The translations under genes and the position numbers were made by a program. Below are positions 1 through 38,875 of a stretch of 38,875 bases of DNA, piece after piece. Under the pieces are notes generated by a model. The model was not told where the DNA came from. It was given only the letters and a program-made list of their open reading frames with translations, and made no database searches. Each line of letters starts with the position of its first letter. Positions within the stretch are counted from its first letter, which is position 1. The DNA comes from Methanobacteriota archaeon (GTDB lineage Archaea; Thermoplasmatota; Poseidoniia; Poseidoniales; Poseidoniaceae): positions 1 to 38,875 of the forward strand of contig PAOW01000029.1 of NCBI GenBank assembly GCA_002710015.1. The letters are read 5' to 3'.

Positions 1-3000
1 CCACATGATAATGATTCTTCAGTAATGACTTGGCAAGGAGAATACACAATTCCTGTAACCTCTACTGGAGGAGTATATGGGGCGAAAATATTCGTTGAGG
101 ATAGTGGAAGATACGCTGCTGACGACCCAACCCAATCAAGAGAAATTTTCAGAAATGAAGTGGAAAAAGTGCTGAGAGCAATTGATACTGCATGGGACGC
201 TGCTAACCCACTCGGCGAAATCGCAGATGAATTTGCAGAATTGGAAACTAAAGGAACATCAAATGGAGATTGGTCCAGCTTTGTTGCCGTTGCAACAGAT
301 GGAAGTGGTGCTGGAGGAAGCAGACAACTATGGAATGCAATGCTTGATGCTGGACACAATCAGTATAACCTCTCAGCAGGTTCTAACTTCCTCGAAGCCC
401 TAATGATAATGTTGGACTCAGATGATGCTGATGCTGGTTTACAATTTGTGATTGGTTTAATGACATACTTGGATGAGATGGCTCTCCCAAGGGCATTCCA
501 CGAGTTTGATGAATTATCAGAATACATACGAACATTTGACGCAATTGAGAACTTCACAAGATTCGAAGGAACAGGAGATTTTGAAGCTGCATACAACGCA
601 TTGACGGGTAGCAATGAATGGAGCAACATGACAACTGCTCTTGATAATTTAGCTGAGAATACCAAGCCTTTCGAGTCTGCCCAAATTCTGATGAGAAACA
701 TCGCACTACTCTCTGTTTCAAATCATCCTGAGGATATAGCAAGCGGCTTAGCAGCTTGGGCAGGCCCATTATTCGAAGGAGATTTTGAAAACATGACACC
801 ATTCCAAAAATTCGTTTTGCGATTTGCAGAGATGGCTGGAGAATTAAACATGGAAACCGACAGTCAAGACTTTGATGGAGACGAAATTCCTGACTCGATC
901 CGCTGGCAATACGAGTATTTGCTAGACACATCAGAAGGACAAGCATGGACCGCTAGAATGCAGAATGATGCTCCTTATGTTAACGATGCTTTTGATGACT
1001 TTAACACGCTACCTGAAGACATTTTGAAGATTGTAATTGACTCAACTGAAGACCCAATATGGGAAAGCACTGGTGAAGTTCTTGCTGATTTTGGCTCTTG
1101 GATGAACAACGCAACCAGAGCTGATTTCTACGCTGAGTGGCCCAACTATGACGAGGAAGACGACGAATACGAAGAAGGTGATGAGTCTGACTCTGATTCA
1201 GGACCTGAGCCAGTTATCTTTGACAATCTATTCCCAATGATGACCACGGAATACGATACTCATCTTTTAGAGGTCGGAATAGAATTGAGATTTGATGAAT
1301 CAGATGAGTGTGAGGGGCATACAAGCTCCATCACTGAAAATACAGTGTTTAGTATTACAATGACAAATGATAGAGGATACCAAGTCAGCAGTGAATTAAC
1401 AAAGGCCAGTCAATGGAGTGACCAGTATATCGGTCTCCTTCTCGCACCCGAGATTGAGGCTACAACTTGGACACTATCTCAGCCGCTTGAAGGTTACACA
1501 AATTGCGATATTTCTAGAGCCGAACTAGAGGTCGAGAGGAGTCTGAGGCCATCGATGTTAGAGTCAATGGTGATTGAAAATAATGATGAAATTTTCATGG
1601 TCTCTGCAATCGGAGTATTGGTAGATCAGGCAGAAACTGCCCAGGTAGGACAACCTTACACTGTTACATCGCAAACGTATGATTCAGCGGGAATTATTTC
1701 AAATGCAGAAGCTGATATTGCAATACTGAGATTATCTCCACAATTAGGACAATCCGCAGTTGAATCACTACAACCACAAGGGGATCACGATGTGTCCGCA
1801 ATCTATCCAAACGATTTGCAAGGGACCTACACTGGCCAAGATTTGGATGGTGATATGACAATTGAGATAATGACGATGGGAGAGTATAATGACGATGAGT
1901 ATCGCCGAAACCACCCTCAAGCTTACTACTTCGAAAACATACAAATAAACTCTAATGGCCCTAATTGGGATGCAAGTAATTATCTCCCTAACGAGCGAGG
2001 TCTAGCAGATATTGTAATCTCGGGAACAAATACTGATGGTATTGAGTTCACTGAAATTATCCAGATGCCACTACCAGGTAGTTTGGGTTGTGCAAGAACA
2101 TCCGGTAACTCAAACGGACAATCTATTGATATTGGTTATGATTACAATTCATTTGGAGCGGAAACCGATAACGGTGATTATTATGAGTATTACAAACCCA
2201 ATCTAGACAGTGTCAGCGTTTCTTGGGGTGATGGGACGTCAACAGAATACGATGTTGACAGCTCGGATGACAACCCGGGTGGATGGAATAATCATTTCTA
2301 CCAGGATTCCGGAGAATATTACATATCAGTTGAATTCCAAGACGAATTTGGAACCACTCATACAGATTACATAAGATACAACACGGACTCTGGTTTCTGG
2401 GTAGACGACTCCGAAAGTGAGGAAGGTGGTTATTGGACAGGTTGGAAAGACGGTAGCGATTGCTGGTTGGAGAGTGACAGCCAAAGTACTCCATCTCCTC
2501 AAATCATTGATAATTTCATTACAAATGGACCTTTTGAAGTGATAACTGAACAAGTAATGAATGTGGATTCAAATGGTATAGCATCCCTAACCTTCGTGCC
2601 AAACCATCCCGGTGTCTACTTGACGATTGCTCAATCTGAGGGCACACTCGATAATGGAGATATTAGGACAGGAATTGGTCTAAGTTTCGCTTACATTACC
2701 AATGGGGAACTATCGATATCTGGCATGGAACAGTTAACAACATTTGCAGGATTACCGGTTTACATTGCAGAATCAGACAATAACGGACTGAATACCATCA
2801 CAATAACTCCAAACGGCATCTCACATGACAACTTCAATGCAACAATTGGTATTGCGCCAATAAAATTAGAAGTTCCATTCCCAGATATTGATTGGGATAG
2901 CATTTCAGATGAACAAACGTTTAGTGTTGAATTCCAAAGTGGTGACACCTCTAGAAATCAGGAATTAAGGTTCGAAGCTCCTATTTCCCTCATGGGAATT

Positions 3001-4821
3001 GCTGTTCCAAATCCAAACAGTGAGATTATGGCTGAGGCTATCCATATTGGTATCGTTCTAAACGACCCAAGCCAGTTGGACATGATGGGTTCACTTGGGC
3101 CGGGACAGACCACAAATATTGCTCTAAATTCAGATGATGGAGAAGCAAGTAGGATATTTGCTGTAGCGGTTCCAAAACTAGGATTTGACCCTGCTAGTAT
3201 CGACTTTGCATCTTTTACTTCGCTAATTTATGATGGAATTCGCGAAGATGTTGGATGGGTAGCTGAAGATAGAAGATCATCAGCCGTATGTGAGTATGTA
3301 GATTACAACTCTTATCAAGGAATGAATGAAAACCTTGACCTTGAAATTATGTTAAGACAAGATTACAATAACGAATTCCGAATAATGGACGATATCATTG
3401 ACGCAAGTAATGCAATCCTCATGGATTCCGAGGGTAATGAAATAGAATCTGAGTATGGTTGGAATGAAGAATATCCTGGTTCTCAATACATGAAAGCTCT
3501 GTTTAGAGTCAGTGAAGGAGACTATGAGTTACACACTGGAACCGATGTAAACTCCCAATTCGAACTGGAGGTTTATTCTGGGGAATACCGAGGAGAAGAA
3601 AACTGTGAAGGAGACCAAAATCTAGACCAAGATGACGCTTTTGAACTGTTTGATGACTTCTTTGGAGATGTTAACTCAATAGCTTGGGGACTTGGTAGTA
3701 GCGCGGATTTAACATTACCACACTTGGCTTCTCCAACCAGTAACTACACAGTGGTTGCCTTCGTTCAAAAAGGAAGTGGAGATTCTGCTACAATTCATGC
3801 TGCGATAGGATCGCAAATCGCTGAGCCAAATCCAGAACCTCTAGTTATGAAAAACCTAACAATCGAATATCTACCAGAGAATCCTTCTGCTGGGGACACG
3901 ATTCTGCTAACAGTCGTAGAAGAAGAAACCGAAATTCCAGTTGATCTCTTGTCTGTCGTTGTTATTGAAGACGGATTTACCATTGGTAGTTCTCTAACTG
4001 ATAGCAATGGTCAGACAGCATTCATACTTGAGGAAGGAACTTATCTGATTCGAGCATCTGGTGGAATGTATAACCCCGTTGAATTTACAATTACATTATC
4101 CCAAGATGGAAGTGAAATTGAAGAAACACTGGACACAGATGGAGACGGAATTCCAGATACGTTGGACTTTGATGATGACAATGATGGTGTTGATGACATC
4201 TATGATTTATGCCCAGAAACACCACTCGGAGACATAGTGGATGCGGATGGTTGTACAACCGAATCCAATAACGGTAATGGAGGAGGCTCGGATGTTGTAA
4301 ACGGCTGCACTGATTCTACCGCCAATAATTACAACCCACTGGCAACAGAGGATGACGGATCTTGCGATTATGACAGCGAAGAAGTTCTTGGATGCACAGA
4401 CTCAGCCGCTTCTAACTTCAATGAACTGGCCACTGAAGACGATAATTCGTGTATACTGTCGCAAGATGAGGACTCTGAAGAAAAGACCACCTCTGACTCA
4501 TCTGAAAACAAAATACTTGGATTAGAGCCTGTAACATTTGGAGTCATAGTTGGAATCATTGCTTTGATTGTTGTAGGCGCAGCAATGTTCGTTAGAAGGG
4601 GCTCCAGTGAGGAAGATGATTGGTATCAAGAAGAGGCACTTTTCAGTGAGGATGTATACAAAACTACTCCAGCTGGCTTTGCATCTGCTCCTCCATCTAA
4701 TCCGCCACCGAACCACAGAGGTAGAATGCAAGATGGTTACGAGGTTTCCGAATATCCTGAAGGAAGTGGAAACTGGTGGTGGAAGGACGCTGATACAGGA
4801 AGATGGAATGAGTGGAAGTAA
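1..4821 (+). CDS. Giant secreted/surface-anchored protein with TSP3 and GCTDS repeats, 5' partial
   Basis: The reading frame is open to the left edge with no stop before the first ATG at 25, so the gene very probably starts outside the window. Residue numbers count from that ATG. A Ca-binding-type DxDGDxIPD segment lies near residue 285, an acidic Glu/Asp/Ser linker near 375-395, and a PKD-like beta domain (WGDGT, then GEYYISVEF) near 730-785. Thrombospondin-type-3 repeats lie near 1369-1412 and two GCTDS repeats at about 1427-1476. One transmembrane helix (about 1502-1524) follows, with a short Arg-containing stop-transfer. The roughly 75-residue tail is Pro-rich and ends in a Trp-rich motif (GNWWWKDADTGRWNEW). 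I infer an extracellular ectodomain with Ca-binding stalk, a single membrane anchor and a cytoplasmic tail. No catalytic domain was recognised, so the substrate or partner is unknown. The next gene, an RND protein, starts 39 nt downstream and is probably co-transcribed. Confidence 0.85.
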   Translation, partial: PHDNDSSVMTWQGEYTIPVTSTGGVYGAKIFVEDSGRYAADDPTQSREIFRNEVEKVLRAIDTAWDAANPLGEIADEFAELETKGTSNGDWSSFVAVATDGSGAGGSRQLWNAMLDAGHNQYNLSAGSNFLEALMIMLDSDDADAGLQFVIGLMTYLDEMALPRAFHEFDELSEYIRTFDAIENFTRFEGTGDFEAAYNALTGSNEWSNMTTALDNLAENTKPFESAQILMRNIALLSVSNHPEDIASGLAAWAGPLFEGDFENMTPFQKFVLRFAEMAGELNMETDSQDFDGDEIPDSIRWQYEYLLDTSEGQAWTARMQNDAPYVNDAFDDFNTLPEDILKIVIDSTEDPIWESTGEVLADFGSWMNNATRADFYAEWPNYDEEDDEYEEGDESDSDSGPEPVIFDNLFPMMTTEYDTHLLEVGIELRFDESDECEGHTSSITENTVFSITMTNDRGYQVSSELTKASQWSDQYIGLLLAPEIEATTWTLSQPLEGYTNCDISRAELEVERSLRPSMLESMVIENNDEIFMVSAIGVLVDQAETAQVGQPYTVTSQTYDSAGIISNAEADIAILRLSPQLGQSAVESLQPQGDHDVSAIYPNDLQGTYTGQDLDGDMTIEIMTMGEYNDDEYRRNHPQAYYFENIQINSNGPNWDASNYLPNERGLADIVISGTNTDGIEFTEIIQMPLPGSLGCARTSGNSNGQSIDIGYDYNSFGAETDNGDYYEYYKPNLDSVSVSWGDGTSTEYDVDSSDDNPGGWNNHFYQDSGEYYISVEFQDEFGTTHTDYIRYNTDSGFWVDDSESEEGGYWTGWKDGSDCWLESDSQSTPSPQIIDNFITNGPFEVITEQVMNVDSNGIASLTFVPNHPGVYLTIAQSEGTLDNGDIRTGIGLSFAYITNGELSISGMEQLTTFAGLPVYIAESDNNGLNTITITPNGISHDNFNATIGIAPIKLEVPFPDIDWDSISDEQTFSVEFQSGDTSRNQELRFEAPISLMGIAVPNPNSEIMAEAIHIGIVLNDPSQLDMMGSLGPGQTTNIALNSDDGEASRIFAVAVPKLGFDPASIDFASFTSLIYDGIREDVGWVAEDRRSSAVCEYVDYNSYQGMNENLDLEIMLRQDYNNEFRIMDDIIDASNAILMDSEGNEIESEYGWNEEYPGSQYMKALFRVSEGDYELHTGTDVNSQFELEVYSGEYRGEENCEGDQNLDQDDAFELFDDFFGDVNSIAWGLGSSADLTLPHLASPTSNYTVVAFVQKGSGDSATIHAAIGSQIAEPNPEPLVMKNLTIEYLPENPSAGDTILLTVVEEETEIPVDLLSVVVIEDGFTIGSSLTDSNGQTAFILEEGTYLIRASGGMYNPVEFTITLSQDGSEIEETLDTDGDGIPDTLDFDDDNDGVDDIYDLCPETPLGDIVDADGCTTESNNGNGGGSDVVNGCTDSTANNYNPLATEDDGSCDYDSEEVLGCTDSAASNFNELATEDDNSCILSQDEDSEEKTTSDSSENKILGLEPVTFGVIVGIIALIVVGAAMFVRRGSSEEDDWYQEEALFSEDVYKTTPAGFASAPPSNPPPNHRGRMQDGYEVSEYPEGSGNWWWKDADTGRWNEWK
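4132..4260 (+). repeat. Thrombospondin type 3-like Ca-binding repeats (protein level)
   Basis: The encoded residues read DTDGDGIPD, DFDDDNDGVDD and then DLCPETPLGDIVDADGC. This is the typical TSP3 spacing of Asp-rich calcium loops ended by a Cys-containing DxDGC element. Such repeats usually form a rigid stalk close to the membrane anchor of secreted proteins, which matches their position about 90 residues before the transmembrane helix. Confidence 0.85.
4303..4452 (+). repeat. Two GCTDS-NYNPLAT-DGSC repeats (protein level)
   Basis: Two 21-residue copies start at 4303 and 4390. They follow the pattern GCTDS, two or three small residues, N(Y/F)N, LATEDD, then SC. Each has two Cys, plausibly one disulfide per repeat. 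They lie between the TSP3 stalk and the transmembrane helix. I know this motif from surface proteins of marine archaea and Bacteroidetes, where its role is uncertain. Confidence 0.8.
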
Positions 4822-4860
4822 CTGATACGATAAATCTCAAAACCATCTTGAGGAAATGTC

Positions 4861-7071
4861 ATGGACACCAAGAATACCAAAATCGGCATTACAATGTCGT
4901 TGGTTTTCTTCGCCCTAATGTCGCTATTGATGCCTGTTGACCTTGTGCTAAACACTGATGCTGTGTTTGAAGATCCAGCAAAAGAGAGAATTAAGGAAGA
5001 AGGCTTAGTTGGAAATAAAACCAGTCAATTGATATTGAAAATAAAGCATGACGATGACCGCTCTGTTAGTAGCGACTTTACTATTTTTTCAAAACTATTA
5101 GAGTTAGAAAAGGAACTCATTGATGGTAGTAATGAACTGACATCTTGGGATTATGACGATGTTCGAGTAGACAAGATAGAAACCCCGTTCTCATCATGGT
5201 CTAAGGCATTTGAGTCTAGAAATAGAAGTGTAGAAAATGCCTCAAAATGGGGTGATCTACTCAGCCCTGTAATTGAAGGAGGATGGTGTGGAGAAAACGC
5301 AACCATCGAAGAAACGGATGCTTTCAAAACCACTATGCTACTGCTTCCTAAAAATTCTGATTACCACATAGCATGTCCTGCTTTTCCCGGAGCGAGTGAA
5401 CTAGCACCCCCTGATTCAAAGGAAATCATTTGGCTTGTCTGGCTTGATAGAACAGACCCAGAGGGTAAAGTAACCGATTGGAATAAATTGAGCCTGTGGG
5501 CGGAAAAAGCCAGTGATAATACCGAATTTGAAATCGATGCTGTTGGCGTTAACATGCTGTTCCAGAAATCAAAGAATATTGCTGAGGATGATTTAATCTC
5601 AGTTGTTATACCCTCTGGCTTTATTTTAATCCTAGTGATGTATCTGATAATACGCGACTTGAAGGTTTGTGCAGCAACATTAGGTAGTGTTGGTCTGGTT
5701 ATAGCGGCAGAGATTGGCATATTTTCACTACTAGACCTCCAAATATCAATTATCGATGCTGTTGCATTTCCTATAATATTAGCAGTGGCTGTTGACGGAG
5801 CATTTTGGTATTGCAAATCCTCTAGAAGCAGAGAAGAGGTGAGATCTTTACTACTCTTAGCGCTTGTAACGACATTAGCTGCTGTATCATTATCATTATT
5901 TTCGATAATCAAAGCTCAAAGTTCCTTGGCGTTAATGATGATTGTAGGAATTTTCCTTGACTGGCTGATAACCAGATATGTCTTGGAAGACTTTTACATG
6001 AGCAAGAGAGAGAATCATGGACCACCACCCCGAATTACCTACAAACAAAGCAATGATGCAAAGCGGTGGGGATGGCCTGTAGCATTGATGATGTTGTCTA
6101 TTATCGCGTTAATTTCTCCTCCTGGTGTAGAGGTATTTGACATCAATCAGTTCCTTCCAGAGGATGATCCCTCCCTTGCGGAATTTGAAGTATTGCAAGA
6201 TGAATACCTAATTGCTTCAAGCACTGTTACTTGGATTATAGTTGAGGTCGATGGGGATTCTCATGAAGATTATCTTAAAGTTGTAAATTTACAAAAACAA
6301 ATTGGCCATCACAATAGTGTAATTTCGTTTGAAACTGGGATTCAAGAAACTCCGCTAGTAATGGGCATATCATATGCAGGGGAATCTCAGAATGATTCAA
6401 CTTTGAATAGTGTTTCAAATCAAAATGGTGGCACGCAAATTCTTGAGGATCACAGGCTACAAACCTCTGGCGAAACTACTGGTTTCATCATCGCAGCATT
6501 CATCGATGGCAGCAACTCAGACGCTGCCTTAGAATTTTTAGACGATGTCTTATTGCTGCTTGAAGAAACTGATAATGAAGGCATTGTTGGGGGCGAATTG
6601 ATTACAGGTGCGTCACTTGCCAATGACTTTGATGATTCAAGAATTATGCAGATATTTGGCGCTGGTATCGCTGTTCTAATTATCGCTTTAGTAGTTACAA
6701 AGTCAGGTTCTAGGTCATTGAGAATTGCAATCGGAACTATCGCAATTGGTGCAGCAGTTGATGGTTGTGCAAGCCTGATAGGAGAACGAGGTGTATCAAC
6801 AGCACCAGCGGTTTTACTTGGCATGGGTTTTGCCGCAGACTATCTATCTCATGCAAGTGCTGAGCATAGGGAGACCAAACATGATAGGTTTGCAAGATGG
6901 GGAGCCGCAATCACGTCTATGTCTGTGTTCTTCTTGTTATCTTTCGCACAATTTCCACCAGCAAGGCAAACCGGACAATTACTTGCAATCAGTATTGCAA
7001 TGTCGGTAATTCTAGCCTCATGTCTAGCATATTTAGGACATTATTACAGCATAAACGATTCAGAGGAATAG
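4861..7071 (+). CDS. RND/MMPL superfamily membrane protein, 12 TM
   Basis: This 736-residue protein has the classical duplicated RND topology. TM1 is at about 8-26, followed by a large extracytoplasmic loop (about 30-245). TM2-6 lie at 246-375 and TM7 at about 403-420. A second large loop (about 421-596) precedes TM8-12 (597-727). Conserved-type Asp residues sit in the expected TM4 and TM10 segments (AVAVDGAFW, Asp312; GMGFAADYLSH, Asp660), consistent with proton- or sodium-driven transport. In archaea such MMPL/HAE3-like proteins are predicted exporters of lipids or hydrophobic compounds, but the substrate cannot be read from sequence. A GAGG Shine-Dalgarno-like element at 4850-4853 precedes the ATG by 7 nt. 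The gene follows the giant surface protein by 39 nt and is convergent with the protease gene, with 2 nt between stop codons. Confidence 0.85.
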   Translation: MDTKNTKIGITMSLVFFALMSLLMPVDLVLNTDAVFEDPAKERIKEEGLVGNKTSQLILKIKHDDDRSVSSDFTIFSKLLELEKELIDGSNELTSWDYDDVRVDKIETPFSSWSKAFESRNRSVENASKWGDLLSPVIEGGWCGENATIEETDAFKTTMLLLPKNSDYHIACPAFPGASELAPPDSKEIIWLVWLDRTDPEGKVTDWNKLSLWAEKASDNTEFEIDAVGVNMLFQKSKNIAEDDLISVVIPSGFILILVMYLIIRDLKVCAATLGSVGLVIAAEIGIFSLLDLQISIIDAVAFPIILAVAVDGAFWYCKSSRSREEVRSLLLLALVTTLAAVSLSLFSIIKAQSSLALMMIVGIFLDWLITRYVLEDFYMSKRENHGPPPRITYKQSNDAKRWGWPVALMMLSIIALISPPGVEVFDINQFLPEDDPSLAEFEVLQDEYLIASSTVTWIIVEVDGDSHEDYLKVVNLQKQIGHHNSVISFETGIQETPLVMGISYAGESQNDSTLNSVSNQNGGTQILEDHRLQTSGETTGFIIAAFIDGSNSDAALEFLDDVLLLLEETDNEGIVGGELITGASLANDFDDSRIMQIFGAGIAVLIIALVVTKSGSRSLRIAIGTIAIGAAVDGCASLIGERGVSTAPAVLLGMGFAADYLSHASAEHRETKHDRFARWGAAITSMSVFFLLSFAQFPPARQTGQLLAISIAMSVILASCLAYLGHYYSINDSEE

Positions 7072-7073
7072 AA

Positions 7074-9602
7074 TCAATCACTGGATTCCTCATTATCAAT
7101 TTCATCCGCTAAGATTGCCACCTGAATTTCCTCTTTTGGATTACGCATTGTGTATCCAATTCCCGCAGCGACAAGTATGACTAGGAGCAATATGAGACTC
7201 ATAACCAGCGGATTTTGAGTGAAGATTTCACCAAGAGTAGAAAATAGCCCACCACTTTCCTCGTTAGTTGAATCAACCTTAGGCTCTATCAGCAACACAA
7301 CGGTTTGCTGATCGTAAGCATCTCGTGTGAATGTGAGCATACCATCCATCATTGGATTGTATGTTTCAGATGGAGGAGCAGGGTTGAGATCTGAATAGAA
7401 ATCTGGACGCTGTTCAAAGTCTACATTTACCGGCTGTGATAAATCGAATGTAAGCATAACATCTACCGTATATGGAACCCTTGATTCGAAGAATTCAATA
7501 TCTTCCAAGAATCCAAACAACGTTACTGCTTGCCCTGTAATATCAAATTCAGCCCACTGGCCCCAGTGAGATGAGTCTACATCAATATCGTAATACCAAG
7601 AGCTTGCTTGCCTTACGCCGGCACCTTGTGCATCATTACTACCATCTTCTCCCAAATCTATCGATAGTTGCAAAGCTCCTGCCTGTAATGTATCTACATC
7701 CCACTCTGTTGCTGTGAATGTTGCCTCAAGACGGGTAGTTCCGTTTGGTATCCAAACAAAATGTGAGTCCTCAGTATAGTATACTGCTCCTGTTTGGCCG
7801 TTGTTGAAATGATTCCAGTCACCCTTCCAAGAGTGTCTTGCTCTATCTGTGTTCACTGGTATTGTCACTTCGCTCATCATATTCTCATAAATCGCATAAG
7901 CGTCCCAGACATTGTATTCAGGGTGGTCAACAAAACCATCTGAATCTTGGTCTCTCATCAGCTCTAATGTCCTTGCAAGAGCGACAGCTGCATCTGTGTC
8001 AGTTAGGCCGTGACCTACTCTCCAGTCATGGCATTTACCTGTTGCACTCCGATAACAAATATCGGGTATGTCACTGCAACTATCCTCACTATTTCCGTCC
8101 TCACACGAATTGCCCATGCCCTCGTAACGGGCGGTAAGCTCAAGAATTAGTTCAACTTCGTGAATCCTGCTGTAATTAGCGGAATCCCAATCCTCATACT
8201 GACCGTATGCTGCTGTACCGTCTCCACCGACCAAACTTGAGCCAAAATCGTGGTCGTCCCTGTGGTAATTTGCCACACCTAGAGATGGTGCAACATCCAG
8301 TAACAATCCGGCCATACCTCCAACATGAGGAGTAGCCATTGATGTGCCAGAAATTGACATGTAATACAGATCACCTTGGGTTCTGGTAGATGCATCAATT
8401 GCAGTAGCTCTCGGTGCAGTAGCCCATATGTCTCTTCCCGGAGCGCCAACGTCTGGCCATGTGTGTTGTTGATTCATACATCCTCTTGAGGAGAATGAGG
8501 TAACTGCTGTACCATCATGAGTAAGTGCAGCGACTGATATCGCTGAAGGAGTATTAGCATAGACGTTCGTTCGCAAATCTCCTGAGCACTCACTACCAGA
8601 GCCTCCTGAGTTGGATGCGGCAAATATTACGGCAACTCCATTATCGAAAGTTAACATGTCTGTTAACTGGGCAATCACGCCGTTTGGATCATAATCACCA
8701 TCAGTTCCCCAAGAGTTTGATACCACTCTTACATGATGCGGATTTTGTCCTGGGACTGAGTTAGCATATGTCCATTCCAGTCCTTGTTCTGCTGCGAATA
8801 TTGATGCTCCATCCCCTGTTCCAAGGGCAACTAGTTGACCGCCTTTAGCAACACCAGCTCTTCTTCCTCCAGATGCATCTCCGTTCCCTGCAATCGTGCC
8901 TCCAACGTGTGTTCCGTGACCCGAACTAGTATCGGAATTTCTCGTTTCTGACCATGTAACACCATTGAATTTAGCGGAATAAATCACCTTTTCCCCAGTC
9001 CATGGTTCAAGATAATCAAAGTCTGGATGTCCTGCGTCCACGCCTGTATCTAAGTCAACAACGGCTGTTCCGTCTCCATCCCACTCCGAAAAAGATAGGT
9101 CCACATCCCTTTGAATTTCTCCAGAGGGTGTTACTATTACTCGGTCCCAAGCATCTGTTGCTCTAACTACGTGTGTAGTCTCATGCATCATTATTCCCGG
9201 ATCGGTTTGAGTTCCACCCCACTCTTGAGGGAGGTAGAAGAAATCCAGCGGTTTATCCAATTCAAGATATTCTACTCTATCCCAAGTAGAGATTTTTCTT
9301 ATTGTCGAGACTGATGCTTCAATTAATCCACCATCAACCAGTGGCGCATCTCCCAATATTGTTGCTCCCAGAGATTCAAAATATGCTCTATCAGTATCCG
9401 TTACTGGGCTGTTTAATTGGTATATCACAGGTAAGATTTCGTCTTCATTGCTTGCAGAAATTTCTGCTACCAAATCTTGGTTCATTTTATTAGCATCACC
9501 TATGCTATTGACAGAGTCGGCTAAGGGAGAAGCTATGGCTCCAAACATTAACATCTGTAGCATTATTGCTGTCAGGATTGAGGCCCTTCTCACAGGTGTC
9601 AT
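7074..9602 (-). CDS. Subtilisin-like serine protease (S8), membrane-anchored
   Basis: This 842-residue secreted protease has an N-terminal signal segment (about 1-25) and an inhibitor-like propeptide region (about 45-115). The S8 catalytic domain (about 175-540) has Asp185 in LDTGVD, His229 in GHGTHVGG and Ser421 in SGTSMATPHV, with Asn331 in the oxyanion-hole position. All catalytic residues are present, so it should be active. Beta-rich C-terminal domains follow, with TM-flanking sequence and one helix near 800-822 (SLILLLVILVAAGIGY) before a short acidic cytoplasmic tail. The expected role is extracellular protein degradation while tethered to the cell, which fits a heterotrophic marine archaeon. 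The ATG at 9602 is supported by a TATA-like box 25 nt upstream. It is divergent from the carbonic anhydrase gene. Confidence 0.93.
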   Translation of the reverse strand: MTPVRRASILTAIMLQMLMFGAIASPLADSVNSIGDANKMNQDLVAEISASNEDEILPVIYQLNSPVTDTDRAYFESLGATILGDAPLVDGGLIEASVSTIRKISTWDRVEYLELDKPLDFFYLPQEWGGTQTDPGIMMHETTHVVRATDAWDRVIVTPSGEIQRDVDLSFSEWDGDGTAVVDLDTGVDAGHPDFDYLEPWTGEKVIYSAKFNGVTWSETRNSDTSSGHGTHVGGTIAGNGDASGGRRAGVAKGGQLVALGTGDGASIFAAEQGLEWTYANSVPGQNPHHVRVVSNSWGTDGDYDPNGVIAQLTDMLTFDNGVAVIFAASNSGGSGSECSGDLRTNVYANTPSAISVAALTHDGTAVTSFSSRGCMNQQHTWPDVGAPGRDIWATAPRATAIDASTRTQGDLYYMSISGTSMATPHVGGMAGLLLDVAPSLGVANYHRDDHDFGSSLVGGDGTAAYGQYEDWDSANYSRIHEVELILELTARYEGMGNSCEDGNSEDSCSDIPDICYRSATGKCHDWRVGHGLTDTDAAVALARTLELMRDQDSDGFVDHPEYNVWDAYAIYENMMSEVTIPVNTDRARHSWKGDWNHFNNGQTGAVYYTEDSHFVWIPNGTTRLEATFTATEWDVDTLQAGALQLSIDLGEDGSNDAQGAGVRQASSWYYDIDVDSSHWGQWAEFDITGQAVTLFGFLEDIEFFESRVPYTVDVMLTFDLSQPVNVDFEQRPDFYSDLNPAPPSETYNPMMDGMLTFTRDAYDQQTVVLLIEPKVDSTNEESGGLFSTLGEIFTQNPLVMSLILLLVILVAAGIGYTMRNPKEEIQVAILADEIDNEESSD

Positions 9603-9622
9603 AATTCGACCAAAAACAATTG

Positions 9623-9632
9623 TGATATAATC
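9623..9632 (-). promoter_or_regulatory. TATA box of the S8 protease gene, probable leaderless transcript
   Basis: On the minus strand this reads GATTATATCA. Its centre is about 25 nt upstream of the protease ATG at 9602, the usual archaeal TATA-to-start distance. This implies transcription starting at or next to the start codon. No Shine-Dalgarno element is seen between the box and the ATG. Confidence 0.55.
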
Positions 9633-9736
9633 ATGATGGAGTGTTGGTCTGTCGACTAGATAGGACTTCGATTATTGATTAATGCACGCTAAATTCTATA
9701 ACAATAACAAAATGCTTGGTCCTTTTGCTATACACT

Positions 9737-10240
9737 ATGAAAAAGTCTGCCACAGTTTCCGAACTTTCAGACTTGAATGAAACCTTTGTCTCAACATTTA
9801 GTGGAAAAGACACACCTGGTAAGGCCGGAAAAGGACTTCTCATACTAACATGCATGGATTCCAGAATCATACCTCATGAAATATTTGGATTGAAAATTGG
9901 AGATGTAAAGGTAATCAGGAATGCGGGAGGTCAACTCAATCCTGAGGTTGAAAACGACATTGTTCTCGCAAGCTATCTGCTAAACTGTGAGCGCATTGTA
10001 ATAATGCCACATACAAAGTGCGCAATGGCAAGTTTGCCACTGGTTGATGTGCAAAATACTCTTGCTGATCTTTCGAAAAAGGACTTTTCTAATTTCACCC
10101 CAAGAATGATTGATGATGCCCAAGAGAAACTAAAATCTGATGTAGATTCTCTAAAAAACAATCCATTGCTGAAAGAAGGTGTTGAAGTCTACGGCGCTAT
10201 CTACGATGTAGATACGGGTAAAGTCAATTGGATCGATTGA
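9737..10240 (+). CDS. Beta-class carbonic anhydrase
   Basis: This is a compact protein of about 167 residues, predicted to hydrate CO2 to bicarbonate in the cytoplasm. The zinc site is complete: Cys39 in the CMDSR motif with the Asp41/Arg43 dyad, then His92 and Cys95 in PHTKC. The RNAGG segment typical of beta-carbonic anhydrases is present. I chose the ATG at 9737. The frame extends upstream to a TTG at 9716, adding seven hydrophobic residues that the family does not need. No clear Shine-Dalgarno element is seen. A weak AT-rich TATA-like stretch lies at 9691-9700. The downstream two-TM miniprotein starts 1 nt after the stop and is probably translationally coupled. Confidence 0.88.
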   Translation: MKKSATVSELSDLNETFVSTFSGKDTPGKAGKGLLILTCMDSRIIPHEIFGLKIGDVKVIRNAGGQLNPEVENDIVLASYLLNCERIVIMPHTKCAMASLPLVDVQNTLADLSKKDFSNFTPRMIDDAQEKLKSDVDSLKNNPLLKEGVEVYGAIYDVDTGKVNWID

Positions 10241-10241
10241 C

Positions 10242-10451
10242 ATGATGATTAAATACATCTCCCAGATGGTTTATGGAGTATTTTGTATTGTAACTGCCAT
10301 GTATATACTGCGTAGAGAAAAACTCAAGCAAGAAGAACCCAAATCTGGAAATGTTGACAACTCAAACTCGCTTGACAATTACAAAGATTTCTTTATCTCA
10401 TATTTGCTAGGACCTTTGGTCATAATAATCGGTCTTCTCCTATTTTTATAA
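10242..10451 (+). CDS. Small two-TM membrane protein, function unknown
   Basis: This 69-residue protein has a hydrophobic helix at about 4-22 and another at about 48-69, joined by a polar Lys/Glu/Asn-rich loop. I do not recognise a family. It starts with ATGATG 1 nt after the carbonic anhydrase stop, a spacing that usually means translational coupling. A link to bicarbonate or CO2 handling at the membrane is possible but rests only on position. Confidence 0.6.
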   Translation: MMIKYISQMVYGVFCIVTAMYILRREKLKQEEPKSGNVDNSNSLDNYKDFFISYLLGPLVIIIGLLLFL

Positions 10452-10574
10452 CATTGAATTAAATCAAAATTTCCCGTCATAAAACAAGCCTCGAGAATTG
10501 TACGGATATATGTTCAGAGGCGATATTTGTTAGAATGTATTTGTCGCTTGACAATTAAGTATTGATGATTGGGC

Positions 10575-10583
10575 TAATTTATT
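10575..10583 (+). promoter_or_regulatory. TATA box of gatD, probable leaderless transcript
   Basis: TAATTTATT is centred about 27 nt upstream of the GTG start at 10606. There is no Shine-Dalgarno sequence before the GTG, so a leaderless mRNA is the simplest reading. The preceding gap (10452-10605) otherwise holds only AT-rich sequence and one copy of a 14-nt direct repeat at 10544-10557. Confidence 0.5.
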
Positions 10584-10605
10584 TCAAAGAATCACCAACA
10601 TTCAA

Positions 10606-11946
10606 GTGGCATCAGAATTACGCTTGTATATGGTAGAAGTCCCACCCGTTGGAAAACGAGTCATGCTAAAGGTGGATGGTCCTGCCGGGAAAACGTCTCA
10701 TGAAGGCGTGGTTTTGCCAAGTGCTGCTGAAGCACACGTTACTCTAAAATTACAAAATGGATACAATGTGAGTTACCCATTAGAAATGATTGATTCATTC
10801 GAAGACATCGAAGAACAAAAGACTACCAACTCGGCCTCAGCCTCAGCCATTGAACAAAATACCAGTTTACCAAAAGTAACAATCATCCATACCGGTGGCA
10901 CAATTGCATCCAAAGTGGATTACAATACTGGTGCTGTAATTGCAAGATTCGAGCCTGAAGAACTGCTTGCTAGCGTGCCAGAAATTTTGGATATTGCAAA
11001 TATTGATTCAGTAAAAATTGGAAACATGTGGTCTGATGATATTAGACCCCAACATTGGAACGCTATGATTGATGCTTGTGTAGCTGCCTTTGATTCTGGC
11101 TCGGTTGGTGTAGTTATCACTCACGGAACTGACACGCTACACATCAGTGCTGCTGCACTTGCATTTGCATTTGCTGGAGAAGGTTCTAGGCCTGCGGGCA
11201 GGATAGTCTTCACCGGTTCCCAGAGATCATCTGATAGAGCATCGTCTGATGCGAGTGAAAATCTGCTATCTGCGGTTTACTGGGCTGCAAGAGGCCCTGC
11301 TGTTACGGGGGAGGCAGACGCCGCTGTCACAGTAATGCATGCCAGTTCTGGCGATGGTATCTGTGCTGTCTCACCAGGTCTGAGTGTCCGAAAAATGCAC
11401 TCTACTAGGAGAGATGCATTCAAGACTATCAATGCTGAGGTATTAGGTGAGATTCGTATTACAAAAGATGGATTGTCTCATACCACGACAATTGGAGACC
11501 AGATTAGAGATGTTTCAACTCCAACGAAATATGACCCATCTGTGAGAATTGCTCAGTTTATTTCTGGCCCACACCTACATGCTGATTTGCTGAAAGCAGC
11601 AGAAGATTCGGGTTATTCTGCTATCGTGATTCACGGAACGGGATTAGGACATCTACCAATTGAAAACCCGATGGGAGATGCTCCGGAGAACGACGAAATT
11701 GCTAAGTTTTTGACTCAGACTAAAATTCCAGTAATTGTTGCAAACCAATGCATAAACGGCCCCGTTGATATGAACGTATATTCTAAAGGAAGACAGCAAC
11801 AAGAGATGGGTGTATTAGGACATGGTTCAACATCATCACCGGAGGCGTTGATGGTCAAGATTCACTGGGCACTTTCAAACGATAAGGATCTAACCGTTCT
11901 ATCTCAAAATCTGTGCGGAGAAAATATCTCCACACTAATGAAATGA
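10606..11946 (+). CDS. gatD: Glu-tRNA(Gln) amidotransferase subunit D
   Basis: This 446-residue protein is the glutaminase subunit of the archaeal GatDE complex, which converts Glu-tRNA(Gln) to Gln-tRNA(Gln). A small beta domain (about 12-70) typical of GatD and absent from plain L-asparaginases comes first, then a variable linker. The asparaginase-type amidohydrolase domain starts at about 89. Catalytic motifs are present: HTGGTIAS with Thr96 and Thr99, and THGTDTLH with Thr175 and Asp176. The RKMHSTRRDAF segment carries the expected Lys. The N-terminal domain separates it from type I/II asparaginase. The start is GTG at 10606, supported by the upstream TATA box. gatE is not adjacent. The 3' end touches the next gene (ATGA overlap at 11943-11946, if that upstream ATG is used). 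Confidence 0.93.
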   Translation: MASELRLYMVEVPPVGKRVMLKVDGPAGKTSHEGVVLPSAAEAHVTLKLQNGYNVSYPLEMIDSFEDIEEQKTTNSASASAIEQNTSLPKVTIIHTGGTIASKVDYNTGAVIARFEPEELLASVPEILDIANIDSVKIGNMWSDDIRPQHWNAMIDACVAAFDSGSVGVVITHGTDTLHISAAALAFAFAGEGSRPAGRIVFTGSQRSSDRASSDASENLLSAVYWAARGPAVTGEADAAVTVMHASSGDGICAVSPGLSVRKMHSTRRDAFKTINAEVLGEIRITKDGLSHTTTIGDQIRDVSTPTKYDPSVRIAQFISGPHLHADLLKAAEDSGYSAIVIHGTGLGHLPIENPMGDAPENDEIAKFLTQTKIPVIVANQCINGPVDMNVYSKGRQQQEMGVLGHGSTSSPEALMVKIHWALSNDKDLTVLSQNLCGENISTLMK

Positions 11947-11984
11947 CCGCTTTAATGAATAACCGAAACGGTCTGGAGTTAGAT

Positions 11985-13547
11985 ATGTCGAAAGATTCGA
12001 GTGATTCACTCGAGGATTTGAGATATAGGCGTGAACTTGCGCTTATGGGTGGAGGAATCAAGCGACAGGAAAGCATTCGAATCTCTGGTAGAGGAACTGC
12101 TAGAGATCGAATAAGATTACTATTAGATGAGAATTCATTTGTCGAACTAGACACATTCCTTACACACAGAACAACTGATTATGACATGTTCATGCACGAG
12201 ACATTGGGTGATGGAGTTGTATGTGGTCACGGGACTATAAATGGGCGAAGAATATACTGCTTTGCTCAAGATTTCTCAGTTCACGGAGGTTCCATGGGAG
12301 AAATGCATGCAAAGAAAATTTCGAAGGTTGTCGAGATGGCTGAGCGCTCAAAGGTTCCTATTGTTGGAATATGGGACGGAGGAGGTCAGCGTGCCCAAGA
12401 TGGAATTGCAGCTTTGGGAGGAACTGGAGAATTGTTGGACAGATTAGTCCAGTGCTCTGGAAGAATCCCAATGGTATCCCTTGTTCTAGGTCCAGTAGTT
12501 GGAGTATCTGCGCTCGGTGCAGGACTGGCAGATTTCACAATACTTGGTAGTGATCATGGACAATTGTTTATGTCATCTCCTCTCGAAACTCCCGAATGTA
12601 TTAGTGGTGAGGTGGATGCTGCTGGTCTAGGTGGTGCTGAGCTGCATGCAAGCCGTTCAGGAGTTGCTTGCCTTGTTGCAGATGATGAGGAAGAAGCATG
12701 TGCATTAGCCGCTGATATACTTTCATACCTGCCAGATAACAACGAGTCTAACCCACCAATAGAGCCGACAGGTGACGATGTAAATCGTCTGAACCCAGAA
12801 TTAGCGACGTTGGTGCCAGATAATCCAAACAAGCCATATGATATGGTTCGAGTAATCGAAGAAATTGTTGATGATAACATATTCATGGAATTATTTGATT
12901 CCTATGCAGAAAATATCCTCATTGGTTTTGCAAGATTAGATGGTAAAACTGTTGGAATCGTCGGCAATCAGCCAAAGGTGTTGGCAGGTTGCCTCGATAT
13001 TGATGCTTCTATCAAAGCTGCTAGGTTCATTAGAACGTGTGATGCATTCAATATCCCGCTCGTGACCTTTGAGGATGTCCCTGGATTTTTGCCCGGTGTT
13101 GTGCAAGAATGGGGCGGGATTATTCGTCATGGTGCAAAGTTGCTATTTGCCTATGCAGAAGCCACAGTTCCTAAGTTAACATTAGTGACAAGAAAAGCAT
13201 ACGGAGGAGCGTATCTCGCCATGAGTTGCAAACATCTTCAATCGGATTACAACATAGCATGGCCGACTGCAGAACTTGCGGTTATGGGTGCAGAGGGTGC
13301 TGTAAACATCATCCATAGAAGAGAGATTGCAGCTGCTGAAGATGACAAGAAAGAAGACACTAGAAACAAACTTGTCGACGAATACAAATCCAAATTCGGA
13401 GACCCGTATGTTGCTGCGAGAAACGGCTGGCTAGATGATGTGATTGAACCAGAGGAAAGTCGACTACGACTGATTAGAGCATTGAGGATTTTGTATTCTA
13501 AAAGAGAATGGTCTCCACCTAAGAAACATGGAAACATTCCACTATAA
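11985..13547 (+). CDS. Acyl-CoA carboxylase carboxyltransferase subunit (PccB/MmdA type)
   Basis: This protein of about 520 residues is a biotin-dependent carboxyltransferase with two crotonase-like halves. The N-terminal half has GGSMGEMHAKKI and a DGGGQR segment where most relatives have D-S-G-G-A-R. The C-terminal half is highly typical: DVPGFLPG, QEWGGIIRHGAKLLFAY, EATVPK and RKAYGGAY. Its expected role is transfer of CO2 from biotin to propionyl-CoA, acetyl-CoA or a related acyl-CoA. No biotin carboxylase or biotin carrier gene is nearby. I chose the ATG at 11985 because GGAG lies 6 nt upstream and it gives the usual short lead into the family domain. Alternatives are the ATG at 11943 (overlapping the gatD stop) and the GTG at 11913. 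It is convergent with the next gene, with stop codons directly abutting. Confidence 0.88.
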   Translation: MSKDSSDSLEDLRYRRELALMGGGIKRQESIRISGRGTARDRIRLLLDENSFVELDTFLTHRTTDYDMFMHETLGDGVVCGHGTINGRRIYCFAQDFSVHGGSMGEMHAKKISKVVEMAERSKVPIVGIWDGGGQRAQDGIAALGGTGELLDRLVQCSGRIPMVSLVLGPVVGVSALGAGLADFTILGSDHGQLFMSSPLETPECISGEVDAAGLGGAELHASRSGVACLVADDEEEACALAADILSYLPDNNESNPPIEPTGDDVNRLNPELATLVPDNPNKPYDMVRVIEEIVDDNIFMELFDSYAENILIGFARLDGKTVGIVGNQPKVLAGCLDIDASIKAARFIRTCDAFNIPLVTFEDVPGFLPGVVQEWGGIIRHGAKLLFAYAEATVPKLTLVTRKAYGGAYLAMSCKHLQSDYNIAWPTAELAVMGAEGAVNIIHRREIAAAEDDKKEDTRNKLVDEYKSKFGDPYVAARNGWLDDVIEPEESRLRLIRALRILYSKREWSPPKKHGNIPL

Positions 13548-16013
13548 TCACTCTCTTCTAGATTGTGCTAAGTATACGATTAGAAGAATCGCAACTAATG
13601 CTAGTCCAATAGGTAGAATCCAGTCACTGACCTCTGTATCGGACTCAGAATCGTCTAAGGTGCTCTTTGCTTCGGTTATCTCCAATTGCTGTGATACAAC
13701 GTTGGACCAGACTTGGGCATTGGAATCCCAAACTTTCACTTCTAAGGAGTAAACCCCTTTGTCAACATCTTCAATATATGTTGCACATGTGAGAAGGGTT
13801 TGCCCACTACAGTCTGTCGATATCTGATTTACTGGTGCAACTTGTGGTTCCTCATTTGCACTATCAAGAGTCACTGATTTGAGGAGGCCGACGTCTCCAT
13901 CAGAATCTGAAATTGTCCAGATAAGAGAAACCCGATTTGAATCTACTTGAACCATAGATAGGGATACGGTTGGTAAGTCGGGGACAGATTCAGTCGTTAT
14001 GATAATCTTCATTTCACTATAACTACCACCATCTGTAACATTAACAATAAATTCACTAACGCCGTTCATGTTTGGTAGTCCAGTAATGATTAATTTGCTA
14101 TCATCAAGAGATGTGTCGACAATCTCAGACTCCCCGGTTAAAGAATACACCAAATCATCACCATCAACGTCTATGGTAAAATTACTAAGCTCTAATACTA
14201 AATTTGAATCTTCAAGCATATCTACATCGGTTTGGGATTTGGAGAACTCCACCGAATCATCCACAGGCTCGATATTGATTGGAACTGTTACGGTAATTGG
14301 TGTTGTATTGCCATCTGAAACAAGAATTTCAACCAACTCTCCTCCATTCCAATGCGATTGAGGATCTATCAGAATTGATGAAGGAATTGAGGTGTCAATC
14401 CTCAAACCTACATAGTCCCTTGCTACCACCGATACAAGAGACTCACCCTCAGGGTCTGTAACATAGTCATTCAAATCAAACATTATGTTATCCCCATCCT
14501 CAATAGACTGAAATTGAGGTATTGTCTCAAACTGATACACGGGGTCATCTATTGGAAGAACCGTTACATTGACTGTAATATTTGCAGAATCATCCCCCGC
14601 AGCTAATGTAATATTCATCTGAACAGTTCCATCCCACTCTTGGTCAGCAACATGAGATATTTCTAGTTCTGAAAGGCTATTGCTGAGACCCAACCTTTGC
14701 TCATCGCCAAATATCTGAGCATCCGTGAACAAAACTTCCTCTCCGTCAGGATCCGTTGCAAAATCTCCGGGGTATACCACAACCGAGGAATGTTGGTCGA
14801 TATATACCTCATTTAATGGCTGTGAGATTTCTAAAGGAAGTCCTACTCTCTGAATTGAAATTTCCGTCCAATCTGAAAATGAGTAATCAGAAATCCTCAA
14901 TTCAATTTTAGCCATTCCCGGAGACAGAAGTGTGCCATTTATGTCACACGATGCAACTCCATTTTGTAACCCTCCAAGGATTATGTCACCATCTGGGAGC
15001 AAACAAGAGACGTTTCCAAAGGCGATATCGCCGTTGCGGAGGGTGACGTTTGAACTAACTGTAAATGTTTGATTCAAAGTAACATTTTCCAATGAGCTTT
15101 TGGTATCTACCATCAAATAAAGGCGAGAACGATCCAGATCTTCATCAATGTAGGATTCATCGTCAGCAGATACAGATTTATCCTCTCTATTGAATGCAGA
15201 TTGATATGCAGAATCATCTCCTCGCAGTGTCAAATTTAGGTATGGTATTATGTGAGCTAAAGCGTGGTCTTGTTGACCTTCTCTACCCATTGTGGAGTCA
15301 CCATCAACTAGCCTCTCAAAGAAGGTATCACTCTCTTGATATCCAACGTGGTTTGCACCAAGAGGATACATAATTTGCCATGCCCCCGGCCAATTTTGCA
15401 AATATGAGTAAACGTTTTCACTAGCTGGTGCTATATCATCAGTAGTACCGGTAAGAAATAGTGCAGAGGATGGACGGGGTAGAATTACAGACCCTGTGTA
15501 ATCGGTTTCAGAGCCATCCAGTCCTAGGCCGAACAGGCCGTCTATTTCATACAGACCTGTTTTGAGTAGTTCTGCTGCTGTATGTGCCCCAGTACCATGA
15601 CCTCCAAGAGATATATGGTCTAATGCGAACATGCTTTGAGAGTCGGGAACCAAGGATTCTTCACCACTATTCCATACCGAAAGTTGATTCAGAATGGATT
15701 CTAATTTTACACCATCTTGAACTACCAATACAATGTAGCCCCATTTGGACAATCCATCCTGAAGCCATTCGTATTGATCTGTGTCCTCACCATCATCACC
15801 CATAAAAATCACAATCGCAAAAGGCCCATTTTGTGCCATGTTTATGCCCTCACCGTTTGCAACTGATGGATATGATATGCGGTATTCTCCGATCTCCTCT
15901 GTAAAATCAGATTGCCATCCAACAAACCCTGAATTGATGTTTTGTGTTGGAAAATCCTCCGCTACCACTATTGGTAAAAGCAGCAATGCTATTGCAAAAA
16001 TGACTTTTTTCAA
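13548..16013 (-). CDS. Anchored surface protein: alpha/beta-hydrolase-like head plus cadherin-like domains
   Basis: This 821-residue protein starts with a signal peptide (about 1-18). An alpha/beta-hydrolase-like domain (about 60-240) resembles the dienelactone-hydrolase/chlorophyllase fold. Its elbow reads GGHGTG, so Gly140 stands where the catalytic Ser is expected. The later acid (Asp192 in TTDDIAP) and His222 (ANHVGY) are retained. Cadherin-like tandem modules follow from about residue 400 (TDPDGEE, TDPEGES, IDVDGDD). A transmembrane helix at about 796-815 ends in QSRRE. I infer a cell-surface protein whose head is either inactive or uses another nucleophile, perhaps as a binding module. 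The start is TTG at 16013, overlapping the aroE stop by 4 nt (TTGA). No nearby Met fits the signal peptide better. Confidence 0.82.
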   Translation of the reverse strand: MKKVIFAIALLLLPIVVAEDFPTQNINSGFVGWQSDFTEEIGEYRISYPSVANGEGINMAQNGPFAIVIFMGDDGEDTDQYEWLQDGLSKWGYIVLVVQDGVKLESILNQLSVWNSGEESLVPDSQSMFALDHISLGGHGTGAHTAAELLKTGLYEIDGLFGLGLDGSETDYTGSVILPRPSSALFLTGTTDDIAPASENVYSYLQNWPGAWQIMYPLGANHVGYQESDTFFERLVDGDSTMGREGQQDHALAHIIPYLNLTLRGDDSAYQSAFNREDKSVSADDESYIDEDLDRSRLYLMVDTKSSLENVTLNQTFTVSSNVTLRNGDIAFGNVSCLLPDGDIILGGLQNGVASCDINGTLLSPGMAKIELRISDYSFSDWTEISIQRVGLPLEISQPLNEVYIDQHSSVVVYPGDFATDPDGEEVLFTDAQIFGDEQRLGLSNSLSELEISHVADQEWDGTVQMNITLAAGDDSANITVNVTVLPIDDPVYQFETIPQFQSIEDGDNIMFDLNDYVTDPEGESLVSVVARDYVGLRIDTSIPSSILIDPQSHWNGGELVEILVSDGNTTPITVTVPINIEPVDDSVEFSKSQTDVDMLEDSNLVLELSNFTIDVDGDDLVYSLTGESEIVDTSLDDSKLIITGLPNMNGVSEFIVNVTDGGSYSEMKIIITTESVPDLPTVSLSMVQVDSNRVSLIWTISDSDGDVGLLKSVTLDSANEEPQVAPVNQISTDCSGQTLLTCATYIEDVDKGVYSLEVKVWDSNAQVWSNVVSQQLEITEAKSTLDDSESDTEVSDWILPIGLALVAILLIVYLAQSRRE

Positions 16014-16942
16014 CTTAAATGCACCTCGACAGCAGTTAGTCTTGTCATGAGAAGAGAAAGTGAAGGAAGTTCATTAGAATATTCAGGAGCCCATAATGAA
16101 GCCCATGACATAAGGTGTTGTGCACACAAAAACCATCTCCCGTCAGGCTTAGTAGATAAGTATTCAATTCTAGAATCAAAATCTCCTTCCATTTTCTTAT
16201 ACCGAACAGAAATGTCTCCTTCATCGCTATCAAAGTCGACTGTGAAATCATGTGAATCCTCACACAATGACCACGGCCCATCCTCATCCAATGCTCTCTT
16301 ACCACCAAGTTGTTTCACTTGCCCACCTCCTTGTGTCCATGCTGAAGCAACCGAGCGTGCTGCACCACCTCCACCCGTGATTCCAATCACGCCGCTGGTA
16401 GGATAGCCAAAAGCTTCGGCAACAATTCTCATACCCTGTCCATCGGTTGATGCTGCCCACCAAGAGTGACCATCCCATCTAAGGGTATTTACTGAACGTA
16501 TCTCCATAGCATTGTCAACACATTTCACCGCAGCTGCTGACAATTGATGCTTGAGTGGTGAAGTTAGAGAGATCCAGACTTCATCATCATGGTATGGATG
16601 TTTTTTTGATTTTACCCTAGGTAATCCTGTATTTGGTAGTCTACTATCTGCATCAACATACTCCATGCTAGCGTTTACAGCCCTATCCAATAGAGCATTC
16701 GCTCGGAACTTACCCAAAGGTGAATTGACATATTCCCAATCTGGTGGTGAAGGGAGTGCACCCGCATAACCCCATGCAAGAGCGTTTTCAACTCCTTCAG
16801 TAGGAATCACTACCACTCCTTTTAATCCTGGAAGTTTTACTCCTTTTTTTCTAGAGAGATGGGCATGAACTAGTGCAGTTAGGACGGGAGACAAAGAGTG
16901 GGTTATTGGTTTTCCAGCCACTCCATGACGTATCCTCGCCAT
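16010..16942 (-). CDS. aroE: Shikimate dehydrogenase
   Basis: This 310-residue enzyme reduces 3-dehydroshikimate to shikimate with NADPH in aromatic amino acid synthesis. The substrate-binding region GKPITHSLSPV is near residue 10. SPLKHQ carries the catalytic-type Lys131, and SVNTLRWDG with STDGQGM carries Asn152 and Asp167. A nucleotide-binding GITGGGGAARS loop lies near 187-197. It is somewhat longer and more divergent than bacterial AroE, with extra residues around 100-120, but all key residues are present. The ATG at 16942 begins directly before the GKPITHS block. It is divergent from the small membrane protein at 17040 and overlaps the downstream surface-protein gene by 4 nt. No other shikimate-pathway gene is in the window. 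Confidence 0.88.
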   Translation of the reverse strand: MARIRHGVAGKPITHSLSPVLTALVHAHLSRKKGVKLPGLKGVVVIPTEGVENALAWGYAGALPSPPDWEYVNSPLGKFRANALLDRAVNASMEYVDADSRLPNTGLPRVKSKKHPYHDDEVWISLTSPLKHQLSAAAVKCVDNAMEIRSVNTLRWDGHSWWAASTDGQGMRIVAEAFGYPTSGVIGITGGGGAARSVASAWTQGGGQVKQLGGKRALDEDGPWSLCEDSHDFTVDFDSDEGDISVRYKKMEGDFDSRIEYLSTKPDGRWFLCAQHLMSWASLWAPEYSNELPSLSLLMTRLTAVEVHLS

Positions 16943-17010
16943 GAGTTAGAAGTAAAGGTCGGAGTACTTGAAACACCCTATCCACAGACCCAAATTTTCA
17001 CAAAACCGGG

Positions 17011-17026
17011 TAAAAATGAATAAATA
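17011..17026 (+). promoter_or_regulatory. Putative TATA region upstream of the NfeD-flotillin cluster
   Basis: The stretch TAAAAATGAATAAATA lies 15-30 nt upstream of the ATG at 17040 in the divergent gap 16943-17039. It contains one or two possible TATA boxes at the right distance for a leaderless or very short leader. The exact box is ambiguous. Confidence 0.4.
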
Positions 17027-17039
17027 GGGAACGATACGA

Positions 17040-17348
17040 ATGTCCATGGGAATGGTAGAGAGAGGCTCATTTATGTGGTTCATGATGGCTGTAACCCAAA
17101 TTTGGTTATCACTAAAACTCATGAACGAGGTTAGTGGAGCCATAACAACATTGTTTGGAACCGGAGCTGCTGCTTGTTTCGTTCTTGGACTAGTGGTTTT
17201 TAGAAACGAGCAAAGAGATTTACTACTCAACCCTATGAAGAACCTACAAAAAGAAGTACATGTCGACCAAATTTCCAAGCAAGGAAAAGGAATATGGCTT
17301 GGAATTGGATTGTGGGTATTAACAATGGTCGTCGGATCATTCGTTTAA
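17040..17348 (+). CDS. Small membrane protein, function unknown
   Basis: This 102-residue protein has hydrophobic segments at about 10-28, 33-54 and 84-101, and a polar, charged stretch (about 55-80) between the last two. I do not recognise a family. It is the first of four same-strand genes with short gaps (15 nt to the next), ending in an NfeD-like protein and a flotillin. This suggests a membrane-microdomain accessory, by position only. An alternative ATG lies 6 nt downstream at 17046. Confidence 0.6.
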   Translation: MSMGMVERGSFMWFMMAVTQIWLSLKLMNEVSGAITTLFGTGAAACFVLGLVVFRNEQRDLLLNPMKNLQKEVHVDQISKQGKGIWLGIGLWVLTMVVGSFV

Positions 17349-17363
17349 CCCTGAGATGATTAG

Positions 17364-17600
17364 ATGCTCGATGATGGTTCAGATGAACTGTTCGCAGGCT
17401 TTTGGCCATTTATGAGAAGATTCCTCTTAGCATTTCTACCGTTGTGGGTTTTCTTGCTAGGTTACGCAGCAGGTCTCAACGTAATTATTGCAGCAATTAT
17501 CGCTGGATTGTCTGTTTCTTCGGTTGCAGTTTTTGAAAAAATTAAACTAAAGCAAAGACTGGAGAAAGAAAATGCCGACAATAATGTCATTAAGGAATAA
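17364..17600 (+). CDS. Small two-TM protein with charged C-terminal tail, function unknown
   Basis: This 78-residue protein has hydrophobic helices at about 17-35 and 38-56. A Lys/Glu-rich, probably helical cytoplasmic tail follows (about 57-78). It was not recognised as a known family. It starts 15 nt after the previous stop and ends 23 nt before the NfeD-like gene, so it is likely in the same transcript. Confidence 0.6.
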   Translation: MLDDGSDELFAGFWPFMRRFLLAFLPLWVFLLGYAAGLNVIIAAIIAGLSVSSVAVFEKIKLKQRLEKENADNNVIKE

Positions 17601-17623
17601 TATAAGGGAGGTATGGGTTCGCA

Positions 17624-18247
17624 ATGGGTCTTTTTGATTGGCTTGCTGATTTGCTGGGCTTTACCGCCCCATCAGTAATGGAAATTGTTTTCATTTGCTG
17701 TGCCGTATTTGGCTCTCTTTTCTTCATCTTAATGATGGTGTTAATGCTAGTGGGAGACATCCTAGGAGGTGTTGTTGACAGTGCGTTCGATACTGATGTT
17801 AGTATGGACAGTACTCTTGCGTTTGAATTGTTTAGTTTACAAGGAATCGCTGCTGCTATCATGATGTTCGGCCTGACTGGATTATTCGTTGTAACTGCAA
17901 CTGAACAAGAGATACTTGCAGTTCTCTCAGGCGGATTTGCAGCAGGTGGCTCGCTTTACATGGTGCGATATATGATGCAAGGAATTTCTAACCTGCAAGC
18001 TGATGGAACCATGAGACATTCAGATGCAGTAGGTGCAAAAGGTCACGTTTACTCACGTATCAAGCCTAACGAAGAAGGTGAAGTTCAAGTTGCGGTTGGT
18101 GGCTCCTTGAGAACCTTAATCGCTAGAGGCAAAGATAGAAGAAAGTTAATTCCTAGCGGCGAGATGATAAAAGTCGTCGATGTAATAGGGTCCACCTTGA
18201 TTGTGGAACCTTTGATTGAGGGTGATGAACTAACATCAGAAGAATAA
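17624..18247 (+). CDS. NfeD/YqiJ-like membrane protein with OB-fold domain
   Basis: This 207-residue protein has three transmembrane segments (about 20-50, 72-91, 95-116). A soluble beta-rich C-terminal domain (about 130-200) has the pattern GAKGHVYSRIKPNEEG, then SGEMIKVVDVIGSTLIVEP. This is the OB-fold of NfeD-type proteins. Such proteins are typically encoded next to SPFH-family proteins (flotillin, stomatin) and are thought to support their assembly in membrane microdomains. That arrangement is seen here, as the flotillin gene follows by about 10 nt. The protein resembles the short form lacking a ClpP-like protease domain. A GGGAGG Shine-Dalgarno-like element at 17606-17611 lies 12 nt before the ATG. 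Confidence 0.75.
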   Translation: MGLFDWLADLLGFTAPSVMEIVFICCAVFGSLFFILMMVLMLVGDILGGVVDSAFDTDVSMDSTLAFELFSLQGIAAAIMMFGLTGLFVVTATEQEILAVLSGGFAAGGSLYMVRYMMQGISNLQADGTMRHSDAVGAKGHVYSRIKPNEEGEVQVAVGGSLRTLIARGKDRRKLIPSGEMIKVVDVIGSTLIVEPLIEGDELTSEE

Positions 18248-18257
18248 GGTGAATGAT

Positions 18258-19646
18258 ATGGATACTGGAGTAACGCTATTTCTGCTAATTGCAGGTTTTG
18301 GGTTGATTTTTGCATTTGGAATAATACTACTTGTCACTAGATACAAGCGGTGTGCATCTGACGAAATCCTCGTCGTATATGGACGAGTAGGTGGAGGAAA
18401 GGCATCGAAGTGTATCCATGGTGGTGCAACCCTTGTCTGGCCGCTGATACAGGACTGGAAGAAGTTGAGTTTGATCCCTATGACAATCAACATACCTCTA
18501 ACAAACGCACTGTCTATTCAAAACATCAGAATTAACGTGCCATCCACTTTCACAGTGGGTATAAGCACAGACCCTCTAATAATGAACAACGCTGCCGAGC
18601 GTCTTCTACATCTCAAACCACCAGAAATTGAATCCATGGCTTCTGAGATTATCTTCGGTCAGCTAAGGCTTACAGTTGCTTCTCTTACTATCGAGCAGAT
18701 CAACAAAGAACGTGATTTGTTCCTAGAGCAAATCAGAGATAACGTAGGGCATGAATTGAACAAGATTGGTCTTAACCTAATCAACGTTAACATCACTGAT
18801 ATCACAGACGACTCTGAATATATCGAGAGCATTGGAAAGAAGGCTGCTGCTGGTGCAGTAAACGCAGCAAAGAAGGACGTTGCAGATGCTGACAGAGATG
18901 GTGCTATCGGACAAGCTGCTGCATACGCAGACAGAGACATTCAAGTTGCTGAAAATGAAGCTAACGCTGAGAAAGGAAAGAAGGCTGCTGATGCAGATAG
19001 AAGAAAAGAAGTTGCTATTCTTGAAGCAGATGCAATTGGAGGAGAAAACACCTCCAAAGCAAATATTGCAGACTACAACGCAAACCTGGCAGAAAAAGAA
19101 GCCGAAGCAATGCAGAGAGCAGAAGTTGCTCGAAGAACGGCTGAAATGGAAGTCCAGAAGGCTCAGTATATGCTTGAACAAGAGAGACTGAAGGCTGAAG
19201 AAATTGTCCGTGAAGAAATCGCTAAGACACAGATCGAGATTGCTGCTGAAGCTGAAGCTGAGCGCCAACGTCGTGTCGCAAGTGGTGAAGCAGATGCTGT
19301 GCTTGCAAAGTATCGTGCTGAAGCGGAAGGTGTCCAAGCTGTTCTAGAAGCAAAGGCGGCCGGTTATTCTAGCCTAGTTGCCAGCGCAGGTGGGGATGCT
19401 AAGGCTGCTGCAACATTGCTAATGGTTGAGAAGATCGAGCAGATAGTTGCAAGACAAGTCGAAGCAATTTCTAACCTGAAGATTGACAAGATTACAGTTT
19501 GGGATTCCGCTGGCTCTGGAAACGGAGAAGGCTCTACTGCTAACTTCGTATCCAGCTTAATCCACTCTCTACCACCTGTGCACGATGTTGCTAGGATGGC
19601 GGGAGTTGACCTGCCAGACTACTTGGGAAGTATGAAAGAGGAATGA
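18258..19646 (+). CDS. Flotillin-family (SPFH/band 7) membrane-scaffold protein
   Basis: This protein of about 462 residues has an N-terminal transmembrane helix (about 5-27) and an SPFH/band 7 domain (about 32-190: EILVVYGRVG, INVPSTFTVGI, NVNITDITDD). A very long Ala/Glu/Lys-rich coiled-coil region (about 195-390) follows, and the C-terminal segment ends in LPDYLGSMKEE. The length and Glu-Ala repeats fit flotillin/YqiK rather than stomatin. It probably oligomerises to organise membrane domains together with the NfeD-like protein encoded just upstream. I prefer the ATG at 18258, which has AGGTG 6 nt upstream. A GTG at 18249 is in frame three codons earlier. Confidence 0.88.
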   Translation: MDTGVTLFLLIAGFGLIFAFGIILLVTRYKRCASDEILVVYGRVGGGKASKCIHGGATLVWPLIQDWKKLSLIPMTINIPLTNALSIQNIRINVPSTFTVGISTDPLIMNNAAERLLHLKPPEIESMASEIIFGQLRLTVASLTIEQINKERDLFLEQIRDNVGHELNKIGLNLINVNITDITDDSEYIESIGKKAAAGAVNAAKKDVADADRDGAIGQAAAYADRDIQVAENEANAEKGKKAADADRRKEVAILEADAIGGENTSKANIADYNANLAEKEAEAMQRAEVARRTAEMEVQKAQYMLEQERLKAEEIVREEIAKTQIEIAAEAEAERQRRVASGEADAVLAKYRAEAEGVQAVLEAKAAGYSSLVASAGGDAKAAATLLMVEKIEQIVARQVEAISNLKIDKITVWDSAGSGNGEGSTANFVSSLIHSLPPVHDVARMAGVDLPDYLGSMKEE

Positions 19647-19658
19647 AATCCATCTAAT

Positions 19659-19676
19659 CGGTCCCTATAGGGACCG
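19659..19676. promoter_or_regulatory. Perfect 18-bp palindrome between flotillin and fhs
   Basis: CGGTCCCTATAGGGACCG is its own reverse complement. It begins 12 nt after the flotillin stop and ends 4 nt before the TATA-like box of fhs. It could be a hairpin (7-bp stem, 4-nt loop) ending the flotillin transcript, or a dimeric regulator site covering the promoter-upstream region of fhs. There is no strong T-tract after it, which slightly favours the operator reading. Confidence 0.5.
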
Positions 19677-19680
19677 TGAT

Positions 19681-19688
19681 TTCTATAA
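19681..19688 (+). promoter_or_regulatory. TATA box of fhs, probable leaderless transcript
   Basis: TTCTATAA is centred about 26 nt upstream of the ATG at 19711. There is no Shine-Dalgarno-like element immediately before the ATG. Same geometry as the protease and gatD promoters in this window. Confidence 0.45.
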
Positions 19689-19710
19689 CCCCCCAATCTA
19701 GGATGGCCGC

Positions 19711-21426
19711 ATGCAGAGTGACCTAGAGATTGCCAGAGAAGCTGAAATGGAAGACATTACAGCAATAGCATGGAAACTTGGAATCGGTGAAAATGAAATC
19801 ATGCCAATGGGTAGCGGTAAAGCTAAGATTAAGTGGGATGCGCTCAAAGGTAGGCTATCAAAACCTCAAGGATCTCTAATTTTGGTTACCAGTGTAAACC
19901 CCACTCCGTTTGGTGAAGGTAAAACGGTCACAACAATTGGTCTAACTCAGGCTCTAAATCAAATTGGAAAGCGAGCTACATGTGTTATTCGTGAACCATC
20001 GATGGGTCCAGTTTTTGGAATTAAAGGAGGTGCTGCTGGAGGAGGTTTATCTCAAGTCTTGCCAATGGAAGATATCAACCTACACTTCACTGGTGACTTA
20101 CATGCTGTTACAAGTGCTCACAACCTTCTTTCATCGATGATAGATAATCATCTAAAGCACGGGAATAAGAAAAACATAGATCCCACCAGAATAATTTGGC
20201 CTAGAGTAATCGACCTAAATGATAGAACACTCAGAAACATCACAGTTGGACTCGGTGGTCCTGCAAATGGTCTTGTTAGAGAAGACAGGTTCGATATTAC
20301 AGCTGCAAGCGAAGTGATGGCAATCTTAGTTCTTGCATCAGATTATGCGGACCTGAGAAAACGACTAGGAGATATTGTTGTTGGTCAAAGCTTGTCTGGA
20401 AATCCGGTGAAAGCAGATGACATAGAAGCCGCAGGTGCCATGTCCTTGCTACTAAGAGATGCATTTTTACCCAACCTAGTTCAAACATTAGAGGGTAATC
20501 CTGCTTTCATACATGGAGGGCCATTTGCGAATATAGCTCATGGAAATTCTTCAATCATAGCGGACAAATTAGCACTTGGTGCAGCAGACTACGTAGTTAC
20601 AGAAGCAGGGTTTGGCTCGGATATGGGCGCTGAAAAATTCATGCATATCAAAGCTGTAAATTCGGGTAAATCCCCAGATTGTGTCGTCATGAATGTAACG
20701 GTTCGCTCAATGAAGTTGCATGGAGGTGCATTTGGAGACAAAGCTTCTAGAAGACCTTCAAAGAAAGAAATTGAGAAGGAGGATGTTGGTGCTGTAACAG
20801 CTGGAGCTGAAACAAATCTAAATCGCCATATCAAGAATATGCTTCAGTTTGGGATGCCAGTAGTGGTTTCAGTGAATCGCTTCGCAAGTGATACAGATGC
20901 TGAGCTAGAGGCTTTAACCAAGTGTGCGAGAAATTCAGGTGCATCAAGCGTCTGCCTAACAGAAGTCCACGCTAAAGGAGGAGCGGGTGGCAAGGAATTG
21001 GCTAAGGCAGTAGTATCAGCTTGCCAAGATCACATTGCAGCAGGAAGGCCATTCACACCACTATTCAACAACGATACACCGATTGAGGAAAAGGCGTTGC
21101 GTGTTGCCACAAGGATATATGGTGCGGACGGAATCAATATCCTCGCCAAAGCTGGCAGACAGTTAGAGCAGCTCAAATCATGGGGATACGGAGAATTGCC
21201 TGTTTGTATGGCAAAGACACAATACTCGTTTAGCCACGATCCTAACCTACTTGGAGCACCTTCTAATTTTGAGATACCTATTCGTGAATTTAGACTAAAT
21301 TCAGGAGCTGGATTCGTTGTTGCCGTGCTTGGAGAAATTATGACTATGCCGGGTCTGCCAAAGAGACCTGCTGCCTCAGATATGGATATGGATGAAGATG
21401 GGAACCTCCTCGGAGTATTCGGGTGA
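19711..21426 (+). CDS. fhs: Formate-tetrahydrofolate ligase
   Basis: This 571-residue enzyme makes 10-formyl-tetrahydrofolate from formate, ATP and tetrahydrofolate, for purine synthesis and other one-carbon needs. The family P-loop TPFGEGKT is at residues 65-72. The conserved blocks REPSMGPVFGIKGGAAGGG, DINLHFTGDLHAVTSAHN, GNPAFIHGGPFANIAHG and TEAGFGSDMGAEKF all match the family. It is slightly longer than the usual 555-560 residues because of an N-terminal extension. The first-codon choice is supported by a TATA box 26 nt upstream. The Pelota gene starts 6 nt after its stop, so the two are probably co-transcribed. Confidence 0.96.
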   Translation: MQSDLEIAREAEMEDITAIAWKLGIGENEIMPMGSGKAKIKWDALKGRLSKPQGSLILVTSVNPTPFGEGKTVTTIGLTQALNQIGKRATCVIREPSMGPVFGIKGGAAGGGLSQVLPMEDINLHFTGDLHAVTSAHNLLSSMIDNHLKHGNKKNIDPTRIIWPRVIDLNDRTLRNITVGLGGPANGLVREDRFDITAASEVMAILVLASDYADLRKRLGDIVVGQSLSGNPVKADDIEAAGAMSLLLRDAFLPNLVQTLEGNPAFIHGGPFANIAHGNSSIIADKLALGAADYVVTEAGFGSDMGAEKFMHIKAVNSGKSPDCVVMNVTVRSMKLHGGAFGDKASRRPSKKEIEKEDVGAVTAGAETNLNRHIKNMLQFGMPVVVSVNRFASDTDAELEALTKCARNSGASSVCLTEVHAKGGAGGKELAKAVVSACQDHIAAGRPFTPLFNNDTPIEEKALRVATRIYGADGINILAKAGRQLEQLKSWGYGELPVCMAKTQYSFSHDPNLLGAPSNFEIPIREFRLNSGAGFVVAVLGEIMTMPGLPKRPAASDMDMDEDGNLLGVFG

Positions 21427-21432
21427 GGTGTA

Positions 21433-22461
21433 ATGCAGGTCATCAAAAGCGATTTTGGATTCTTCAAACTTAGAATCGATTATCAAGATGACCTGTGGAC
21501 ACTTGCAAGACTGTGTACTAAAGGTCGCAGTATCGGAATGCTTGGTGAAAGAAGAGACCAAACCACAGCTGGCCAGGAAGGTGGTAGAGCAAAATCCGCT
21601 GAGAGAAAAAAAATGTGGATCAAACTGTCAATCCTTTCTAATGAATTTCACACGTTCTCTGATAACCTAAGAGTTCATGGAACCATTGAAGAAGCAAAGT
21701 TTGACCTTGGCTCTCACCATACGCATGTAATAGAGGTTCGTGACGAAATTGAACTGACATCTGAAAAAGGATTTCCTGATTTTGACAAAGACCTGATTAG
21801 ACTTGCTTGTGAAGCTAGTGGAAAGGCTAGAGTTGTTATTATGGTCGTTGAAAATGACGAGTGTATCTTGTTTGAGATTACTGGTAGAGGTATCAGAGAG
21901 GTATCTACGTGGACATTGCGCGGTGGAGGGAAATATACTGGTTCGAAGATTAGTGAAAGTGCTTCGAATTCATTCTTTGAAAAAGTATCAAGAGAGGCAA
22001 ATGAATTCATTCAAGAAGGAACGCCCATCGTAATTTGTGGACCAGGTCATGCCAGAGAAAAACTAGCACCACTTATTGAAGGAATTAAGAAAATAATCCC
22101 GACAAGCATGGGAGGTAGAAGTGCTGCTAACGAGGTGATATCTGAGGGACTAGCAGGCGATATTCTATCCGAGCACGCTGTTGTTAAGGAGACTGCTATG
22201 ATTGATGAAGCATGGAAGAGAATATCCACCAATGGAGCGGTTTCTTACGGGAAAAATATGATACAAAAATCACTCGAGGAAGGTGCTATTGAAACACTTC
22301 TAATAACGGCAGATCTTGTAAGGTCAGAAGAATGGGAATCAATAATCAAAGGCTTATCTGAGATAGGAGCAACCCTAGTTCAATGCTCAACCGATCATGA
22401 TGCAGGTGAACAGTTATCTGGAATTGGTGGTGCTGTTGCATTATTACGTTTTAAGGTGTGA
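21433..22461 (+). CDS. pelA: Pelota (Dom34), ribosome rescue factor
   Basis: This 342-residue archaeal Pelota recognises stalled ribosomes and, with ABCE1 and archaeal EF-1alpha, promotes their release. The three eRF1-like domains are visible. An N-terminal Sm-like domain (about 1-130) contains the WTLARLCTKG and ER.....GQEGGRAKSAERKKMW blocks. The central domain (about 131-255) includes GPGHAREK. The C-terminal domain (about 256-342) has LLITADLVRS and DHDAGEQLSGIGGAVALLRF. It lacks the GGQ loop of true release factors, as expected. The gene is packed between fhs (6 nt) and a small unknown ORF whose possible start overlaps its stop. Confidence 0.94.
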   Translation: MQVIKSDFGFFKLRIDYQDDLWTLARLCTKGRSIGMLGERRDQTTAGQEGGRAKSAERKKMWIKLSILSNEFHTFSDNLRVHGTIEEAKFDLGSHHTHVIEVRDEIELTSEKGFPDFDKDLIRLACEASGKARVVIMVVENDECILFEITGRGIREVSTWTLRGGGKYTGSKISESASNSFFEKVSREANEFIQEGTPIVICGPGHAREKLAPLIEGIKKIIPTSMGGRSAANEVISEGLAGDILSEHAVVKETAMIDEAWKRISTNGAVSYGKNMIQKSLEEGAIETLLITADLVRSEEWESIIKGLSEIGATLVQCSTDHDAGEQLSGIGGAVALLRFKV

Positions 22462-22463
22462 TT

Positions 22464-22745
22464 ATGTATTCCAGATGGTTCCATGATATCAAAGGCGACT
22501 TACGCAGTGAGATGAAGGGCCTACGTTGGTTGTTAATTAGGCGTGATGACCTTGTCAAAGCAACATCTGCTTGGATGTTCGCAGAATTGGACGGGACTTT
22601 GATTGGGGTAGACCACAGAGGTAAAGAGTTCATTTCTGGAGTTCATAACAGAGCGATTCATCTTCTGTTGGTGGATAGCGATAATGGAATTACGGGTATA
22701 ACAAAAGTAGCAACTTCTGGTGAACTTGAAGACCATATTTGGTAA
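22464..22745 (+). CDS. Conserved-looking small protein, function unknown
   Basis: This protein of about 93 residues has no signal peptide or transmembrane helix. It contains a basic/hydrophobic first third (SEMKGLRWLLIRRDDL) and a beta-rich remainder. I do not recognise a family. The ATG at 22464 has AAGGTG 5 nt upstream, inside the end of pelA. A GTG at 22458 overlaps the pelA stop as GTGA. Tight coupling to pelA suggests co-expression, possibly a translation-related role. It is convergent with the polymerase gene and the stop codons abut directly. Confidence 0.65.
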   Translation: MYSRWFHDIKGDLRSEMKGLRWLLIRRDDLVKATSAWMFAELDGTLIGVDHRGKEFISGVHNRAIHLLLVDSDNGITGITKVATSGELEDHIW

Positions 22746-24275
22746 TCAAGCGAATGGTATAGAGATTGTTTTGTGGGTTCCTAAATTCACTACTGTTAAC
22801 ATACATGGCTTAGGTTGGAAACCTAGCATTCTCTGGTATGATGTCTGGTCCTGCCATGTTGATGATTGGATTAGAGTAGTACCTCTAAAGTCAACACAAG
22901 CATGTCCGTGCACGTGTCCTGTTACAAATATGTCAGGAACCTCTCTGATAACTAAGCCATCCTCAGGTTCTGGAGAAAGTGGGGTTTTTCCTCCCCATTG
23001 AGGTGCTAAGTGTCTTCTCCTGAGCATCTGGCGCATCGCTTCAACCGGATCTTTGTAGGTCACATTTCGTAAACCGGCCACGAAATCGTCAATCGACTTT
23101 CCATGATATGAGAGTATTCTAACACCGTCTAAACTGAAATCACAAGGATTTCCAACAAACATAGTTGAGTTGTAATCCTGTTGTATCTCTGGCTCTAAGG
23201 TGGGCTGGGGTTCCGCTGGGCGAACAGCATCATGGTTTCCAGGTAGCATAATACATTCAACCCAGTCTGGCAGAAGTTCAACTAATTCGGCAAAACTAGA
23301 ATATTGCTTGTAAAAATCTTTGATCAAGAGTTCCTTATCTTGTCCAGGATATATTCCAACCCCATCCACACAGTCCCCTGATAAAACAAGATATTTGATT
23401 GTTCGAGCAAGTGGGTCTGTGTTAAACCAACGTACCATTTTGTGCCACTGAGCTTCTAGGAAGGTTTTGCTTCCTAGGTGTACGTCTGAAAGGAAGGCAA
23501 CCGATACAGCTTGTTCAGCGAACTTCTTTTCGTGCCTATCATGCATCGGGAAATGTAAGTCATCGATATAGAACATACCACCATCTTGTGAGAAACTACC
23601 TGAGACTCCAACTACATCATCAGGCATTAAGCCTGACTCGACTATCCTTGAATGCTCGATTATCCTGTCCTCTCCTTTTCGATTCATCAACAAACAATTC
23701 ATTTCTCCGCTTGAATCCTCTAATGAGAACATAAGGTGTCCATTCTTGGTGTGTCTGGGATCGTTCACTAGACCTATTGCTACCGCCACATTTTCTCTAC
23801 CCTGGAAACGACTTCTTTCTGCCTGTAATCGAGCAATCTCTAAAGGTCTACGAGGAAGTCGAGAGTTTGCTATAATCAATTTCCGCAATCTTTCCAATCG
23901 GTCATTAAAAGCATCATTTATGTCACCCATTTTCCCTTCTGTAATGCTATTACCAGTTATATCATAATGAACTTCAACATTTACAATTGCATCTACTGCA
24001 TCCATTGGGAAGTCTTCTCTTCTCCAATCCGGCATATTGTTGCGCATGGAGATATCTTCTGTTTTCGGTTCCACGATTGGTGCGATTACTCTACCTGGAC
24101 TACTTGTAAGAGCAGGAACTTTCTGAGTAAAAACATTCTTTCCCTCTTTACGAATCATATCAATATGAGATTGTGGGTTTTCATGGGTGAGTAGAAAATC
24201 AACTAATGATTTTGGTGCAAGAGGAATCCCAGCAGCACGCAACTGCTGCATTATCTGGGCTCTACTCGCCGCCAT
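22746..24275 (-). CDS. polB: DNA polymerase D small subunit (DP1)
   Basis: This 509-residue small subunit of archaeal family D DNA polymerase carries the proofreading 3'-5' exonuclease in a calcineurin-like phosphoesterase domain. An N-terminal helical region (1-60) and an OB-fold (about 160-245) precede it. The metal-binding motifs are all present: SDVHLGS (Asp264, His266), SGDCVDG (Asp301), PGNHD (Asn347, His348), SYHG (His391) and GHVHGH (His454, His456). The exonuclease is therefore predicted active. The large catalytic subunit DP2 is not in the window. It lies downstream of the PncC-like gene on the same strand (61-nt gap), so the two may form an operon. Confidence 0.95.
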   Translation of the reverse strand: MAASRAQIMQQLRAAGIPLAPKSLVDFLLTHENPQSHIDMIRKEGKNVFTQKVPALTSSPGRVIAPIVEPKTEDISMRNNMPDWRREDFPMDAVDAIVNVEVHYDITGNSITEGKMGDINDAFNDRLERLRKLIIANSRLPRRPLEIARLQAERSRFQGRENVAVAIGLVNDPRHTKNGHLMFSLEDSSGEMNCLLMNRKGEDRIIEHSRIVESGLMPDDVVGVSGSFSQDGGMFYIDDLHFPMHDRHEKKFAEQAVSVAFLSDVHLGSKTFLEAQWHKMVRWFNTDPLARTIKYLVLSGDCVDGVGIYPGQDKELLIKDFYKQYSSFAELVELLPDWVECIMLPGNHDAVRPAEPQPTLEPEIQQDYNSTMFVGNPCDFSLDGVRILSYHGKSIDDFVAGLRNVTYKDPVEAMRQMLRRRHLAPQWGGKTPLSPEPEDGLVIREVPDIFVTGHVHGHACVDFRGTTLIQSSTWQDQTSYQRMLGFQPKPCMLTVVNLGTHKTISIPFA

Positions 24276-24336
24276 ATACAGCCCAACATAATCGGATGTT
24301 CTTGAGGTGTTCGGAAAATCGAATCAATATTCAAAA

Positions 24337-25020
24337 TCAATCTTTCTTCCACTCAACATCCTCATCATCACCAATAGATTCTCCAGGATCTTGCCAAGAT
24401 TCATCCTGCCAAGGAGCGCCTGCTGTTGCCTCAGCTGCACGTTTAGCCTTCTCCGCTTCAGATTTAGCCATTTGAACAGCAGCCTCAGCCGCTGCTTTTT
24501 CTCTTTGAGCGATTGCATCTTCTTGCCTTACTTTCGCTTTATCCCAGCAATCGATTGCAGTTTTCAAAGCAAAGTGAACGAATGAAATCTTATTCTCCAA
24601 TCTAGTTCCACCCATCTGAACAGACTCAGCGTTTGCCCAGTGAGCTGATGCAATTCCGACATATACTAATCCAACAGGTTTCTTTGAATTTGGAGCAACT
24701 GGGCCTGCAATTCCGGTGATGGAAATTGCCAAGTCAGCACCAGACCTTTCTCGTGCACCCTCTGCCATCTGTATGGCAACAGTAGCGTTTACTGCCCCTT
24801 TTGACTCTAGTAAATCCTGTTGAACGTTCAACTCTTTAATTTTGGATTCATACGAATAGCAAACCCAACTTTGACCAAACCAGTCGCTCGCTCCTGAGAT
24901 ATCTGTCAAAGTACTAGTCAGTAACCCGCCCGTACAAGACTCAGCGACTGTTATGACTGCATTTACTCCTTTCAGTCTGCGCACAAGACGAGCTGCCAGG
25001 GCTTGTATTTCCTCATCCAT
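24337..25020 (-). CDS. PncC/CinA C-terminal-type nicotinamide-nucleotide amidohydrolase with long charged tail
   Basis: The first about 160 residues form a CinA C-terminal domain with TVAESCTGGLL (Ser28, Cys29), SITGIAGP and GLVYVGI. In bacteria this domain deamidates NMN to NaMN in pyridine-nucleotide salvage. The remaining about 65 residues are unusual for the family. An Ala/Lys/Glu-rich coiled-coil-like helix comes first, then an acidic Trp-containing end (WQDESWQDP, DDEDVEWKKD). I chose the Met at 25020 because MDEEIQALAARL matches the usual family N terminus. In-frame ATGs at 25041 and 25071 would add 7 or 17 residues. The full-length CinA N-terminal domain is absent, which is common for stand-alone PncC. 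Confidence 0.82.
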   Translation of the reverse strand: MDEEIQALAARLVRRLKGVNAVITVAESCTGGLLTSTLTDISGASDWFGQSWVCYSYESKIKELNVQQDLLESKGAVNATVAIQMAEGARERSGADLAISITGIAGPVAPNSKKPVGLVYVGIASAHWANAESVQMGGTRLENKISFVHFALKTAIDCWDKAKVRQEDAIAQREKAAAEAAVQMAKSEAEKAKRAAEATAGAPWQDESWQDPGESIGDDEDVEWKKD

Positions 25021-25096
25021 TATACCGCTGTGATAGCCCATACTTCTTGAAGTTAGAGGGGTGTCATTCAAAAAGAGGTGACAAGTGCGTCTGGTT

Positions 25097-25172
25097 GGGC
25101 CCGTGGTCTAGCGGTTATGACACCTCGCTTACACCGAGGCGATCGTGGGTTCGATTCCCACCGGGCCCACCA
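25097..25172 (+). tRNA. tRNA-Val (anticodon UAC), CCA encoded
   Basis: The acceptor stem GGGCCCG (25097-25103) pairs perfectly with CGGGCCC (25162-25168). The discriminator is A, and CCA is encoded at 25170-25172. The anticodon stem CCTCG/CGAGG (25123-25127 and 25135-25139) encloses the loop CTTACAC, with anticodon TAC at 25130-25132. The T arm GTGGGTTCGATTCCCAC is canonical. No intron is present. An A-rich, weakly TATA-like stretch lies about 24 nt upstream (25067-25076). Confidence 0.96.
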
Positions 25173-25210
25173 CCAAAATATCGAACATCATCTCTGATTT
25201 GACTAGCGAT

Positions 25211-25870
25211 TTACAGACCTAGATACGGGCGTAAGTCAGCTAGATCATTTGAGTTAACAACTGGTATTCCAGCATCAGCGAATGCCTTCTTTGCGCTATC
25301 TCTTTGTGGGTTGAATCCGATAAATGTTGAACCATCAACATACATGGACAGATCCATACTAGAATCGCCAACGCACACCAACCTTTCAGGCGGACATTCC
25401 AATATGCCCAACAATTTGTGAATTGATGTATATTTCTCCATCGAAGGTACTCTGACTACTCCCTCGTCCAATAGCCAACCATCATCATCGAACTCAAATC
25501 CATTAGCAATCCAATCATCAGCTTTAACCATCGCCGCAATGGACTGAACATAAATATCAACACCAGCAGAGACTATTGCTACATGCACTCCGGCAGCTTT
25601 CAGGTCGGCTACTATTTCTTTTGCACCTTTCATTAGTTTACAACCCGAAAAGGCTCTGAAAATATCATCCCTGTGTATCTTGGGAGAGACTTCCTTCCAA
25701 AGCGCAATATCAGCGGCCATAAATTCGGCATCCGTCATTTTACCAGCCATGAATTGCTGTAACATATCTTTGGAATCAGTACCAAAGTGGTCATGGATTG
25801 TTTTCCATGAAGAAATAGAATCTGCTAAAACACCGTCACAGTCGAAAGCAACGCAAAGCGGCATCTCCAT
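25211..25870 (-). CDS. HAD-family phosphatase, phosphoserine-phosphatase-like
   Basis: This 219-residue cytoplasmic haloacid dehalogenase-type phosphatase has complete motifs. Motif I is FDCDGVLADS (nucleophile Asp10, acid Asp12), motif II is IVSAG (Ser101), motif III is a Lys in MEKYTSIHK, and motif IV is GDSSMD (Asp169, Asp173). An alpha-helical cap lies between motifs I and II (about 18-80). The order and cap resemble SerB-type phosphoserine phosphatases, but substrate specificity cannot be fixed from motifs alone, so no symbol is given. The ATG at 25870 has GGGGAT about 5 nt upstream and a TATA-like box about 35 nt upstream. An in-frame Met is two codons later. Confidence 0.85.
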   Translation of the reverse strand: MEMPLCVAFDCDGVLADSISSWKTIHDHFGTDSKDMLQQFMAGKMTDAEFMAADIALWKEVSPKIHRDDIFRAFSGCKLMKGAKEIVADLKAAGVHVAIVSAGVDIYVQSIAAMVKADDWIANGFEFDDDGWLLDEGVVRVPSMEKYTSIHKLLGILECPPERLVCVGDSSMDLSMYVDGSTFIGFNPQRDSAKKAFADAGIPVVNSNDLADLRPYLGL

Positions 25871-25900
25871 GTTATCCCCAAATTCAATGGGACATGACTA

Positions 25901-25910
25901 ACTATATTGG
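25901..25910 (-). promoter_or_regulatory. TATA-like box of the HAD phosphatase gene
   Basis: On the minus strand this reads CCAATATAGT, centred about 35 nt upstream of the start at 25870. It would give a leader of about 10 nt containing the GGGGAT Shine-Dalgarno-like element at 25875-25880. It lies just downstream of the three-hairpin spacer as read on the minus strand. Confidence 0.4.
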
Positions 25911-25940
25911 AGTTATTAGAATAAGGAAAGAAGGTTATAC

Positions 25941-25985
25941 AGAGGTGAGTGGCTCCAAGTATTCCTCTTGGAGCCACTCTCCTTT
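25941..25985. other. Long inverted repeat (13-bp perfect stem plus 5-bp extension)
   Basis: GAGTGGCTCCAAG (25947-25959) is the exact reverse complement of CTTGGAGCCACTC (25967-25979), with a 7-nt loop. After one T-T mismatch the outer bases AGAGG (25941-25945) pair with CCTTT (25981-25985) through four Watson-Crick pairs and one G-U. On the minus strand it is followed by a pyrimidine-rich tract (about 25918-25936), as expected for a terminator. It could also be part of a structured RNA. Confidence 0.65.
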
Positions 25986-25996
25986 GTGGGGCGTCC

Positions 25997-26012
25997 CCCG
26001 TCTTAAGACGGG
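25997..26012. other. Perfect 16-bp palindrome
   Basis: CCCGTCTTAAGACGGG is self-complementary. On the plus strand it is followed by TATTTTCTT. A competing small hairpin, GGGG-CGT-CCCC, overlaps its left edge at 25988-25998, so two alternative folds are possible. It lies between two longer hairpins in the same spacer. Confidence 0.6.
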
Positions 26013-26031
26013 TATTTTCTTAACCAGTTAG

Positions 26032-26067
26032 AGAGATTAACTCCCCTAGGTCGGGGAGTTAATCTCT
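26032..26067 (-). terminator. Strong 15-bp hairpin just after the giant surface-protein gene
   Basis: AGAGATTAACTCCCC (26032-26046) pairs perfectly with GGGGAGTTAATCTCT (26053-26067) around a 6-nt loop. It begins 13 nt after the stop codon of the giant minus-strand gene, so a role in transcript termination or 3'-end protection is likely. No T-run follows directly on the minus strand. The pyrimidine tract comes only after two further hairpins. Confidence 0.55.
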
Positions 26068-26080
26068 ACTTTCTACCGTA

Positions 26081-29000
26081 TCACAGGCTGGACCAGGTTC
26101 TTAGAACAGATCCAGAGCCAGAAGGTGGCACGTAGCTTATTGACACGTATATGTTGCTGAGAACATTTCCGTCTTCGTCAACTGCACTGATATAGATTGT
26201 ATCTCCAGTATCAAAGCTTGACTTCACAGCTCCACCCTCGCTTCCAACAGCGTCAGTGAATGTCACTAGACTGTCAGAGTTACCTGGATAGAATCCATAT
26301 ACTGTCGTATCTGCTAGGTTATACTTGTTGCTAATAGTGTCTCCATTAACATCAGAGTATTCCATAGTTACTACAATTGCCTGTGTCGCTAGTTCAACTT
26401 GGCTTCCAGTTACCGTGATTCGGTGGAACGCTTCACTACCATCGGTAATAGCGGACGAATCAACATCGAAAGTCATCCTTGGCACACCCTTTGCAGATGT
26501 GTCAGCTAGACTCGATGCCCAGACGTAAATTACACCGGACAGAACAACAGTGATCGCAACCATTAGGATAGTTGCAATTACTGGGCTCACCGCTTGCTCA
26601 TCAGAGTCAAGAGTCATCTCTTCTAGAGATTGCTCTTCTTCCTCTCTGCGGCTTTGTAGAACCAAAGCGCTGACGAACAGTCCTGCTGCACTTATTGCTA
26701 TGATTGTTGGTGCGAACGATGGGACGTCAGCTGTTCCAATCAATCTAACAACAGTTGGTAGGTTTTGTCCAGACGCTTCGGTAGTCTTACCGAATGTGCG
26801 TGGTTGTGCACAGTCTGTTCCGTTGTCATCGGTGCTCATCAAGTTGTTACACCAATCTTGGTCTTCTAGCATTGGTCTTCGCTTGTTCTCTAGTGTGATT
26901 GCTGATGGGTTACCATCTTCATCAACACTGGATGAACCAGACTCACCAGGACAACTCCATGCTTCTCCTTGCTCTCCGTTACTGTCGATACATGCGTGTG
27001 CGTGTGGGAACGCATATCCGAAGAAGCGATCTTCTGGAGTTGCGGTCATGTCACAAGCCTCGTCAACACATGTCAATACATCAACCTCGACCCAAATCTT
27101 GTTGCTTGTGGAGGTTATGTATACGAAGTCAGTAACTTCGAGTGTCTCTCCGTAAGCAGGTGGGACAACATATTGTGTTCCTAGAGTGACGTATTCGTCA
27201 CCTGTTGGGTCATCGCTGTTGTATCCGTTACTGTGGAAAGTAACCTCTAGCATGTGGTCGTAGTTGTATGGACCTTCATCGCCACCGTGTCCAATTGTTA
27301 CAGTTGTTGGAACAAATGTCTTCGGCATGATGTTGGTGACTTCATTGTAGTTGAAGCCAAGCTCAGAGTCTAGGTAGTAGTCTGGCACATTCTCTGCGAC
27401 GTTGTCAACACGGACATACAGTGTAACACTGTCTTCACCTTGCTGATAGTTAGCAGTTGGCATATCGTAGTTCGGTATGTAACTTGGCGCTGTTGCAGTG
27501 TCATGTAGTTCCAAGGTTATCGGACAGAATTCACCGGATAGCGGGTTCTTCTGATGGATACCACCGTTGTTCAGATAATCAACTTCCCACTCAGGAGCAT
27601 TTGTTGTTGCGTCCTTGATTAGGTCGAATGATATATCGTCACCATTGATGGTAGCAGCGAAGTAATCCTCATAGTTACATGTGTCAGTCTTGACAATTGT
27701 CCAGACAAGGTCATTGTCCTCATGGTCATTGTCGTGCTTCATAGCAGACAGATCGTAGGTCAAGTTGTCAACATTCTGGTCATCTTCTGTCAGAGTAATC
27801 TTCCATGGGAAGTTCGGAACATCTCCGTTGCCATCAGATATTACAACACCTGCCTGGCGATCCCACTCAAGGACCTCAGGAGCGTCGTTCACTGGAGTGA
27901 CTGAGAAGTTAACTTCGAAGTTTTGTGCATCGACGTTCTCATCTAGCCACTCATAGCCTAGACATACATCCTCTGTGTATCCAGTTGGTGTTCCATCCGC
28001 TAGGAATTCAGGTATCAATCTGTTTGTGTAGAGGTTGTAACATCCAGTAACAGCAACTGTCACACCTGGAGCGACCTGGTATGGGTAGTTGATTAGCCAT
28101 GTGTATCCAACACAAGCTGCTCTAACATCCGCAGTTCTTCCTAGGTATGTGTTTTGACAGTATCCACCATCATCTTTCAGAGTTAGGACGATAGTACACT
28201 CGCCACCAAGCTCATTGGCTGCATTCTCAGTGATTGTCAACTCATTGTTCACAACGGTTACAGTAAACGCTGGACATGGATCATATCCACCGGTTGTTGT
28301 ATATCCGTTAGGGAATATTTCGTCCCATGTTGTGTCGAATGATGTAACATCAATTCCGAATGCTTCTTGCCAGAATAATGTGTAGTTCAGACTCTGGTAA
28401 ACCTTTGCGTTAGCATCGATTGTGCTGTCACATCCGTCATCAGAGCGAACTGCTGTAACCTTGTTACCGCTTGAGTCCATGTATTCTTGATACCAGACAG
28501 ATCCACAGCCGTTCTGTGCAAGCAGGTATGTTAGCAGACCAACATCGTTCAGAGTTGGTAGAACATATGTTCCGTTAGGCGATATGCTTGATGGGTCTCC
28601 AGTCATTGCAATGTCTTGGAATCCACCAAGTGCAGTAACTGCATCTCCAGCTTCAGCGAACATTGCTGCAACGCTGTTATACTTCTTCTGGACCCAGTAT
28701 GGTTCTACTGATACATCCTCTGACTTGATTGATGCACCCCATGTGTAAACCTGAGGTTGCTCGTTAGCCATGTCGTTGCTTGCCATGTCGATTACATAGG
28801 AACCGGTTGCGTTAGCGGCAGATCCTAGGACCTTGCTGACACTTCCGAATCCTTCATCCAGGACGTTCAAGTTTCCATCACCATCATCTGCAAAGACTGG
28901 CATACAGTCTGTGCGCTCTGTGTTACAGATAATCGGTGCATCGTTAACATTCAGAACATTGAATGTTATTGTAGCACTGTCTGTCAATCCGTGGCTGTCT

Positions 29001-32000
29001 TCAACACCGAAGTGGAACACATACGAACCGAATTGATCGTTATCTGGTGTAATGGTCATTGTCTGGCTAGATAGACCGCTGTCCAGTAGCATTGTTGGGC
29101 TCAATGACGGGTCTGTGTCATCAGCGACAGTCCATGTCAAGGTGTTCTCCTCATCTTGGACATCATCTGCCTTGTCAGTCAGTGTCAAAGTGTAAGCACC
29201 ACTGTCTTCGTTGACTGTGATGTCTACCAAGTTCTGAATAACTGGGCAAGCACGCTTGATGTCAATTGACTCAGCGACGTTTGTGCTCATATCGACTGAA
29301 GTTATTGTTCCCCAATCCTCAGCACACGGTGCATCAACCTTGACTGATATGTCGTAGGTCTTTGCATCGCTTGGAGTGTTGGATCCAACATAACTTCGGT
29401 AGATTAGCAAGTGGTTTCGCAAGTCATCGCCTTCAGCTAGGTCACCGTGTCCCATAAGCAGAGTTAGCTCGTCAGTGAAAGTTTGTCCTACTGAACCAGT
29501 TGCAACTGTCTGATCTGGGTGGACCGACTGAATAGCTCCTGTCGATTCATCCTGAACGATTACAATCATTCTAACTGTGCTGCTTGGCTCACCGATACAA
29601 TTCCATGGAATTGCAATTTCAGTGTCAGTATCGCTAGAGTGGCCAATGTATGATGACAATCCCGAACAGGAGTTTGTCACATCAGACCATCCAGTGAATC
29701 CGTTCACCTTCAAACCAGAGTTCTGTGAGCTGCTTCCATCCTCTGCCCAGAAGACATAGTCTGCTGCGAATGGCAGAGAGTGAGAGACATACCAACTGTC
29801 ACCAGTGGTGTCTCCACCTGTGCTGGAATCGATGTAAATCTGCAAGTCAGCAGATCCCATGTCAACACCAGTCAGTGCTAGGTATAGGTTGTTAGCGTCC
29901 CATGTAGCTAGGAAGTCTTCTCCTGCGTCATCACTTGACATTACACCTGGCATTGCATCGTCAGATGGGTTCTTTACGTTACCATACCACTCGTCTAGAT
30001 CGCCGTCAGCGGTCATGAATGGTGCTCTGTAAGCTGGTGAGACATATGCTGCTTGAGCACCGTCTGTTGATTGAATCAACAATCCGATGTCAGTTGCAGA
30101 ACCACCCTTGTGGGTTACGTCTAGGTCCAACAAGTTACCTTCGTGGACAACAGCAGTTGCGTCTATAACCAACTTCGAAGCATCAACTGTGTTACCAACT
30201 GATGTCACTGTGGTGTAGGAACCAGCGTGTATCTGTGTAGTAGAGTCTGCCCATGTGACATTCTCGACTGATCCTTCAGCGCCACCATCTGCTAGCAGAG
30301 ATGTCGTTGCGTCAGAGTCGCCGCCATTCCAGCGGAAGTCAACAGCGTCTATGTTTAGACCATACTGTCCAGATGTGTCCATGTCAGTAGCATCGAAGCT
30401 CGATGTTCCGGTTACATACATTGCAGATCCTGTTGTATCTGCAATAAGTGATGCACCATCTACTACAACATCTGTGTCTTCTGCATAGGCTGCATATTCG
30501 CCGCCTGACAGTAGTGCGTCACCCATAAGGGTCATAGAACCGCCAAACTGCTCGATTGCAGTTCCGTATCCTGAAACAGATGTTCCGTCTAGTGTGATTT
30601 CATCAGTTGTTCCAACGACGTTTACACCAACAGAAGCGAATCCTGAACTTGTCGAATTGCTTACTGTTATGGAACCATACATCCATGTGTGTATTCCACA
30701 GTGATACTCGTATGTTCCTGCTGTGTTGAAGGTTTTCAGGTATGTTGAACCAATGTTCATAATCGATTGTGCAGAACCTGAAGACCACAGTGGGCTTCCT
30801 CCAGCATCAGTATCATTGGATTGAACGTTGTGTCCGGAGTTGGTATTGTTCCAGTATTCAACAGATCTCCAGCGAACTGTGTCGCCTGTGGAAATTGTCA
30901 GGCTAGATGGCGAGAATACATCAGATAGCATTCTAACTGTGTAAACTGCTCCACCTGCGCCACCACGAGCGGTTAGCGTAGATCCTTCGTCAACTAGGTC
31001 GCATCCATCGGTAACAATCGAGTTCTCCATTGTGCTGATTGTGTTTCCACCAGTGTTGATTACTGATGAACCACAATCTTCAGCCCAAATTCCAACTGCA
31101 GCAGGAGCGTTCCTGCCAGTGGATTGAGAGATATCGTTGTTAGTTACATTAGCATTGTAACCGAATTGGATTCCATCAACTAGAATTCCTCCATCAGCGT
31201 CGACCAAGGTGTTTCCATCAATTTCACCATATCCGTTGAGGACATAGATACCAGCGTTGGAAGAATCTCCATCACCAGTTATTGTGTTTTCACGAATGTC
31301 CCAATCAAGCGCGCCTCTTAGATAGACTGCTCTTTGAGCATTCTCAATGGTATTTGATTCTACCAACATGTCAGTTGCTGTTCTATCTTGAGCATAGACT
31401 GCGTATGTAGGCATCGATGAACCTGTGAACTCATTGTTCCTAATCTCAGCACCTTCTGTGTAACTGTTTAGCGTGAACCAAATAGCTACGTGTCCAACAT
31501 CAACGAACTCATTGTTCTCAATTATGGCATCATCTGCACCCCAGAATGACTGGGCGTGATAATAAGTAAATCCAGTTCTTCTGAGAGACAATCCAACACC
31601 ACAATTCTTGATCACGTTGTTCATGATTGTTGTGTTGTTACCGCCAGCATTCAAACAGTGATACTGTAACGCTTGGCTACTGATATCTCCAGGGTTGTGG
31701 AATGCAGTCAGGGTGTTGTTCTGAATGTTGAAGAAGTCAGCTTCCCATGGGGATGATCTCCAAGTATACTTCGGTCCGAATGTAGTAACGATTGTTGCCA
31801 ATCCAGAGATTGTAGAATTCTGGATATCTGGAACAACATCGTTCCATCCGTTGTATCCAATCTTGATACCTTGGGCATCACCGTCGTCAACTGCTAGAGA
31901 AACCCACTCTGTGTTGTGAGCTTTCATTCTTGCACCATACGGTGAAGTTGACCAGAGCTGCATTGCATCATCGGAGTTTCTTGCACCTGTGACTAAGAAT

Positions 32001-35000
32001 GTGCTTCCGTCAAAGGTGTTGTCTGTGTCTCCGTCAATATACCAGATACCTGTGTCAACCATGACAACCTTGTTCTGGAAACTCTGTGGTGTTGCACCAT
32101 AGTAACCATACTCAACTAGACCTGAGTTGTATGTTCTTGATCCACTTGTTGACAGGTAACCTGCACAGCGATCTAGATTGTTATACGAACTAGAAGTGAA
32201 GCTGTAACAGATACGAGCGTCAACTGAATCGGTAAGATCCATGTTGTGGGTGTTACCTGGTGAGTCACTCAGACTTAGGTTGTCGAATGAATACCTGAAG
32301 TCACCCGAGTTTGTGCTTGGGTTAGAGTAACTGTAAGTTCCAACCTTTGACACAGTAACCGCTTCGTATCCTGCAAGGCTCATTGTTGTAGTGCCAGCAG
32401 AATCAATCTTTGTGGTTACGAATCTCATGTCAAGAGCATCTCCAGATGAGTCAGTGACGGATGATCCAGTCATCTCCCCTTGTGCATTCTTCAAAATGAC
32501 GTTAGCACCAGAGACAGCGTTAGTGTCTGCGACGACGTTAATGTCAACTGTTCGCATTCTGCTGAACAATCCGTTTCCAGTTACGGAAACAGATGCTGTA
32601 TCAACGGTTCCCTCTACGAAGTTAACGCTCGCAGATCCGGTAATCAAAACATCTTGGCTGTTGCCGAATGTGCTGTCAATGACATCTATTGTTCCACTTC
32701 CAGCAGTTTCGATACCTATTGCATTGGTTGCTAGGTTCATGTTACTGTAACTAATATCGTTGGTTGTTGCAGAACCGAACTTGATAGCTGAACCCGCAGA
32801 GCTAGCGATTGTTCCAGATAGTTCACCATTCATATTCTTGATGTAGTATACACCAGAACTTGATGTTCCAGAAATATCGACGTTTGATAGGTCAACTGTT
32901 CCAGATGCACCAGCACCTGCCAGAACACCGTATGTTCCGCCTGTTACTGTCAAATCAGTTACTGTTGCTGCTGCTGATCCAGTTATTTCAAGACCGGAGG
33001 TAACCGGGCTTGTGACTGTAATGTCATCTAGTTCAACTGCTGCGAAGTTGCCTCCGACCTCAATACCATTGTCAGCACCGGTAATTGTTCCGCTGCTGAT
33101 TGTAGGAACTCCCGATTCACGAGCGAAAGAACCTAGGTCGCTAGGGTCGTCTCCAGCTCTAGCTACGATTTCTAGTCTGTCTTGATAGTTGTCTGCACGG
33201 TTGTGTAGAACGTCAACATACAGTTTCGCACTAGCGATGCTTGGGTCTGAAACATCCACAATAGGGAATGTTAGCCTTGCATCGTCACCAGGACTTGTGT
33301 AGTAACTGTATGCGTATGCGACACAAACGTTGTAGTATCCAGTTAATCCCTGTGGAGGGGTGTAAACACCGGAATACATCCAACTTGGGCTGTATTGACT
33401 CCAGTATTGTATTGGATAGTTGCCACTTGGAGTGTTGTCAGTTGCAACCCAGTCGAAACCTGCTGGTTCACGATATGTGTAACCCCAGCCTGCTGGGCCA
33501 TAGCTGTATCCATATGTATTACAGTTGTAAGATGCCGGATACTGGTAGTAACCAGTCATTGCTGAATTGGTTACGTTCCAAGAGTTTCCATCGGTGTCTG
33601 TCAATTCAACATTCAAGTTGTCTGTTATCATGTAATACTTCGAAGTAGCATAATTGTATCTTGGGTGAGCGTTACCACCTGCATAGACTGCATTCCATCC
33701 TACTTGCAAGTAGTCGGAATCTCCCATGTATGTGGTAAGATCGATTGCGTAGGTTGTCCATCCTGTGCTCTCACCAGACAATCTTGGGCTTCGGTATATT
33801 GTTGGTAGGCTCATACTTCCCTCAACATCGATACCGACATCATTGTCTGTAAGTGTGAATCCATCAACAGTTGGCGCTGAGTTTACCATGTGCATTCCGA
33901 CTGCTGCATTCTTGACAACAATGTTGTCAACATCTGCTGTTGCGGATTGTTCAACCATTAGACCGATACCGGTTTGACCGGAGTTCATGATGGTTGAATC
34001 GTCCCAATCTAGGACACCACCGTTGACATGCAGTGTTGCTTCATCAGCTGCAGCTCCGGAGTTTCCGTAAATCGTAGCAGAGTTAGATACTGTCATGACA
34101 CCAGAGTCTAGATTGATTCCACCTAGAACGTCCATAATTACACCACCGTCTACTGCAAGGTTACCGCCATCGATATCCAAGAGTAGTGGATATGTGCTGG
34201 ACGAAGCCTTCAATGTTCCAGTGTCGGTTGCTGTTGACTCGAAAGTCAAAGAACCACCATCAGAAATTGTTAGTTTCGGGCTGTTAGTAGCATCTGATGC
34301 AACTCTGAACACACTTCGCATGACAATATTACAATCGTCAACGTTTAGGTCTCCAGTCATTGTAACCTTTCCTTCCCATGTGTATGTGTTGGTTCCTCCA
34401 GATGCGATTGATCCGTCATAACCTAGTATAGCGTCAGGGTTTGTTAGTAGGTAAGCACAATCCATGTTGGTTCCGTTCAATGTGACTGGAGCTGGTTCAA
34501 GTCTCAACTCGATAGTGTCTCCAACCTCAAAGCTACCTGGATACCAAGAATCGGTAACCATAGTTTCATTCTGACCTGATGGTCCAAACGCTACTAGGTT
34601 GTGGTCAGAGTATGTGTCTCCAGCATCGTTTGCTGTTAAGACCCATACACTCGCTTCACCGTTTGCATCGGTTTTGTGAGTTCCTACCATGAACATTGGT
34701 GATCCCGCATCAACTGCGGTCGCTTGAACTGTGTGCCCTTCCTTGTAGTCCTTACCACTTGGAAGTAGCTTGAACACCTTGACTGTTGCTAATCCACCGA
34801 AGTAGATAGCACCAGAGGAACTGGAAGATACATCACAATCTGAAGCGCTCTCACAATCCGAAGAAGTTCCTGATGAGTCAATTTGGTTGACATCAATCAA
34901 GATGATTCTTCCGTTTGTGGAAGCCTTAGCCATCTTGTCGTATGATGATGGCATTGTGACGCTTCCTTCTCCGATTGTTATGCCAGAGTTTCTTGCATAT

Positions 35001-38000
35001 AGCGCATTCATAGTTCCAGTGTAGGTTGCAGTAACGTCTGACAGCATTATTGTGTTAGGTGCTGCAGAGTTAGAACAAGACCCTGCAACGTAATCTGTTG
35101 TTACAGTGTCTATTATTACCTTGTATCCACATCCTGAGACTGATATTCCATCTGTATCCCAGTTAGATCCGAGGATTCCAATGTTGCTTGGAGAGTTTCC
35201 TAGGATAGACAACTGACCAATAGTAATGTCATCCATTGTTGGTGCAATTCTTGTCATTGTCAGATCATCAGATTCAAAGTTGCTGATTACTGCGTTGTCG
35301 CCGGAAGGTCCAGCAGCAGTAGATGAACTACCACCAGGCACGATGCTAACATCAGCACTTCCCCAGTCGACATCTCTTAACTCGACTGAGTCTAGAGAGT
35401 TGATTGTTGCATCAGCATAGCCATCAGCATTCATGTTGAATACGTATGTTGACGAGCCTGTTCCTGCACCTGCTGCTCCTAGAACAGTACCAACCTGCGT
35501 AGAGGTTGTTGTTGCTGTAACGTTGCTCATCCACACTGTAGCGAAATCAACGTCTACTAGGTTAACCATAGAATCATCGATATCGATATTCTCCATGACT
35601 AATGCGCCAGCAGTTGAACCAGGGTAGTTGATGACCGCTCCACCCCAACTGTTTCCGTTGGAGTTACAATCGTTCATTTCACCGTCTCTTAGAGTGACTA
35701 CTGAATCTTCAGCTAGATCGAAACAAGCATCACTTGCATCGTTTATCTCAAAGTCGCTCATTGTTAGGATTGTTCCTTGACCAGAACCGTGCTTGAAGGC
35801 TGTTCCTACATTGGTAAAGGTCACGTGATCCATGGTAAAGTTACCAACGTTAGCATTGCTTGATGGTGAGTTACCGTGGCGGCTTCCAGCAGCTATTGCG
35901 GCGTCGCTGGTGTTCTTGAAATCAACATATGACATCTCGTGTCTGTCGTCAGTTCCTGAACTGCACGCTGCTGTGAACGCAAGTCCCTTCCAGGTTGCTT
36001 GTTGCTGTCCTTCGAATACAACAGGGTCTGTTGCATTTCCTTCAGCAGTAAATTCACTGCATGTTCCATCGAATGACAATCCTTTACCAGGAGCTACCTG
36101 AACAACAGTTCCTGCTTCGATTGTCAAATCAGCACCTATGGATAGGTATCCGCTGGCAGAGCTTGGATTGACTCTGATTGGAGAGTCAATCTTAGACCAT
36201 GTTGTTGGCTGGGTAATATCTGCACTTATGTCAGTTCCCTTACCTTCAAACGGAATTACTCTTGTTCTAACTGAACAATCAATGTTAGTTGTGTCATAGC
36301 AGTAGTAACTAGAGTAGTATCCCCACCATGGAGCAATGTTACCTGGCTTGCTGTATGAGCTGCTGCTGTATGGCAGGTTTGGCATGTTGCTGTACCATGA
36401 TGTGATGGATCGCTCTAGAGCTGTTGAACCATCGTCCTTTAGATACATGTTACCCATTCTACCGATGTGAACACGGTTCTTTGAATCAGAACCATTGTAT
36501 TCCTTTCCAAAGTATTCGAAAACAAAGTCATCAGGTAGGTCTATGTTAGCACTGCATCCGGATTTGTATTGGTTCCAATAATAGTTAGAAACACAATAGT
36601 ATCCATATGGTTGACCATTGCTGGCACCAGATATTGCAGTGTCATAGGTAGGCAGCTCAGTTAATCCCATGTCGAAGGTTTCCCATGCGTGTCCACTGCT
36701 GTCAGTGCTAATTCTGTAATTAGCAGAGTGTGGGTTAGCGCCATTTAGGTAACCTGCGGATGTTCTAACAGTTGCTCCCTTGGTTCTTGTTTGGTCTTGA
36801 TAACCAACAGTAGCGTAATCATATGTGGCTTGACAACCAGAGTCGTAATGGAATTCAATCTCATTTGTGACATCATACATTATGACTTGGTAAGTACACT
36901 GATATGTGGATGTGTATCCCATGTCATGCCATTCGACAACAAACATCTTGTTTGGATCGCCAACTTCAAATGAATTGGTCGATGTTGTGTTTGTGTTTGT
37001 TCCAGATGCAGCTGTGCTGGTATCCTTGACTGTTATGTAATATTCAACAGATGAGCCACGCTCTAGGTCTTCCAGATCAGCGCTCCAGTCACACTTGACT
37101 GTTGCACAAGTTGTTCTCTGTCCAGATGGAGAGAGAAGGGTGCTTTGCCAGTTGTTGACGGTTCCGTCTGCATCCGTGACACGGTAATACAAAGTCGGTC
37201 CAACACCAACGGTTGTGCTTGTGTTTATTCCGGTTGGAGGTTCTCCACCATCTGTTATTCCGAACGTGAAGGTTCGGTCTCTTGAGTGAGAATCACGCAT
37301 TGCAGAGTGATCAACAAGAGGTGCAGTGGTGTCTGGCTCTGGAGCAACTTTCGCTACCTTGTATAATACACCGCCAGTGCTTGCAATCGGGCTGTAATAT
37401 CCTCCACCTAGGGAGAATCCTGACCATCTGTAGCTTGGACTGTAGATGTAATAGTAAGATGATGTGCAAGTTGGGTTGGAACTTGTAGATCTAAAGAAGT
37501 AGAACCAACCGTTGCTACCAACACACATCCAATTTGACTTAGAAGTGCTGTAAGTAGCATTCCATTCAAACTCACCGAATGATCCAGTTATATCTCCAGG
37601 GATGTCAACAAGGTATGCCTTGGTGTATCCATATGTAGATCTGACATTTGGTGAAGTTCCGGATGTCAAAGGCTCTTCGATTCCAGTATCAGTTCCCAAT
37701 CCTACCATTGCCCACTGTTTCTTAGTGGAATCATATAGGAATATTAGGTTCATTCCTGGTCCATCATCAGCAGACATTGTCAAGTAACCTCCTGCGTCAG
37801 CAGAGTGAAGGTTAGTTGTATCTACAACAGTGCCGCCCATTCCGTTGTATCCGGATGGGACAGTAGAAGTCCACTTTACCTTCCACTGGGAGTAGAAGTA
37901 GTAGCTACTTGTGTAGAAACAGGAACTGCTTCCAGTTCCACATGCTGATGTATCGAATTCGAAGACATATTCTTCTGAATCTTCGTAGTAAGTCATTTGG

Positions 38001-38875
38001 CGATCGAAGTTTGGTGACGCGCTTGTAGATGTGTAAGCACGTGTATCTGTTAAAGATACTGTCATCTTCTTGTCATCGCCAGCGTTTGCTGCGTCATCAA
38101 CAAAGAACCAGTATGGGCTTGCTGGGGCAGATGCTGTGCTCGGTGTTCCAGATCCGCCAGATGGGCTTGTCCCCAAGTTGGGAGTTGAGGCTAGGTCCCT
38201 GTATGCCCAGAAATACTTGACATAATCTCCAGTTGATATGCTACCTGTAGAAGCACGGAATGAACAATCTGTCGCTCCGCTGCCACATGTGCCAATGCTT
38301 GTAGCCTTGACAGCTGTGTAGGATCCATTGTTTATGGAGTAGTGCAAGTGAGGTGCACCCGAAGATGTAGTATCTATACCACCGTTGTCCTGTAGGTTGG
38401 TGAAGAATGTTCTCTCGCCTTCCTTGTAGGAGGTGATTCCGGTGTAAGGTACGAATCCATCAGTAGGAGGTGTTGTATCAGATCCTCCTGAGTATGTAAC
38501 CTGTATGTAGCTCATCGTAGTTCCTGTGTTGTAGGAATAGTAGTAGATTGTGCTGCCTACTGGGTACTTTGCACTCATACCAATAGTTCCGCCATTGTTT
38601 ATTGCACTTACAACGTAGTTGTGGCTACCTGTTGACGAGGAACATGCTGTTCCGCTGCTGCTACATAGGTTTGCAGTCTTCCAGCCGGTTCCTGTTGAGT
38701 AGGTTCCCGCTGATGCTGAGTTGCCCATTGAGCTAATCATCTGAAGTGCCGCTGTGCTACCATATCCTGTTGTTAGGGTTGTAAGAGCTTGGCTCGAACA
38801 AGTAGCTGATGCAACTGTCCATGAGTATCTGGATGCAGTTCCACACTTCTCCATTACTGTTGCAGTTATTGAAGA
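26081..38875 (-). CDS. Giant beta-helix surface protein with cupredoxin domain and C-terminal pilin-like module, 5' partial
   Basis: The frame is open to the right edge, so the protein exceeds 4,260 residues and its N terminus is missing. Numbers count from the Met at 38854. Domains in order: Ser/Tyr/Cys-rich beta modules, two of them repeated after DTTPP/DTTAP (about 126 and 508); parallel beta-helix from about 900; a carboxypeptidase-regulatory-like domain (about 1350-1450); more beta-helix to about 2620, with NosD/PbH1-type coils such as IENNEFVDV. A cupredoxin domain (about 2637-2735) follows, then further beta-helix, a CBM9/DOMON-like domain (about 2947-3136) and cadherin-like modules (about 3211-3305 and 3650-3780). 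A TM lies at about 4046-4065, then an acidic loop and an archaeal pilin-type helix (about 4088-4116) with a 140-residue tail. I infer a cell-surface protein for adhesion, glycan binding or copper/redox chemistry. There is no internal stop or frameshift. Confidence 0.88.
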   Translation of the reverse strand, partial: SSITATVMEKCGTASRYSWTVASATCSSQALTTLTTGYGSTAALQMISSMGNSASAGTYSTGTGWKTANLCSSSGTACSSSTGSHNYVVSAINNGGTIGMSAKYPVGSTIYYYSYNTGTTMSYIQVTYSGGSDTTPPTDGFVPYTGITSYKEGERTFFTNLQDNGGIDTTSSGAPHLHYSINNGSYTAVKATSIGTCGSGATDCSFRASTGSISTGDYVKYFWAYRDLASTPNLGTSPSGGSGTPSTASAPASPYWFFVDDAANAGDDKKMTVSLTDTRAYTSTSASPNFDRQMTYYEDSEEYVFEFDTSACGTGSSSCFYTSSYYFYSQWKVKWTSTVPSGYNGMGGTVVDTTNLHSADAGGYLTMSADDGPGMNLIFLYDSTKKQWAMVGLGTDTGIEEPLTSGTSPNVRSTYGYTKAYLVDIPGDITGSFGEFEWNATYSTSKSNWMCVGSNGWFYFFRSTSSNPTCTSSYYYIYSPSYRWSGFSLGGGYYSPIASTGGVLYKVAKVAPEPDTTAPLVDHSAMRDSHSRDRTFTFGITDGGEPPTGINTSTTVGVGPTLYYRVTDADGTVNNWQSTLLSPSGQRTTCATVKCDWSADLEDLERGSSVEYYITVKDTSTAASGTNTNTTSTNSFEVGDPNKMFVVEWHDMGYTSTYQCTYQVIMYDVTNEIEFHYDSGCQATYDYATVGYQDQTRTKGATVRTSAGYLNGANPHSANYRISTDSSGHAWETFDMGLTELPTYDTAISGASNGQPYGYYCVSNYYWNQYKSGCSANIDLPDDFVFEYFGKEYNGSDSKNRVHIGRMGNMYLKDDGSTALERSITSWYSNMPNLPYSSSSYSKPGNIAPWWGYYSSYYCYDTTNIDCSVRTRVIPFEGKGTDISADITQPTTWSKIDSPIRVNPSSASGYLSIGADLTIEAGTVVQVAPGKGLSFDGTCSEFTAEGNATDPVVFEGQQQATWKGLAFTAACSSGTDDRHEMSYVDFKNTSDAAIAAGSRHGNSPSSNANVGNFTMDHVTFTNVGTAFKHGSGQGTILTMSDFEINDASDACFDLAEDSVVTLRDGEMNDCNSNGNSWGGAVINYPGSTAGALVMENIDIDDSMVNLVDVDFATVWMSNVTATTTSTQVGTVLGAAGAGTGSSTYVFNMNADGYADATINSLDSVELRDVDWGSADVSIVPGGSSSTAAGPSGDNAVISNFESDDLTMTRIAPTMDDITIGQLSILGNSPSNIGILGSNWDTDGISVSGCGYKVIIDTVTTDYVAGSCSNSAAPNTIMLSDVTATYTGTMNALYARNSGITIGEGSVTMPSSYDKMAKASTNGRIILIDVNQIDSSGTSSDCESASDCDVSSSSSGAIYFGGLATVKVFKLLPSGKDYKEGHTVQATAVDAGSPMFMVGTHKTDANGEASVWVLTANDAGDTYSDHNLVAFGPSGQNETMVTDSWYPGSFEVGDTIELRLEPAPVTLNGTNMDCAYLLTNPDAILGYDGSIASGGTNTYTWEGKVTMTGDLNVDDCNIVMRSVFRVASDATNSPKLTISDGGSLTFESTATDTGTLKASSSTYPLLLDIDGGNLAVDGGVIMDVLGGINLDSGVMTVSNSATIYGNSGAAADEATLHVNGGVLDWDDSTIMNSGQTGIGLMVEQSATADVDNIVVKNAAVGMHMVNSAPTVDGFTLTDNDVGIDVEGSMSLPTIYRSPRLSGESTGWTTYAIDLTTYMGDSDYLQVGWNAVYAGGNAHPRYNYATSKYYMITDNLNVELTDTDGNSWNVTNSAMTGYYQYPASYNCNTYGYSYGPAGWGYTYREPAGFDWVATDNTPSGNYPIQYWSQYSPSWMYSGVYTPPQGLTGYYNVCVAYAYSYYTSPGDDARLTFPIVDVSDPSIASAKLYVDVLHNRADNYQDRLEIVARAGDDPSDLGSFARESGVPTISSGTITGADNGIEVGGNFAAVELDDITVTSPVTSGLEITGSAAATVTDLTVTGGTYGVLAGAGASGTVDLSNVDISGTSSSGVYYIKNMNGELSGTIASSAGSAIKFGSATTNDISYSNMNLATNAIGIETAGSGTIDVIDSTFGNSQDVLITGSASVNFVEGTVDTASVSVTGNGLFSRMRTVDINVVADTNAVSGANVILKNAQGEMTGSSVTDSSGDALDMRFVTTKIDSAGTTTMSLAGYEAVTVSKVGTYSYSNPSTNSGDFRYSFDNLSLSDSPGNTHNMDLTDSVDARICYSFTSSSYNNLDRCAGYLSTSGSRTYNSGLVEYGYYGATPQSFQNKVVMVDTGIWYIDGDTDNTFDGSTFLVTGARNSDDAMQLWSTSPYGARMKAHNTEWVSLAVDDGDAQGIKIGYNGWNDVVPDIQNSTISGLATIVTTFGPKYTWRSSPWEADFFNIQNNTLTAFHNPGDISSQALQYHCLNAGGNNTTIMNNVIKNCGVGLSLRRTGFTYYHAQSFWGADDAIIENNEFVDVGHVAIWFTLNSYTEGAEIRNNEFTGSSMPTYAVYAQDRTATDMLVESNTIENAQRAVYLRGALDWDIRENTITGDGDSSNAGIYVLNGYGEIDGNTLVDADGGILVDGIQFGYNANVTNNDISQSTGRNAPAAVGIWAEDCGSSVINTGGNTISTMENSIVTDGCDLVDEGSTLTARGGAGGAVYTVRMLSDVFSPSSLTISTGDTVRWRSVEYWNNTNSGHNVQSNDTDAGGSPLWSSGSAQSIMNIGSTYLKTFNTAGTYEYHCGIHTWMYGSITVSNSTSSGFASVGVNVVGTTDEITLDGTSVSGYGTAIEQFGGSMTLMGDALLSGGEYAAYAEDTDVVVDGASLIADTTGSAMYVTGTSSFDATDMDTSGQYGLNIDAVDFRWNGGDSDATTSLLADGGAEGSVENVTWADSTTQIHAGSYTTVTSVGNTVDASKLVIDATAVVHEGNLLDLDVTHKGGSATDIGLLIQSTDGAQAAYVSPAYRAPFMTADGDLDEWYGNVKNPSDDAMPGVMSSDDAGEDFLATWDANNLYLALTGVDMGSADLQIYIDSSTGGDTTGDSWYVSHSLPFAADYVFWAEDGSSSQNSGLKVNGFTGWSDVTNSCSGLSSYIGHSSDTDTEIAIPWNCIGEPSSTVRMIVIVQDESTGAIQSVHPDQTVATGSVGQTFTDELTLLMGHGDLAEGDDLRNHLLIYRSYVGSNTPSDAKTYDISVKVDAPCAEDWGTITSVDMSTNVAESIDIKRACPVIQNLVDITVNEDSGAYTLTLTDKADDVQDEENTLTWTVADDTDPSLSPTMLLDSGLSSQTMTITPDNDQFGSYVFHFGVEDSHGLTDSATITFNVLNVNDAPIICNTERTDCMPVFADDGDGNLNVLDEGFGSVSKVLGSAANATGSYVIDMASNDMANEQPQVYTWGASIKSEDVSVEPYWVQKKYNSVAAMFAEAGDAVTALGGFQDIAMTGDPSSISPNGTYVLPTLNDVGLLTYLLAQNGCGSVWYQEYMDSSGNKVTAVRSDDGCDSTIDANAKVYQSLNYTLFWQEAFGIDVTSFDTTWDEIFPNGYTTTGGYDPCPAFTVTVVNNELTITENAANELGGECTIVLTLKDDGGYCQNTYLGRTADVRAACVGYTWLINYPYQVAPGVTVAVTGCYNLYTNRLIPEFLADGTPTGYTEDVCLGYEWLDENVDAQNFEVNFSVTPVNDAPEVLEWDRQAGVVISDGNGDVPNFPWKITLTEDDQNVDNLTYDLSAMKHDNDHEDNDLVWTIVKTDTCNYEDYFAATINGDDISFDLIKDATTNAPEWEVDYLNNGGIHQKNPLSGEFCPITLELHDTATAPSYIPNYDMPTANYQQGEDSVTLYVRVDNVAENVPDYYLDSELGFNYNEVTNIMPKTFVPTTVTIGHGGDEGPYNYDHMLEVTFHSNGYNSDDPTGDEYVTLGTQYVVPPAYGETLEVTDFVYITSTSNKIWVEVDVLTCVDEACDMTATPEDRFFGYAFPHAHACIDSNGEQGEAWSCPGESGSSSVDEDGNPSAITLENKRRPMLEDQDWCNNLMSTDDNGTDCAQPRTFGKTTEASGQNLPTVVRLIGTADVPSFAPTIIAISAAGLFVSALVLQSRREEEEQSLEEMTLDSDEQAVSPVIATILMVAITVVLSGVIYVWASSLADTSAKGVPRMTFDVDSSAITDGSEAFHRITVTGSQVELATQAIVVTMEYSDVNGDTISNKYNLADTTVYGFYPGNSDSLVTFTDAVGSEGGAVKSSFDTGDTIYISAVDEDGNVLSNIYVSISYVPPSGSGSVLRTWSSL
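26084..26617 (-). other. Archaeal type IV pilin-like module fused in frame to the giant protein
   Basis: From the ATG at 26617 the frame would read as a complete 178-residue prepilin. It has a short acidic leader (MTLDSDEQ), then AVSPVIATILMVAITVVLSG and VIYVWASSL. This matches the N-terminal hydrophobic segment of archaeal pilins (Pilin_N/DUF1628 type), including the SPVI motif after the presumed cleavage site. About 140 beta-rich residues follow. No stop codon separates it from the giant protein, whose own transmembrane helix ends about 15 residues earlier (QSRREEEEQSLEE). It could be a true fusion, a processed polyprotein, or a pilin also made from the internal ATG. No strong Shine-Dalgarno element is seen before that ATG. 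Confidence 0.75.
29450..30016 (-). other. CBM9/DOMON-like domain inside the giant protein
   Basis: The segment begins TADGDLDEWYGNVKNPSDDA and continues with FLATWDANNLYLALTGVDM, LQIYIDSSTGGDTTG and TEIAIPWNCIG. This is the pattern of carbohydrate-binding module family 9 and related DOMON-like beta sandwiches, which bind sugars or heme at the cell surface. It is about 190 residues long and follows the last beta-helix stretch. Ligand specificity cannot be told from sequence. Confidence 0.6.
30654..30945 (-). other. Cupredoxin (plastocyanin/halocyanin-like) domain inside the giant protein
   Basis: The domain opens with FSPSSLTISTGDTVRWRS and closes with GTYEYHCGIHTWMYGSITV, the two hallmark strands of plastocyanin-like proteins. 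All four type-1 copper ligands are in place: His2675 (SGHNV), Cys2719, His2722 and Met2725, with C-x2-H-x2-M spacing. The roughly 100-residue length fits a single small blue-copper domain. It interrupts a run of parallel beta-helix coils and lies outside the membrane. Expected roles are copper binding or electron transfer at the cell surface. Confidence 0.85.
31030..31840 (-). repeat. Parallel beta-helix (PbH1/NosD-like) repeat block in the giant protein
   Basis: Successive coils of roughly 20-25 residues carry the pattern (I/V)xxN-x-(I/F)-x-(D/N/G) and alternating hydrophobics: IMNNVIKNCGVGLSLRR, IENNEFVDVGHVAIWF, IRNNEFTGSS, VESNTIENAQRAVYLRG, IRENTITGDG, IDGNTLVDADGGILVDG and VTNNDISQSTG. 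This is the asparagine-ladder signature of right-handed beta-helices found in surface adhesins and polysaccharide-active proteins. No catalytic residues of a lyase were identified. The block ends directly before the cupredoxin domain. Confidence 0.75.

Follow-up and report, generated by a model that had tools for sequence, protein, structure and literature searches.

How a giant archaeal surface protein comes to end in a complete prepilin-like sequence, and whether the pilus system still reads that end as a pilin, are the questions raised by this locus. The window (the whole stretch of DNA analyzed, 38,875 nucleotides) holds a minus-strand frame that is open from the window edge down to a stop at 26081; on its own contig the gene runs from 40078 to 26081 on the minus strand and encodes 4,665 amino acids. 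In a hydropathy analysis of the full protein three hydrophobic segments stand out: the N-terminal signal (residues 9-36), TM1 (residues 4452-4477, VPSFAPTIIAISAAGLFVSALVLQSR) and TM2 (residues 4494-4525, EQAVSPVIATILMVAITVVLSGVIYVWASSLA). The parts follow in the order signal peptide, ectodomain of about 4,450 residues, TM1, acidic loop of about 18 residues, TM2 and pilin-like head. The preliminary description had placed a prepilin-like sequence behind a C-terminal anchor in the same frame, and this stands; its ectodomain of about 4,065 residues becomes one of about 4,450, since the start of the gene lies beyond the window edge. The features are as follows.

26081 to 38875, minus strand: window part of the giant surface protein gene (open frame; homology extends along almost the entire protein in both families compared).
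26726 to 27397, minus strand: membrane-proximal (juxtamembrane) ectodomain, a beta-sandwich in the model (conserved in the alignment; structure model; adjoins the same head in short paralogues).
26648 to 26725, minus strand: TM1 (hydropathy; conservation, mean entropy 0.94 bits).
26591 to 26650, minus strand: acidic loop ending in D-E-Q-A, predicted to be cytoplasmic (alignment; start-codon count; P1-P6 composition).
26504 to 26590, minus strand: TM2, the pilin N-terminal helix VSPVIATILMVAITVVLSGVIYVWASSLA (matches to Pilin_N and TIGR02537 exceed their cut-offs; mean entropy of 0.05 bits across 80 sequences).
26084 to 26503, minus strand: linker and pilin-like beta head (AlphaFold2 model; nearest solved structure a Cuniculiplasma filament).
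25211 to 25870, minus strand: HAD-family phosphatase adjoining the giant (synteny in five other genera; PF12710 and PF00702), not claimed as a member of the system.

The edges of TM1 carry an invariant V-x-S-F-x-P on the outside and SRR on the inside (VPSFAP…SRR). Archaeosortase processing of this VPSFAP-TM-RR segment found no support: the segment had no NCBIfam match, archaeosortase PF09721 had no match in the window's genus and only sub-threshold ones in family f2, and no other SFAP anchors were found among the own-genome ORFs examined. Within the loop lies a candidate prepilin peptidase site, after Ala and between 26591 and 26590; the pilin module, Ala followed by VSPVIATILMVAITVVLSG, starts at 26593. 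The class III signal begins at residue 4496 of 4665 and is not N-terminal in its own protein. A profile search recognized one cupredoxin and one Ig-like domain in the giant of the window's own species, which may be an adhesin. The cupredoxin domain (PF00127; 30662-30919 of the window, minus strand) has an apparently complete type-1 copper ligand set (H…C..H..M); it is also present in the family f2 giant of genome G096 and was not detected in the giant of G036.

The pilin identity of the C-terminal module was examined in several comparisons. TM2 matches Pilin_N (PF07790) at 40.6 bits (E 6.5e-10) and TIGR02537 (arch_flag_Nterm), both above their curated cut-offs, which bears out the archaeal type IV pilin signature first read from the sequence; a Pilin_N or arch_flag_Nterm profile was likewise above its curated cut-off in all 42 homologues searched. 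The Gly, Ala or Ser expected at -1 before a hydrophobic stretch of about 20 residues is Ala in 115 of 115 giants, and the stretch itself is invariant. In free-standing prepilins of related genomes a nearly identical stretch follows a short leader (M…NDEA followed by VSPVIATILMVAITVVLAGVLYVWASSLA), and by sequence the nearest solved chain is the Pilin_N protein 8fj5 (E 1.8e-7). In an AlphaFold2 model of the tail (mean pLDDT 75.9, the helix at low confidence), the best Foldseek match was the subunit of an archaeal Cuniculiplasma filament (E 7.6e-4, with TM-scores below 0.5); the model also resembles archaellins, with modest scores. A 438-residue model places two helices between two beta domains, with TM1, the loop and part of TM2 at low confidence, and its fold search returned mostly uninformative multi-domain matches.

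The distribution of the join was investigated in 146 genomes, comprising the window's own and its relatives in two families of one order (Poseidoniales; 22 genera). Two queries flanking the join, the 420 residues upstream of the pilin and the 134 residues of the pilin head, converged on the same open frames: the former had matches in 86 genomes and the latter in 87, and the frames were spread over 15 of the 22 genera. The match to pilins is therefore not a chance one, a conclusion that also follows from the near-invariance of the 21-residue stretch in protein while its DNA varies. Frames that are not cut are typically 4,500-4,700 residues long, and one of them lies in a one-contig genome of 2.06 Mb (G036). 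Named GTDB records, which stem from many projects, assign the carriers to Candidatus Poseidoniales (Marine Group II). Giants of the two families are homologous over nearly their whole length at about 32-37% identity, and their gene tree broadly tracks families and genera, with moderate support for the family split (81/89) and a long branch for genus g5. The giant of g5 is only about 2,500 residues long, and essentially only its C-terminal 570 residues, comprising the juxtamembrane domain, TM1, loop and pilin, align with the window's protein; the end therefore behaves as a module to which other ectodomains can be attached. Among 390 sampled genomes of the phylum, the complete join was seen outside the order in nothing but one divergent contig-edge ORF from another family (L239); its plan is PSFAPS-TM-RR-loop-A followed by VSPVIAIILMVAITIVLAG, and its loop is basic.

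A second clade of giants was also observed (L081, G077:C9; L099, G071:C28; L103, G079:C76), with SVASFAPS at TM1 and frames of 5,146 and 5,478 residues where uncut. G077 holds both clades, which points to duplication.

Gene order around the giant is kept in the five other genera examined: an FtsX/MacB-type permease, a surface protein of about 1,000 residues, the giant and the HAD phosphatase, with the DNA polymerase II small subunit nearby wherever the compared stretch extended that far. In the window's own genome, the conserved cluster just upstream of the giant (C29:40645-49080, or L134:646-9081, minus strand) comprises a LolD-like ABC ATPase, an FtsX/MacB-type permease of 1,453 residues and a surface protein of 1,057 residues, for which a Pfam search gave no match. 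This cluster is a possible export or extraction partner of the giant.

Conservation within the module is highest in the pilin helix. Over 80 homologues, mean entropy was 0.05 bits per site in the pilin stretch (21 residues, counted from the Ala at -1), and 0.94 in TM1, 1.76 in the loop, 1.77 in the head and 1.92 in the ectodomain. Among 83 copies of the 21 pilin codons there were 79 DNA versions, with nucleotide divergence of up to 35%, and only 5 protein versions, indicating purifying selection on the protein rather than on the DNA; constraint at the DNA level was ruled out as the cause, since synonymous sites vary. To judge from this pattern, TM2 is kept more tightly than would be expected of a helix that is an anchor and nothing more.

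The machinery that could read such a helix is encoded in the same genome. A prepilin peptidase (G000:C18:4719-5687; PF06847 above cut-off) carries both catalytic-Asp motifs, DHKDRRVPN and GGADCK; a pilus ATPase and two platform proteins lie on contig C20, and the archaellum operon is on the giant's own contig. The cognate peptidase, assembly ATPase and platform protein are thus all present. The 15 genera with Pilin_N matches are the same as those with giants, and giants occur only in genera that have both a prepilin peptidase and Pilin_N pilins. The peptidase was found in 15 of 15 giant genera vs 2 of 7 others, raw genus counts that include shared ancestry, and the archaellum also needs the peptidase. 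Since TM2 is near-invariant and practically identical to the helix of free prepilins, and the peptidase and pilus machinery are at hand, TM2 is probably still read as a pilin by the pilus system.

Our tentative preference is that the giant is a secreted surface protein whose C-terminal module is a functional type IV pilin, that the loop is cut, and that a pilus is thereby docked to the giant. The giant would be exported until TM1 stops in the membrane; the loop would lie on the cytoplasmic side, and TM2 would re-insert and place the head outside. A/VSPVI (the slash marks the candidate cut) would then be offered to the prepilin peptidase at the cytoplasmic face like the site of a free prepilin, and the peptidase may cut within the loop, perhaps slowly because the charge at -2 is missing. 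By means of its unchanged helix the freed pilin could assemble alongside ordinary Pilin_N pilins, its head meanwhile staying bound to the juxtamembrane domain; the outcome would be a pilus, or a pilus base, held at the giant. On this reading, the class III signal would be an internal one, and one secreted polyprotein of about 4,600 residues may give rise to a giant and a pilin in a one-to-one ratio, which remain paired and link the pilus to the cell surface.

That the two outer domains could hold together after a cut accords with short paralogues of about 450-700 residues (L121-L125), in which the juxtamembrane domain is joined straight to the head, TM1, loop and TM2 are absent and there is no pilin helix. 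After the head these proteins have a linker and then, where complete, mostly an ordinary C-terminal anchor (L124 and L125 are possibly cut). A distant relative, L255, keeps the TM-loop-TM-head plan without SPVI. On the strength of the direct pairing in the short paralogues and of L255, the two domains are most likely located outside the membrane and have repeatedly been combined, and they probably work there as a pair.

The candidate site itself gives evidence both ways. Among 115 giants, P1 is always Ala, P3 is Glu or Asp in 113 and P4 is Asp in 109, whereas P2 is free. This conservation around a free P2 would be more easily explained by a protease. The charged -2 (P2) residue, described as critical for archaeal prepilin peptidases (review, PMC4371748), is found in 14 of the 115 giants vs 32 of 38 free-standing prepilins (Fisher p 3e-16 on raw rows and 4e-8 on distinct leaders, neither a true probability given the shared ancestry of the rows). 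The window's giant has Gln there in place of the charge of a class III signal peptide; Gln or Ala at -2 also occurs in a few free-standing prepilins of the order.

The missing charge is an argument for a reading that is only slightly less likely, namely that the hairpin stays uncleaved: the pilin module would remain covalently in the giant, its helix would dock with free pilins at the filament base or sideways in the membrane, and the giant would anchor or nucleate the pilus. The short paralogues, which pair the juxtamembrane domain and the head covalently, are consistent with this, as is L255, whose hairpin without SPVI means that a hairpin can exist without the site; the frozen TM2 fits pilin-pilin packing as well as peptidase recognition. 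However, the kept Ala and acidic residues around a free P2 remain easier to account for by a protease, and pilins normally need cleavage before assembly (PMC10191384). The preliminary description had offered a two-helix hairpin and a cut by prepilin peptidase in the loop as separate options. The data are consistent with either; the topology of a hairpin is well supported, and the cut has the kept P1, P3 and P4 and the frozen helix in its favor and the missing -2 charge against it. We lean slightly toward cleavage.

It is unlikely that the module is a decayed pilin, that is, an old fusion whose TM2 does no more than anchor the chain a second time and whose head just adds an outer domain, neither of them in contact with peptidase or pilus. 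The head does diverge about as fast as the ectodomain, and the paralogues use it without any pilin helix; however, TM2 is almost invariant while TM1 drifts, and the giants are confined to genera with prepilin peptidase and Pilin_N pilins. Much less likely still is separate translation of the pilin from an internal start at 26617 (leader MTLDSDEQA), the third option proposed earlier: an in-frame ATG is present in the loop of 57 of 83 homologues, but 18 of the 83 have no ATG, GTG or TTG there, and neither the loop sequence nor the position of the Met, including the ATG at 26617, is conserved, so that a general mechanism of this kind does not hold. That an assembly artefact or a local missed stop makes the join is hardly credible, although the window's own genome is a draft (41 contigs, 82% complete), because the same in-frame join recurs in full-length frames of dozens of independent assemblies, the one-contig G036 and many named projects among them, and with kept gene order, which excludes an artefact as well as the suggestion that the parts might always be separate genes in homologues; the comparison of homologous giants proposed earlier found the join in 15 Poseidoniales genera of two families.

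Among planktonic archaea of surface waters, Poseidoniales are reported to be the most abundant (PMC6461757). Their attachment has so far been inferred mainly from archaellum, thrombospondin and flotillin genes, and one conserved gene now joins a giant surface protein to a pilin. Judging by this gene, a link between giant surface protein and pili would seem to be built into Marine Group II cells, and an adhesin may be coupled to the pilus; if so, the most abundant planktonic archaea of the ocean would have their pili physically linked to the cell surface. All prepilin leaders described in the literature cited here are at the N terminus of their own protein, which counts against a cut in the loop. 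Reviews assume that pilin signals stand at protein N termini, and rule-based finders such as FlaFind rely on this; the giant runs counter to it, and internal pilin modules would be missed. The gene is also a test case for whether an internal loop can serve as substrate of a prepilin peptidase.

In comparison with known systems, the module shares with archaeal type IV pilins of the Pilin_N/PilA type (PF07790, TIGR02537) the class III stretch A/VSPVI…, the hydrophobic helix and, as modelled, the beta head; unlike them, it is C-terminal in a secreted protein of 4,665 residues, follows a further TM and in most giants has no charge at -2. In the open-access literature no description was found of a pilin module preceded by a secreted giant and a second TM. 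Giants with a single C-terminal anchor (archaeosortase or S-layer-like) have in common with it a signal peptide, a very long ectodomain and a TM followed by RR, but they end at that TM, whereas here the chain goes on and passes back into the membrane as a pilin. PilY1/PilC-type pilus adhesins and archaeal DUF2341 tip proteins (PMC4858521) are, like the giant, large surface proteins with a proposed link to type IV pili; they are encoded by separate genes without a pilin module, and a domain profile search found no PilY1/PilC-type or DUF2341 domain in the giant. N-terminal pilins with large C-terminal cargo occur in the same order, with domains assigned by eye: L240 and L241 (701 and 720 residues) with long added domains, L242 (370 residues) with a lamin-tail-like end, and L243 (491 residues, contig-edge) with a phosphate-binding (PstS-like) domain. 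Modular pilins, for instance PilB and PilC of Streptococcus sanguinis, also combine a pilin module and a large functional domain in one chain (PMC8179133; the largest cited has 860 residues). In modular pilins, however, the pilin stands at the N terminus and bears the grafted cargo on its C-terminal side; in the giant this order is reversed, the cargo coming first and a membrane hairpin lying between. If internal cleavage is true, the giant would represent a new kind of system, beyond the modular pilins already known.
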